Of a DNA stretch of 64,000 bases, positions 1 through 64,000 are shown one piece after another (position 1 is the first letter of the stretch; every line of letters begins with the position of its first letter). The notes beneath the pieces are model-generated. The model was not told where the DNA came from. It saw nothing but the letters and a program-made list of their open reading frames with translations, and did no database searches. The DNA is from Anaerolineae bacterium (lineage in GTDB: Bacteria > Chloroflexota > Anaerolineae > UBA3071). Location: the NCBI GenBank assembly GCA_029907105.1, contig JARYMM010000014.1, positions 1 through 64,000 on the forward strand, written 5' to 3'. The position numbers and the translations under genes are program-made.

Positions 1-178
1 TCCCGAGTCGGAGATTGCTTCGCCGCCCCTTCGCTTTGCTCAGGGCTTCGGCTCGCAATGACAGGCAAGTTTCTGAGTAGTTGTCACGTCCCTGCGGACA
101 CCACCAGGGACGAAAATGGTCCAGGCGTCTATTTTCGAGGTAGCCAATACCGATACCCCCTTTGGAGGCAATTGAACG

Positions 179-1708
179 ATGCGTTTCCCCCGTTCCGGCG
201 GTGTGCTGCTGCACCCCACATCCTTTCCCAGCCGCTACGGCATCGGCGACCTGGGCGACGCGGCCTACGATTTCGTTGATTTCCTGGTCCAGAGCAAACA
301 GAGCCTCTGGCAGGTGCTGCCGCTGGGGCCCACCGGCTACGGCGATTCGCCCTATCAGAGCTTCTCCGCCTTCGCCGGCAACCCACTGCTCATCAGCCCG
401 GACCGGCTGGTGCGGGATGGCTTCCTGCCCGCCGAGGCCATCGAGGATGTGCCCGATTTCCCGGCCCACCGGGTGGACTACGGCCCGGTCATCGCCTACA
501 AGGACGGCCTGCTGCGCCGCGCCCATGCCCATTTCCAGGCCCACGGCACTGCTGAACAGCGGGAAGCGTTTGAACGGTTCTGCGCCGAGCATGCCGGGTG
601 GTTGGACGATTTCGCCCTCTTCATGGCCCTCAAGACCCATCACATGCCCCGGCACGGCGGCGTCTGGAACACCTGGCCCCGCCCCATCGCCTTGCGCGAA
701 CCGGCGGCCATGCAGCACTGGGCGCAGCGACTGGCCGACCAGGTTGCCCTGCACAAATTCCAGCAGTTCCTCTTCTTCCGCCAATGGCTGGAACTCAAAG
801 CCTGCGCCAACGAGCGGGGAATCCGCATCATCGGCGACGTGCCCATCTTCGTCGCCTTCGACAGCGCCGACGTCTGGGCGCACCAGGAGCTTTTCTACCT
901 GAAGGAGAACGGCGAGCCCTCCGTGGTGGCCGGCGTGCCGCCCGATTACTTCAGCGAGACCGGCCAGCGCTGGGGCAACCCGCTCTACCGCTGGGAGCGC
1001 ATGGCCCTGGACGGCTACGGCTGGTGGGCGGCCCGTCTGCGCATGACCTTCACCCAGGTGGACATCGTGCGGCTCGACCATTTCCGCGGCTTCGAGGGCT
1101 ACTGGGAGATCCCGGCCGAGGAGCCCACCGCCGTCGTCGGCCGCTGGGTCAAAGGGCCTGGGGCCGGCTTCTTCGAGGCCATGGAGGAGGCGTTGGGTGA
1201 GCTGCCCATCATCGCCGAGGACCTGGGGGTGATCACGCCGGAGGTGGAAGAGCTGCGCGACCGCTTCGGCTTTCCGGGCATGAAGATCCTGCAGTTCGCC
1301 TTCGGCGGCGAGCGGAACAGCAACTTCCTGCCCCACAACTTCACCCCCAACTGCGTCGTCTACACCGGCACGCACGACAACGACACCACCATCGGCTGGT
1401 ACAGCACGACCACCGAGGAAGAGCGGGAGCATCTGCGCCGCTACCTGGGGCGGGAGATCAGCGATGTGGCCTGGGACCTGATCCGCCTGGCCTACGCCTC
1501 CGTAGCCGACACGGCTATCGCCACCATGCAAGACCTGATGCGCCTGGGCAGCGAGGCGCGCATGAACTACCCCAGCCGACCCGGCGGCAACTGGCAATGG
1601 CGCTACACGCCGGACATGCTCACCGAGGACATCGCCGCCCATCTGGCCGAGATCACCGAACTCTACGGACGAGCACCGCAGGCGGCAAGAGAGAAGGAAA
1701 GCACATGA
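179..1708 (+). CDS. malQ: 4-alpha-glucanotransferase (GH77)
   Basis: Full ORF with MalQ-like motifs (GGVLLHPTSFPSRYGIGDLG, IIGDVPIFVAFDSADVWA, RLDHFRGFEGYWEIPA, IAEDLGVITPEV). Confidence 0.95.
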   Translation: MRFPRSGGVLLHPTSFPSRYGIGDLGDAAYDFVDFLVQSKQSLWQVLPLGPTGYGDSPYQSFSAFAGNPLLISPDRLVRDGFLPAEAIEDVPDFPAHRVDYGPVIAYKDGLLRRAHAHFQAHGTAEQREAFERFCAEHAGWLDDFALFMALKTHHMPRHGGVWNTWPRPIALREPAAMQHWAQRLADQVALHKFQQFLFFRQWLELKACANERGIRIIGDVPIFVAFDSADVWAHQELFYLKENGEPSVVAGVPPDYFSETGQRWGNPLYRWERMALDGYGWWAARLRMTFTQVDIVRLDHFRGFEGYWEIPAEEPTAVVGRWVKGPGAGFFEAMEEALGELPIIAEDLGVITPEVEELRDRFGFPGMKILQFAFGGERNSNFLPHNFTPNCVVYTGTHDNDTTIGWYSTTTEEEREHLRRYLGREISDVAWDLIRLAYASVADTAIATMQDLMRLGSEARMNYPSRPGGNWQWRYTPDMLTEDIAAHLAEITELYGRAPQAAREKEST

Positions 1709-4700
1709 TGGAGTTCCACATCTCCCGCCAGGCGCGCGATCGCTACCAGTTCGACGAATCGCTGTTCTCCCTGAGCGGCAACGTCATCTTCGCCAACTTC
1801 CACGCCACGCGCCTCTTCGCTCAGCGCATGAACGAAAAACGGGACGTGGTCAACTTCCCGGAGCGGGCGGTGAGGGCCGGCCAGATCAACGCTATGGGGC
1901 TGATTGACGAGATCCTGCACCTGGTGGTGGCCCTGTACCGCGAGCAGCGAAACCCACAAGCCACCGCCCAGGCGCTGGAATGGCTCAACGAGGAGCTTGG
2001 CTCCGAGACGGTAGATGCCGTGCTGCTGCGCTTCGTGGACGAGTTCCCGCCGCTGGCTGTCTACCGGCGCGAGGTGACGCCCGACGCCTACCTGGAGGGC
2101 GCTACCGGCGGCGTGCCTCACCGCCTCATCGCGCTGGAAGAGCTGCTCATGCTCTGGCTGGCCAACGCCAACCCCGCCTTCTCGCCCTTCGGCGAGCTCT
2201 TTGACGACGCCGCCCTGGAAAGGGACACCGCCTATGGCCAGATCGTTGCCAGCCTGCGCGACTTCTTCGAGACCCAACCCACCTTCGGCCCCCAGGGCCA
2301 GAACCTGGTGGACATGCTGCGCAGCCCGGCCATCGCCGTGCCCCATTCCCTCTCCGGCCAACTGGAATACATCCGCCAGCACTGGGGCCCCCTGCTGGGC
2401 CGTGCCCTGTACCGCTTGCTCAGCAGCCTCGACCTGATCGGCGAAGAGGAAAAAGCGATCTTCCCGGGACCCGGCCCGGCGCGGGTGGTGGACTTCACCG
2501 GGCTGGAACTGGAGCCAGAACGCTTCAGCCCCGACCGGGATTGGATGCCCAACCTGGTGCTGATGGCCAAGAACACCTACGTGTGGCTGGATCAACTCTC
2601 CAGGAAGTACCAGCGCCCCCTCAGGCGGCTGGACCAGATCCCCGACGAGGAATTGGACACCCTGGCCCGCTGGGGCTTCAGCGGCCTGTGGCTCATCGGC
2701 CTCTGGGAGCGCAGTGCGGCTTCGCGCAAGATCAAGCAACTGTGCGGCAACCCGGAGGCGGTGGCCTCGGCCTACTCCCTGTATGACTACCGCATCGCCG
2801 CCGATCTGGGCGGCGAGGCCGCCTTCCAGAATCTGAAGGAACGAGCCTGGCGGCGCGGCATCCGCCTGGCCAGCGACATGGTCCCCAATCACGTGGGCAT
2901 CACCTCCCGCTGGGTGATCGAGCACCCCGACTGGTTCATCTCCCTGGACTACAGCCCCTTCCCGGCCTACTCCTTCAACGGCCCCGACCTCTCCGAGGAT
3001 GAGCGGGTGGGGATTTTCATCGAAGATCACTACTACGACCGCAGCGATGCCGCCGTGGTCTTCAAGCGGGTGGACCGCCGGACGGGCGGCGTGAAGTACA
3101 TCTACCACGGCAACGACGGCACCTCCATGCCCTGGAACGACACCGCCCAGTTGAACTACCTCAAGCCCGAGGTGCGGGAAGCGGTGATCCAGACCATCCT
3201 GCACGTGGCCCGCCAGTTCCCCATCATCCGCTTCGACGCCGCCATGACCCTGACCAAGAAGCACTATCAGCGGCTGTGGTTCCCGGAGCCGGGCACGGGC
3301 GGGGCCATCCCCACGCGGGCTGAGCACGGCCTGACCAGGGCCGAGTTCGACGCCGCCATGCCCAACGAATTCTGGCGGGAGGTGGTGGACCGCGTGGCCG
3401 CCGAAGCGCCGGACACGCTGCTGCTGGCCGAAGCCTTCTGGCTGCTGGAAGGCTACTTCGTGCGCACGCTGGGCATGCACCGCGTCTACAACAGCGCCTT
3501 CATGAACATGCTGCGCGACGAGGACAATGCCAAGTACCGCCTGGTCCTGAAGAACACGCTGGAGTTCGACCCGGAGGTGCTGAAGCGTTACGTCAACTTC
3601 ATGAACAACCCCGACGAGGAGACCGCTGTGGCCCAGTTCGGCAAGGGCGATAAGTACTTCGGCATCTGCACCATGATGGTCACCCTGCCGGGGTTGCCCA
3701 TGTTCGGCCATGGCCAGGTCGAGGGCTTCGCCGAGAAGTATGGCATGGAATACCGGCGGGCCTACTGGGACGAATGGCCCGACGGCTATCTCGTCGAGCG
3801 GCACGAGCGGGAGATCTTCCCGCTGCTGCGCCGCCGTGCCCTCTTCGCCGGGGTGGAGCACTTCCTGCTCTACGACTTCTTCACGCCGGAGGGTCACGTC
3901 AACGAGGATGTGTTCGCCTACTCCAACCGCGCCGGCGAGCAACGGGCGCTGGTGGTCTATCACAACAGGTTCGCCACAGCGCGCGGTTGGATCAAAACCT
4001 CGGCCGCCTACGCGGTGAAGACGGGGCAGGGCGATGAGCGCAGACTGGTGCAGAAGACCCTGGGCGAAGGGCTCGGCCTGCGCCCCGATGACGGCGTCTT
4101 CTACATCTTCCGCGACCACGTCACCGGCCTGGAGTACATCCGCAGCGGCCGGGAGCTGTGCGAGAACGGCCTTTACGTCGAACTGGACGCTTACAAGTGC
4201 CATGTCTTCCTGGATTGGCGTGAAGTAGAGGACAACGAATGGCACCAGTACGCCCATCTCACCGCCTACCTGAACGGGCGCGGTGTGCCTGGCATCGAGG
4301 AGGCCCTGCGAGAGGTTTTCCTGCAGCCGGTGCACCAGCCCTTCAAGGAACTGGTCAACGCCGCCATGTTCCGCCGGCTGACGGAAACCATCGTAGGGGC
4401 GCAAGGCCTTGCGCCCCTGCCCACGCCCCTGCTGGACGAGGTGGAGCAGAAGGCCATCCGCCTGCTGCGGGAGATCAAGCGGCTGACCCAGGGCACGGGA
4501 GACGAGATGGCCATTGCCCGAGAGATGCGAAACAGGCTGGAAACCATTCTGCAATGGCAGATTGCAGATCGCGGATCGCAGATGGCCAAATCCGCATTCC
4601 GCATTCCGCATTCCGCAATCGAAGCCTGGGGCGTGCTGCTGGGCTGGCTGTTCACCCACGCTTTGGGCAAGGCGGTCGGCGAGGAGGGGTTCGCCCAGCG

Positions 4701-5130
4701 CAGCCGCAGTTGGCTGGACGAATGGCTGCTGGGCCGCATCGTCGCCGGCGCGCTGCAGGACCTCGGCCTGGACGAGGGAGCGGCCTGGTGGGCGGTGGGG
4801 GCGATCAAGGTGCTGATCACCCACCAGCGCTGGTTCGAGGTGAAGCAGGCGCATCAAGTGCTCGAAACCTGGCTGCGTGACGACGACGTGCAGCGCTTCC
4901 TGCATATCAACCGCTACCGCGACGTGCTGTGGTTCAACAAGGAAGCCTTCGACCAACTGCTGGAGTGGATGCTGCGCGTGGCCGCCGTGCAGATCAGCGC
5001 CGAGCCCGCTCTTTCGGCAGAGGAGATCGCCCAGGGCATCGCCGCCTGCGATGAGGCGGTGCAGCGCCTGCGGCAGGCGGCGGAAGCGTCGGGCTATCAG
5101 GTGGCGAAACTGCTGGAGGCGGCGCGATGA
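1705..5130 (+). CDS. GH13-like alpha-amylase family protein (large, about 1140 aa)
   Basis: ORF from ATG 1705 overlapping the malQ stop; GH13-like motifs (DMVPNHVGITSRW, IIRFDAAMTLTKKH, LLLAEAFWLLEGYF); carries in-frame repeat inserts near 4393-4420 and 4557-4622. Confidence 0.8.
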   Translation: MMEFHISRQARDRYQFDESLFSLSGNVIFANFHATRLFAQRMNEKRDVVNFPERAVRAGQINAMGLIDEILHLVVALYREQRNPQATAQALEWLNEELGSETVDAVLLRFVDEFPPLAVYRREVTPDAYLEGATGGVPHRLIALEELLMLWLANANPAFSPFGELFDDAALERDTAYGQIVASLRDFFETQPTFGPQGQNLVDMLRSPAIAVPHSLSGQLEYIRQHWGPLLGRALYRLLSSLDLIGEEEKAIFPGPGPARVVDFTGLELEPERFSPDRDWMPNLVLMAKNTYVWLDQLSRKYQRPLRRLDQIPDEELDTLARWGFSGLWLIGLWERSAASRKIKQLCGNPEAVASAYSLYDYRIAADLGGEAAFQNLKERAWRRGIRLASDMVPNHVGITSRWVIEHPDWFISLDYSPFPAYSFNGPDLSEDERVGIFIEDHYYDRSDAAVVFKRVDRRTGGVKYIYHGNDGTSMPWNDTAQLNYLKPEVREAVIQTILHVARQFPIIRFDAAMTLTKKHYQRLWFPEPGTGGAIPTRAEHGLTRAEFDAAMPNEFWREVVDRVAAEAPDTLLLAEAFWLLEGYFVRTLGMHRVYNSAFMNMLRDEDNAKYRLVLKNTLEFDPEVLKRYVNFMNNPDEETAVAQFGKGDKYFGICTMMVTLPGLPMFGHGQVEGFAEKYGMEYRRAYWDEWPDGYLVERHEREIFPLLRRRALFAGVEHFLLYDFFTPEGHVNEDVFAYSNRAGEQRALVVYHNRFATARGWIKTSAAYAVKTGQGDERRLVQKTLGEGLGLRPDDGVFYIFRDHVTGLEYIRSGRELCENGLYVELDAYKCHVFLDWREVEDNEWHQYAHLTAYLNGRGVPGIEEALREVFLQPVHQPFKELVNAAMFRRLTETIVGAQGLAPLPTPLLDEVEQKAIRLLREIKRLTQGTGDEMAIAREMRNRLETILQWQIADRGSQMAKSAFRIPHSAIEAWGVLLGWLFTHALGKAVGEEGFAQRSRSWLDEWLLGRIVAGALQDLGLDEGAAWWAVGAIKVLITHQRWFEVKQAHQVLETWLRDDDVQRFLHINRYRDVLWFNKEAFDQLLEWMLRVAAVQISAEPALSAEEIAQGIAACDEAVQRLRQAAEASGYQVAKLLEAAR

Positions 5131-6245
5131 TCCACGTGGATGGCAGCTATGGCGAAGGGGGCGGGCAGATCCTGCGCACTTCGCTCAGCCTCAGCGCCAT
5201 CACCGGGCAGCCCCTGTGCATCGAGCGCATCCGCGCCGGGCGCCGCCAGCCGGGCCTGCGTCCACAGCACCTGACGGCAGTGCGCGCAGCAGCCACCATC
5301 TGCGGGGCGCGGCTGCAGGGCGATACGGTCGGCTCGCCGACGCTTGTCTTCGAGCCGCAGCATCGGCCGCAGGCCGGCCGCTACGAGTTCGACGTGCGCC
5401 AGGCCGCCCAGGGCGGCAGCGCCGGCTCGGTCACCCTCATCTTCCAGACGCTGCTCCTGCCCCTGGCCCTGGCCGAAGGGAGCTCAGAACTCATCCTGCA
5501 CGGCGGCACGCACGGGGCCTGGAGCCCGCCGTTTCACTACCTGCAGCACGTCTACCTGCCGATGGTGGCGCGGCTGGGCATTCGCGCCAGCGTCGAGTTG
5601 CGCCGGTGGGGCTGGTATCCGCAGGGAAACGGCGAGATCAAAGCCACTGTCAGAGGTCATGGGTCAGGGGATAGGGGTTATGGGCCAGGAGATTGGCGAT
5701 GGTCCCCTGACCCTTCCCCCCTAACCCCTATGACATTGGTCGAGCGGGGGGCATTGAAGCGGTTATGGGGCCTGTCGGCGACGTCGAATCTGCCCACGCA
5801 TGTTCGGGAACGGATGCGAAAACGGGCACTGGAGCGGCTGCTGCCGGCGGGGGTGCGGGCGGAGATCGAGCTTGTGGATGCCCCATCGCCGGGGCCGGGG
5901 GCGGGGCTGTTCCTCTTTGCCGAGTACGAGGGCGTGGCCAGCGAGCTGGTGACCGCCGGCTTCAGCGGTTTTGGGCGACAGGGCAAGCCGGCGGAGGCCG
6001 TGGCCGACGAGGCGGTGGAGGCATTCCTGGCCTACCATCAGAGCGGCGCGCCGGTGGACCCGCACCTGGCCGATCAGCTCATCCTGCCGCTGGCCCTTTC
6101 CGGCGGCGCGGCCATCTTCCGCACCAGCGAGGTCACCCGCCATCTGCTGACCAGCGTGTGGGTGGTGGGGCAGTTTCTGGACGTGGAGGTGAGGGTAGAG
6201 GGAGAAATGGGCCAGGCAGGTCTTGTCAGATTCTCAGCAGGATGA
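5127..6245 (+). CDS. rtcA: RNA 3'-terminal phosphate cyclase
   Basis: GSYGEGGGQILRTSLSLSAITG, RPGLRPQHLTAV, DPHLADQLILPLAL; in-frame palindromic insert about 5657-5733. Confidence 0.92.
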   Translation: MIHVDGSYGEGGGQILRTSLSLSAITGQPLCIERIRAGRRQPGLRPQHLTAVRAAATICGARLQGDTVGSPTLVFEPQHRPQAGRYEFDVRQAAQGGSAGSVTLIFQTLLLPLALAEGSSELILHGGTHGAWSPPFHYLQHVYLPMVARLGIRASVELRRWGWYPQGNGEIKATVRGHGSGDRGYGPGDWRWSPDPSPLTPMTLVERGALKRLWGLSATSNLPTHVRERMRKRALERLLPAGVRAEIELVDAPSPGPGAGLFLFAEYEGVASELVTAGFSGFGRQGKPAEAVADEAVEAFLAYHQSGAPVDPHLADQLILPLALSGGAAIFRTSEVTRHLLTSVWVVGQFLDVEVRVEGEMGQAGLVRFSAG

Positions 6246-6326
6246 TATAATCGAAGCAAATCTGATAACGAACACGAGCAACAGACAGTGATTGTGTAAA
6301 GTCATGCTTTGGTCAGGAGGGCGAAA

Positions 6327-6548
6327 GTGGAGAACAGGTTTACCGCAGTATTCGAGCAGGTGGGTGAATGGTGGATAGGATATGTCGAGGAATTGCCCGG
6401 CGTAAATACTCAAGGCAAGACCCTGGAAGAAACACGCGAGAACCTGAAAGAGGCTACACGACTGATCCTGGAAGCCAACCGCGAATTAGCGCGCCGTGAG
6501 CTTGAGGGAAGACAAATCATACGCGAATCGCTGTCGGTAGCGATGTAA
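6327..6548 (+). CDS. hicB: HicB-like antitoxin
   Basis: GTG start after AGGAGG; FTAVFEQVGEWWIGYVEELPGVNTQGKTLEETRENLKEA is HicB-like; adjacent HicA. Confidence 0.8.
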   Translation: MENRFTAVFEQVGEWWIGYVEELPGVNTQGKTLEETRENLKEATRLILEANRELARRELEGRQIIRESLSVAM

Positions 6549-6733
6549 TGAACCGCCGCGCTCTGCTGAAACACCTCAAGCAATACGGCTGCGAGCTGCT
6601 GCGTGAGGGCTCTCGCCACTCCATCTATTGGAATCCCGCCAACAGAAGAACAAGCTCTGTGCCACGCCACAGGGAGATAGTGGACAAACTTGCCATCAAG
6701 ATTTGCAAAGACCTCGGCATTCCAGAACCCTGA
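6548..6733 (+). CDS. hicA: HicA-like mRNA interferase toxin
   Basis: LLKHLKQYGCELLREGSRHSIYWNPANRRTSSVPRHREI(VD)KLAIKICKDLGI. Confidence 0.85.
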   Translation: MNRRALLKHLKQYGCELLREGSRHSIYWNPANRRTSSVPRHREIVDKLAIKICKDLGIPEP

Positions 6734-6778
6734 CGCGCAATCCCGCGTGAGGTGTGCGTCTCAATTTTCGCATTGGAG

Positions 6779-6920
6779 GTAACTACCTACCCTGTCACTG
6801 CGAGCGAAGCGAAGCAGTCTCCTGGAAGCAAAACAGGAGATTGCTTCGCCCCTTCGGGGCTCGCAATGACGCCAGCCCACCGCTATATCTCACGTTGCAA
6901 GGCCGAAGGTAGGCAGTTAC
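6779..6920. mobile_element. MITE-like palindromic element, family 1, copy A
   Basis: Imperfect 12-bp terminal inverted repeats GTAACTACCTAC / GTAGGCAGTTAC; flanked by direct 8-bp CATTGGAG (6771-6778 and 6921-6928); homologous in opposite orientation to 14144-14315. Confidence 0.7.
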
Positions 6921-6981
6921 CATTGGAGGTTGTTTACAGGCGACGCATCTCAGGGGCATGGCGTACGGTTGGAGGATAACT

Positions 6982-7758
6982 ATGGCTGCAGTCACCGGGC
7001 TTACAGCAGAAATGTATCAGGCGGTCGTCGCCGTGGTGGACGAACGGGTGAGGGAGATCCGTGTCACTCGCGAGGATTTCGACAGGCTGGCCAAGGCCCT
7101 TTCCACCCTCGCCCAGGCACAGGAGCGGACGGAAGCTCGCATGGGAGAACTGGCCCGCGCCCAGGCGCGGACAGAGGCGCGGGTCAGCGAGCTCGCCGAG
7201 GCCCAGGCGCGCACCGAGGCGCGGGTCAGCGAGCTCGCCGAGGCCCAGGCGCGCACGGAAGAACGGGTAGGCAGGCTGGAACAGGCCATGGAGCGGCTCG
7301 CCGAGGCCCAGGCGCGCACGGAAGACGCGCTGCAGGAGTTGAGCCGCCAGGTGGGAGCGCTGAGCGAGAATGTAGGCTACGGGTTGGAAGACATCGCCCG
7401 TGTCGTCCTGCCCGGTTACCTGCAGTTCCGCTATGGCCTGAAGGTGAGCAGGCTGGAAAGGCGGCTCTTCCAGGTGGATGGCGAGGCGGTGGAGTTTGAC
7501 CTCTATGGCGAAGGAAGCCGCGACGGGAAACCCATTGCCGTGCTCGGCGAGGTGAAATCCCGCATCTACTGGCGTGAAGTCGTCCAGTTCCGCGAGCGGC
7601 TGGAGCGGGTGAGGCCACAGATGATCAGAGAAGCCGTGCCCCTGATGTTCGGTTACTTCATTGACCTCACGGCCATGGAAGCGGCGCAGGAGGACATCTT
7701 GCTGATTGCTTCCTACCAGCCAGCGGTGGACATGCAGGCCGCGGCGATGGAAAGGTAA
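6982..7758 (+). CDS. Coiled-coil protein with C-terminal PD-(D/E)XK-like nuclease region (DUF3782-type)
   Basis: GGAGG RBS then ATG 6982; heptad-type repeats AQARTEARVSELAE; C-terminal FDLYGEGSRDGKPIAVLGEVKS resembles a D-xn-ExK motif. Confidence 0.6.
   Translation: MAAVTGLTAEMYQAVVAVVDERVREIRVTREDFDRLAKALSTLAQAQERTEARMGELARAQARTEARVSELAEAQARTEARVSELAEAQARTEERVGRLEQAMERLAEAQARTEDALQELSRQVGALSENVGYGLEDIARVVLPGYLQFRYGLKVSRLERRLFQVDGEAVEFDLYGEGSRDGKPIAVLGEVKSRIYWREVVQFRERLERVRPQMIREAVPLMFGYFIDLTAMEAAQEDILLIASYQPAVDMQAAAMER
7161..7260 (+). repeat. 42-bp in-frame tandem repeat (14-aa unit AQARTEARVSELAE)
   Basis: Near-identical consecutive copies caggcgcg(g/c)ac(a/c)gaggcgcgggtcagcgagctcgccgaggcc. 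Confidence 0.85.
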
Positions 7759-7847
7759 TCCGTGCCTATAGTTGAACAATCGGGGCTCTTGTGGTATAAC
7801 AGTGATAATAGTGATACAAAATGCGTTCTTTGGGAGAGGGTGTTGCT

Positions 7848-8129
7848 ATGGATAAGCAGATCCAGACAATGATGGATCGCTCCGGACGGGTAGTCATCCC
7901 TAAGGCGATCAGAATGCGCCTCGGACTGCTGCCCGGAACGAGGCTAATCGTCGAAGAACACAGTAACGAAGAGATACGGTTGCGGCCACTCCCACGCCAG
8001 GAAGCGCTATTGATCAATAAGGGAGGAGTCCTGGTGGTACAATCGCAAGCAACGGGAGACATAGCCAAAGCAGTCAGACAAGAGCGAGAGGCCCGGGCCT
8101 CCGGGCTGGTACGGAGAAGCGGGCTGTGA
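7848..8129 (+). CDS. AbrB/MazE-family antitoxin
   Basis: MDRSGRVVIPKAIRMRLGLLPGTRLIVEEHSNEEIRLRP, SpoVT/AbrB-like fold; overlaps PIN gene by 4 nt. Confidence 0.85.
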   Translation: MDKQIQTMMDRSGRVVIPKAIRMRLGLLPGTRLIVEEHSNEEIRLRPLPRQEALLINKGGVLVVQSQATGDIAKAVRQEREARASGLVRRSGL

Positions 8130-8560
8130 AAGTGCTTCTGGATACCTCTGTCCTCGTTGCGGCAATGGTCGAAGCACATCCGCAGCACCAACAGGCTCTC
8201 CCGTGGCTGCAACGCGCCAGGCGTGGAGAACTGTCCGCTGTCATCGCTTCCCACACGTTGGCCGAACTGTATTCGGTGTTGACGTCTTTGCCCGTGCGAC
8301 CCCGCATCTCGCCGTCTATTGCCTGGCATCTCATCCAGGAAAACGTTCTCGCCACAATAGAAGCGGTTGATCTATCAGCCGAAGACTACCGGACTGTGCT
8401 GGAGCATCTGTCCGCCAGCGGCATGACAGGAGGCACAGTATATGACGCGCTGATCGCACATGTGGCGTGGAAAGCTGGGGTGGACCGACTTGTCACGTTG
8501 AACCCGACAGACTTCCACAGAGCGTATCCAGCCCTCTCCAAACGGATCACCGCCCCCTGA
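8126..8560 (+). CDS. vapC: PIN-domain toxin (VapC-like)
   Basis: MKVLLDTSVLVAAMVEAHPQH ... LAELYSVLTSLP ... YDALIAHVAWKAGVDRLVTLNPTDF. Confidence 0.88.
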   Translation: MKVLLDTSVLVAAMVEAHPQHQQALPWLQRARRGELSAVIASHTLAELYSVLTSLPVRPRISPSIAWHLIQENVLATIEAVDLSAEDYRTVLEHLSASGMTGGTVYDALIAHVAWKAGVDRLVTLNPTDFHRAYPALSKRITAP

Positions 8561-8567
8561 GGGTTAG

Positions 8568-9485
8568 ATGTTCGAACTCATCTTTCTCGGCACCTCTGCT
8601 TCGGCCCCGTCGGTGCGGCGGGGCCTTTCGTCCGCTATGGTGCTGCACAAGGAGTATCGTTTTCTCATTGATTGTGGCGAAGGAACGCAGCGGCAACTGC
8701 TGGCCAGCGGCCTGGGCTTCCGCCGTCTCGACCGCATCCTGCTCACCCACGGCCACCTCGATCACATCCTGGGCCTGGGCGGGCTGGCCTCCACCTTTGC
8801 CCGCTGGGAGATGATCCCGGAGATGAACATCTACGGCGGCCAGTGGGCGCTGCTGCGTGTGCGGGCGCTGATGCGCGTCGTCTTCGGCCCTGGCGAACCG
8901 CCGCTGCGCATCCGCTACCACCCCATCGGTCCGGGCGTGCTCTTTGAAAACGACACCTTCCAGCTTATCGCCTTCCCCGTGACCCACCGCGGGCCGGACT
9001 GCTTTGGCTATACCTTCCAGGAGAAAGCCAGACGTCCCTTCCTGGCCGAACGGGCCGAGGCCCTGGGCGTGCCCGCCGGGCCGGTGCGCCGCCTGCTCGT
9101 GCAGGGCGAGAGTGTCACCCTGGACGACGGCCGGGTGGTGCACCCTGATGACGTGCTCGGCCCGCCGCGGGCAGGGGCCAGGCTGGTCTTCGTGGGCGAC
9201 GCCGGACGGGTGGACGACCTGGTGGACGCCGCCAGCGAGGCCGACGCCCTGGTCATCGAGGCTACCTACTGCCAGGACGAGGCAGATAAGGCGCAGCAGT
9301 TCAGCCATCTGACCGCCGCCCAGGCCGCCTGGCTGGCCCGCCAGGCCCAGGTCAAGTTGCTCATCCTGACCCACATCTCCCGCCGTTACCATCCTCGTGA
9401 CGTGCTGGCCGAGGCACAGCCCATTTTCGAGAACACCGTCGTCGCCGACGACTTCGACCTGTTCCGCATCGTCAGGGAAAGGTAG
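8568..9485 (+). CDS. rnz: Ribonuclease Z-like MBL-fold hydrolase
   Basis: [22 protein letters not shown] ... [15 protein letters not shown] ... [12 protein letters not shown] ... LTHISRRY. Confidence 0.85.
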
Positions 9486-9596
9486 CAGGAGGGGCAAGAG
9501 GCAAGAAGCGGGTAACGGGATTGAATCCTGATCGGCCTCGCAGGTAATCATATAAGCAGGCGCGCCGAACACCGAACGCACAAGAAAGGTAGAGCA

Positions 9597-10550
<954 letters not shown>

Positions 10551-10642
10551 GAATGCGTAAAACGTAATGTGTAATCCGTAAAGTTCAGACGTGCCGGACA
10601 TCCAGCTACGCATCACGGATTACGCATCACGCATTAATTGCC

Positions 10643-11923
10643 ATGCGCCGCCTCTGGGGTATCCTTCTCATCCTGATCCTGTCCTGGGCCTTCGCCCTGC
10701 AGACCGGCCGGCCGCTGGCCTACAACCTGGCCTACCTGGTCACCGCCGTCATCGTCCTTTCCTTCCTGTGGGCCTGGGCCAACGTCACCTGGGTGCAGGT
10801 GAGCCGCTTCACCCGCGGCCGCCGCTCGCAGGTGGGCAAGCTGGCCGAGGAGCAGTTCGAGGTCAGCAACCGTTCCATCCTGCCCAAGCTCTGGCTGGAG
10901 GTACGCGATCACTCCACGCTGCCGGGGCACCTCTCCAGCCGCGTGCTCAACACCCTCGGCGGCCGCAAGCGGCAGCGCTGGATGGTGCGCACTTACTGCC
11001 AGCAGCGGGGGCGTTTCCGCCTGGGCCCCATGACCCTCAGCAGCGGCGACCCCTTGGGCCTCTTCCATTTGCAGCGCCATCTGCCCGCCACTTCCACCAT
11101 CATCGTCTATCCGGCCACGGTGGACATCCCCGCCTTTGCGCCGCCGGTGGGCTACCTGCCCGGCGGCGAGGCCATGCGCCGCCGCACCCATTACATCACC
11201 ACCAACGTGTCCGGCGTGCGCGACTATGCCCCCGGCGACAGCTTCAACCGCATCCACTGGCGCAGCACAGCCCGCACAGGCCAACTGATGGTCAAGGAGT
11301 TCGAGCTCGACCCCACCGCCGATGTGTGGCTTTTCCTGGATATGTACGGTGCCGTGCACGTGGCCGCGCCCTGGACGCCCGAGATGGGACGGAGAGGGCC
11401 GGCGGTGCTGTGGAAGGAACGGGAAAAGCTGGAACTCATCCCCAGCACCGAGGAGTATGCGGTGACCGCAGCCGCCTCGCTGGCCCGACATTTTCTGACC
11501 CGCGAGCGGGCCGTGGGCCTCATCGCCCACAGCCGGCGACGGGAGGTCATCCAACCAGATCGCGGCGAGCGTCAGCTCAACAAGATCCTGGAGACCCTGG
11601 CCGTGATGGAGGCCAGCGGTCACATCCCCATTGCCCAGGTGGTGGCGGCAGAGGGGCGCCATCTGAGCCGCAACACGACGCTCATCGTCATCACGCCCTC
11701 CACCGCCCTGGACTGGGTGGCCAGCCTGCGCGACCTGCGGCGGCGGGGCGTGCAGGGCATGGTCGTGCTGCTGGCTGCCAACACCTTCGGCCCCGCCGAT
11801 TCGTGGCAGGCCGTCTGGACGGAACTGATTGCCAGTGGGCTCCTGACCTATGTGGTGCGGCGAGGCGATTCCCTGGCCGTTGCCCTGAGCCAGCAGGCAG
11901 GTGTGCCAGAGACCTACAAATAG
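10643..11923 (+). CDS. DUF58 domain protein
   Basis: Follows Mox[32 protein letters not shown] is the DUF58 signature; N-terminal hydrophobic segment. Confidence 0.9.
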
Positions 11924-12105
11924 ACAAAGCCAAAGCTCAAAGTCCAAATCCGAAGTTACTCAACACCTGGTCGGCTGTTGCGAGGGCTGCGCTTTCACTC
12001 AGGAGCGCAGCCGTTTCGCGGGTGCAGCAGGCCGCTTGCCTTTTCGCCGGGGACGTGCTACAATCGCAATGCTCGTGGTCGGGCCGCGAGCAGCGAGGGG
12101 CAAAG

Positions 12106-13179
12106 ATGTTGGAGAAACTGGCCAGGATCGAGGAACGATACGAGGAACTGAACCGATTGATGGCCGACCCCGACGTGGTCATGGACCACGAACGGCTGGC
12201 CGAGTTGGCCCGCGAGCAGGCGGGGATCGAGGAAGTGGTACAGACCACCCGCCGCTACCGGGCTGTGGAGAAAGAGCTGTCCGAGACGCGGGAACTGCTG
12301 GAGGAAGCCAGCGATCCCGAGATGATAGAGTTGGCCCGTTCGGAAGCGGAGGCGCTGGAGCGAGAGCGGGAAGAGTTATGGCAGAAGCTGCGGTTGTTGC
12401 TGTTGCCCAGGGATCCCAACGACGAGAAGAACGTCATCGTGGAGATCCGTGCCGGCGCCGGCGGCGAGGAAGCCGGGTTGTTCGCCGCCGACCTCTATCG
12501 CATGTACACCCGCTACGCCGAGGCGCGGGGCTGGAAGACGGACTTGCTCAGCGCACACAGCACAGGCATCGGCGGGTTCAAGGAAGTCATCTTCCAGGTG
12601 CAGGGCCGCGGGGCCTACTCGCGGCTCAAATATGAGAGCGGCGTGCACCGCGTGCAGCGGGTGCCGGAAACGGAAGCGCAGGGACGCATCCACACTTCCA
12701 CAGCCACGGTGGCTGTGCTGCCGGAAATGGACGAGGTAGAGGTTTCCATCAACCCGGATGACCTGGAGATCGAGGTCTATCGCTCCTCCGGACCGGGTGG
12801 ACAGCACATGCAAAAGAATGCCACCGCCGTGCGCATCACTCACAAGCCCACGGGGCTGGTCGTCTCCTGCGAGAACGAGCGTTCGCAGACGCAAAACCGG
12901 CTGCGGGCGCTGGCCGTGCTGCGCGCCCGCCTCTACGATATGGAATCGCAGCAGCAGATGGAGGAGCAGGACGAGGCGCGGCGGCGACAGGTGGGCAGCG
13001 GGGAGCGCAGCGAGAAGATCCGCACCTACAACTTCCCCCAGAACCGGGTGACCGATCACCGCATCGGCAAGAGCCTCTACCGGCTGGAGGAAGTGCTGAA
13101 CGGCGACCTGGACGAGTTCATTGACGAACTGGCGACGACGGAACAGGCAGAGAGGTTGCAGGCCCTTGGTGTGGCGTGA
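12106..13179 (+). CDS. prfA: Peptide chain release factor 1
   Basis: [56 protein letters not shown]. Confidence 0.96.
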
Positions 13180-14104
13180 GGCAAAGGGCAAGAGGCAAGA
13201 AGCAAGAGGCATCCTGCATCGTGCATCTTGCATCCTGCATCTTGCCGGATGTGATTCGCCCCAACTCGACGCCGAGCTGCTGCTGGCCCACGCGCTGGGC
13301 CGCGAGCGGACGTGGCTCCTGGCCCATCCCGAATACCCGCTGACTGCGACGGAAGAGGAGCGGTTCGCCGCCCTGCTGGCCCGGCGGCAGGCCCGTGAGC
13401 CGCTGGCCTATATCCTGGGCCACCGCGAGTTTTATGGCCTCGATTTCATCGTAGACCATCGTGTGCTCGTGCCCAGGCCGGAAACAGAGATGCTGGTCGA
13501 GCAGGCGCTGGCCTGGGCACGGCGAGAGAGGCCAGACAGCAAAGGGGAGGGGACACGAAATGCCCTATCTCCTGACCCCTATGGGCAGGTCTCAGACCTG
13601 CCCCTACTGGCCGATGTCGGCACCGGCTCCGGCTGCGTGGCCGTGGCCCTGGCTGCTCACCTGCCCCAGGCCGTCGTCTACGCGCTTGACGCCTCAGCCG
13701 ACGCCCTGGCAGTGGCGGCAGCGAACGCGGCCCGTCACGGCGTGGCCGGGCGGGTGCAGTTGCTATGCGGAGACCTGTTGGAACCGTTGCCGGAGCGGGT
13801 GGACGTCATCGTCGCCAATCTGCCCTACGTGCGCCGCGACGAACTGCCCACGCTGCCGCCTGAGATACGGGACTACGAGCCGCGGGCAGCCCTCGATGGC
13901 GGCCCCGAGGGCCTGGATTGGATAGGGCGTCTGCTGGCCCAGGCACCGGCGCACCTGCGGCCCGGCGGCATCATCCTCCTGGAGATCGGAGCGGCGCAGG
14001 GGGAAGCAGCCAGCGGACTGGCCCGTCAGCGCTTCCCTCAGGCGGCCGTGGACGTGCTGCCCGACTACGCCGGCCGCGACCGCGTGCTGCGGGTGCAAAC
14101 GTGA
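13169..14104 (+). CDS. prmC: Release factor glutamine methyltransferase
   Basis: [29 protein letters not shown]; start uncertain (GTG 13169 or TTG 13166), N-terminus composed of repeat-derived sequence. Confidence 0.88.
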
Positions 14105-14143
14105 ATGGACCCGCAGCCCAAGGGCGCGCTATCTGAAAAGGAG

Positions 14144-14315
14144 GTTGCCTGCCTTCGGCCTGGCAACGTGAGATATAGCGGTGGCTGGCGTCATTGCGAG
14201 CCCCGAAGGGGCGAAGGGGCGCAAGGCCTTGCGCCCCTACTCCCCTCCCCGTCGACGGGGAGGGGAGGGGTGGAGACTGCTTCGCTTCGCTCGCAGTGAC
14301 AGGGTGGGTAGTTAT
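14144..14315. mobile_element. MITE-like palindromic element, family 1, copy B (with nested palindromes)
   Basis: Reverse-complement homology to 6779-6920 (e.g. cggcctggcaacgtgagatatagcggtgg-ctggcgtcat); near target duplication AAAAGGAG/TAAAGGAG; contains 24-bp palindrome 14215-14238. Confidence 0.65.
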
Positions 14316-14334
14316 AAAGGAGCCAGAATAGCTT

Positions 14335-15960
14335 ATGTCACCCCAACGTCTCGGCGTCGTCACCGACGGCGCTTTTAACGCTTTTCTGACCGTGCGGCTG
14401 GACCCCACCTGCTCTTCGGAGCAGGTGCGCATCGGCGATTTCGTCATCGTCGAAGGTGAGGAGTACCTCTACTTCAGCCTCATCTCCGACATCCAACTGC
14501 GGGCCACCGACGCCGGCCTGCTGGCCGACCCGCCGCGCCAGGCCTCGCCCTTCATTCGCCGCGCCCTGGCCGGCACCACTACCTACGCCACCGTGCAGGT
14601 CAAACCCATGCTGATGATCGAAAAGCCCAAAGAGGGCGAGATGGTGGACGTCCTGGCCGCGCCGCAGCCGGTGCGCACCATCCCCATGCACTTCGCCACC
14701 CTGCGCCAGGCCACCCAGGGCGACTTCCGCATCGTCTTCGGCCAGGAGGACAGGACCCACTTCGCCATGGGCACGCCGCTGACCATGGACCTGCCCATCT
14801 GCCTGCACATGCCCCGCCTGATGGAACGCTCCAACGGCATCTTCGGCCAGTCGGGCACGGGCAAGTCCTTCCTGGCCCGACTGCTGCTCTGCGGCATCAT
14901 TGACCGCAAGGTGGGCGTCAACCTCATCTTCGACATGCACGACGAATATGCCTTTGGCCGCCAATCGGAGGACGGCCAGTGGGTCAAAGGGCTGCGCCAC
15001 CTCTTCGGTCCCCAGGTGCTCATCTACTCCCTGGATGAGCGGGCGGCCAGCCGTCCGGGGCGCAACGTGGACGTCGTGCTCAAGATCGGCCTCAACCAGA
15101 TCGAGCCGGAAGATGTGCTGCTGCTGGCAGAAGAGCTGGACCTGACCCCCGCCTCGCGCACGGCGGTAGGCCTGCTGAGCGACGCCTACGGCCAGCGCTG
15201 GCTGCAAAGGCTTCTGGCCATGAGTGCCGAGGACATCGCCCTCTTCTGCCAGGAACACATGGCCCATCAGGGGGCTACGGAAGCGCTGCAGCGTAAACTG
15301 CGGGACGTGGAGCGCCGGCCTTATGTGGTGGAAGAGGCGCCCCTCGACGCCATTGACGAGATGGTGGCGGCGCTGGACAGGGGCAAGCATGTCATCCTCC
15401 ATTTCGGAAGGTATGATCGGCCTCTCGACCACATGCTGGTGGCCAACATCGTCACCCGTCGCGTGCGCCAGCTTTACCAGGAGAAGGTGGCCCGCTACGA
15501 GCAGACACAGGACCCCAAAGACCGGCCGCGCAACCTGATGATCACCCTGGAGGAGGCGCACAAGTTCCTCAATCCCGCCGTCTCCCGCCAGACCATCTTC
15601 GGCCAGATCGCCCGCGAGCTGCGCAAGTATTATGTCACGCTGATGGTCATTGACCAGCGGCCCAGCGGCATTGACCCGGAGGTGATGTCGCAGTTGGGCA
15701 CGCGAGTGACGGGCAAGCTGACGGAGGAGCGGGACATTGACGCCGTGCTGACCGGCGTGGCCAACCGGCAGGCCCTGCGCGGCATGCTGGAGAGCCTGGA
15801 TACCCGCCAGCAGATTTTGATCATGGGCCACGCCGTGCCCATGCCCATCGTCCTGCGCACGCGGCCCTACGACGATGACTTCTATCGCGCGCTGGGCAAG
15901 GGGGAGGGAGAGCGCCTCGACGCCAAGCGTGCTGCGGATGAGCTATTCGGCAACTGGTAG
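14335..15960 (+). CDS. HerA/DUF87-like ATP-binding protein
   Basis: Walker A GIFGQSGTGKSFLARLLL; IFDMHDEYAFG; VTLEEAHKFLNPAVSRQ; VIDQRPSGIDPEVMSQLGTRVTGKL. Confidence 0.85.
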   Translation: MSPQRLGVVTDGAFNAFLTVRLDPTCSSEQVRIGDFVIVEGEEYLYFSLISDIQLRATDAGLLADPPRQASPFIRRALAGTTTYATVQVKPMLMIEKPKEGEMVDVLAAPQPVRTIPMHFATLRQATQGDFRIVFGQEDRTHFAMGTPLTMDLPICLHMPRLMERSNGIFGQSGTGKSFLARLLLCGIIDRKVGVNLIFDMHDEYAFGRQSEDGQWVKGLRHLFGPQVLIYSLDERAASRPGRNVDVVLKIGLNQIEPEDVLLLAEELDLTPASRTAVGLLSDAYGQRWLQRLLAMSAEDIALFCQEHMAHQGATEALQRKLRDVERRPYVVEEAPLDAIDEMVAALDRGKHVILHFGRYDRPLDHMLVANIVTRRVRQLYQEKVARYEQTQDPKDRPRNLMITLEEAHKFLNPAVSRQTIFGQIARELRKYYVTLMVIDQRPSGIDPEVMSQLGTRVTGKLTEERDIDAVLTGVANRQALRGMLESLDTRQQILIMGHAVPMPIVLRTRPYDDDFYRALGKGEGERLDAKRAADELFGNW

Positions 15961-16130
15961 AAGGGATGCGGACGAACACGGGTGGCCGCGGATTCTCACC
16001 AGAGGCGGAGCTGCCAGAACTGGCCGCTCCGCCTTCGCACATTCCACTGTAAGGTGAACTGGCCATAATTTGACACCACACCAGACTGTGCTATGATTGG
16101 ATACAATAGCACCGATAGGAGGAGAAAACC

Positions 16131-16991
16131 ATGAGATCACCGGTTGCCGTGCTCACCGATAGCTGCGCCAGCATCCCTGAGCGGCTGATCGAGCAGTTGA
16201 ACATTGACATCGTGCCCTACTACGTCCACCGGGGCACGGAAGTCATCCGTGACCTGGTGGACATGACGCGCGACGAGTTCTTCCGCTGGCTGTCCACGGC
16301 CAAGGAGCTGCCCAAATCGGGCACCCCTGGCCCGGGCGAGTACCTGGAGGCCTTCCGCCGCCTGGCCGGGCGGGCGCGGGACATCGTCACCGTGTGCATG
16401 ACCTCCAAAGGCAGCGGCGCCTACCAGGCGGCGATGGTGGCCAGGGAGATGGCGGCCAGCGAACTGCCAGAGCTGCGCATCGAGGTGGTGGACACGCTAC
16501 AGGTGGCCATGTGCCATGGCTGGTCGGCCATCGAGGCGGCACGGGCAGCGCTGGCCGGGGCCAGCCTGGAGAAAGTGGCGGAGACCGCCCGCCAGGTAGC
16601 CCGCAAGTCCACCATGATCCAGACCGCCGACACGCTGCGCTACCTGTATATGGGCGGGCGTATCGGCCGCGCCGCCCACCTGGTGGGCACGCTCCTGAAC
16701 ATCAAACCGCTCATCGGCATGGAGGATGGGGTGATCACCCCCCTGGGCCAGGCCCGTAGCCGTCACCAGGCGTACAAGAAGATGGTGGACATCATGGCCG
16801 AGAAGGTCGGCCTGGGGGCGCGCATCAAGATCGGCTACGTGCACGCTGCGGCGCTGGAGGAAGCGGAGAAGCTGCGCAGCCTGGTGGAACCCAACTTCGA
16901 CTGTGCGGAAAGCCTGATCGCCGAGCTGTCGCTGGCCCTGGGCGTGCACACCGGCCCCGGCACCGTGGGCGTTGGCTTCTTCCCCCTGTAG
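16131..16991 (+). CDS. DegV family (fatty-acid binding) protein
   Basis: VAVLTDSCASIPERLIEQLNIDIVPYYVHRG ... SGTPGPGEYLEAFR ... GRIGRAAHLVGTLLNIKPLIGMEDGVITPLGQARS. Confidence 0.92.
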   Translation: MRSPVAVLTDSCASIPERLIEQLNIDIVPYYVHRGTEVIRDLVDMTRDEFFRWLSTAKELPKSGTPGPGEYLEAFRRLAGRARDIVTVCMTSKGSGAYQAAMVAREMAASELPELRIEVVDTLQVAMCHGWSAIEAARAALAGASLEKVAETARQVARKSTMIQTADTLRYLYMGGRIGRAAHLVGTLLNIKPLIGMEDGVITPLGQARSRHQAYKKMVDIMAEKVGLGARIKIGYVHAAALEEAEKLRSLVEPNFDCAESLIAELSLALGVHTGPGTVGVGFFPL

Positions 16992-17005
16992 CGAAAGAGA
17001 CCGCT

Positions 17006-17638
17006 ATGCGGTTGATCAGCGCCATCGTCCTGGCCGGCGGGCAGAGCCAGCGCATGGGCACGGACAAAGCATTACTGGAGCTGGAGGGAAGACCGCTCAT
17101 CGCTTGGGTGCTGGAACGGCTGCAGCAGTTGAGCGACGATCTCCTCATCGTGGCCAGGGATACGACGACTTACGCCCACCTGGGAGCGCGGCTGGTGACG
17201 GACGTCTACCCCCATCAGGGAGCCCTTGTCGGCCTGCACGCCGGCCTGCAGGCCGCACGCCACCCCCTGGCCCTGGCTGTGGCCTGCGACATGCCCTTCC
17301 TCGACCTGCACCTGTTGCGCTACATGGTCGTGGTGGGAAAAGGACACGACGCCGTGATCCCCCGCATTGGCGGCTACCCGGAGCCTCTCCATGCCCTCTA
17401 TCGGGTCAGGCGTTGCCTGCCGGCCATCGAGCGGGCCCTCGACAGCGGCCAGTTCAAGATGACCAGCTTCCTGCCCGGCGTGCGCGTGCGCTACGTGGAG
17501 GAACAGGAGATAGACCTCTTCGACCCGGAACGCCTTTCCTTTTTTAACGTCAACACTCCAGAGGATTGGCAGCGAGGGCAGAAGCTGGCGCGCCGCCTCC
17601 GTGGCCAGCAGAGGCCGCCTCAGGGGAGGCAGACGTGA
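17006..17638 (+). CDS. mobA: Molybdenum cofactor guanylyltransferase
   Basis: IVLAGGQSQRMGTDKALLELEGRPLIAWVL ... VACDMPFLDLHLLRYM ... FFNVNTPEDWQ. Confidence 0.9.
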   Translation: MRLISAIVLAGGQSQRMGTDKALLELEGRPLIAWVLERLQQLSDDLLIVARDTTTYAHLGARLVTDVYPHQGALVGLHAGLQAARHPLALAVACDMPFLDLHLLRYMVVVGKGHDAVIPRIGGYPEPLHALYRVRRCLPAIERALDSGQFKMTSFLPGVRVRYVEEQEIDLFDPERLSFFNVNTPEDWQRGQKLARRLRGQQRPPQGRQT

Positions 17639-17994
17639 GCTCAGGCTTCTTCGACAAGGTCTATCGGCTGGTACGCCTTATCCCACCCGGCAAGGTGGCC
17701 ACCTACGGCCAGATCGCGGCCCTGCTCGGTCACCCGCGGGCCGCACGCACCGTGGGCTGGGCCCTGCATTCCCTGTCCGACGAAGAGGCCCGCGTCGTGC
17801 CCTGGCAGCGGGTGATCGGCGCCGGCGGCCGCATCACCACCTCCTGCGAGACGCATAGCGCCCAATTGCAGCGGCAGTTGCTGGAAGAGGAAGGCGTCCA
17901 GTTCGGTCAGGAAGGCGATATTGACCTGGCCCGCTTCCAATGGCGAGGGCCAGAGTGGAACGAGTTGGATGCACTCCTGCGAGCAGAGATGTGA
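17635..17994 (+). CDS. Alkyltransferase-like protein (ATL; MGMT fold, active-site Cys replaced by Trp)
   Basis: GTG start overlapping mobA stop; VYRLVRLIPPGKVATYGQIAALLG ... VVPWQRVIGAGGRI with PWQR in place of PCHR. Confidence 0.88.
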   Translation: MSSGFFDKVYRLVRLIPPGKVATYGQIAALLGHPRAARTVGWALHSLSDEEARVVPWQRVIGAGGRITTSCETHSAQLQRQLLEEEGVQFGQEGDIDLARFQWRGPEWNELDALLRAEM

Positions 17995-18116
17995 TACAGG
18001 GACGAAAGACGAAGGGCGAAGGTCAATTCATCCTTCGTCTTTCGTCATTCGTCTGACCATTTGTTCAGTGTAAGAGCACATGCTTCAGGTACTAACCACC
18101 TTCAAGGAGTGACTTC

Positions 18117-18929
18117 ATGAGTGAAATCACCGTGGCCCTGGTGCAGATGGCACCGCAGTTGGCGCAGCCGGAAGAGAACCTGCGCCGCATGTCCGATGTC
18201 ATCGAACGTATCTGCCAGGAACAGCCTGTGGACCTCATCGTCTTTCCGGAGCTGGCCACCTCCGGCTACGAGTGCGGCCTGCGCTTCACGGACATGGCCG
18301 AGAAGCTGCCCGGCCACACGGTCAGCTTGCTGGCCAAGGATGCCGCCGACTTCAACGTGCACCTGGCTTTCGGCATGGTGGTCAAGGAGCGGGTGGAGAG
18401 CATCCTCTACGATGCCGCTGTGCTCATCGGCCCCGACGGCGAGTTGCTGGGCGACTACCGCAAGGTGCACCTCAAAGGAGAAGAGCGGCTGGCCTTCCGC
18501 GCCGGTTACCGCTTCCCCGTCTTCGAGACCGCTTTCGGCCAGGTGGGCTTGCTCATCGGCTGGGACCTGGCCTTCCCTGAGGCCGCCCGTGCCCTGACGC
18601 TGGAAGGCGCCCAGCTCATCTGTTGCCTGGCCAACTGGGAACAGGAGCAACTGGAGGAGTGGCGGGCCTACTGCATCGCCCGCGCCTGTGAGAACTCCGT
18701 CTTCCTCGCCGCCGCCAACCGCATCGGCGAAGAGCCAGGCTACACCTTTGGCGGCGAGTCGATGATCGTTGGTCCCAAGGGCAGCCTGTACACCCTTCTG
18801 GACGAAGCGATCGAAGGGTACGCCGTGGCCAGGATAGACCTGGACGACGTGCGGCGCACCCGTGAGGAGCGGCAACTCATCCAGTGCCGCCAGCCGCAGG
18901 CCTATCGGGCGGTGGTCAGGAAGTACTGA
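18117..18929 (+). CDS. Carbon-nitrogen hydrolase (nitrilase) fold protein lacking the canonical Cys
   Basis: IVFPELATSGY (Glu), LGDYRKVHL (Lys), GLLIGWDLAFPEAARALTLEGAQLI (Gly where ICxD Cys expected). Confidence 0.85.
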   Translation: MSEITVALVQMAPQLAQPEENLRRMSDVIERICQEQPVDLIVFPELATSGYECGLRFTDMAEKLPGHTVSLLAKDAADFNVHLAFGMVVKERVESILYDAAVLIGPDGELLGDYRKVHLKGEERLAFRAGYRFPVFETAFGQVGLLIGWDLAFPEAARALTLEGAQLICCLANWEQEQLEEWRAYCIARACENSVFLAAANRIGEEPGYTFGGESMIVGPKGSLYTLLDEAIEGYAVARIDLDDVRRTREERQLIQCRQPQAYRAVVRKY

Positions 18930-19031
18930 GGGGCAAGAGGCAAGAGGCAGACGGATTCGTCTTTCGTCCTTCGTCAGTGACCAGGCCGTGGTTCGGCCGG
19001 GTTAAAAAGCCTTGCCTTCGAGGGCAGGTGC

Positions 19032-20108
19032 ATGCAGATTCCTGAAGACTGGCAGCAGGCTGCCGATGAGATCATCGCCTCGTCCCAGCGGCGACGGGTG
19101 ATCATGGTCGTCGGCGCGCCGGACGTGGGCAAAAGCAGCTTCTGCGCCTATCTGGCTTCACGCCTGCAAGAGACGGGGGTGCGCACCGGCGTGGTGGATG
19201 CGGACATCGGCCAGGCCAGCATCGGTCCACCCACGGTCATCGGCGCCGGCTTTGTCACCCAGCCCATCGGCGACCTGTCGCAGGTTGGCCTGGCCGCCGG
19301 TTACTTCGTGGGCAGCATCACCCCCACCCACCACCTGCTGCCTTGCGTGGTGGGCACACGCAAGATGACGGAGCGCCTGCTGGCCCTGCAGGCCGTGGCC
19401 GTGGTCGTGGACACCACCGGCCTGGTGCTGGGCGACATGGGCCGGGAACTGAAGCAGCGAGAGTTCGAACTGCTCACCCCCACGCACACGGTGGTCATCC
19501 AGAAGGGACAGGAGATCGCCCACCTGGTGAAGCAATGGCGGCCTGTCCGCTGGACGAGGGTGTTCGAGCTCAGGGCGGCGTCGGCAGCCCGTCAGCGCTC
19601 GCGAGAGGAGCGACGTCAGTACCGCATGGAGCGCTTCCGGGAGTACTTCCTGAACGCCCGCGAGCTGACCGTGAGCCTGGACGATGTGGTGCTGAGCAAC
19701 ACCTGGCTGTACCAGGGCCGGCGGCTGTCGGAAGAATGCGCCTGGCTGGCTGACCTCCTGGGCTGCCCGGTGCTGCACGGCGAACGGTTGGGGGATCGCG
19801 TCTTGCTGGTCACAGCCGAACCGCCGTACCGTTCGGACGTGGCCTTGGTCCGCCAGATGCTGGGGACGGAAATCGTCTCCATCCTGCCCGCCGGGCGCTT
19901 CAGCCATCTGCTGGTGGGCCTGTTGGACGACGGCGACGAATGGCTCTCGCTGGGGCTCATCCGCTATGTGGATTTTGAGGGCCAGCAACTGCGACTGCTG
20001 GCTCCGCCTCTGCACTCCCGTCGTCCGTGCAAGGTTGTCTTCGGCAGTTTGAGGGTGCGGCCCGACGGCAGCGAGATCGGCTGGGCCGATCTGGATACGT
20101 TTTCGTGA
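19032..20108 (+). CDS. Clp1/Grc3-like polynucleotide 5'-kinase
   Basis: VVGAPDVGKSSFCAYLASRL (P-loop), TGVVDADIGQASIGPPTVI, FVGSITPTHHL, VDTTGLVLGDMGRELK. Confidence 0.82.
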   Translation: MQIPEDWQQAADEIIASSQRRRVIMVVGAPDVGKSSFCAYLASRLQETGVRTGVVDADIGQASIGPPTVIGAGFVTQPIGDLSQVGLAAGYFVGSITPTHHLLPCVVGTRKMTERLLALQAVAVVVDTTGLVLGDMGRELKQREFELLTPTHTVVIQKGQEIAHLVKQWRPVRWTRVFELRAASAARQRSREERRQYRMERFREYFLNARELTVSLDDVVLSNTWLYQGRRLSEECAWLADLLGCPVLHGERLGDRVLLVTAEPPYRSDVALVRQMLGTEIVSILPAGRFSHLLVGLLDDGDEWLSLGLIRYVDFEGQQLRLLAPPLHSRRPCKVVFGSLRVRPDGSEIGWADLDTFS

Positions 20109-20219
20109 TGCGTGAGGGGTGACAGGTGATTCACGCAGCATGGATCACGCATCATGAGGCCACAGTTCCCAAGAATGGCACCTGTCACGCTCTAACATCA
20201 TTCCGAAGGAGCTATTCTC

Positions 20220-21254
<1,035 letters not shown>

Positions 21255-21317
21255 TTGTCGGGTGGGTTGTGATTTGACGAAAGCATTGGCCTGTGGTATA
21301 TTATGTGTGGCAAAACT

Positions 21318-21390
21318 GGGGGCGTAGTGTAGCGGTCAACATGCCGGCCTGTCAAGCCGGAGATCGCGGGTTCGAATCCCGTCGCTCCCG
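21318..21390 (+). tRNA. tRNA-Asp (anticodon GTC)
   Basis: Cloverleaf: acceptor GGGGGCG/CGCTCCC, anticodon arm CCGGC-CTGTCAA-GCCGG, T arm GCGGG-TTCGAAT-CCCGT; no encoded CCA. Confidence 0.96.
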
Positions 21391-21518
21391 CTGTAAAACC
21401 CGTTTCTTCCCAGGCGTTCTTTTCTTGAGGTATACTCTGATGTGAGTTATCTGCTACACAAGGTACATACGGCATCCGCGATGACGGGAACCGGATCATG
21501 TGCCTGAGGGGTTCGTCC

Positions 21519-22193
21519 ATGTTGACAGCGCTTGAGATCGAACGGAAATTGCAAACCGTGTTTGACGAGCGGCAGGCCCGCATACTGGCCGAGGTGGTGA
21601 TAGATGCCTATACCGACCTGGTCAAAACCAGTGACTTCAACGAACTCAAGGGCATCGTCAAAGAGCTGGCCGAGCAGCAAAAGGCCCTGGCCGAGCAGCA
21701 AAAGGCCCTGGCCGAGGCCCAGAGGCGGACCGAACAGCGGGTTGAGGAATTGGCGGTCGCGCTCCGACAACTGACTGAGGAACACATCGAAACGCGGCGA
21801 CAGGTTGGGGGGCTGGCGACAACCGTTGGCTACCGGCTGGAAGACGAGGCTTTCAAAGCATTGCCTGCTTTGTTGCAGCGGGACTTCGGCATCATCGTCC
21901 AGGGCCGCCTGCGTCGCCGCTTCGTTACCGACAATCGGGGTCAACCCCTGGAGGTCAACATCATTGGGGATGCGCTGCGGGATGGCCAGGCCGTGGTCAT
22001 CGTTGGGGAGAGCAAGAGCCAGTTGTCGAAGAATAGGGTGGACGAGTTCGTCCAAAAGAAACTCAAGCGACTGGAGGGGGTCTTCGAGGCGCAGATGTTC
22101 CCGGTCCTGGTGACGTATATGATCAGCGAGCCGGACGTAGAAGAGTACACGAAAGCTCAGGGAATTGCGCTGTACTACTCCTTTGATTTCTGA
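21519..22193 (+). CDS. Coiled-coil PD-(D/E)XK-like protein, paralog of 6982-7758
   Basis: LAEQQKALAEQQKALAEAQRRTEQRVEELA heptads; TTVGYRLEDEAFKALPALLQRDFGI...VIVGESKSQLSKNRVDEF. Confidence 0.6.
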   Translation: MLTALEIERKLQTVFDERQARILAEVVIDAYTDLVKTSDFNELKGIVKELAEQQKALAEQQKALAEAQRRTEQRVEELAVALRQLTEEHIETRRQVGGLATTVGYRLEDEAFKALPALLQRDFGIIVQGRLRRRFVTDNRGQPLEVNIIGDALRDGQAVVIVGESKSQLSKNRVDEFVQKKLKRLEGVFEAQMFPVLVTYMISEPDVEEYTKAQGIALYYSFDF

Positions 22194-22219
22194 CCCAGCC
22201 CTCCCCCTGCGGAGGAAAA

Positions 22220-22280
22220 GGGGAACGATTGCCCAAAAGTACAGTCTCTGCCCAACAGAGACTGTACTTTTTTGTTCCCC
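22220..22280. terminator. Bidirectional intrinsic terminator between convergent genes
   Basis: AAAAGTACAGTCTCTG-CCCAA-CAGAGACTGTACTTTT perfect 16-bp stem with T tract, outer GGGGAAC/GTTCCCC. Confidence 0.88.
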
Positions 22281-22468
22281 CAGGCCGCACCTTCGGACAG
22301 AGACAACGCGGCAAATTACGGCCTTGCCATTGTTGGCTGGGACACAACTGCCTACACCCCAAGCTCTCTCAGGATCATGCGATGAGAATCGGATAGCGAC
22401 CGAACTTAAGACCCGTCTCAATCATCGCCCGGTAGTTCTCGATCTTGGCCCAGGCAGGCACCGAGTTG

Positions 22469-23233
22469 TCAGTCGCCGCCGAAAAGACGCACCTGCAAGT
22501 CGTAGCGGTCGCCTCGCCAGAGCGAATGCAGATGCTCCACGGGCGTGTCGTTCTGGTCATAGCTTGTACGCTCGATGACGAAGACCGGGTCCCCCTCCGC
22601 AATCTCCAAAAGCTCCGCCTCCTCCAGGGTAACTCCTCGCGTGCGGATCACCTGGTCAGCGGTCTTGAGTTCAATGCCGTAGCCGTTCTTCAAGGCATAA
22701 TAGAGCGAACTGGTCAGGTCATATGTGCCCAGGCCAGGGGTCATGTGACAGGGGATGTAGGCCCACTGCAGGCTGATCGCCTCGCCGTTGGCCAGGCGGA
22801 GGCGGTATATCTCCCATACCTGGTCATCGGCTGAGAGGCGGAGCTCACGCTGAACGTGAGGGCGAGGAATCAGACACCCCACACTGAGGACCCGGGTGCT
22901 TGGGGTCCAGCCGCGGGCTTTCATGTCTTCTGTGGTGGAACAGAGCCGCGTCAGGTCGAGTTGCACACGCCGCCGGCGCAGGAAGGTCCCCCGTCCTCTT
23001 TCGCGATAGATCAGCCCTTCTCGCTCCAGGACCTGCAAGGCATGGCGCACCGTCCCCCGTGTGACGTCGTAGACCTCACACAGTTCGGCTTCCGAAGGGA
23101 GGACGATCTCGCCCTGTTCGGAATCCACCCCCGCATCCTCGATCATCTCACGCAGGATTTGGGCGATCTGGTAATAATAGGGGATGGGCACATCCTTGTT
23201 GATCTTTCGCGTGGCCAAGCGGGTGTCAAGCAT
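22469..23233 (-). CDS. GntR-family regulator, HutC/UTRA subfamily
   Basis: YYQIAQILREMIED...LPSEAELCEVYDVTRGTVRHALQVLEREGLIYRERGRGTFL then UTRA-like domain. Confidence 0.93.
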   Translation of the reverse strand: MLDTRLATRKINKDVPIPYYYQIAQILREMIEDAGVDSEQGEIVLPSEAELCEVYDVTRGTVRHALQVLEREGLIYRERGRGTFLRRRRVQLDLTRLCSTTEDMKARGWTPSTRVLSVGCLIPRPHVQRELRLSADDQVWEIYRLRLANGEAISLQWAYIPCHMTPGLGTYDLTSSLYYALKNGYGIELKTADQVIRTRGVTLEEAELLEIAEGDPVFVIERTSYDQNDTPVEHLHSLWRGDRYDLQVRLFGGD

Positions 23234-23250
23234 GACATCACCTGTATGCC

Positions 23251-23270
23251 TGTATAGACGTGTAAACAAG
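23251..23270. promoter_or_regulatory. Candidate GntR/HutC operator upstream of gntR
   Basis: tgtatagacgtgtaaacaag; GTATAGAC resembles the HutC-type operator consensus yGTMTAKACNy. Confidence 0.45.
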
Positions 23271-23403
23271 TAATCAAGCCTGCCGCACAGCTATTATAGC
23301 ATATCCCCTCAGATTTGTCAAAGTCGCCCCAGGAGCTTTATTCACCGTGATTTGTGCGCCTTTAGAGGCCTGAGCCCCCGCCGAAAACCCGCCTATGACG
23401 GGC

Positions 23404-23454
23404 TTGACAAAGGATACCATCTATGCTATCATATAGTTGTTCACTTGTATGAAC
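23404..23454 (+). promoter_or_regulatory. Promoter plus putative operator of the RLP operon
   Basis: TTGACA (23404-23409)-N17-TATCAT (23427-23432), followed by inverted repeat GTTCA-N6-TGAAC (23439-23454). Confidence 0.6.
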
Positions 23455-23547
23455 AGGTGATCATGTTGCAAGGATGAGGCCTCTTGCGACAATCATGGAG
23501 TTCCGCCCCTGCGGCGTGGCGATCTTCCAAACAAGGAGAGGACAACT

Positions 23548-24891
23548 ATGAAACAGCTTTTCGATCCCCATATGTTCAACTACACCTGGGAAAGCCTCGA
23601 CCACGACCAGTACGTCGTAGCCACCTACTACATCGAAGATGTGGTGGAGGACAGCGACTTCATTGACCACTTCGGCCAGGTGCAGCGGCTGGCCCTGGAA
23701 GGCTCCACCGCCACCTGGGTGGAGGTGAGCGAGGAGACCCCCGAGCTTCGTGAACGCCTCACCAGCAAGGTGCTGGGGTACTTCGAAGTTCCAGCACCCA
23801 AAGGGAGCAAGAAGGCCGTCATCCAGTTGGGCTTTCCCATCGGGGCCTGGGATGTCAACGTCAACGTCCCGATGATGCTGCTGTCCATTTCCGGAAACTG
23901 CTTCGCCTTCCCCACCCACATGCGCCTGTTGGATCTTTACATCCCCAAGAAGGTCGCCGATGAGTTCCAGGGGCCCAAGTTCGGCATCAAAGGCATCCGC
24001 GAGATGCTGGGGGTGCATGATCGCCCGCTGGTCTTGCAGATCATCAAGCCCAAGATGGGCATGACGCCCGCAGAGACGGCCAACCAGGTCTACCAGAGCG
24101 CACTGGGCGGCGCCGACCTGGTCAAAGACGACGAAATGTGCAGCGAGCTCTCCAACTGCCCCTTCGACGCCCGCCTGGAGGCCGTGCTGAAGGCGCTGGA
24201 GCGGGCGGAGAAGGAGACAGGGCAGAAGACCCTGTACATGGTCAGTATCACGGACGAAGTAGACCGCATCAACGAGAAGGCCCGCCGGGCGGTGCGCAAC
24301 GGGGCCACGGGCCTCCTGTTGGCCTATTCCGCCGGCCCTTCCGCGCTACGTGTGCTGGCCGAAGACCCGCAATGCCAGGCCCCCATCCTGCTCCACGTCT
24401 CGCACATGCTGGCCTTGCTGCCCCGGATCAGCTTCCCGGTGCTTTCCAAAATCTGCCGCCTCTGTGGAGCCGACATGATGCTTTCGCCTTCCATCTGGTC
24501 GAGCATCCCGGTGGTCTCCCCGGAGGAGTGCTACCGCAACGCCCAGGTCATGCTGGCTCCCTTCTACCACATCAAACAGACCTGGCCGATGCCGGCGGCG
24601 GGCATGTATCCGGGCCTGGTGCCCGTGCTGCTGGAAGAGTACGGCACAGATATCATCATCCCGGCAGGGGGCGGCATGTTGGGGCACCCCATGGGCTACA
24701 CGGCAGGGGCGAGAGCCTGGCGGCAGGCCATTGATGCGGCCATGGCCGGCATCCCGCTGCCGGAAGCGGCCAAAGAGAAGGCGGAACTGCGCGTCGCCCT
24801 GGAGACGTGGGGCCTGCGCCGGCGGCCCGTCACCCGCTGGGGCTATTTCGGAAAGGAGTTCCATCCCGCTTTCGCGGCGAAGAACATCTAG
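23548..24891 (+). CDS. RuBisCO-like protein (form IV / RLP)
   Basis: KPKMGMTP, GGADLVKDDEMCSELSNCPFDARLEAV, IIIPAGGGMLGHPMGYTAGARAWRQA; no loop-6 GKLEG equivalent. Confidence 0.88.
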   Translation: MKQLFDPHMFNYTWESLDHDQYVVATYYIEDVVEDSDFIDHFGQVQRLALEGSTATWVEVSEETPELRERLTSKVLGYFEVPAPKGSKKAVIQLGFPIGAWDVNVNVPMMLLSISGNCFAFPTHMRLLDLYIPKKVADEFQGPKFGIKGIREMLGVHDRPLVLQIIKPKMGMTPAETANQVYQSALGGADLVKDDEMCSELSNCPFDARLEAVLKALERAEKETGQKTLYMVSITDEVDRINEKARRAVRNGATGLLLAYSAGPSALRVLAEDPQCQAPILLHVSHMLALLPRISFPVLSKICRLCGADMMLSPSIWSSIPVVSPEECYRNAQVMLAPFYHIKQTWPMPAAGMYPGLVPVLLEEYGTDIIIPAGGGMLGHPMGYTAGARAWRQAIDAAMAGIPLPEAAKEKAELRVALETWGLRRRPVTRWGYFGKEFHPAFAAKNI

Positions 24892-24911
24892 CGACGGAGG
24901 AGAAGCATCGA

Positions 24912-25925
24912 ATGACGCAAGCTGACACGAGCCTCTCGCCCGGCACTGAGGCCGCAGAACTGCCCGACCCTGAGCGGCTGCTGCACATGTATCGCACGAT
25001 GGTCCTGATCCGGCGGCACGAGGAGCGGGTCAACGAGCTCTACCTGCAGGGCAAAATACCCTCCACGCTGCACCTGTATATCGGGCAGGAGGCGGTGGCC
25101 ACGGGGGTCTGTGCCAACCTGCGCCCGGACGACACCGTGCTGAGCACCCACCGCCCACACGGGCACGCCCTGGCCAAGGGGATGGAACCGCGCAAACTGA
25201 TCGCCGAGCTCTTCGCCAGGGCCACCGGCTGCTGCCGGGCCAAGGGCGGCTCCATGCACGTGGGCGACGTGAGCGTGGGCATGTTGCCGGCCATCGCCAT
25301 CGTGGGCGCTAACGTGCCCATCGCCGCCGGGGTGGCTCTGGCCGCCAAGATGCAGAAGACGGACAGGGTCGCCGTCTGCTTCTTCGGCGACGGCGCGGCC
25401 AATGAGGGGGCCTGGCACGAAGGGCTTAACGTCGCCGCCATCTGGGACCTGCCGGTCATCTTCGTCTGCGAGAACAACCTCTACGCCGCCTCCACCCCCG
25501 TCTCGCTGGCCTTCAAGATCGAGAACATCGCCGACCGCGCCGCCGGCTATGGGATGCCGGGGGTCGTGGTGGATGGCAACGACGTTCTGGCCGTCTACCG
25601 GGCCAGCCGGCAGGCCATCGAGCGGGCGCGGCGGGGGGGCGGCCCCACCCTCATCGAGTGCAAGACCTACCGGCTGTGCGGCCATTCCCGCTCCGACCCT
25701 CGCACCTACCGTTCGCGGGAAGAGGAAGCGGAGTGGCAGAAGCGGGACCCCATCCCTCGCTTCCGCCAGTGGCTGCTGGCGGAGCAGAGGTTCACCGCCG
25801 AGCAGTTGGACAAGGTGGATCAGGAAGTGGAGGAGACCATTGAAGAAGCCATCGCCATAGCCTCCTCCAGCCCCGAGCCCCAGGTGGCAGAGCTTTACAC
25901 GGGTGTTTTCAAGGACCTGTCCTGA
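24912..25925 (+). CDS. TPP-dependent 2-oxoacid/acetoin dehydrogenase E1 alpha subunit
   Basis: MYRTMVLIRRHEERVNELYLQGKIPSTLHLYIGQEAVATGV...GGSMHVGDVSVG...FFGDGAANEGAWHEGLNVAAIWDLPVIFVCENNLYA. Confidence 0.92.
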   Translation: MTQADTSLSPGTEAAELPDPERLLHMYRTMVLIRRHEERVNELYLQGKIPSTLHLYIGQEAVATGVCANLRPDDTVLSTHRPHGHALAKGMEPRKLIAELFARATGCCRAKGGSMHVGDVSVGMLPAIAIVGANVPIAAGVALAAKMQKTDRVAVCFFGDGAANEGAWHEGLNVAAIWDLPVIFVCENNLYAASTPVSLAFKIENIADRAAGYGMPGVVVDGNDVLAVYRASRQAIERARRGGGPTLIECKTYRLCGHSRSDPRTYRSREEEAEWQKRDPIPRFRQWLLAEQRFTAEQLDKVDQEVEETIEEAIAIASSSPEPQVAELYTGVFKDLS

Positions 25926-25946
25926 GCATAAGCGAAGGAGTGAGCC

Positions 25947-26960
25947 ATGGCCAGGATGAGCATTGCCGAGGCCCTGCGGCAGGCCATTCGGGAAGAGATG
26001 CGCCGCGATGAACGGGTCTTCTGCATCGGCGAGGACATCGGCATTGAAGGCGGCTTCGGCGGCGCGTTCACGGTGACATTGGGGTTGTCGGACGAATTCG
26101 GGCACGAGCGCATTCTGGATACCCCGGTTTCGGAAACGGCCATCGCCGGCGTGGCCATCGGCGCAGCCCTGGCCGGCATGCGGCCCATCGCCGACGTGCA
26201 GTATGGCGATTTCCTCTTCTGCATGATGGACCAACTGGCCAACCAGGCCGCCAAACTGCGCTACATGTCCGGCGGCCAGGTCTCCGTCCCTCTGGTCATG
26301 CGCGCGCCGGTAGGGGCGACGGCGCGGGGCGCCCAACACGCCCAGAGCCTGGAAGCCTTTTTCTGCCACATCCCCGGCCTCAAAGTCGTCGCCCCGGCCA
26401 CCGCCTACGATGCCAAGGGGTTGCTCAAGAGCGCCGTGCGCGACGACAACCCGGTCATCGTCTTCGAGCACAAGCTGCTTTACGGCTCCAAGGGCCCCCG
26501 CTCCGAACGAGGGGCTCTCAGCCCCATCGGGGAGGTGCCCGAGGAAGAGTACCTGGTGCCCATCGGCCAGGGCATTGTGCGCCGCGAGGGCAAAGACGTC
26601 ACCATCGTGGCCAAGCTGCTGATGATGTACCGCGCCCTGGCCGCAGCGGATATCCTGGCCGAGCAGGGGATCGAGGCCGAGGTGATTGATCCGCGCACCC
26701 TGGTGCCGCTGGACAAGGAGCTGATCCTGGCTTCCGTGCGCAAGACGGGGCGGCTGGTCATCGCCGAGGAGGACAACCTGACCGGCGGCTGGGCGGCGGA
26801 GATCGCCGCCATCGTGGCCGACGAGGCCTTCATCTGGCTGGATGCGCCCATCAAGCGGGTGTCGGCGCCGGACGTGCCGCCGCCTTTCGCCCCGCTGCTG
26901 GAGCGCGAGTACGTGCCCAACGAGGAGAAGATCGTGGCCGCCGTGCTGTCGTTGTTCTGA
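25947..26960 (+). CDS. TPP-dependent 2-oxoacid dehydrogenase E1 beta subunit
   Basis: AEALRQAIREEMRRDERVFCIGEDIG...RILDTPVSETAIAGVAIGAAL...VIDPRTLVPLDKE. Confidence 0.93.
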   Translation: MARMSIAEALRQAIREEMRRDERVFCIGEDIGIEGGFGGAFTVTLGLSDEFGHERILDTPVSETAIAGVAIGAALAGMRPIADVQYGDFLFCMMDQLANQAAKLRYMSGGQVSVPLVMRAPVGATARGAQHAQSLEAFFCHIPGLKVVAPATAYDAKGLLKSAVRDDNPVIVFEHKLLYGSKGPRSERGALSPIGEVPEEEYLVPIGQGIVRREGKDVTIVAKLLMMYRALAAADILAEQGIEAEVIDPRTLVPLDKELILASVRKTGRLVIAEEDNLTGGWAAEIAAIVADEAFIWLDAPIKRVSAPDVPPPFAPLLEREYVPNEEKIVAAVLSLF

Positions 26961-27013
26961 GCGTAAGCGAAGGGCTTGTGCTGAGCGCAAGCGAAGGAAC
27001 TGGGAGAAGCGCT

Positions 27014-28354
27014 ATGGCTGTGGATATCATCGTGCCGCCGCTGAGCCAGACCATGGACAGTGTGCTCCTGGTGGAATGGCTGAAGGCTGTGGGAGACGAG
27101 GTGGTCAAGGGCGAGCCGCTGTTCGTCATCGAGACGGACAAGGCTCATCTGGAGATCGAGGCGCCGGCCAGCGGTATCCTGCAAGAGGTGCTCGCCCAAG
27201 CGGGGAGCGAGGTCGCCGTGCGCTCAACCATCGGCGTGATCGCCTCAGCGGACGAGGCCAGGCCGGTAAGCCCGCGCCCTGAGCCGGCTCCGGAAGCGGC
27301 CCGGCCGGCGAGCAGGGCGGCAACGGCTGCTCGCCATCCGGCCGCCACAGGTCCCGGCGGACAACTGCTGCCAGCAGAGCGCCAGCAGCGCATCTTCGCC
27401 AGCCCTCGGGCACGGCGACTGGCGCAGCAGGAAGGCGTCCCTCTGGACGAGGTGCAGGCGACCGGCCCCCAGCAGATGATCGTCGAGCGGGACATCCGGG
27501 CCTATCTGGCGCAGCGGAAGGCCGTCCCCAAGGCCACGCCTGTAGCCCGCCGTGTGGCCGAGGCGGCGGGGCTCGATCTGGCCACCCTGGCTCCACTTCC
27601 CGCCGCACGCATCACCCGCGCCGATGTGGAGGCCGCCTTGGCGGCGCGAGAAGCCGCGGCCCCGGCAGGGGTGCAGTGGGTTGACCTGTCGCCGACCCGC
27701 CGCACGATCGCCTGCCGCATGGCCGAAAGCCAGCAGGCCGCCGCAGAAGTCACCCTGACTCGCCAGGCGGATGCCACGGAGTTGGTGCGCTTGCGAGAAC
27801 AAATCCTGGCCGAATTGTCGGAGGAAGACACGCGGCCGACCTACACCGACTTCCTTGTCCTCATCGTCGCCCGGCAACTGAAGCGCCACCCCCACCTGAA
27901 TGCCATCACCGACGGCGAACGTATCGGGCTGAGCGAGGAGGTGCACGTGGCGGTGGCCGTGGACACCGAACGGGGGCTGATGGCTCCCGTGTTGCGCAAC
28001 GCCGACAAGAAAGGCCTGCTGCAACTGGCCCGGGAGCGGGCAGAGCTGGTCAGGCGGGCCCTCGATGGCATCATCACGCCGGAAGAGCTCAGCGGGGGAA
28101 CCTTCACCATCACCAACCTGGGCAGCCTGGGCGTGGATGCTTTCACGCCCATCATCAACCCACCGCAGGCGGCCATCCTGGGCGTGGGCCGCATCTGCCC
28201 CGCGCCGGCAGTGCACGAGGGCCAGCTCTGCATACGGCAGTTGATGCACCTCTCGCTGACCTTCGACCACCGCGTCGTGGACGGCGCTCCCGCCGCCCGT
28301 TTCCTGGGAGACGTCGTTCAGTGGATCGAGAAGCCCCACCTGATCTGGCTGTAG
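27014..28354 (+). CDS. Dihydrolipoamide acyltransferase (E2)
   Basis: Lipoyl site IETDKAHLEIEAPASG; binding domain ASPRARRLAQQEGVPLDEVQATGP; catalytic LTFDHRVVDGAPAARFL. Confidence 0.92.
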   Translation: MAVDIIVPPLSQTMDSVLLVEWLKAVGDEVVKGEPLFVIETDKAHLEIEAPASGILQEVLAQAGSEVAVRSTIGVIASADEARPVSPRPEPAPEAARPASRAATAARHPAATGPGGQLLPAERQQRIFASPRARRLAQQEGVPLDEVQATGPQQMIVERDIRAYLAQRKAVPKATPVARRVAEAAGLDLATLAPLPAARITRADVEAALAAREAAAPAGVQWVDLSPTRRTIACRMAESQQAAAEVTLTRQADATELVRLREQILAELSEEDTRPTYTDFLVLIVARQLKRHPHLNAITDGERIGLSEEVHVAVAVDTERGLMAPVLRNADKKGLLQLARERAELVRRALDGIITPEELSGGTFTITNLGSLGVDAFTPIINPPQAAILGVGRICPAPAVHEGQLCIRQLMHLSLTFDHRVVDGAPAARFLGDVVQWIEKPHLIWL

Positions 28355-28378
28355 CTTCTTGGGAAGGATGCCAAGGCC

Positions 28379-29149
28379 ATGATTGTGGATAGTCACATGC
28401 ATCTGGGGATGTCCGCCGTCACTCCATGTGTGGATCCCTCGATTGAGGCGGTGCTGGCCCAGATGGATCACCTGGGCATTGATGTGTCCATCTCTGTAGG
28501 AGGTTCATCCCAGATATTCGGACGCCCCGAAGCAGGCTTTGAGACAGCGCTGGAGGCATACCGCCTGTCTGGAGGGCGAATCCTGAGCTGTGCGTATTTC
28601 AACCCTCACTATGCCGAGGAAGATGTGGAGCGGGCGAGACGCCAACTGGAACATGAAGCCTTCGTCGGCATCAAGATCGTGGGCTCGCTGACGGAATGTT
28701 ACGCCGACGACGAACGTTGGCATCCTGCCTGGCGCCTGGCCTCGGAATGGGGTGTGCCGCTGGTGGTGCATTCCTGGTGGGTGTCCGATTACAATCCGCG
28801 TCAGCGCTACCATACGCCAGACCAGTTTGAGCGCTACGTCCGGGCCTATCCTGAGGTCAACATGATCCTGGGCCATGCCGGGGGACGCTATGAGGGGCAT
28901 CGGGCGGCGGCGAAACTGGCCCGCAGCTATCCGAACGTGTACATGGATCTGTCGGGAGATAGCTACTCCTTCGGCCTGGTGGAGTGGCTCGTCGAACAAG
29001 CGGGGGCGGACCGTATCCTGTTTGGCAGCGATCTCTTCATGATAGACGCCCGCACCGTGATGGGCCGTGTATTGGACGCCGACATCTCGCTGGAAGCGAA
29101 GAGGCTGATCCTCGGCGAGAACGCGGTGCGTCTGTTCAGGTTGATGTAG
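28379..29149 (+). CDS. Amidohydrolase-2 family (TIM-barrel metal-dependent hydrolase)
   Basis: IVDSHMHLGMSAVTPCVD...NMILGHAGGRYEGHRAAAKLARSYPNVYMDLSG...RILFGSDLFMID. Confidence 0.85.
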   Translation: MIVDSHMHLGMSAVTPCVDPSIEAVLAQMDHLGIDVSISVGGSSQIFGRPEAGFETALEAYRLSGGRILSCAYFNPHYAEEDVERARRQLEHEAFVGIKIVGSLTECYADDERWHPAWRLASEWGVPLVVHSWWVSDYNPRQRYHTPDQFERYVRAYPEVNMILGHAGGRYEGHRAAAKLARSYPNVYMDLSGDSYSFGLVEWLVEQAGADRILFGSDLFMIDARTVMGRVLDADISLEAKRLILGENAVRLFRLM

Positions 29150-29189
29150 GGCAAATCCCCAGATTTGCCCTACATTTTCGGAGGGAGAC

Positions 29190-30029
29190 ATGATGAGCGA
29201 GAAGTATGTGTCACCGGATGCCCAGGCCCGTGTGGAGCGCCTGGTGGCTGAATACCGTGAGCAGAAAAAAGCGCTGAGGTTCCTGGACAGCAATCTCTGG
29301 GTAGGCAGACCCATGCAACCGGGGTTCTGCCTCAGATGGGACCTCGAGGCCTTGCTGGGTTACATGGACCGCTATGCCATAGAAGGCGGCATCGTGACCC
29401 ACAGCGCAGCGGCCATGGAGGACCCTTACGCAACGAACGAGGAACTGCTCGATTGGATCGCCGACCAGGAGCGGTTGTGGGGCGGTCTGGTGGTCACCTC
29501 CGAGCTCCCACCCGGATACAGCACCTGGGGGGACTATCTCGACCGGGCAATCTCCAGAAAGGCACGCCTGGTGCGACTCTTTCCAGCATCGCATCGCTTT
29601 TCGCTAGAACGCTGGTGCAGCGGCGCTCTGCTGGACGCGCTGCACGAGCGGCGCATGTTGCTCGCCGTCTGGCACATCGAGACGGGATGGAATGCGATCA
29701 AGATGCTTTGTGATACCTATCCGGATCTTCCCATCCTGGTCGAGGGAAGGCCACAGAAGATCGTCTACCACAATCGTTTCTTCTACCCCCTCCTGGAACG
29801 ATATCCGAACCTGCACCTGGAGCTGCACAACCTGAACGTGTATCTGGGCATCGAGGACATGGTCGGGCGGTTCGGCGCTGAACATCTGGTCTTTGGTTCC
29901 TGCCTGCCCTTCAACGATCCCAACACCGCGCAGATGATGGTGACGGCAGCGCGCATCGGTGACTCGGCCAAGAGGCAGATCGCCCACGGCAACCTTCAGA
30001 ATCTGCTGGACGGGGTAATGGTGCCATGA
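29190..30029 (+). CDS. Amidohydrolase-2-like protein lacking the N-terminal HxH metal ligands
   Basis: FLDSNLWVGRPMQPGF in the HxH position; YPDLPILVEGRP; YPNLHLELHNLN; AEHLVFGSCLPFNDP. Confidence 0.65.
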   Translation: MMSEKYVSPDAQARVERLVAEYREQKKALRFLDSNLWVGRPMQPGFCLRWDLEALLGYMDRYAIEGGIVTHSAAAMEDPYATNEELLDWIADQERLWGGLVVTSELPPGYSTWGDYLDRAISRKARLVRLFPASHRFSLERWCSGALLDALHERRMLLAVWHIETGWNAIKMLCDTYPDLPILVEGRPQKIVYHNRFFYPLLERYPNLHLELHNLNVYLGIEDMVGRFGAEHLVFGSCLPFNDPNTAQMMVTAARIGDSAKRQIAHGNLQNLLDGVMVP

Positions 30030-30796
30030 TCGTTGACAGCCACATCCATTTGGGCATGGGCGTATCCGCTCCCTGCGTCGACTCATCCGTCGAGGCCGTG
30101 CTGTCCCTTATGGACTACTTGAACGTTGATCTCTCGATCTCCACAGGTTTTCCTCTGATGTTTGGGCGTATGGACGAGGGATACGACAAGGCCGTGGCTG
30201 CCTACCAAAGCTCAGGAGGACGGATCCTGAGTTGCGCCTTCTACAACCCACACTACCCCCAGGAGGACCTGGAGTGGGTCAGGCGCTGTCTCGATCACGA
30301 GGCCTTCGTGGGCATCAAGATCCATCCACCGCTGGTGGAATGTTACGGCCACGACGAGCGCTGGGAGCCCATCTGGCGGCTGGCATCCGAGCTGGGCGTA
30401 CCCATCGTCACCCATTCATGGTGGGTCTCCGATTACAATCCCGTCCAGCGCTATGCAACGCCCGACCAGTTCGAGGGGTACGTGCGGGCTTTCCCAGACG
30501 TGAACCTGATCCTGGGACACGCCGGCGGGCGCTACGAGGGACACCGCGCCGCAGCCAGGCTGGCCCGCAGCTATCCGAACGTGTACATGGACTTATCAGG
30601 AGACAGCTATTCCTTCGGGCTCGTGGAATGGCTCGTCGGGCAGGTGGGTGCAGAGCGGATACTGTTCGGCAGCGATCTCACCATGATAGATGGGCGCACC
30701 ACGATGGGACGGGTGCTCGACGCGGACGTCTCGGCCGCGGCGAAAGCGCTCATCCTGGGGGAGAACGCGGGTCGCGTGTTTGGCCTGGAGCATTGA
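30026..30796 (+). CDS. Amidohydrolase-2 family, close paralog of 28379-29149
   Basis: IVDSHIHLGMGVSAPCVDSSVEAVLSLMDYLNVD...NLILGHAGGRYEGHRAAARLARSYPNVYMDLSGDSYSFGLVEWLV. Confidence 0.85.
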   Translation: MIVDSHIHLGMGVSAPCVDSSVEAVLSLMDYLNVDLSISTGFPLMFGRMDEGYDKAVAAYQSSGGRILSCAFYNPHYPQEDLEWVRRCLDHEAFVGIKIHPPLVECYGHDERWEPIWRLASELGVPIVTHSWWVSDYNPVQRYATPDQFEGYVRAFPDVNLILGHAGGRYEGHRAAARLARSYPNVYMDLSGDSYSFGLVEWLVGQVGAERILFGSDLTMIDGRTTMGRVLDADVSAAAKALILGENAGRVFGLEH

Positions 30797-30840
30797 ACCG
30801 GGCTTGCCGGTCACTCATGGCTGGAGGAGGTCGAGGTAAC

Positions 30841-32322
30841 ATGAGCGGAGCTTGCCGGTACGTGGCCTTGGATCTCGGGGCGGAGAGCGGCCGGGCTGTG
30901 GTTGGGCATCTTGCTGGCGACAGAATTGAGCTTGAGGTTATCCACCGTTTTGCCAATGGCCCGGTGAGGGTGCGAGACAGCCTGTACTGGGACATCTTGT
31001 ACCTCTGGCGCGAGGCCAAGGCAGCCCTCCAGCATTGCGCAGCGACCTTCCCGGCGGTCAGCTCCATAGGGGTTGACGCCTGGGCCCAGGATTTCGGTCT
31101 GCTGGGGGCAGATGAGGTCCTCCTAGGCAATCCCTATCACTATCGCGACCGCCGCACTGACGGAATGGTCGAAGAAGCGCTCAGGCATGTAACGCCCGAG
31201 GAGGTCTATCACACAACGGGCAATCCGCTGAAGTTCCAGATCACCACCCTCTGCCAGCTCCTGTCCATGGTGAAGGCAAACTCGCCTGCCCTGCGGGTGG
31301 CTCAGACCCTACTCACCATACCTGACCTGTTCAACTTCTGGCTGAGCGGCCGGAAAGTGTGCGAAGCGACCCATGTGATCAACACCCAGTGCTACAACCC
31401 CGTGGCCAGAACCTGGGCCAGCAACGTGTTGGGCAAGCTCTCCATTCCCCAGCACATCTTTCCTGAGGTGGTGCTGGCGGGGACCGTGCTGGGGAACCTG
31501 CTGCCTTCGGTGGCCCAGGAGACGGGGCTGGCCGAAGTCCCCGTTGTGACGCCAGCCTGCCACGATAGCGCGGCGGCCGTCGTGGCCGTGCCTGCACAGG
31601 CAAAGGACTACCTCTTTATATCCTGTGGTACGTGGACGGTCCTGGGCACGGAGATCGAGGAACCCTACATCCGGCCAGAGGGGCCTCCCGAGGGGCTTTG
31701 GAATGAAGGAGGCGCGCGGGACAACATCCGTTTCACCTGCAACATCACGGGCCTGTGGATCGTGCAGGAGTGTCGTCGCCAATGGGCGGCGGAAGGCGAA
31801 ACGCATTCCTACGACGAAATCACCCAGATGGCTGCCCAGGGGCAGCCACTGGCCTCATTCATTGATCCCAACGACCCACGGTTCATGGCTGTGGGGGACA
31901 TGCCGGCCCGCGTGCAGGCTTTCTGCCAGGAGACAGGCCAGCCGGTGCCGGAGAGCAAGCCGGACATCCTGCGTTGCATCCTGGAAAGTCTGGCTCTCAA
32001 GTACCGCCAGGGAAAGGAAGCCATCGAGGCCGCCCTCGGGCGGCAGATGATCGCAGTCCACATGGTGGGCGGCGGGATCCAGAACAGCCTCCTGTGCCAG
32101 TTCACGGCCAATGCCATGCGCTTGCCGGTCCTGGCCGGCCCGGTGGAGGCGACGGCCCTGGGAAACGTCATCATGCAGGCCGTAGGGTTGGGCCATCTCG
32201 CATCGGTGGAGGAAGGCCGTGAACTGGTCAGAAGATCGGTCCCCATCCAGACCTACGAGCCTGAACTTCCCAGGGCTGAGGCATGGGAGGAGGCCTACGG
32301 CCGTTTCTTGAGCATCAGTTAG
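30841..32322 (+). CDS. FGGY-family carbohydrate kinase, rhamnulokinase-like
   Basis: VALDLGAESGRAVVGHLAGDRIELEVIHRFANGPVRVRDSLYWDILYL...FISCGTWTVLG...MVGGGIQNSLLCQFTANAMRLPVLAGPVEATALGN. Confidence 0.9.
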   Translation: MSGACRYVALDLGAESGRAVVGHLAGDRIELEVIHRFANGPVRVRDSLYWDILYLWREAKAALQHCAATFPAVSSIGVDAWAQDFGLLGADEVLLGNPYHYRDRRTDGMVEEALRHVTPEEVYHTTGNPLKFQITTLCQLLSMVKANSPALRVAQTLLTIPDLFNFWLSGRKVCEATHVINTQCYNPVARTWASNVLGKLSIPQHIFPEVVLAGTVLGNLLPSVAQETGLAEVPVVTPACHDSAAAVVAVPAQAKDYLFISCGTWTVLGTEIEEPYIRPEGPPEGLWNEGGARDNIRFTCNITGLWIVQECRRQWAAEGETHSYDEITQMAAQGQPLASFIDPNDPRFMAVGDMPARVQAFCQETGQPVPESKPDILRCILESLALKYRQGKEAIEAALGRQMIAVHMVGGGIQNSLLCQFTANAMRLPVLAGPVEATALGNVIMQAVGLGHLASVEEGRELVRRSVPIQTYEPELPRAEAWEEAYGRFLSIS

Positions 32323-32352
32323 GCCTGCTCGCATTCATTGTCCCCGACGCGC

Positions 32353-32388
32353 CGAGGCCCCAGTCACCGGACTGGGGCCTCGCGTTTT
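32353..32388. terminator. Intrinsic terminator between FGGY kinase and clpB
   Basis: CGAGGCCCCAGT-CACCGG-ACTGGGGCCTCG followed by CGTTTT. Confidence 0.8.
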
Positions 32389-32399
32389 CAGTTTCGGCT

Positions 32400-35009
32400 T
32401 CATCGGCTGACCGCCTCGGCCTTCACCCGCTTGCGGAAGCTCAGCCTGTCGCCTTCCACATCGGCGACGATGGTGTCGCCTTCGCCGAATTCGCCGCTCA
32501 GCAGGGCCAGCGCCAGCGGGTCCTGCAAGTGCCGCTGGATGGCCCGCTTGAGCGGACGAGCGCCGTACACCGGATCGTAGCCGGCATCGGCCAGGAAGCG
32601 GCGCGCCCCGTCGGTCAGCTCCAGCGTCAACCGGCGCTCCGCCAGCAACCCGCGCAGCCGCCGCAACTGGATCTCCACGATCTGCTCCAGATGCTCCCGC
32701 GTCAGGCTGTGGAAGACGACGATCTCGTCCACGCGGTTGAGAAACTCCGGGCGAAACTGCGCCCGCAAGGCCATCATCACCCGCTTCCGGATTTCCTCGT
32801 CGCTCAACCCCCGCTCGTTGAGGTACTGGCTGCCCACGTTGGAGGTCATGATGATGATGGTGTTCTTGAAGTCCACCGTGCGCCCGTGGCCGTCGGTGAG
32901 GCGGCCATCGTCCAGCAGTTGCAGGAGCGTGTTGAACACCTCCGGATGGGCCTTCTCGATCTCGTCGAAGAGCACCACGGAGTAGGGCTTGCGCCGCACC
33001 GCTTCCGTGAGCTGTCCCCCTTCCTCGTAGCCGACGTAGCCCGGCGGCGCGCCGATGAGCCGGCTCACCGTGTGCCGCTCCTGGTACTCACTCATGTCAA
33101 TGCGGGTCATGGCCTGCTCGTCGTCGAAGAGGAACTCAGCCAAAGCCCGCGCCAGTTCCGTCTTGCCCACACCGGTCGGCCCCAGGAAGATGAAGCTGCC
33201 GATGGGCCGGTTGGGGTCCTGCAGACCGGAGCGCGCCCGGCGCACGGCGTTGGCCACCGCCGTCACCGCCTCGTCCTGCCCCACGATGCGCTGGTGCAGC
33301 CGCTCCTCCATGTGCAGCAGCTTCTCCATCTCGCCTTCCAGCAGCCGGGACACCGGGATGCCCGTCCAGGAGGCCACGACCTCGGCGATGTCCTCGGCGG
33401 ACACCTCCTCCTTGAGCAGCATGCCGCGGCTGCCCATCTCCTGCAGCTCTGCCTCCACACGGGCCAACTCCTGCTCCAGTTCCCGCAGTTTGCCGTACTG
33501 CAACTGCGAGGCGCGGGCGTAGTCCGCCTGCCGTTGCGCCCGCTCGATCTCCTGCCGCGTGGCCTCGATCTCCTCCTTGAGCCGGGCGTTGCGGGCGATG
33601 ATCTGCCGTTCGGCCTGTAAGCGGGCCTCCAGGCTCCGCTGCTGCTCCTGCAAATCGGCCAACTGCTTCTCCAGCGCCGCCAGCCGCTCCTGGCTGGCCT
33701 TGTCCTTTTCCTTCTTCAACGCCTCCCGCTCGATCTCCAGTTGCATCACCTGGCGCTTGATCTCGTCCAGTTCGGCGGGGTCGGAGGTGATCTCCATGCG
33801 CAGCCGGCTGGCTGCCTCGTCAATCAGGTCAATGGCCTTGTCGGGCAGGAAGCGGTCGGAGATGTAACGATGGCTCAGCGTGGCCGCGGCGATGACGGCG
33901 GCGTCGGTGATGCGCACGTTGTGGTGCACCTCGTAGCGCTCCTTGAGGCCGCGCAGGATGCTGATGGTGTCCTCCACGCTGGGCTCATCAATGAGCACCG
34001 GCTGGAAGCGGCGCTCCAGGGCGGCATCCTTCTCGATGTGCTGGCGATACTCGTCCAGCGTGGTGGCGCCGATGGCGTGCAATTCGCCGCGCGCCAGCAT
34101 CGGCTTGAGCATGTTGGAGGCGTCCATCGGCGCCCCCTCGGCGCGGCCGGCGCCCACCACGGTGTGCAGTTCGTCAATGAACAGGATGATCTGCCCCTCG
34201 CTCTCGGTGATCTCTTTGAGCACGGCCTTGAGCCGCTCCTCGAACTCGCCGCGGAACTTCGTTCCGGCCACCAGCGCCCCCATGTCCAGTTGCACGACCC
34301 GTTTGTCTTTGAGCCCTTCAGGCACGTCGCCGCGCACGATGCGCTGGGCCAGCCCCTCGACGATGGCCGTCTTGCCCACGCCTGGATCGCCGATGAGCAC
34401 AGGGTTGTTCTTGGTGCGCCGGCTGAGGATCTGGATGACGCGGCGGATCTCCTCGTCCCGCCCGATGACCGGGTCCAGCTTGCCGCGGCGGGCGAGTTGG
34501 GTCAGGTCGCGGCCGTATTTCTCCAGCGCCTGATAGGTGGCCTCCGGCGTGGGCGTGGTGACCCGCTGCGAGCCGCGGATGGAGGCCAGCGCCTGCAGGA
34601 TGCGGTCCTTGCTGATGCCCATGCGCTGTAACAGGCGGTACGCTCCGTTGCCCGCCTGACTGGCCAGGGCGATGAACAGGTGCTCCGTGGAGACGTACTC
34701 ATCGCGCATGGCCTCCGCTTCCCGCTGCGCCTGGTCGAACACCTGTTGCAACGCCGGATTGATGCCCACCTGCATGGCCGTGCCGTAGACCTTGGGCTTG
34801 CGCCGCAATTCCGCCTGCACCTGCTCCAGCAGCACCTGCGGGCTCAGCCCCAGTGCCTGCACGACCTGCGGCACGACGCCATCGGCCTGCTCCAGCAGCG
34901 TCAGCAGCAGATGCTCCGGCTCGATCTGGCCGTGATTGTAGCCCCGCGCCTGTTCCTGAGCCTCGAAAATCGCCTCTTGTGCTTTTTGTGTAAACTTATC
35001 CAATCTCAT
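32400..35009 (-). CDS. clpB: ATP-dependent chaperone ClpB
   Basis: [16 protein letters not shown]...[25 protein letters not shown]...[24 protein letters not shown]...[36 protein letters not shown]. Confidence 0.97.
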
Positions 35010-35262
35010 GATTTCTCTGCCACTCCATAAGGAATCTGTCGAAAGCGCTGCGTGGTACGCATTGCGTGGTGCGTGATCAGCACGCAACACGGCCTGTGGT
35101 TCATTCACCACGGCCTTACGACAGTCACTCCCATCATATCCCCTTTCCGTTAGAAATACGCAAGCGGAACGTTAGACTTTCGTTAGAGATGGGGGAAAGT
35201 TTGCGAGGGGGGAGGGAACGGACGCCCGCTGTGAGCGCCCCGGGGAGCGCGAACGCAGAAGT

Positions 35263-36816
35263 TCAGGCCGGCACGGTGACGGTCACGCAGGTGCCCTGGC
35301 CGGGACGGGAGTGCACGTCGAGTGTCCCCCGCAGCAGCCGGGCCCGCTCGTGCATGCCCATAAGGCCCAGCTTGCCCGCAGCCGCCAGATCGCCGCTATG
35401 CGCCGGGGGAACAAATCCCCGGCCGTCATCCTGAACGGTGATCTGCACTGTATTGTCGGTAAAGGTCACGGTAACGGAAGCGTGCCGGGCCTGAGCGTGC
35501 CGCCGGACGTTGTTCAGCGCTTCCTGAGCGATACGGAACAGGGTCAATTCCGTCTCAGGGGGAAGCCGCCGGCTCTCTCCCCGTACCTGGAGGTCGGTAG
35601 GAATGCCATCCCGCTCCGTCAGCTCATTGGCCAGGCTCTCCAGGGTGGGCAGCAGGCCCAGGTCATCGAGGATGGAAGGGCGCAGGTCGCGGCTGAAGCG
35701 GCGCACATTCCTGATCACGTCGTCCATCAGCTCTTGCAGCTCGGCAATGCGCTGCGCGGCATCCTGGGGCAGAGAAGCAGGCCCACAGGCGGCGGCCAGA
35801 GCATCGAGGCGGCGGGAGAGCACCACCAGGGCCTGAACCGTATCGTCGTGCAGCTCGCGGGCGATGCGCTTGCGCTCCTCCTCCTGGGCCTGCGTGATCT
35901 GGCGGACGTAGAAGCGCATGCTCTCATAGAGCCGGGCGTTCTCGATGGCCACGCCGATCTCGTTGCCGATGGCGGTGATGAGCTCCAGTTCATCCGGCAG
36001 GAAGGAGCGCTCGGCGCGGCTGGCTACGGCCATCACCCCCTGGACCTCGCCTTTGGACTTCAGGGGGACAATCACCTGGCCGCGCAACCCTTCCTGCCGC
36101 ACGACCATGCGGGTCAGCCGGGGGTCCTGGGAGGAATCCGTGACCACCATCGGCTCGCCCGACTGGGCCACGCGCCCACAGAAGCCCTCCCCCAGCCTGA
36201 GCCGGTCCACGCCGGCCGCCGCTTCCTCCGAGATGCCCCGATAGGCGGTCAAGATCAGCTCTTGCGCCGGCCGGTCCAGCAGGAAGGCCAGGCCGGCATC
36301 CAGGCCCGTGACTTCCAGGACCTTGTCCAGGGCGCGGTTCAGGACCTGATCCAACTCCAGGGACTCGGTCACGATTGCCGCCACCTCGTTGATCGCCCTC
36401 AAGCGCGAGACGGCCCTCTGGCGCAGCCGCTTTTCCCTCTCCTGGGTCTCGATCAACCAGACGATGACATAGCCCACGATGGCCACGGCGGCCGTCTCCA
36501 CCAGTGCGTCCGCGGGCTGCGGGAACACCAGGAAGATGCGGGGCAGCATGATGAGGATCGCAGCGCCCAGAGCGACCAACCCGCCGGTCTGCCCAAAAGC
36601 GAAAGTCGCGCCGGCCACGGGCACCAGGAAGATGATGCGCTCCACGGTATGTCGCTGCAGGGGAAAGGGGAGCAGGGCCAGGAACCTCACCTGGGGGGTG
36701 AGGTAATGGAGAGCCCCGATGCCCGCCAGCATGGCCAACAGGATCCAGAAGCTGCGCTGGCGTATGATCTGTTGGCAGCGGTTCCTGAAAGACGACGCCG
36801 AGGCCATACTTCTCAT
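35263..36816 (-). CDS. NarL-type sensor histidine kinase with GAF domain
   Basis: N-terminal TM segments, GAF-like region, AQEEERKRIARELHDDTVQALVVLSRRLDAL (HisKA_3) and HATPase; ATGA overlap with the response regulator. Confidence 0.9.
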   Translation of the reverse strand: MRSMASASSFRNRCQQIIRQRSFWILLAMLAGIGALHYLTPQVRFLALLPFPLQRHTVERIIFLVPVAGATFAFGQTGGLVALGAAILIMLPRIFLVFPQPADALVETAAVAIVGYVIVWLIETQEREKRLRQRAVSRLRAINEVAAIVTESLELDQVLNRALDKVLEVTGLDAGLAFLLDRPAQELILTAYRGISEEAAAGVDRLRLGEGFCGRVAQSGEPMVVTDSSQDPRLTRMVVRQEGLRGQVIVPLKSKGEVQGVMAVASRAERSFLPDELELITAIGNEIGVAIENARLYESMRFYVRQITQAQEEERKRIARELHDDTVQALVVLSRRLDALAAACGPASLPQDAAQRIAELQELMDDVIRNVRRFSRDLRPSILDDLGLLPTLESLANELTERDGIPTDLQVRGESRRLPPETELTLFRIAQEALNNVRRHAQARHASVTVTFTDNTVQITVQDDGRGFVPPAHSGDLAAAGKLGLMGMHERARLLRGTLDVHSRPGQGTCVTVTVPA

Positions 36817-37499
36817 CCCTCGAAATCTGCTTCCCGCACCGTGTCCTGCAGGGTAAGCCACCCCTCCCGCAAGCCCTTGATCACGGCCTTGGTACGGGAA
36901 CCCACGCCCATTTTGTTGAAGATATTGGTCAGGTGGGCCTGGACGGTGCGTATGCTGAGGAAAAGCGCATGGGCTATCTCGCGGTTGCTCATTCCCTTGG
37001 CCGCCAACTTGAGGATTTCCAGCTCCCGTTCGGTCAACTGACCTGCTTCCTTCTCCTCTTCGCTCTTTTCGGCCGGGCGGGCGAAGCGGTTGATGACTTT
37101 GCGAGCCACGGCGGGATGGAGCACGGACTCGCCAGCGTGGACGGCGCGGACAGCCCTGACCAGTTCCTGAGCATGCACATCCTTCAACAGGTAGCCGGCG
37201 GCTCCCGCCTCCAGCAGGGCGAAGATGTACTGATCATCGTCGTAGGCGGTGAGCACCAACACGGCGGTGGCGGGGTTGATGGCCTTGATCTGTCGGGTGG
37301 CCTCGATGCCGTTGAGCCTGGGCATGGAGATGTCCATGATGGCCACGTCGGGGCGCTGGCGGCTGGCCAGGCGCACGGCCTCCTCGCCGTCGCCGGCCTC
37401 TGCCACCACCTCCATGTCCTCTTCTCGCTCCAGCAGTTCCCTGGTGCCCTCTCGCAGCACCACGTGGTCGTCGGCCAGCAGTATCCTGATTTTGCCCAT
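36813..37499 (-). CDS. LuxR/NarL-family response regulator
   Basis: IRILLADDHVVLREGTRELLEREEDMEVVAEAGDGEEAV...DVAIMDISMPRLNGIEATRQI...LTERELEILKLAAKGMSNREIAHALFLSIRTVQAHLTNIF. Confidence 0.95.
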   Translation of the reverse strand: MGKIRILLADDHVVLREGTRELLEREEDMEVVAEAGDGEEAVRLASRQRPDVAIMDISMPRLNGIEATRQIKAINPATAVLVLTAYDDDQYIFALLEAGAAGYLLKDVHAQELVRAVRAVHAGESVLHPAVARKVINRFARPAEKSEEEKEAGQLTERELEILKLAAKGMSNREIAHALFLSIRTVQAHLTNIFNKMGVGSRTKAVIKGLREGWLTLQDTVREADFEG

Positions 37500-37720
37500 G
37501 CTTTCCCTGTCCCATGCCCTTTGTTCGTGATGGCTGTAGAGATTATACCCCAACCAGGTGGAAAGGCAAACTGGCAGCGATTGGATAAGCTCTAAGCAAA
37601 AAGGCCAGGGGTGGCCGGGGCCGTCTACGCGTTTCAGGCAATGGCCGCTACGCGGAGATACAGAGGGGAAGCCGGAATCCATAGGCTCTTCTTACAGGGG
37701 CAAGATGGCCATTTCGCCCG

Positions 37721-37749
37721 ATGACAACCGCCCAGGAACATGCTATAGT
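37721..37749 (+). promoter_or_regulatory. Promoter of small membrane protein 1
   Basis: ATGACA (37721-37726)-N17-TATAGT (37744-37749), shared with 39194-39222. Confidence 0.65.
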
Positions 37750-37810
37750 ACAGGCAGAAACAGGCGAGTACCTGTATCCGCTCGAAGAAACTCTGAATGG
37801 AGGTGTTCCA

Positions 37811-37990
37811 ATGGCTAACACAGAAACCATCATGCTCGGCATCAAGTTTGCTATGTTCCTGGCTATGGAAGTCTTTGTCTTCGCCGTGATGGCGGCTGTC
37901 CTGATCGCCGGGCTGTACCAACTGATCCGCAACAAGGTGCGCCAGACGCGCCTTGCCCCCTCCGCCAGGAAAGCGACCGTCCGCTCTTGA
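37811..37990 (+). CDS. Small single-TM protein, paralog 1
   Basis: MANTETIMLGIKFAMFLAMEVFVFAVMAAVLIAGLYQLIRNKVRQ; RBS GGAGGTG. Confidence 0.75.
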   Translation: MANTETIMLGIKFAMFLAMEVFVFAVMAAVLIAGLYQLIRNKVRQTRLAPSARKATVRS

Positions 37991-38082
37991 CCGCAATGTA
38001 GCTGATACCACTCAGCCGCCCCCGCCGGGTCGCCGGACCCGGCGGTTGGGCCGGCCGGACTCAGCACTGTGAGCGGTGAACC

Positions 38083-39101
38083 ATGAGCAAAAGAAGGCAA
38101 TGGGTCGGCGCGGCGCTGATCGTGGCTCTGGTTCTGGGGGGCTGTCAGCAGACGACACCGTCCGATGACACATACCAGAACATCGTCGTCTACGGCTTCA
38201 GCACTGAGGAGATGGTGATCACCGAGAAGGTCTTCCCCGCTTTCCAGGCCCACTGGCGGGCGCAGACGGGCCAGCAGGTGGATTTTCAGAGCCTCTTCGG
38301 CGGCTCCGAGGAACTCACCGAGGCCATCTTGAACGGGGCGCGGGCAGATGTCGCCATCCTCTCCAACGAGCAACATGCGGTCTGGTTGCGCGTCAATGAC
38401 CTGGTGAAAACAGACTGGCATACCTTTCCCCAGGAGGGGATCATCACCCGCAGCCCCCTGGTCATCGTCGTGCGGCCGGGCAATCCTCTGGGCATCAAGG
38501 ACTGGGCCGATCTGGCCCGCCCCGGCCTGAAGCTGATCCACCCCGATCCCCGCACCTCGGGCGGCGCTCAATGGGCGTTACTGGCCGAATACGGGTCGGC
38601 GTTGCCGGGCCAGGGGGCAGCACACAGGCTGCTCAGGACCAGGTGCTGGCCGTCTGGGCCAACGTGGTCTCCACCCCCGCCTCGGCCCGCGAAGCGTTAA
38701 AGCAATTCATGTTCGGCGCCGGCGACGCCCTGGTCACCTACGAACAGGATGCTTTGCTGGCCCAGGCGCGTGGCGCTGCCCTGGAAATCGTCATGCCCCA
38801 GCGCACGGTGCTGAGCGAGCACGTGGTGGTCATCGTGGATCAGAACGTGAAGCCGAGCAAGCGAGCCGTCGTGGAGGCCTTCGTGACCTTCCTGTGGAGC
38901 GAGACGGCTCAAAAGGCGTTCACCGAATACTTCTTCCGTGCCGTGACCGACGAGGCACTGAACAAGGCTGTGCCGCAGTTCGGCGCGATCCGGCAGCCCT
39001 TCACCGTGCAGGACCTGGGCGGGTGGGGGCGGGCGTATCCGGAGATCATCCACGGGGTTTGGGAGGAGCACATCGCCCAAGGGCTTGAGCAGCAGCCATA
39101 G
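38083..39101 (+). pseudogene. Sulfate/phosphate-type ABC substrate-binding lipoprotein split by a frameshift near 38605-38625
   Basis: Frame 1: MSKRRQWVGAALIVALVLGGCQQ...GAQWALLAEYGSALPG; continues in another frame as AAQDQVLAVWANVVSTPASAREALKQFMFGAGDALVTYEQDALLA...; poly-G near 38614. Confidence 0.75.
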
Positions 39102-39193
39102 CTTGTGGATGGGCCGGTCTTGGGCAAGGTTAGGCCAAAATACTTAGGTCAACGTAAGCCATTCCCGCAGGCATAAGATCAGCGTTTCACCCG

Positions 39194-39222
39194 ATGACAT
39201 CAGCCTGCAAACATGCTATAGT
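39194..39222 (+). promoter_or_regulatory. Promoter of small membrane protein 2
   Basis: ATGACA (39194-39199)-N17-TATAGT (39217-39222). Confidence 0.65.
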
Positions 39223-39278
39223 GTGAGCAGAAGAGTTGATAGAGTTATCCGCTAGGGAAATCAATGTGGAGGTGTCAC

Positions 39279-39479
39279 ATGGCTGATTCCGAGTCCATCA
39301 TGCTCAGCATCAAGTACATCATGTTTCTGGCGATGGAGCTTTTCGTCTTCGCCGTGTTCGGCGCCGTTCTGGTCGCCGGGCTGTACCACATCGTCCGCGA
39401 CAAGGTACGGGAAGCGCGCCGGCAGGATCAGATCGCTCCGGAGACCCCGGCCACAGCCTCGGCTGGCCACAGCGCATAG
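39279..39479 (+). CDS. Small single-TM protein, paralog 2
   Basis: MADSESIMLSIKYIMFLAMELFVFAVFGAVLVAGLYHIVRDKVREARRQ; RBS GGAGGTG. Confidence 0.78.
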   Translation: MADSESIMLSIKYIMFLAMELFVFAVFGAVLVAGLYHIVRDKVREARRQDQIAPETPATASAGHSA

Positions 39480-39663
39480 CCCCCACCCCCTCACCAACCC
39501 AGACCGTGAGGGAGTGGGTTCGACGAGAGATACCCCAAAGGCGATATCTCACCTTCTGCAAGCGATGGCGGGTGATCTCTCGAGGCAGAGGGATGGCTCT
39601 CTGCCTGATCGTCAGACGGCGGAAGCCATCCCTCTTCACCAGAAACAAAGCTCATGGAAGAAG

Positions 39664-39882
39664 ATGAGAGGAGTTAAGATGGAAAGCACGGCGTTGACCG
39701 TCAAGTTCGTACTGCTTCTGGCCCTGGAGGTTTTCGTAGTGGCGACGGTGGGGGCCGTATTGATCCTGGGCCTGTACCGCATGGTCAGGGAAAAGGCCCG
39801 CCGCTCGCTGCATCTGGACGAGGTCGCCGCCGGGAGCTCCCCTGCAGCCCCCGCCAGTGTTCCTGGCATTCATCAATCCTGA
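39664..39882 (+). CDS. Small single-TM protein, paralog 3
   Basis: MESTALTVKFVLLLALEVFVVATVGAVLILGLYRMVREKARRSLHLDE aligns with paralogs 1 and 2 (start may be 39679). Confidence 0.72.
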   Translation: MRGVKMESTALTVKFVLLLALEVFVVATVGAVLILGLYRMVREKARRSLHLDEVAAGSSPAAPASVPGIHQS

Positions 39883-40103
39883 TGAATTGGACGAACAGGG
39901 ATAAGGCGGTGAAAGGTTGGAACCATCATTCAAGGTCTGACCTTCTGCCAGCGAGAGGGACGCCTCCTTGTCCCACATGAAGGGGGATGGCTGTCTGCCG
40001 ACAGGCCATCCCCTCTTGTCGTCCGGCAGAGAGGCTCGATCCCAGAAGCCCACGTCGCAAGGAAGGCCAGCCGCACCGATCTGTGTCAAGGAGACGTAAG
40101 AAC

Positions 40104-40544
40104 ATGCCCAAGATCTCAGTTGTAGATGACGATCCCGACTTCGTGTTGCTCTGCCGTGCCATCCTGGAAGCGGAGGGCCACGAAGTCGTCGCCGCGGCCG
40201 ACGGCGACGAAGCGCTGAAGGTAATGCGCCAGGACAAGCCCGACCTGGTCTTGCTGGATGTGATGATGTCCACCACGCTGGAAGGAGTGGTTGTCTCCAA
40301 GGAAATCGAGGCAGACCCGGAACTGCGCAACGTGCCCGTCGTCATGATCTCCTCCATCGCCACCTCCGAGTACGCCGCCGAGTTCCCTGACGACGAGGGC
40401 ATCCCTATCGCCGTCTGGATCCCCAAACCCATTCAGCCAGCCGTGCTGTTGAAGACCGTGCGGCGGTTCTTGCCCCCGCCTCCCCCAGCCATCGCCAAAG
40501 AAGCTGTCGTCGAAAGAGAGGAGGCAGGTGACGATGATTGGTGA
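40104..40544 (+). CDS. CheY-like response regulator with proline-rich tail
   Basis: KISVVDDDPDFVLLCRAILEAEGHEV...PDLVLLDVMMSTTLEGVVVSKEI...VWIPKPIQPAVLLKTV. Confidence 0.9.
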   Translation: MPKISVVDDDPDFVLLCRAILEAEGHEVVAAADGDEALKVMRQDKPDLVLLDVMMSTTLEGVVVSKEIEADPELRNVPVVMISSIATSEYAAEFPDDEGIPIAVWIPKPIQPAVLLKTVRRFLPPPPPAIAKEAVVEREEAGDDDW

Positions 40545-41736
40545 GCTTCCCCCCCTTCTGACTGCCGAGCAGGTGGACCGCGACTTCATCAAACTGGTCG
40601 AGCCGGACTGGCAGAAGCTGACCACGTGCTTCCAATGCGGCACGTGTAGCGCCTCCTGCCCGGCCGCCGAATTGATGGACTACGCGCCCCGACAATTGTG
40701 GGAGCTGGTACGGTTGGGGTTACGGGAGCAGGTGACGAACAGCCGCACCTTCTGGCTGTGCACCCAGTGCTACGCCTGCCAGGTGCGCTGCCCCCGCGGC
40801 ATCCTGATCGGCGAGACCATGCGCCACCTGCGCGAGTGGGCGGTGGCCCAGGGCCTTGAGATTCCCCCGGCGCTGATACAACTGCGGGACGCCGTCGCCG
40901 CCACCTACAACATCCTGAACGAGGACAACCGCTCCCGCCTGATCTGGAGCGAGAACCTGGAGCCGGCGCCGGCCCAGCTCCGCCAGAGCGGGCAGGGCCA
41001 GGCCGAGGTGCTGCTCTTCACCGGTTGCGTCTCGTCGTTTTATCCCATGGCCTACACCATCCCCCAGTCCTTCGTGCAGATTCTGGAACAGGCGGGCGTG
41101 ACCTACACCACGATGGGCGGCGAGGAGTGGTGCTGCGGCTATCCGCTCTACGGCGCGGGGATGAAGGAGCGGGTGGGCGAGTTGGCCCGCCATAACATCG
41201 AACAGGCCCGGGCCCGGGCACCGCAGAGCCTGGTCGCCACCTGCTCGTCCTGTTATCACACCTGGCGTCATCTCTATCCTGAGTACATGAACGGTCAGCA
41301 GGATTTCGGCTTCCAGATCCTGCACGCCAGCGAGTTTCTGGCGCGCCTCGTCGAAGAGGGCCGTATCAGGATGGGTGAGCTGCCCTGGGTGGTCACTTAC
41401 CACGACCCCTGCGACCTGGGCCGCAAGAACGGGGTATATGAGGCCCCGCGGGCCGTCATCCGCAGCATTCCCGGAATGGAACTGCGGGAGATGGCCAACA
41501 ACCGGGAGAACGCCATCTGCTGTGGCGGCGGTGGAGACGTGGCCATTATGGAGGCCGACGTCACCGAGCACATCGCCGAGCGCCGCCTGGCGCAGGCCGT
41601 GGCCACCGGAGCCACGGCCATCATCTCCTCCTGCCAGCAATGCAAGCGCACGCTGCTACAGGCGGCGCGCAAGACCAAAACCCGCATCCGCGTGCTTGAC
41701 ATCACCGAGCTGGTCTGGCAGGCAATGGAGAAGTAG
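40534..41736 (+). CDS. Heterodisulfide reductase HdrC-HdrB fusion (HdrD-like, two CCG domains)
   Basis: CFQCGTCSASCP and CTQCYACQVRCPRG 4Fe-4S motifs, then two CCG-type modules (WCCGYPLYGAG; ICCGGGGD; SCQQCKRTLLQAA). Confidence 0.88.
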   Translation: MIGELPPLLTAEQVDRDFIKLVEPDWQKLTTCFQCGTCSASCPAAELMDYAPRQLWELVRLGLREQVTNSRTFWLCTQCYACQVRCPRGILIGETMRHLREWAVAQGLEIPPALIQLRDAVAATYNILNEDNRSRLIWSENLEPAPAQLRQSGQGQAEVLLFTGCVSSFYPMAYTIPQSFVQILEQAGVTYTTMGGEEWCCGYPLYGAGMKERVGELARHNIEQARARAPQSLVATCSSCYHTWRHLYPEYMNGQQDFGFQILHASEFLARLVEEGRIRMGELPWVVTYHDPCDLGRKNGVYEAPRAVIRSIPGMELREMANNRENAICCGGGGDVAIMEADVTEHIAERRLAQAVATGATAIISSCQQCKRTLLQAARKTKTRIRVLDITELVWQAMEK

Positions 41737-41840
41737 CGAGACAGCGAAGGCGTGTGATGTCGCTCGTGGCGGACGGTCACGTCCGCCACGGCCACTGGAC
41801 GTGACCGTCCAGCGGGAGCACATATTATACGAGGTATGCG

Positions 41841-43808
41841 ATGGACGAAGAACCGAGGATTGGCGTATACGTCTGCGAATGTGGCATCAACATCGGCGCT
41901 ATAGTGGATGTGGCCGATGTGGTGCGTTTTGCCGAGGGGCTGCCCAACGTGGTCGTAGCCCGGCAGTCCCGCTATATCTGCTCCGAAGCCGGACAGGAAA
42001 TGATCCGGCAGGACATCAGGGACCTCCACCTCAACCGCGTGGTGGTGGCCTCCTGCTCGCCGCGCATGCACGAGGTCACCTTCCAGAACGCCGTCGCCGG
42101 GGCGGGCCTGAACCCTTATTACTTCCAGATGGCCAACATCCGCGAGCATGTCTCGTGGGTGGTGAAGGACCCAAAGCAGGCCACGGCCAAAGCCAAACGG
42201 CTGGTGCGCGCGGCGGTGGCCCGTGTGAACTGGCACGAACCCCTCCAGGCCCGCCAGGAGGATGTGACCCCGGCGGCGCTGATCGTGGGTGGCGGCATCG
42301 CCGGCATCCAGGCCGCGCTGAACATCGCCGAAGGGGGCTACCAGGTCTACCTGGTGGAGCGCCAACCCTCCATCGGCGGGCACATGGCCCAACTGGACAA
42401 GACCTTTCCCACCCTCGACTGCAGCACTTGAATTCTGGGGCCCAAGATGATGGATGCCGGTCGGCATCCCCACATCACCCTCCTCACCTACAGCGAAGTG
42501 GAAGAGGTCTCGGGCTACGTGGGCCACTTCAAGGTCAAGGTGCGCCAACGCCCCCGTTACGTGGACATGGAGCTGTGCACCGGCTGCGGGGCCTGCGCCG
42601 AGGCCTGCGTTTTCAAGAAGGGCGTGCCCAACGAATATGACGCCGGGCTAAGCCGGCGGCGGGCGGCTTATATCCCCTTGAACGGCCAGGGCGTCCCCAT
42701 GAAGGCGGTCATTGACGATCAGGCATGCCTGTACCTGACCCGCGGCAGGTGCACGCAGGCCTGTCTGGAAGCCTGCCCCACCCGGGCCATCAACTTCGAG
42801 CAGAAGGAAGAGATCGTCGAGCTGGACGTGGGAGCCATTATCATAGCCACGGGCTTCGAGATGTTCGACCCTCATCGCCTCCCGGCCTTCTCTTACGGCC
42901 GGTCGCCCAACATCGTGGACGGATTGCAGTTCGAGCGGCTGTCCAGCGCCACGGGGCCGACGCAGGGCCAGATCCTCACCGCCGAGGGCAAGAGGCCGGA
43001 ACGGGTGGCCATCATCCACTGCGTGGGCAGCCGCGACGAGCACGCCAACCGCTACTGCTCCCGCGTCTGCTGCATGTACGCCCTCAAGCACGCCCACCTG
43101 GTGCGCGACAAGACCGGGGCGGAGGTGTTTGAGTTCTACATGGACATCCGCGCCTTCGGCAAAGACTACGAGGAGTTCTACGAGCGAGTGCAGGAAGAGG
43201 GCGTCTATTTCGTCCGCGGCCGGGGGGCGGAGGTGGTCGTCCTGGACGACGGCCGCATCCAGGTCAAAGCCGAAAACACCACCCTGGGCATCCCCGTACA
43301 GATCAACGTGGACATGGTCATCCTGGCCACAGCCATGGAGCCGCCACGCGACGCCGACAGGGTGGCTTCCATCTTCGGCATCAGCCGCAGCGCCGACGGC
43401 TTCTTCCAGGAGGCCCACCCCAAGCTGCGGCCTTTCCACACCAACACCGAGGGCATCTTCCTGGCCGGGAGCTGTCAGTCGCCCAAGGACGTGCCGGATA
43501 CGGTGGCCCATGCCAGCGCCGCCGCCGCCGAGGTGCTGTCGCTCCTGAGCCGGGGCCAGGTGGTCATCTCCCCCACCACGGCCGTGGTGGACGAACAGCT
43601 ATGCTCCGGCTGCAAGACCTGCATCCCGCTGTGCCCCTACACGGCCATCAGCTTTGTCAGCCAGGATACCACCGGCGTGGCGACGATCAACGAGGCGCTG
43701 TGCAAGGGCTGCGGCACCTGTGTGGCTGCCTGTCCTGCCGGGGCCATCACCGCGCGCCACTTTTCCGACCGTCAGATCCTGGCCGAGATCGAAGCGCTGC
43801 TGCGGTAG
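41841..43808 (+). CDS. hdrA: Heterodisulfide reductase subunit A, probable selenoprotein (UGA 42429-42431 read as Sec)
   Basis: Two same-frame ORFs (41841-42431 and 42447-43808) joined across TGA: [54 protein letters not shown]; FAD site LIVGGGIAGIQAALNIA; ferredoxin motifs CTGCGACAEACVFKKG, CSGCKTCIPLCPY, CKGCGTCVAACP. Confidence 0.88.
42429..42476 (+). promoter_or_regulatory. Bacterial SECIS-like hairpin following the UGA
   Basis: GATG(42446-42449)..GGATGCC-GGTC-GGCATCC(42452-42469)..CATC(42473-42476): 7-bp apical stem, GGUC loop, internal loop, 4-bp lower stem. Confidence 0.72.
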
Positions 43809-43821
43809 CAGGAGTGATGAC

Positions 43822-44262
43822 ATGGGCGACAACAACTTTGAACCGAAGATCGTGGGCTTCCTGTGCAACTGGTGCACCTACACGGCGGCCGACTCCGCCG
43901 GCGTGAGCCGTATGGAACAGCCCCCCAATGTGGACATCATCCGCGTCATGTGCTCGGGGCGCATTGACCCCGCCTTCATCCTCAAGGCTTTCGCCGAAGG
44001 GGCCGATGGCGTCATCGTCTCCGGCTGCCATCCGCCGGGCGATTGCCACTACAGCACCGGCAATTTCAAGACCTTCCGCCGCATGCCGCTGGTGGAAGCG
44101 CTGTTGGCTCAGTACGGCATCGAGAAGGAACGCTTTCACTGGGGCTGGATCTCGGGCGCTGAGGCGGTCAAGTGGGCCCAGTTGGTACGCGATTTCACCG
44201 CCCAGGTGCGCGCCCTGGGGCCGCTCAACTGGAAGCAGCAACTGGCGAGCAAGGAGGACTAG
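43822..44262 (+). CDS. mvhD: Methyl-viologen-reducing-type hydrogenase delta subunit
   Basis: IVGFLCNWCTYTAADSAG...IRVMCSGRIDPAFILKAFAEGADGVIVSGCHPPGDCHYSTGN. Confidence 0.93.
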   Translation: MGDNNFEPKIVGFLCNWCTYTAADSAGVSRMEQPPNVDIIRVMCSGRIDPAFILKAFAEGADGVIVSGCHPPGDCHYSTGNFKTFRRMPLVEALLAQYGIEKERFHWGWISGAEAVKWAQLVRDFTAQVRALGPLNWKQQLASKED

Positions 44263-44265
44263 GTC

Positions 44266-45237
44266 ATGGGACAGAACAGCAAACTCAAGCTGGGCCTGTA
44301 CTGGGCCGCTTCCTGCGGCGGCTGCGAGATCGCCATCGTGGAACTGCGGGAAAAGATCCTCGACCTGGATGCCGCGGCCGACATCCTCTTCTGGCCCGTG
44401 GCCCTGGACTTCAAGTATAAGGACGTGGAGGCCATGCCCGACGGACACATGGATGTCTGCCTCTTTAACGGTTCCATCCGCACCAGCGAGAACGAGCACA
44501 TGGCTCATCTCCTGCGCCGAAAGTCAAAGGTGCTGGTGGCCTTCGGTTCCTGTGCCCACGAGGGCTGCATCCCCGGCCTGGCCAACCTCTTCGACCGACA
44601 GACGATTTTCCAGCGCGTCTACCTGGAGACGCCCTCCACGGATAACGCACAGGGCCTGCTGCCCCAGACCTCGACCCAGATGCCGGAGGGCGAAGTGACC
44701 ATCCCCAGGTTCTACAACACGGTCAAGACGCTGGCTCAGGTGGTGGATGTGGATTACACCGTGCCCGGCTGCCCGCCGCAGGCCCCGCAAATCTGGGCGG
44801 TGATCGAGACAATCCTCAGCGGCCAGCTTCCGCCCAGGGGGAGCGTGGTGGGGGCGAACGAGAAGACGGTCTGCGACGAGTGCAAGCACAAGCGAGAGGA
44901 GAAGCACATCAAGAAGTTCTACCGCCCGCATGAAATCATCCCCGACCCCGATCGCTGTCTCTTCGATCAGGGGATCATCTGTGCCGGGCCGGCCACGCGC
45001 GGCTGCGGCGCGCTCTGCCCGACGGTAAACATGCCCTGCCGCGGCTGTTACGGCCCGCCGCCCAACGTGATAGATCAGGGCGCCGCGCTCCTTTCGGCGG
45101 TGGCCTCGGTGGTGGACGCCGATACCGAGGAGGAAGCCGCCCGCATCGTGGGCGAGATCGTGGACCCTGTGGGCACGTTCTATCGCTTTGGCCTGCCCGC
45201 ATCGCTACTGCATCGCTCGCGGTTGGCAGATCGGTAG
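44266..45237 (+). CDS. mvhG: F420-nonreducing-type [NiFe] hydrogenase small subunit
   Basis: GLYWAASCGGCEIAIVELREKILD...VAFGSCAHEGCIPGLANLF...VDYTVPGCPPQAPQIW...GCGALCPTVNMPCRGCYGPPP. Confidence 0.93.
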   Translation: MGQNSKLKLGLYWAASCGGCEIAIVELREKILDLDAAADILFWPVALDFKYKDVEAMPDGHMDVCLFNGSIRTSENEHMAHLLRRKSKVLVAFGSCAHEGCIPGLANLFDRQTIFQRVYLETPSTDNAQGLLPQTSTQMPEGEVTIPRFYNTVKTLAQVVDVDYTVPGCPPQAPQIWAVIETILSGQLPPRGSVVGANEKTVCDECKHKREEKHIKKFYRPHEIIPDPDRCLFDQGIICAGPATRGCGALCPTVNMPCRGCYGPPPNVIDQGAALLSAVASVVDADTEEEAARIVGEIVDPVGTFYRFGLPASLLHRSRLADR

Positions 45238-45266
45238 AGTGGGAAAACCGACGCAAGGAGAAGACT

Positions 45267-46730
45267 ATGCAGAAGATCAGCATTGACCCCATCACCCGCC
45301 TGGAAGGCCACGGACGGGTGGACATCTTTCTCGACGAAGAAGGGAACGTCGCCAACGCCTACCTGGTCATCCCCGAGCTGCGGGGGTTCGAGAAGTTCGC
45401 CGAAGGCCGGCCTGTGGAGGAGATGCCACGCATCACCCCGCGCATCTGCGGCGTCTGCCCGGAGGCGCACCACATGGCCTCGGCCAAGGCCTGCGATGCC
45501 GTCTACCACGTCGAGGTGCCGCCCGCCGGCCGCAAGCTGCGCGAGTTGCTCTACTCCGCCTTCTACGTCGCCGACCATACGGTGCATTTCTACATCCTGG
45601 CCGCGCCCGACTTTGTCCTGGGGCCAGATGCCCCGCCCGCCGAGCGCAACATCCTGGGCCTGATCCACAAGGTCGGCCTGGACATTGGCAGCAAGGTCAT
45701 CCGCTGTCGAGGGATGGCTATGGACATCGTGGGCACGCTGGGCGGCAAGACCATCCACCCGGTAGGGGCCATCCCCGGCGGGGTGAGCAAAGCCATCAAC
45801 GAGGAGGAGCGAGCCCGGTTCGAGGCCATTGGTCATGAACTGGTCGAGTTCGGCCTGTTCAGCCTCCAGCTCTTCCGCGAAGTCGTGCTGGGCAACCCGG
45901 CCTACGTGGACATGATCCTCTCCGACGCCTACACGACGCCGATGTACTACATGGGCCTGGTGGACGAGAACAACAAGGTCAACTTCTACGACGGCCAGGT
46001 ACGCGTTGTGGACCCGGAGGGGAAAGAGTTCGTCAAGTACAGGCCGGAGCAATACCTGGACGTGGTGGCCGAGCGGGTCGAGCCCTGGACTTATCTGAAG
46101 TTCCCCTATCTCAAAAAGGTCGGCTGGCGGGGGCTGGTGACAGGCAAGGAGAGCGGCGTCTACCAGGCCACGCCCCTGGCGCGGCTCAATGTCGCCGATG
46201 GCATGGCCACGCCGCGAGCACAGGAGGCCTACGAGGAGTTCTATGCCACGCTGGGCGGCAAGCCGGTGCACCACCTCCTGGCCACGCACTGGGCACGGCT
46301 GATCGAATTGCTCTACGCCGCCGAGCGGCTGGTCGAGCTGGCCACCGATCCCGAGATCACCGATCCGCACGTGCGCAACATCCCCACGGCGACGCCGGAT
46401 GAGGGCGTGGGCATCGTGGAAGCGCCGCGCGGCACGCTGACTCACCATTTCATTACCGATGAGAGGGGCATCGTCCAGAAATGCAACCTCATCGTCGGCA
46501 CGACCAACAATTACGCCCCGATCTCGATCTCGATCAAGAAAGCGGCCCAGGCGCTGATCAAAAAAGGCCAGGTCATCAGCGAGGGGCTGCTGAACCGGGT
46601 GGAAATGGCTTTCCGCCCGTACGATCCCTGCTTCGGCTGTGCCACACACTCGTTGCCCGGCCAGATGCCGCTGGAGGTGGTCATCCACGACGCCGAGGGG
46701 AAGGTGGTGGAGAGGTTGGCAAACTGGTAG
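45267..46730 (+). CDS. mvhA: [NiFe] hydrogenase large subunit, Mvh type
   Basis: [32 protein letters not shown]-terminal DPCFGCATH. Confidence 0.95.
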
Positions 46731-46749
46731 ATTGGTAGATTAGAGGGCA

Positions 46750-47289
46750 ATGATGACGGAGTGGTCAGCCAGGACAGATTCCCGACTCGCCGGTTTACCG
46801 GTTCCCCAATCTGCCGCGAAAACGCTGGTACTGGGGTTGGGCAATCCTATCCTCAGCGACGATGGGGTGGGCATTCACGTCGTGCGCGCCGTGGCAGGGC
46901 GCTGCCAGCAAGCGGACGTGGACTTCGCCGAGACCAGCGTGGGCGGATTGCGCCTGCTGGAGATCATCGCCGGCTACAGGCGGGTGATCCTGGTGGATGC
47001 GATCCAGACCCCTGATGGCTGCCCAGGCGCTCTCTACCGTCTGCATCCCAACGACCTGCGGGCCTCGTTGCATACCGGCTCCAGCCACGATCTCACGCTG
47101 CCCAGCGCGCTGGCCCTGGGGCGGGGCCTGGGCCTGCCCTTGCCCCAAGACGACGCCATCACCATCCTGGCGGTGGAAGTCGAAGATACGCTCACCTTTG
47201 GGGAGCAGTGCAGTCACCCCGTGCAGGCAGCCATCCCCCAGCTTGTCCAGAGGGTCCTGGCCGAGATCGGCACGCCGGCCGGGCCGTAA
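46750..47289 (+). CDS. Hydrogenase maturation protease
   Basis: KTLVLGLGNPILSDDGVGIHVVRAV...VDFAETSVGGLRLLEIIAGYRRVILVDAIQT. Confidence 0.9.
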   Translation: MMTEWSARTDSRLAGLPVPQSAAKTLVLGLGNPILSDDGVGIHVVRAVAGRCQQADVDFAETSVGGLRLLEIIAGYRRVILVDAIQTPDGCPGALYRLHPNDLRASLHTGSSHDLTLPSALALGRGLGLPLPQDDAITILAVEVEDTLTFGEQCSHPVQAAIPQLVQRVLAEIGTPAGP

Positions 47290-47387
47290 GTTGCCAGTTT
47301 TCCCCTTTGGCATTACACTGTAGCCATGACGACGCGGCTCTCTGTGATCTGCCTGCGTAGCTCTGAATGTAACGGGGGACACATACG

Positions 47388-47622
47388 ATGAGGCTTCTAT
47401 CGCACGCCCCAGGCCAAGAAGATGAAACCGCACGGGACGGGCCTGGGCCTGCCGCTGGTCCGGCGCATCGTGCAAGGACACGGCGGGACCATCGAGGTAG
47501 AGTCGGCAGCGGGGAAAGGCAGCCGTTTCACCTTCCGCCTGCCGGTGGCCATGCAGGCGGGAGATGCTTCGCCGGGATCGGCCAGGCAATCAACTTTGAC
47601 GCCTGAAACCCGCTCAGCATGA
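47388..47622 (+). pseudogene. Truncated histidine kinase remnant (HATPase C-terminus)
   Basis: [51 protein letters not shown] then repeat-derived tail; no N-terminal domains. Confidence 0.75.
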
Positions 47623-47625
47623 CAG
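47564..47625. repeat. Dispersed repeat, family 2, partial copy
   Basis: atgcttcgccgggatcggccaggcaatcaactttgacgcctgaaacccgctcagcatgacagg, highly similar to 62922-62985. Confidence 0.75.
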
Positions 47626-47655
47626 GCGCGGTCGCAGTGCTAAAGTTGTAGTGCT

Positions 47656-47803
47656 AATACTACAACGATAGTTTTGTCATTCTGAGGAGCGCAGCGACGA
47701 AGAATCTCGTTCTGGAGTGGCAAAGTGTCGGCTCCGAAGAGATTCTTCGCTCCCTGCGGTCGCTCAGAATGACAGTAAGCAGCGAACCATCGTTGTAGAA
47801 CTA
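47656..47803. mobile_element. MITE-like palindromic element, family 2
   Basis: Outer IR CTACAACGAT/ATCGTTGTAG; inner GTCATTCTGAG...CTCAGAATGAC; right boundary next to the pstS RBS. Confidence 0.6.
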
Positions 47804-47817
47804 AGGAGGCATTGCAC

Positions 47818-48795
47818 ATGTGGCATAGTCATAGTAAACAGGCGCTGCAGTTTATCGCCATGACAACCTTACTTGTTCTGTTACTCGGTGGATGCGGTTC
47901 CACAGCCGGGCAACCCGCCGAGGGCGAATTGCGCGGCACGATCACCGTGTCAGGTGCCTGGGCCCTCTACCCGATGATGGTGCGCTGGGGCGAGGAATTC
48001 CATGCTTTGCATCCCGATGTCGAGTTCGATATCTCGGCTGGCGGCGCCGGCAAGGGCATGACCGATGCCCTGGCCGGTGCAGTGAACATCGGCATGGTCT
48101 CCCGGGGGATCCACCCTCAGGAAATCGAGCAGGGGGCCTTCTGGGTGGCCGTAACGATGGACGCTGTCGTGCCTGCGGTAAGCGCTGACAACCCCTATCT
48201 GGCTCAACTTCAAGCCCGGGGCGTCACGCGGGCCATCTTCGAGGGCATCTGGACGGGCCACATCACAGGCTGGGGTGAAGTCATCGGCGACCCTGAAGTA
48301 AAAGATGGCATCCACGTCTATACCCGTTCAGATGCCTGTGGCGCAGCCGAGACGTGGGCAGCCTACCTGGGCGCTTACAAGCAAGAGGACCTGCAGGGTG
48401 TGGCCGTCTATGGCGATCCCGGGCTGGCCACCGCCGTTTCTCAAGACCCGCTGGGGATCGGGTACAACAACCTGAACTTCGCCTACGATGCCGACACCGG
48501 CCGGCCCGTCGCCGGGCTCCAGATTGTTCCCATAGACCTCGATGAGAACGGCCAGGTGGATGCCAACGAGGACTTCTACGCTACCAAATCCGAGCTGATG
48601 GCGGCTATCGCTGATGGCCGGTATCCCTCTCCGCCGGCCCGCGCCCTCAATCTGGTAACCAAAGGCCGGCCCGGTGGGCTGACGTTAACCTTCATCCGCT
48701 GGATCTTGAGCGATGGTCAGGCCTTCGTGGAGGAGACGGGCTACATTCCGCTCGCCCCGGCGCAGTTGCAGGCAGAGCTGACGAAGTTGGAGTAG
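47818..48795 (+). CDS. pstS: Phosphate ABC transporter substrate-binding lipoprotein
   Basis: Lipobox LLLGGCG; ITVSGAWALYPMMVRWGEEFHALHPDVEFDISAGGAGKGMTDALAGAVNIGMVSR. Confidence 0.9.
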   Translation: MWHSHSKQALQFIAMTTLLVLLLGGCGSTAGQPAEGELRGTITVSGAWALYPMMVRWGEEFHALHPDVEFDISAGGAGKGMTDALAGAVNIGMVSRGIHPQEIEQGAFWVAVTMDAVVPAVSADNPYLAQLQARGVTRAIFEGIWTGHITGWGEVIGDPEVKDGIHVYTRSDACGAAETWAAYLGAYKQEDLQGVAVYGDPGLATAVSQDPLGIGYNNLNFAYDADTGRPVAGLQIVPIDLDENGQVDANEDFYATKSELMAAIADGRYPSPPARALNLVTKGRPGGLTLTFIRWILSDGQAFVEETGYIPLAPAQLQAELTKLE

Positions 48796-48802
48796 GACAC
48801 CG

Positions 48803-49735
48803 TTGAGGAGGATGCGCTTTCGACGACTCCAGGACCAGTTCGCCGGGCATCTGATGGCGGCGCTGACCGTCTTTGCTGCCTCTTTGGTCTTGCTCATCGC
48901 CGTGGCCCTGCTGATGCGGGCCCGGCCGCTCCTGGACATCAAGCCGTTGGGGCAATTGCTGACCTCGTCTGACTGGCGCCCACTGCACGGCGAGTTCGGC
49001 TTCCTCCCTTTCATCGCCGGCACTCTCTGGGTCACCGGCCTGGCCATGGTGCTGGCCGTTCCGCCCTGTCTCCTGTGCGCTATCTACCTGGCTGAGTACG
49101 CCCCGCGTCGCCTGCGCGAGACGGTCAAGCCGCTGGTGGACCTGCTGGCGGGCATCCCCTCGGTGGTCTATGGGCTATGGGGGACGCTGACGGTGGTGCC
49201 CATTATCCGGGATGTCATCACCCCGTGGGCGGGAAAGCGGCTGGATTTCATTCCTCTGCTGCACGCTGGCAACCCCACAGGCTATGGCGTCCTGGCGGGC
49301 GGCATAGTGCTGGCGGTAATGACCTTCCCAGTCATCATCTCCGTGACCGAAGAGGTCATCCGCGCCGTGCCCGACGGGCTGCGGGAGGCGGCACTGGCCC
49401 TGGGCGCCACCCGCTGGCAGATGGTCAAGGGGGTCGTGCTACGCCGTTCGTTGCCGGGGGTCATCGCCGCCATCGTCCTGGGTTTTTCGCGTGCCTTTGG
49501 TGAGACCATGGCCGTGATGATGGTCGTAGGCAACGTTGCCCAAATCCCTCGCTCCCTTTTCGATGCCGCTTACCCCCTGCCAGCCCTCATCGCCAACAAC
49601 TACGGTGAGATGATGTCCATCCCGCTGTACGACGCGGCGTTGCTGGCCGCAGCGCTGGTGCTGTTGTTGGTCGTGCTCGTCTTCACCCTGGCCGCGCGGG
49701 CCATCTTGCTGCGGGCCGTCAGGAGAGCAGTCTGA
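48803..49735 (+). CDS. pstC: Phosphate ABC transporter permease PstC
   Basis: Multi-[72 protein letters not shown]; start uncertain (TTG 48803 or ATG 48812). Confidence 0.92.
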
Positions 49736-49758
49736 CCTGTCCCGAACGGAGCGAAGGA

Positions 49759-50604
49759 ATGGGCAAACACCTTGAAGAGCGGTTCTTCCTGGCCCTGATG
49801 ATCGCTTCCTTGGCCATCGTCACCGGCAGCCTGGTTTTCATCCTGACGACGGTGGTGGTGAAAGGACTGCCGGCGCTCAATCTGGCCATGGTGACCCAGG
49901 TGCCCAAAGGAGGATACTATCTGGGCAAGGAGGGGGGCATTCTCAATGCCATCACCGGCTCGCTGGCGTTGGCCGGCGGAGCGACGCTCTTGAGTTTAGC
50001 CCTTAGCCTGCCGGTGGTGCTCTATCTCCAACTCTTCGCTCGAGACAGTCGCTTTGTCTACCTGGTCCGGCTCTCACTGGATGTACTCTGGGGCATACCT
50101 TCCATCGTCTATGGGGCCTTTGGCTTCACCTTGCTGCTGTTTCTAGGGTTGCGAGCGTCGCTCCTGGGCGGGATCATGGCGCTGGCCTTCCTGGAGCTGC
50201 CCATCCTGGTGCGGGCGATGGAAGAGGTGATGATCATGGTGCCCTTCGAACTGAAGGAGGCCTCCTACGCGCTGGGAGCAACGCGGCTGGAGACGGCGCT
50301 GCGGGTTGTGGTGCGGCAGACACTGCCAGGCCTGCTGACGGCCCTGCTGCTGGCCTTTGGGCGCGGTATCGGCGACGCCGCCTCTGTGCTCTTCACCGCT
50401 GGCTACACCGACCGGCTGCCAACCTCGCTCCTGCGGCCCGTCGCCTCCCTGCCGCTGGCCGTCTTCTTCCAGTTAGGCACCCCCGTTCCAGAGGTGCGGG
50501 AGCGGGCTTACGCCTCGGCGCTGATATTGACGGTCATCATTCTCGTTATCAGCCTCGGCACGCGCCTGCTGGCCCGCCGGTTCACCCGGCACGTGGTGCG
50601 GTAG
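49759..50604 (+). CDS. pstA: Phosphate ABC transporter permease PstA
   Basis: [72 protein letters not shown]. Confidence 0.92.
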
Positions 50605-50746
50605 CCGGCAGGGGCGTGCGCAGCGAAAAGCCTGGGAGTACGAGGGGTGTCCCCTCGTTTACCCTACGCCCCTACACGTGGGGTTTGCGCCTGATCGCTG
50701 CGCAAGCCCACAGACTGGCCAATTGGCAGATCGGTTGGGAGCTTGT

Positions 50747-51505
50747 ATGAGTGATCCAGTGATCCAGATCCGCGGGTTGAGTGTGGCCTACGGCAACCAG
50801 CTGGCGGTTCGGGACGTCAGTGTGGACATCCCGGCCCGACAGATCACGGCCATTATCGGGCCCTCAGGCTGTGGCAAGACAACTTTGCTGCGTTCCATGA
50901 GCCGACTGATCGAGCTGGTCGAAGGGGTGCGCGTGTGGGGCCAGGTCCTCTTCCATGGCCAGAATATCTACGACCCGCGGGTAGATGTGACCGAGATACG
51001 TAAACGCATCGGGTTGCTGGCCCAGCGCCCCTTCACGTTGCCCATGTCCATCTACGAGAACGTGGCCTATGGCCCGCATCTGCACGGGTTGCGCAAACGC
51101 AAGGCCCTGGATGCCATTGTGGAGAAGGAGCTGCGAGCCGCCGGGCTGTGGGATGAGGTCAAGGACCGCTTGCATGCCCCGGCATCGGCCCTCTCCGTCG
51201 GTCAACAACAGCGGCTGTGCCTGGCCCGCGGGTTGGCCGTCGAGCCAGAGGTGTTGCTGTGCGACGAGGTCACCTCGGCACTGGACCCCATCTCGGGCCA
51301 GCGTATCGAGGCCCGTCTGCTGGAACTCAAAACGGACTATACCATCGTGCTGGTCACCCACGTCCTGCGTCAGGCGCGGCGGCTGGCCGATTACGTGATA
51401 TTCATGTACATGGGAGAGCTCATCGAGCACGGACCGGCCAATCAGGTATTCCACGATCCCCAGGAGGCCAAGACGCGCGCCTACCTGAAGGGGGAGTTCT
51501 ATTAG
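50747..51505 (+). CDS. pstB: Phosphate ABC transporter ATPase PstB
   Basis: Walker [23 protein letters not shown]; signature [33 protein letters not shown]. Confidence 0.92.
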
Positions 51506-51517
51506 CCAGGAGGCAGT

Positions 51518-52042
51518 ATGAACAAGTGGTGGTCGCTCTTTGTCACCTTTCTGAAGGTCAACCTGCTGACGACGTCGGGGACGGCTTCTGTGGGCTTGCT
51601 TTACTCCGAGGCCGTGGGCAAGTTGATGAGCCGCGAGGAATTCGTTGAGGCCGTGGGCTATTCGAGTGTGCTGCCAGGTTCCGATGCGGTGCAACTGGCC
51701 GTGTTTGTCGGCTACCGGGTGGGCGGGGTGCCAGGTGCGCTCATCGCCTGCCTGGGGGCGATCCTGCCGCCGACAGTCATCATGATGGCCGTCGCCATCG
51801 TGCTGACCCGGCTGCGCGGCGAAGCCTGGATCGGGGGTTTCGTCAAGGGGTTGGCGCCGGCACTGGCCGCGCTGCTGCTCATCACGGCTTACAACCTGAT
51901 CGGCGCCGAGGGCTGGCGCCAATGGCCGCCGCTTGTGCTGGGCGCAGCTACCCTGTTGGCCGTCGCCGCCTTTAAAGCCCCGCCGGCGATCGTCCTGCTG
52001 CTGGCCGGGCTTGCCGGCATCTTTCTGTTCCGCCAGGGGTGA
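51518..52042 (+). CDS. Single-domain chromate transporter (ChrA half)
   Basis: VTFLKVNLLTTSGTASVGLLYSEAVGKLMSREEFVEAVGYSSVLPGSDAVQLAVFVGYRVGGVPGALIACLGAILPPTVIM. Confidence 0.8.
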   Translation: MNKWWSLFVTFLKVNLLTTSGTASVGLLYSEAVGKLMSREEFVEAVGYSSVLPGSDAVQLAVFVGYRVGGVPGALIACLGAILPPTVIMMAVAIVLTRLRGEAWIGGFVKGLAPALAALLLITAYNLIGAEGWRQWPPLVLGAATLLAVAAFKAPPAIVLLLAGLAGIFLFRQG

Positions 52043-52045
52043 GGC

Positions 52046-52882
52046 GTGCATCTGCTGCTCTGTACTGATGGCACCTCACGCAGCAACCCGGCCCTGAGCT
52101 TCGGCTGCCGGCTGGCCGCGTTGCTGGAGGCCCGGGTGACCGTGCTGGGGGCGTCTGCCCGGCCCGACTTGGCCTCAGCGCTGTCCCGCTCCCTGAGCGA
52201 CGTATGCGTCAACCTGAGCGACGCCGGGCTGAGATGCGACAGTGTCATCCGCCAGGGGCTTCCGCGTCGCGCCATCGTGGCCCAGGTTGGTTTAGGGCAC
52301 TACGATCTGGTCGTCGTCGGCCTGCTGGAGCGGAGCCGGATACGGCGCTTGCTGCGGGGCCCGTCTACCCGGCGCATCCTGCGCGATGTGACCGCGCCTG
52401 TTCTCATCGTGCCGGCTGACCGGCCGCGGCTACACCACATCCTCCTTTGCAGCGGTGACCTGTGGTACCCGGCCGAGACGATCCTGCTCGTGGGCCAGAT
52501 AGCCCAGGCCGCCCGGGCTGCGGTGACGCTGCTCTATGTCATTCCCCAGCCGCTGCTCCGTTATCCCCTCCTACGCGAGATCGAGGACGCCTGGGGAGCC
52601 CTTCTCCAGACGGATACCCCGCAAGGACGCAACCTGAAGGCCGGCCGCGACGCGCTGCGCGGCCTGGGCATTGAAACGGGGATCAGGCTCCGTCACGGGC
52701 CTGTTGTGGAACAGATCATGTCCGAGATTCGGGAGGGGGAGTACGATTTGGTGGCCTTGGGCTCGACCTACGCCGCCCAGGGCCTGCGCCCCTACTTCGT
52801 GAGCAGCATCACCGATCTCGTCGTCGAACACGCCGGTCGGCCTGTGCTGGTGGTGCGACACCGTGAGGGGACAAAGCTATGA
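52046..52882 (+). CDS. Universal stress protein family (two UspA-like halves)
   Basis: HLLLCTDGTSRSNPAL...HYDLVVVGLLERSRIRRLLRGPSTRRILRDVTAPVLIVPAD...EYDLVALGSTYAAQGLRPYFVSSITDLVVEHAGRPVLVVRH. Confidence 0.82.
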   Translation: MHLLLCTDGTSRSNPALSFGCRLAALLEARVTVLGASARPDLASALSRSLSDVCVNLSDAGLRCDSVIRQGLPRRAIVAQVGLGHYDLVVVGLLERSRIRRLLRGPSTRRILRDVTAPVLIVPADRPRLHHILLCSGDLWYPAETILLVGQIAQAARAAVTLLYVIPQPLLRYPLLREIEDAWGALLQTDTPQGRNLKAGRDALRGLGIETGIRLRHGPVVEQIMSEIREGEYDLVALGSTYAAQGLRPYFVSSITDLVVEHAGRPVLVVRHREGTKL

Positions 52883-52910
52883 TGGACGTGAACCGGCGGC
52901 TTGGAATTTC

Positions 52911-52939
52911 TTGCCCAGACAGGCAAGAGGAGGTATAAT
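52911..52939 (+). promoter_or_regulatory. Promoter upstream of the hypA leader
   Basis: TTGCCC (52911-52916)-N17-TATAAT (52934-52939). Confidence 0.65.
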
Positions 52940-52944
52940 CCGTT

Positions 52945-53066
52945 CTGAGAGGATCGCCGCTCGGATAGGCTTATGCGGCAGGCAACGACCCATAGGGGTC
53001 GTCTTGCGATGTGCTGAGACTGGCAGCGAGCAGGGAGCGGTGGAGGGTTCGGCGCTCCCTGTTTTT
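52945..53066 (+). ncRNA. Structured leader RNA/attenuator upstream of hypA
   Basis: Hairpin ACGACCC-ATAG-GGGTCGT; terminator CAGGGAGCG...CGCTCCCTG+TTTTT (53031-53066); competing helix CGCCGCTC (52955-52962) with GAGCGGTG (53035-53042). Confidence 0.6.
53031..53066 (+). terminator. Intrinsic terminator in the hypA leader
   Basis: 9-bp perfect stem CAGGGAGCG/CGCTCCCTG followed by TTTTT, 31 nt before the hypA ATG. Confidence 0.82.
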
Positions 53067-53097
53067 GCTTAGAAGCGAAAGCGATAGGATATATCCC

Positions 53098-53439
53098 ATG
53101 CACGAACTGGCCGTCACGCAAAGCATGCTTAACCTGGCCCTGGAATATGCCGAACGGGCCAGCGCGCAGCGCATCACACGCATCAACCTGGTCGTCGGCG
53201 AGATCGCCGGCATTGTGGATGAAAGTGTGCAGTTCTACTTCGATTTCATCAGCCAGGGCACGCCGGCCGAGGGGGCCTTGCTTTCGTTCAGGAAGCTGCC
53301 GGCGCGCTTCCGCTGTACGGCCTGCGGCCAGGAGTTCCCGCTGCGCGATGGCGACTGGACCTGTCCGGCCTGCCAGCGGCTGGGCGGTGAGGTCATCAGC
53401 GGGCGGGAGTTCTACATGGAGAGCATCGAAGTAGAGTGA
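53098..53439 (+). CDS. hypA: Hydrogenase nickel chaperone HypA
   Basis: MHELAVTQSMLNLALEYAE...FRCTACGQEFPLRDGDWTCPACQ zinc site. Confidence 0.96.
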   Translation: MHELAVTQSMLNLALEYAERASAQRITRINLVVGEIAGIVDESVQFYFDFISQGTPAEGALLSFRKLPARFRCTACGQEFPLRDGDWTCPACQRLGGEVISGREFYMESIEVE

Positions 53440-53454
53440 GAGCAAGGAGGCAAG

Positions 53455-54132
53455 ATGCAAGAGGCAAGAGGCAAGACCGTTACGGTAATCAAGGATATTC
53501 TGGGGGCGAATGAGCAGATTGCCCTGGAGAACCGGGGGCTGTTCAATGAAAAGGGCGTCTTCGTCCTGAACGTGATGGCCGCGCCTGGCGCGGGCAAGAC
53601 CAGCCTTATCCAACGCACCATCGAACCCCTGCGCGACCGGCTGCGCATTGCCGTCATCGAAGGCGACGTCGCCTCCACCATTGACGCCGACCGCATCGCC
53701 GGCCTGGGCATTCCGGCGGTGCAGATCAACACCGGCGGGGCCTGTCACCTGGACGCCAGCATGGTGCGCAGCGCTTTGTCCGGGCTCTCGTTGGAGGACA
53801 TTGATCTGCTCCTCGTGGAGAACGTGGGCAACCTCATCTGCCCTACCGGCTTCGCCCTGGGCGAACACCTGAAGGTCATGGTCTCCAGCACGCCGGAAGG
53901 GGACGACAAGCCGTACAAGTATCCAGGCATGTTCAGCGCTGTGGACGTACTGCTGCTCAACAAAGTAGACCTGTTGCCGCTGCTGGATTTCGACATGGAC
54001 ACCTTCCGCCGTGGCGTGGAGGCGCTGAACCCCAACGTGGCCTTTTTCCCCGTGTCCTGCAAGACAGGGGAAGGGATAGAAGCGTGGGTGGAATGGTTGC
54101 TGGCAAGGCGGGATCAAGGATTTCAGCCTTGA
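53455..54132 (+). CDS. hypB: Hydrogenase GTPase HypB
   Basis: VLNVMAAPGAGKTSLIQRTIE...VIEGDVASTIDADRI...NTGGACHLDASMV...LLVENVGNLICPT. Confidence 0.96.
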   Translation: MQEARGKTVTVIKDILGANEQIALENRGLFNEKGVFVLNVMAAPGAGKTSLIQRTIEPLRDRLRIAVIEGDVASTIDADRIAGLGIPAVQINTGGACHLDASMVRSALSGLSLEDIDLLLVENVGNLICPTGFALGEHLKVMVSSTPEGDDKPYKYPGMFSAVDVLLLNKVDLLPLLDFDMDTFRRGVEALNPNVAFFPVSCKTGEGIEAWVEWLLARRDQGFQP

Positions 54133-54200
54133 GGTGCAGGCTTATCTTTCGGCGTTGAAGCTGCCTTCTTGCAGGAACTGGGCCGGAGAGCAGGTATCCG

Positions 54201-56652
<2,452 letters not shown>

Positions 56653-56666
<14 letters not shown>

Positions 56667-57735
56667 CGAGTTCCGTGACCCTCAACTTGCCCGAAACCTG
56701 TTGGCAGGCATCTGGGAGCGCTCGACCCGCCCGGTGCAGTTCATGGAGTTCTGCGGCGGGCATACCCATGCCATCTTCCGCTACGGCCTGCGGCAGGTGC
56801 TGCCACCCACCGTGCGGTTGCGCTCCGGCCCCGGCTGCCCCGTCTGCGTCACCGCCAACGGCGACCTGGATCGCGCCATCGCCCTGGCCAGGCTGCCCGG
56901 CGTCATTCTGACCACCTTTGGCGACATGCTCAAGGTGCCCGGCAGCCACGGCTCTCTACAGACAGCCAGGGCCGAAGGAGCCGACGTGCGTATGGTCTAC
57001 TCCACGCTGGACGCCCTGCAGATGGCCCGAGAGCACCCCGACCGTGCGGTCATCTTCCTGGGCGTCGGCTTCGAGACCACGGCCCCGACGGTGGCAGCGG
57101 CCATCCTGCAGGCGGAAGCGGAGGGCCTGGACAACTTCACCGTTCTCTCGCTGCACAAGCTCACGCCGCCGGCCACCCGCGCCATCCTCGACGCTGGCGA
57201 GGTCAACCTCTCCGGCATTATCGGCCCCGGCCACGTGACCACGCTCATCGGCAGCCGGGCCTGGGAGTTTCTGCCGCAGGAGTACGGCGTGGGTTGCGCT
57301 GTGGCTGGCTTCGAGCCGCTGGACATCCTGCGAGCCGTGGCAGCGCTGGTGGAGATGGCCGAGGACGGGCGTCCCACAGTGGTCAACGCTTACTCCCGCA
57401 GCGTCCGCCCGGAGGGCAACCGCGCTGCTTTGGAGGTTATGGAGCGCGTATTCGAGGTAGGCGAGGCGGACTGGCGGGGGTTGGGCCGCGTGCCCGTCAG
57501 CGGGCTGACCCTGCGCCCTGAGTATGCTCGTTTTGATGCTGCCCTGGCCTTCCCCGTGCAACCCGGCCCGACCCGCGAACACAAAAGCTGCCGCTGTGGC
57601 GACGTGCTGCGGGGCACGATCGAACCCCCTGACTGTCCCCTCTTCCGCCGGGTTTGCACGCCTGCCCATCCCATCGGCCCCTGCATGGTCTCCGCCGAAG
57701 GGGCCTGTGCGGCCTGGTATCAGTATGGCGAGTGA
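56653..57735 (+). CDS. hypD: Hydrogenase Fe-CN assembly protein HypD
   Basis: FMEFCGGHTHAIFRYGL...SGPGCPVCVT...GFETTAPT...GPGHVTTLIG. Confidence 0.97.
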
Positions 57736-57825
57736 CCGGCGTCCTTCGCTTTTGCCAAAGCCGCCAAACCGCGATACAATATCGAGGGAATTGAAGAAGA
57801 GGGGGAACTGTACCTGGATCTGGGG

Positions 57826-58011
57826 TTGGATGCGCAGGTACTGTACGATAGCGTTGGATTCCTGAGTCAGCGGCTGGCTCGCATTCGCCAAATCACCCGT
57901 CAGGCAGGGCTCAAGCGAGTGAAACGGGACGGCGATTCTGCCTGGAGGTGGGACAGACAGCCACGGCGAGGCTGGGAAATCACCTGGGAAGGATACCGTG
58001 AACTGGAATAA
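57826..58011 (+). CDS. Small hypothetical protein
   Basis: 61-aa ORF between hypD and hypE; stop overlaps an AAGGAGG preceding hypE; start uncertain. Confidence 0.35.
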   Translation: MDAQVLYDSVGFLSQRLARIRQITRQAGLKRVKRDGDSAWRWDRQPRRGWEITWEGYRELE

Positions 58012-58022
58012 GGAGGCTCGTT

Positions 58023-59120
58023 ATCGTCAGCTATGATGTCATCCTGCTGGCCCACGGCTCCGGCGGCGAGATGAGCCATGAGCTGGTGCAGCGGTTATTC
58101 CTTCGCTACTTCGACAACCCTATCCTGGCGCGCCTCGACGATGCCGCCGTAGTGGGGGTTTCCGGCGTCGAGTTCCAGGTTTCGGGCTTGCCCGGCCCGA
58201 AACCTGAAACCCGGAACCCGAAACTGGCCTTCACCACCGATTCCTATGTCGTCAGCCCCATCTTCTTCCCGGGCGGCGACATCGGCAAGCTGGCCGTTTG
58301 CGGCACGGTCAACGATCTGGCCATGAGCGGGGCCACGCCGCTGTACCTCAGCGCGGGGTTTATCCTCGAAGAAGGATTGCCACTGGAGGAGTTGGAGCGG
58401 GTGGTCGCCTCCATGGCCGCTGCGGCGGAGGCAGCGAGCGTGCACATCGTGGCCGGAGACACGAAGGTAGTGGATCGGGGCAAGGCCGACAAGCTGTTCA
58501 TCAACACGGCAGGGGTGGGCGTGGTGCCCGCAGGTGTGGAGCTGGGCAGCGACCGGGCGCAGCCAGGTGACGTGATCATCCTCAGCGGCACCATCGGCGA
58601 CCACGGCATGACCATCATGAGCCAGCGGGAAGGGTTGCGCTTCTCTTCGCCGCTGCAGAGCGACTGCGCACCACTCCACAGCCTGGTCGCTGCCATGCTG
58701 GATACCCTCACCCCTCTCCCCCTGGGAGAGGGGAAGGGGGTGAGGGCCCTTCATTGCCTGCGCGACCCCACACGTGGCGGCCTGGCCACAACGCTGAACG
58801 AGGTGGCCATCAAATCGGGCGTAGGTATCGAGATTGATGAGAAGGCCATCCCCGTGCGCCAGGCGGTGCGCGCCGCCTGCGAACTGCTGGGGCTCGATCC
58901 CCTGTACGTGGCCAACGAGGGCAAACTGGTGGCCTTCGCCGCCCCTGAAGCGGCCGACGCCCTGTTGGCAGCCATGCATGCCCATGAGCACGGGAGGGAA
59001 GCGGCCATCATCGGGCGGGTGACGGCGGAGCACACGGGACGTGTGGTGCTGCGCACACCCCTGGGTGCCCGGCGCATCCTGGACATGCTGGTGAGCGAGC
59101 AACTGCCGCGCATCTGTTGA
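58023..59120 (+). CDS. hypE: Hydrogenase maturation protein HypE
   Basis: VILLAHGSGGEMSHELVQRLFLRYFDNPILARLDDAAV; CGTVNDLAMSGATPLYLSAGFILEEGL; LRDPTRGGLATTLNEVA. The conserved HGSGG lies upstream of the first in-frame ATG (58071); ATC 58023 proposed as start. Confidence 0.85.
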   Translation: MVSYDVILLAHGSGGEMSHELVQRLFLRYFDNPILARLDDAAVVGVSGVEFQVSGLPGPKPETRNPKLAFTTDSYVVSPIFFPGGDIGKLAVCGTVNDLAMSGATPLYLSAGFILEEGLPLEELERVVASMAAAAEAASVHIVAGDTKVVDRGKADKLFINTAGVGVVPAGVELGSDRAQPGDVIILSGTIGDHGMTIMSQREGLRFSSPLQSDCAPLHSLVAAMLDTLTPLPLGEGKGVRALHCLRDPTRGGLATTLNEVAIKSGVGIEIDEKAIPVRQAVRAACELLGLDPLYVANEGKLVAFAAPEAADALLAAMHAHEHGREAAIIGRVTAEHTGRVVLRTPLGARRILDMLVSEQLPRIC

Positions 59121-59147
59121 ATGGTATTGACGAGGAGGAGAACGAAA

Positions 59148-60626
59148 ATGGGCGAGAAGATCAAGGTAGACGAACACATCACCCTGGAGCGGGTAGCTCC
59201 CTACGTCTGGGAGATCCCCAAACACGGCGACATGCTGGTTCCTGGCCGCATCTTCGGCGACCGGGAGATGGTGGACCACCTCATCGGTGACGTGAAGAAA
59301 GGCAAAGAGTGGAACGCCCTGGAGCAGATCGTCAACGTAGCCTGCCTGCCCGGCATTCAGGTGGCCTCGCTGGCCATGGCCGACGTGCACCCGGGCTATG
59401 GCTTCCCCATCGGCGGCGTGGGCGGTTTCGACACCGAGACCGGCATCATCAGCGTGGCCGGGGTGGGCTTCGACATCAACTGCGGCGTGCGCACGCTGCG
59501 CACCTCGCTCCGGGAGGCCGACATCGAGCCCAAGAAGGAGGACCTGGCCGACGCCCTCTTTCGCACCGTGCCTGCCGGCCTGGGCTCCACTGGCGACCTC
59601 AAGCTCAGCCTCAAAGAGATTGACCAGGTGCTGGTGGAAGGGGCCAGGTTTTCCGTCAGGCGGGGCTATGGCTTCCCCGAAGACCTGCAATATATTGAGG
59701 ACGGCGGTTGTCTGGAGGGCGCGGACCCCGCCCATGTCTCACACAAAGCCAAGGAGCGACAGTTCCAACAGGTGGGCACACTGGGCTCAGGCAATCACTA
59801 CTGTGAGGTGCAGATTGTGGACGAGATCTATGCGCCAGAGGTGGCCGAGGCCTTTGGCCTCTTCCTGGGCCAGGTGCTTATCAGCATCCACTCCGGCAGC
59901 CGTGCCCTGGGCCATCAGATCGGCACCGACTATCTGCCCTTCCTGGAACAATCCAGCAAGAAGTACGGCATCCCCATCCGCGAGCGGGAGCTGGTCTGTG
60001 CGCCCTTCAAGAGCCCCGAAGGGCAACAGTACTTCGCGGCCATGAAGGCGGGGGCTAACTGCGCCTACGCCAACCGCCAGGCACTGGCCCATCTGGTGCG
60101 GGTGGCCTTCAAAAAGGCGCTGGGCACCCCGGAACGGCAGATCGAAACCCTCTATGAGGTGCCGCACAACATCGCCAAGCTGGAAAGGCACGTCGTGGAT
60201 GGCGTGGAACGGGAACTGATCGTGCACCGCAAGGGGGCCACACGGGCCTTTGGCCCTGGCCGGCCGGAGTTACCGGCCGCCTATCGCGCTGTAGGCCAGC
60301 CGGTGCTGGTGGGAGGCACCATGGGCACCCATTCCTACATCCTCTGCGGCACAAGTCGGGGCCTCAAGGAGACCTTCGGCAGCGCGCTGCATGGTGCGGG
60401 GCGCTCCCTTTCCCGCAACCAGGCCAAGAAGCAGTTCTGGGGTGGCGACGTGATCAAGGAACTGGGCACGCGCGGCATCATCATCCGTGCTCATTCCAAG
60501 GCCGGCGTGGCCGAGGAAGCGCCGGGGGCTTACAAGGATGTGCTGCAGGTGGTGGACGTCATGCACAACGCCGGCATCGTGCGCAAAGTGGCCCGCCTGC
60601 GCCCGGTCATCTGTGTGAAAGGGTAG
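59148..60626 (+). CDS. rtcB: RtcB-family 3'-phosphate RNA ligase
   Basis: MADVHPGYGFPIGGVGGFDTETGIISVAGVGFDINCGVRTLRT; GTLGSGNHYCEVQ; ISIHSGSRALGHQIG; C-terminal RPVICVKG. Confidence 0.95.
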   Translation: MGEKIKVDEHITLERVAPYVWEIPKHGDMLVPGRIFGDREMVDHLIGDVKKGKEWNALEQIVNVACLPGIQVASLAMADVHPGYGFPIGGVGGFDTETGIISVAGVGFDINCGVRTLRTSLREADIEPKKEDLADALFRTVPAGLGSTGDLKLSLKEIDQVLVEGARFSVRRGYGFPEDLQYIEDGGCLEGADPAHVSHKAKERQFQQVGTLGSGNHYCEVQIVDEIYAPEVAEAFGLFLGQVLISIHSGSRALGHQIGTDYLPFLEQSSKKYGIPIRERELVCAPFKSPEGQQYFAAMKAGANCAYANRQALAHLVRVAFKKALGTPERQIETLYEVPHNIAKLERHVVDGVERELIVHRKGATRAFGPGRPELPAAYRAVGQPVLVGGTMGTHSYILCGTSRGLKETFGSALHGAGRSLSRNQAKKQFWGGDVIKELGTRGIIIRAHSKAGVAEEAPGAYKDVLQVVDVMHNAGIVRKVARLRPVICVKG

Positions 60627-60656
60627 ATGCTGGTAGAAGGGCAAAGCAGGTGAAAC

Positions 60657-60965
60657 ATGAGTGTAGCGGAGATCGAATTGATACATCTGAAGACGCGGGT
60701 GGACTGGCTGGAACAGGCAGTGCGGGAACTGCGAGGCGAAAGCCAGACAGTTCCCGCCGTCGAAGGCGAGGGGCTCTCGGAACGCGAGTGGCTGCTGGCT
60801 GAGCTCAAGCGGCAGGGGCTGATCCGTGATCCCACACCGAAAGAACGGGCTCTGGCAGCAGAATGGGATGCCCTGTCTGGAGAGGAAAAACAAGCTCATA
60901 TTGAGCATATGCGCTCGTTGAAGCTGGAGCCGCTTCTTAGCGAGATGATCATCCAGAACCGATAA
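60657..60965 (+). CDS. Putative antitoxin partner of the PIN protein
   Basis: Short ORF immediately upstream of and overlapping (ATGA-like) a PIN ORF; no clear fold recognised. Confidence 0.45.
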   Translation: MSVAEIELIHLKTRVDWLEQAVRELRGESQTVPAVEGEGLSEREWLLAELKRQGLIRDPTPKERALAAEWDALSGEEKQAHIEHMRSLKLEPLLSEMIIQNR

Positions 60966-61480
60966 TGAGTCTGTACTACTTCGATGCCAGCGCCCTGGTC
61001 AAGTACTACGTCACCGAGCCGGGTAGCATGTGGGTCAGGGAGCTCATTGACCAGGGCGATCCGGATACCGGCGAATGGCTCAATACGGTGTCCATTGCCG
61101 AGGTGAGCCTGGTGGAAGTGGCTGCCGCTTTGGCCATGTCGGCGCGCACGGGTCGCCTCCAACAGAAAGACCGTGACCGAGAATACCGACACTTCATGAG
61201 CGATGTGGTCCATCGGTATAGCTCTATCCGGATGATCACAGCCGACTTCGAGGCAGCCGCTGAGCTCACGCAGCGGCATCCTCTGCGAGCCTACGACGCA
61301 CTGCAACTGGCTGTGGCTCTACGCTACAGGCAAGTGCTGGCCCGTTACAGTGTGGGCCTGGTCTTCCTTAGCAGCGACGAGCGATTGCTGACCGCGGCCG
61401 AGGTCGAGGGACTGGCTACGGACAATCCCCTCGGCCATGCTGTGCCGGCCGATGTAGCCGGCACAGGGAACAAGAAATAG
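60965..61480 (+). CDS. PIN-domain protein (VapC-like)
   Basis: SLYYFDASALVKYYVTEPGSMWVRELI...LRAYDALQLAVALRYRQ...LVFLSSDERLLTAAEVEGL. Confidence 0.88.
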   Translation: MSLYYFDASALVKYYVTEPGSMWVRELIDQGDPDTGEWLNTVSIAEVSLVEVAAALAMSARTGRLQQKDRDREYRHFMSDVVHRYSSIRMITADFEAAAELTQRHPLRAYDALQLAVALRYRQVLARYSVGLVFLSSDERLLTAAEVEGLATDNPLGHAVPADVAGTGNKK

Positions 61481-61548
61481 CGACCACCTTATTCCAGGGT
61501 GGATGCGGCCGAAGAAGCGCCGGGGGCTTAAAGTCTCGAGATACAATC

Positions 61549-61598
61549 AAAAACGCCAACCATTGGGCAAGAAGGCAATGCCCGACGGCTGGCGTTTT
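61549..61598. terminator. Bidirectional terminator hairpin
   Basis: AAAACGCCA(ACC)...(GGC)TGGCGTTTT between convergent genes. Confidence 0.7.
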
Positions 61599-61627
61599 CT
61601 ACGTCACCGAGTCTTGCGCAGCGCTAT

Positions 61628-62872
61628 CTACTCGTAGCGGAGGGCGTCAATGGGGTTGAGCCGCGCGGCCCGCGTGGCCGGGTAGATGCCGAAGAACAGC
61701 CCCACCGCCGCCGAGAAACCGATAGCCAACAACACCGCCTGCACCGAAAGCACGGCGGTCAATTCCTCTGCCAGACGGGATACCGCCTGCGCACCCACGA
61801 TGCCCAGCCCCAACCCCACCAGGCCGCCGATCATGGAAATCACCACGGCCTCGATGAGGAATTGCAGCAGAATATCCCGCCGCTTGGCCCCCACTGCCTT
61901 GCGCAGGCCGATCTCCCGCGTGCGCTCGGTCACCGATACCAGCATGATGTTCATGATGCCAATGCCGCCTACCAGCAGGGAGATGGCGGCGATGCTGCCC
62001 AGGAAGATGGTCAACACGCCTGTGATCTCGCCGAAAATGGAAATGATGTCTGCCTGGCTGATGATGGTGAAATCGTCGTCACGGTAGGCGATGTTGTGCC
62101 GCACCCGCAACAACTCGGCGATCTGCCGGGCAGCCGCTTCCATGCGCTCTTCGCTGACCGCTGCGGCATAGATGACCGACACGCGGTAGTCACCAGAGAG
62201 GGTGCGATCACGAAAAAGGCGCGCCTGGGCGGTGGTGAGGGGCACAAAGACCGCGTTGTCCTGATCGCCGAAACCGGAGCCCCCCTTCTCCTCCATGACG
62301 CCGATGACGCGGAAGGGCACCGTTCCGATTTTGATCGTCTGGCCGATGGGGTAGTCCTCGTCGGGGAAGAGCCTTTGGGCCACCGTCTGGCCGAGCACGG
62401 CCACGCGCGATTGCGCTGCCAGGTGCGTCTGGTCAATGAACTCGCCCAGCACAACCTTCCAGTTGCGCACAGCGGTGAACTCCGGCGTCACCCCTGAAAC
62501 CTGCGGCAGCGCATCCCGATTGCCGGCGCTGACCGTGGTGTAGCGATACAACTCCGGAGCGACGGCCACCACATCCGGCACGTTGAAGGGGTCGGCGATG
62601 GCCAGGGCATCGCCGTAGGTCAGTCCCTGAGTGGTGCGTTGACCCCGAATGGGCAGCCGCCCCTGCTGCAACTGCCCCGGCACGACAAACAGCAGGTTAG
62701 ACCCGACGCTCTGGAACTGCTCGGTGATGTACTGTTCCACCCCCTGGCCGACAGAGAGAAGGGTGATCACCGCGCCCACGCCGATGACGATGCCCAACAT
62801 GGTCAGCGCGGTGCGCAGCTTGTTCGACGACAGCCCGCGCAGGGCAATGCGAATGGACGATACCAGATTCAT
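61628..62872 (-). CDS. MacB/FtsX-type ABC transporter permease
   Basis: IRIALRGLSSNKLRTALTMLGIVIGVGAVITLLSVGQGVEQYI...VGGIGIMNIMLVSVTERTREIGLRKAVGAKRRDI. Confidence 0.93.
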   Translation of the reverse strand: MNLVSSIRIALRGLSSNKLRTALTMLGIVIGVGAVITLLSVGQGVEQYITEQFQSVGSNLLFVVPGQLQQGRLPIRGQRTTQGLTYGDALAIADPFNVPDVVAVAPELYRYTTVSAGNRDALPQVSGVTPEFTAVRNWKVVLGEFIDQTHLAAQSRVAVLGQTVAQRLFPDEDYPIGQTIKIGTVPFRVIGVMEEKGGSGFGDQDNAVFVPLTTAQARLFRDRTLSGDYRVSVIYAAAVSEERMEAAARQIAELLRVRHNIAYRDDDFTIISQADIISIFGEITGVLTIFLGSIAAISLLVGGIGIMNIMLVSVTERTREIGLRKAVGAKRRDILLQFLIEAVVISMIGGLVGLGLGIVGAQAVSRLAEELTAVLSVQAVLLAIGFSAAVGLFFGIYPATRAARLNPIDALRYE

Positions 62873-62890
62873 GGCAGCTTATCTCTCGAC

Positions 62891-62998
62891 TAATACTACA
62901 ACCGCACCTGGTGGTATGTGTCATGCTTCGCTGGAGTCGGCCGGGCAATGAAGTTTGACGCCTGAAACCCGCTCAGCATGACAGGTATGGTTGTAGTA

Positions 62999-63002
<4 letters not shown>
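62891..63002. repeat. Dispersed palindromic repeat, family 2 (MITE-like)
   Basis: Outer TAATACTACAACC...GGTTGTAGTACTAA, inner TGTCATGCT...AGCATGACA; core shared with 47564-47625. Confidence 0.65.
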
Positions 63003-63799
<797 letters not shown>

Positions 63800-64000
63800 T
63801 GGTGATCGGTTTTGGGGTCACTGATGGGTCTGAGAGCATCCCCTCAGTTCCATCAGCCCCTCCAGTTCTCTTCACTGTTGCCTTGTTATACCCCGTTGCC
63901 CCGTCGCCTCGGTGCCTCGGTGCCCTCAGCTTCCTTACTCACTGCTGCGGGCCAAAGGTCTGGCGTAACTGCTCCAGGGAACTGACCTGACGCAAAGCCA

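Follow-up and report, generated by a model that had tools for sequence, protein, structure and literature searches.

Does an in-frame TGA break the hdrA gene of an uncultured Anaerolineae bacterium, or is it read as selenocysteine (Sec)? The question arises in a stretch of 64,000 nucleotides, here called the window. On its forward strand two open reading frames, 41841..42431 and 42447..43808, lie in the same frame and are interrupted by the TGA at 42429-42431. We hold with high confidence that they are one gene. It would encode a full-length Sec-containing HdrA, made with the help of a SECIS element inside the coding sequence, which would work in an H2-linked Hdr complex with Sec197 as a likely Fe-S ligand.

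One HdrA frame across a TGA codon

The selenoprotein form of hdrA spans 41841..43808 on the forward strand and has 655 codons, followed by a TAG stop at 43806. The TGA (42429..42431, same strand) is codon 197. It is the only in-frame TGA of the gene, and the frame is intact on both sides. If it is decoded as one residue, the product is a single HdrA of 655 amino acids with U at position 197 ([39 protein letters not shown] around the junction).

An earlier note on this DNA had joined the two reading frames in this way, and had described both halves as otherwise intact and typical of HdrA. Both statements hold up. Read-through gives one protein, and phmmer aligns it over its full length (residues 3-654) with the solved HdrA chains 8rvu, 5odc, 7bkb and others, with E-values down to 8e-229. 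The protein has an N-terminal Fe-S domain, a thioredoxin-reductase-like FAD domain, and inserted and C-terminal ferredoxin domains; Fer4 domains were found. The NCBIfam HdrA models match with E-values down to 3e-248, yet the protein stays under the curated cut-offs of these models, which are longer (762-777 positions).

The note also placed the UGA at a conserved Cys of HdrA, and stated that Sec is known at this site in some HdrA proteins. The alignments and the literature agree with it. U197 lies opposite Cys in the chains that were inspected (DCSMC of 8rvu and DCSIC of 5odc), and counting along the phmmer alignment gives residue number 197 in 5odc as well, so the TGA is in register with Cys197 of that protein. 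That the HdrA family includes selenoproteins is documented (PMC1794560, PMC5029168, PMC11097638): PMC5029168 counts 103 bacterial ones from 42 organisms, and expression of HdrAU in M. maripaludis depends on selenium (PMC11097638). The motif in the window protein is C194-S-T-U197. Cys194 is invariant in Sec and Cys forms, and C12, C14, C47 and C72 are likewise invariant across all compared homologs of both kinds.

The homolog set consists of 116 non-redundant HdrA rows, from loci on genome contigs and in relatives. Codon 197 is TGC in 39 of these and TGT in 38 (together 77 of 116), and TGA in 37, so that 114 rows have one of these three codons. A divergent protein has GCG there, and one row lacks the codon. 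It is never TAA or TAG. A pattern that left wobble positions free was searched in 396 genomes of the class and found 80 TGA-HdrA sites in 54 of them. Neighbours at 83-85% identity also have TGA at this codon. Of the TGA records that carry a name, those closest to the window come from Chloroflexota MAGs (Anaerolineae, Thermoflexales and unclassified Chloroflexi).

In a single genome, a sequencing or assembly error would look just the same, as would a recent nonsense mutation: one base turns TGC or TGT into TGA, and the host genome is a MAG of 133 contigs. The gene would then be a normal Cys-HdrA or a pseudogene. With TGA at this position in 37 of the 116 non-redundant homologs, however, chance and faulty base calling are no explanation. 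The recurrence in 54 of 396 genomes, the shared TGA of the close neighbours, the intact downstream frames and the frozen hairpin described below also argue against this reading, which has practically no probability left. It is already refuted by the comparative data.

Another thought is that HdrA is naturally split here: translation would stop at the UGA and start again at the ATG at 42447, 16 nt past it, giving two polypeptides. Split HdrA genes are indeed known in some bacteria (PMC1794560). But the break would fall in the FAD domain, at the conserved Cys, and the ATG is within an MM that is common to all such Sec homologs and adjoins the RNA element. The UGA is also never swapped for another stop codon among the 116 homologs. 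A split protein is therefore highly improbable.

A hairpin in the gene and Sec machinery in the genome

The candidate SECIS hairpin, GGATGCC-GGTC-GGCATCC, lies at 42452..42469 on the forward strand. Its 7-bp stem pairs 42452-42458 with 42463-42469 around a GGUC apical loop at 42459-42462, with 27 nt between the UGA and the loop. The folding energy is -11.5 kcal/mol.

As a single hairpin it is not exceptional by folding alone. The z-score is -0.86, 41 of 200 shuffles fold equally well, and 44 of the 1733 TGA triplets in the window are followed by a hairpin that is at least as stable. Rfam at gathering threshold reports only a tRNA in the window and no SECIS family. The hairpin satisfies every constraint that the published bSECIS model (PMC13188914) sets (GGUC, 7 bp, 27 nt). 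So do 158 of the 1733 TGA triplets in the window, which makes the model weak evidence by itself. The RNA case thus rests on comparison.

Anaerolineae-type Sec genes have this hairpin in common. The class consensus GGAUG[C/U]C-GGUC-G[G/A]CAUCC is found 27 nt past the UGA in all 80 TGA sites of the 54 genomes, where the sequences are related and the counts are therefore not independent events. Codons 205, 207 and 209 are GAT, GGT and CAT in every one of these sites. At codon 206, 59 sites have GCC and 21 have GTC; at codon 208, 62 have CGG and 18 have CGA. Counted from the T of TGA, this makes pair 29:36 C-G in 59 sites, U-A in 18, U-G in 3 and C-A in none; the covariation is confined to this one stem pair, among related sequences. 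In an alignment of 23 sequences, 99.4% of the stem cells are paired, and a single pair is altered on both sides.

The hairpin codons have a mean entropy of 0.07 bits, versus 1.07 elsewhere. The set used here comprises 209 conserved degenerate codon columns in 30 Sec genes, with a mean of 1.05 bits, and no random draw of six columns out of 200000 reached the level of the hairpin. Within the host genome, the hairpin occurs only in its two Sec-hdrA genes, and in 60 relatives its sites coincide with the Sec-hdrA pattern sites. With the conservation and covariation across the class, the low entropy shows that the hairpin is under strong constraint as RNA.

Five loci (L135-L139) have longer HdrA frames, with about 820-980 codons open, and their TGA falls on the same site, DCSI-U. 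In three of these loci codon 206 is the V variant, and the SECIS pairing is U-A or U-G.

The earlier note had named selA, selB, selC and selD as genes to look for, and all four are present in the host genome, a MAG of 3.78 Mb that is 92.7% complete. There is a tRNA-Sec (selC) with anticodon TCA, a SelB with its C-terminal winged helix in a frame of 654 amino acids, a SelA match of 469 bits and a SelD match of 371 bits. SelD has an in-frame TGA of its own at residue 21 (U21). A formate dehydrogenase alpha subunit, FdhA, also has one, within ARLUHS, at position 129 of the stretch that was matched. The hairpins predicted after the TGAs of SelD and FdhA have loops that start with GGU, like that of hdrA.

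A second HdrA of this genome, on contig C56 (C56:96112-98049, locus L023, G000:C56:88000-106000), shares the TGA codon and the hairpin with the window gene, and the surrounding sequence is near-identical. It is near HdrB/HdrC-type reading frames; the Sec FdhA gene with the in-frame TGA (C56:90862-92898) follows at a distance of a few kb on the same strand. Other HdrA paralogs of the genome have Cys at the site (DCSAC, DCSSC, DCSQC, DCAMC).

With Cys at codon 197 the enzyme would also work, so a UGA read as Cys or Trp, through a reassigned code or a suppressor tRNA, deserves a mention. Against it are the canonical tRNA-Sec, SelA, SelB and SelD, the restriction of in-frame TGA to codon 197, and a SECIS-like hairpin that follows this HdrA type only. 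The chance of such a reading is very small.

The TGA in the Cys register, the Sec machinery and the conserved, covarying hairpin together argue for a real selenoprotein, and actual insertion of Sec at codon 197 is very likely. SelB, guided by the SECIS within the coding sequence, would deliver Sec-tRNA-Sec at this codon, after which translation would run on to the TAG.

Presence of SelB does not separate genomes with Sec-HdrA from those with Cys-HdrA: 52 of 60 relatives carry it. One TGA-HdrA (G049:C44:31061-33016) is in a genome in which the search gave no SelB match. That genome is a 91% complete MAG, and the absence is probably a matter of missing sequence.

The operon and the role of residue 197

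The gene sits among plausible partners, all on the forward strand. Before it is a fused HdrC-HdrB-like protein (40528..41736), with Fer4 and two CCG domains and no in-frame TGA. After it come an mvhD/vhuD-like FlpD subunit (43822..44262), an mvhG/vhuG-like small hydrogenase subunit (44266..45237), an mvhA/vhuA-like [NiFe]-hydrogenase large subunit (45267..46730) and a HycI-type hydrogenase maturation protease (46750..47289). The mvhD/vhuD-like subunit has CNWCTY without an in-frame TGA, and is therefore not a Sec form. The large subunit ends in DPCFGCATH, with Cys and not Sec.

HdrBC, MvhD, MvhG and MvhA are all encoded with hdrA in one operon, and the [NiFe]-hydrogenase is group-3c-like. The order HdrBC-HdrA-MvhD-MvhG-MvhA is repeated in L031 and L032, and several Sec-HdrA genes of Dehalococcoidia are also beside a hydrogenase (L053, L054, L059). 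Directly upstream of the operon, at 39987-40544, the window has a response-regulator-like protein, with a homolog at the equivalent place in several relatives (L031, L032, L113 and L117).

The bifurcating Hdr-hydrogenase complex is a known enzyme (PMC6019823, PMC12350162). By analogy with it, the proteins encoded here should form such a complex. HdrA, the HdrBC fusion and the MvhD/G/A-like hydrogenase would then make up an H2-linked Hdr complex for flavin-based electron bifurcation (or confurcation).

For the solved complex, PMC9012536 reports that Cys197 of one HdrA in the dimer serves as a ligand to the N-terminal Fe-S cluster in the other, and that this cluster is on the route to ferredoxin. 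That paper names M. wolfeii as the source organism; the residue number 197 was checked on 5odc. Given that U197 is the same residue as Cys197, a role as ligand in trans is the best supported one. Transferred from the structure described for the Cys enzyme, Sec197 is probably an Fe-S ligand between subunits: it would replace the Cys with which one HdrA completes the N-terminal [4Fe-4S] cluster in its partner, and would tune that cluster.

The residue might instead be a redox-active selenol facing Cys194, as a thioredoxin-like CxxU pair that binds no metal. The motif C194-S-T-U197 with its invariant Cys194 fits this, and the domain has a thioredoxin-reductase fold (PMC12054007). The description of Cys197 as a cluster ligand of the partner HdrA in the solved complex speaks against it (PMC9012536), and we regard this alternative role as rather unlikely. 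In the open-access literature searched for Sec at Cys197 of HdrA, only PMC9012536 came up, and its one mention of selenocysteine concerns formate dehydrogenase.

A search of HdrA for residues that covary with Sec gave six columns. Four of them are the Sec codon or belong to the segment of the RNA element right behind it, so there is no clear co-adaptation at the level of the protein.

Known relatives, origin and meaning

Sec-HdrA is in itself already well known, and the window gene is a well-supported new case from an uncultured Chloroflexota lineage. HdrAU of Methanococcus maripaludis and other Methanococcales (vhu-hdrAU; PMC11097638, PMC1794560) is of the same family, and similarly has Sec-HdrA beside an F420-non-reducing hydrogenase. 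There, however, the archaeal SECIS is in the 3' UTR, whereas the window gene has its hairpin within the coding sequence. In the archaeal system VhuD and VhuU also contain Sec, while the window operon has Cys in MvhD and in the large subunit of the hydrogenase.

The Sec-HdrA proteins of Syntrophobacter, Syntrophus, Moorella, Carboxydothermus and Syntrophomonas (PMC1794560), compared by description, are from anaerobes and likewise have a bacterial SECIS within the coding sequence. Some are also in hdr-hydrogenase clusters, but the phyla differ from Chloroflexota. The Syntrophobacter operon has additional Sec genes (GlpC, FrhD and FrhA), whereas HdrA alone is a Sec gene in the window operon.

HdrABC-MvhAGD of Methanothermococcus thermolithotrophicus (5odc) and Hdr of Methanothermobacter marburgensis (8rvu) are homologous over the full length of HdrA, with residue 197 in register. 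These complexes have Cys at 197 and separate HdrB and HdrC, in contrast to the Sec and the HdrB-HdrC fusion of the window.

In the accessible parts of two papers on the marine Chloroflexi DscP3, Dsc4 and An-B22 (PMC5736913, PMC4959059), a fused HdrBC, HdrA and MvhD are likewise described for Anaerolineae-type genomes, with a Sec formate dehydrogenase beside Hdr. Those parts mention Sec for formate dehydrogenase and not for HdrA. The part available of a recent review (PMC13188914) does not mention Sec-HdrA of Chloroflexota either. As far as these portions go, the breadth of Sec-HdrA in Anaerolineae-type genomes may thus be unreported.

On the HdrA tree, Sec genes with the hairpin of the window type are found in three places. 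The Sec genes of Dehalococcoidia (L048:2775, L052, L053, L054, L059, L062, L066) form one clade, with another hairpin, UGGCCUC-GGU-GAGGUCA, 23 nt past the UGA, and the peptide UILTPKMASVRS. A test run with codons 160-226 left out rejects a single clade of the window group and the '[12 protein letters not shown]' group of Anaerolineae (p-AU 5e-11, with a log-likelihood lower by 108).

An identical SECIS cassette in HdrA clades that are rejected as one clade suggests exchange of the cassette between hdrA paralogs, or repeated loss. An old Sec gene with several losses is possible. The identity along the gene is patchy, and at synonymous sites immediately around the hairpin the similarity exceeds the background only slightly.

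In a comparison of L061, L069, L078, L091 and L122 with L123-L133, the segment with the Sec codon and the SECIS is near-identical to that of the window group, although the remaining gene groups with Cys-type HdrA; here the single clade is rejected at p-AU 5e-11.

A more ambitious proposal would be that a cassette of codons 197-210 moved between hdrA paralogs by intragenic recombination, repeatedly turning Cys into Sec in Chloroflexota, with Sec as a [4Fe-4S] ligand between subunits. We offer this combination tentatively, as somewhat doubtful.

For annotation, the finding means that automatic methods would cut hdrA, a central gene of energy metabolism, in two. In Anaerolineae-type genomes this is a pattern: a TGA-HdrA is present in at least 54 of the 396 genomes sampled from the class. 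The RNA signal inside the gene also dictates the amino acids G200, M204 and R208, which are not kept in Cys homologs. Finally, Sec and Cys forms of one electron-bifurcating subunit, often within one genome, offer a clean natural comparison. The residue at which the two forms differ is probably a ligand of a cluster that lies on the way to ferredoxin.
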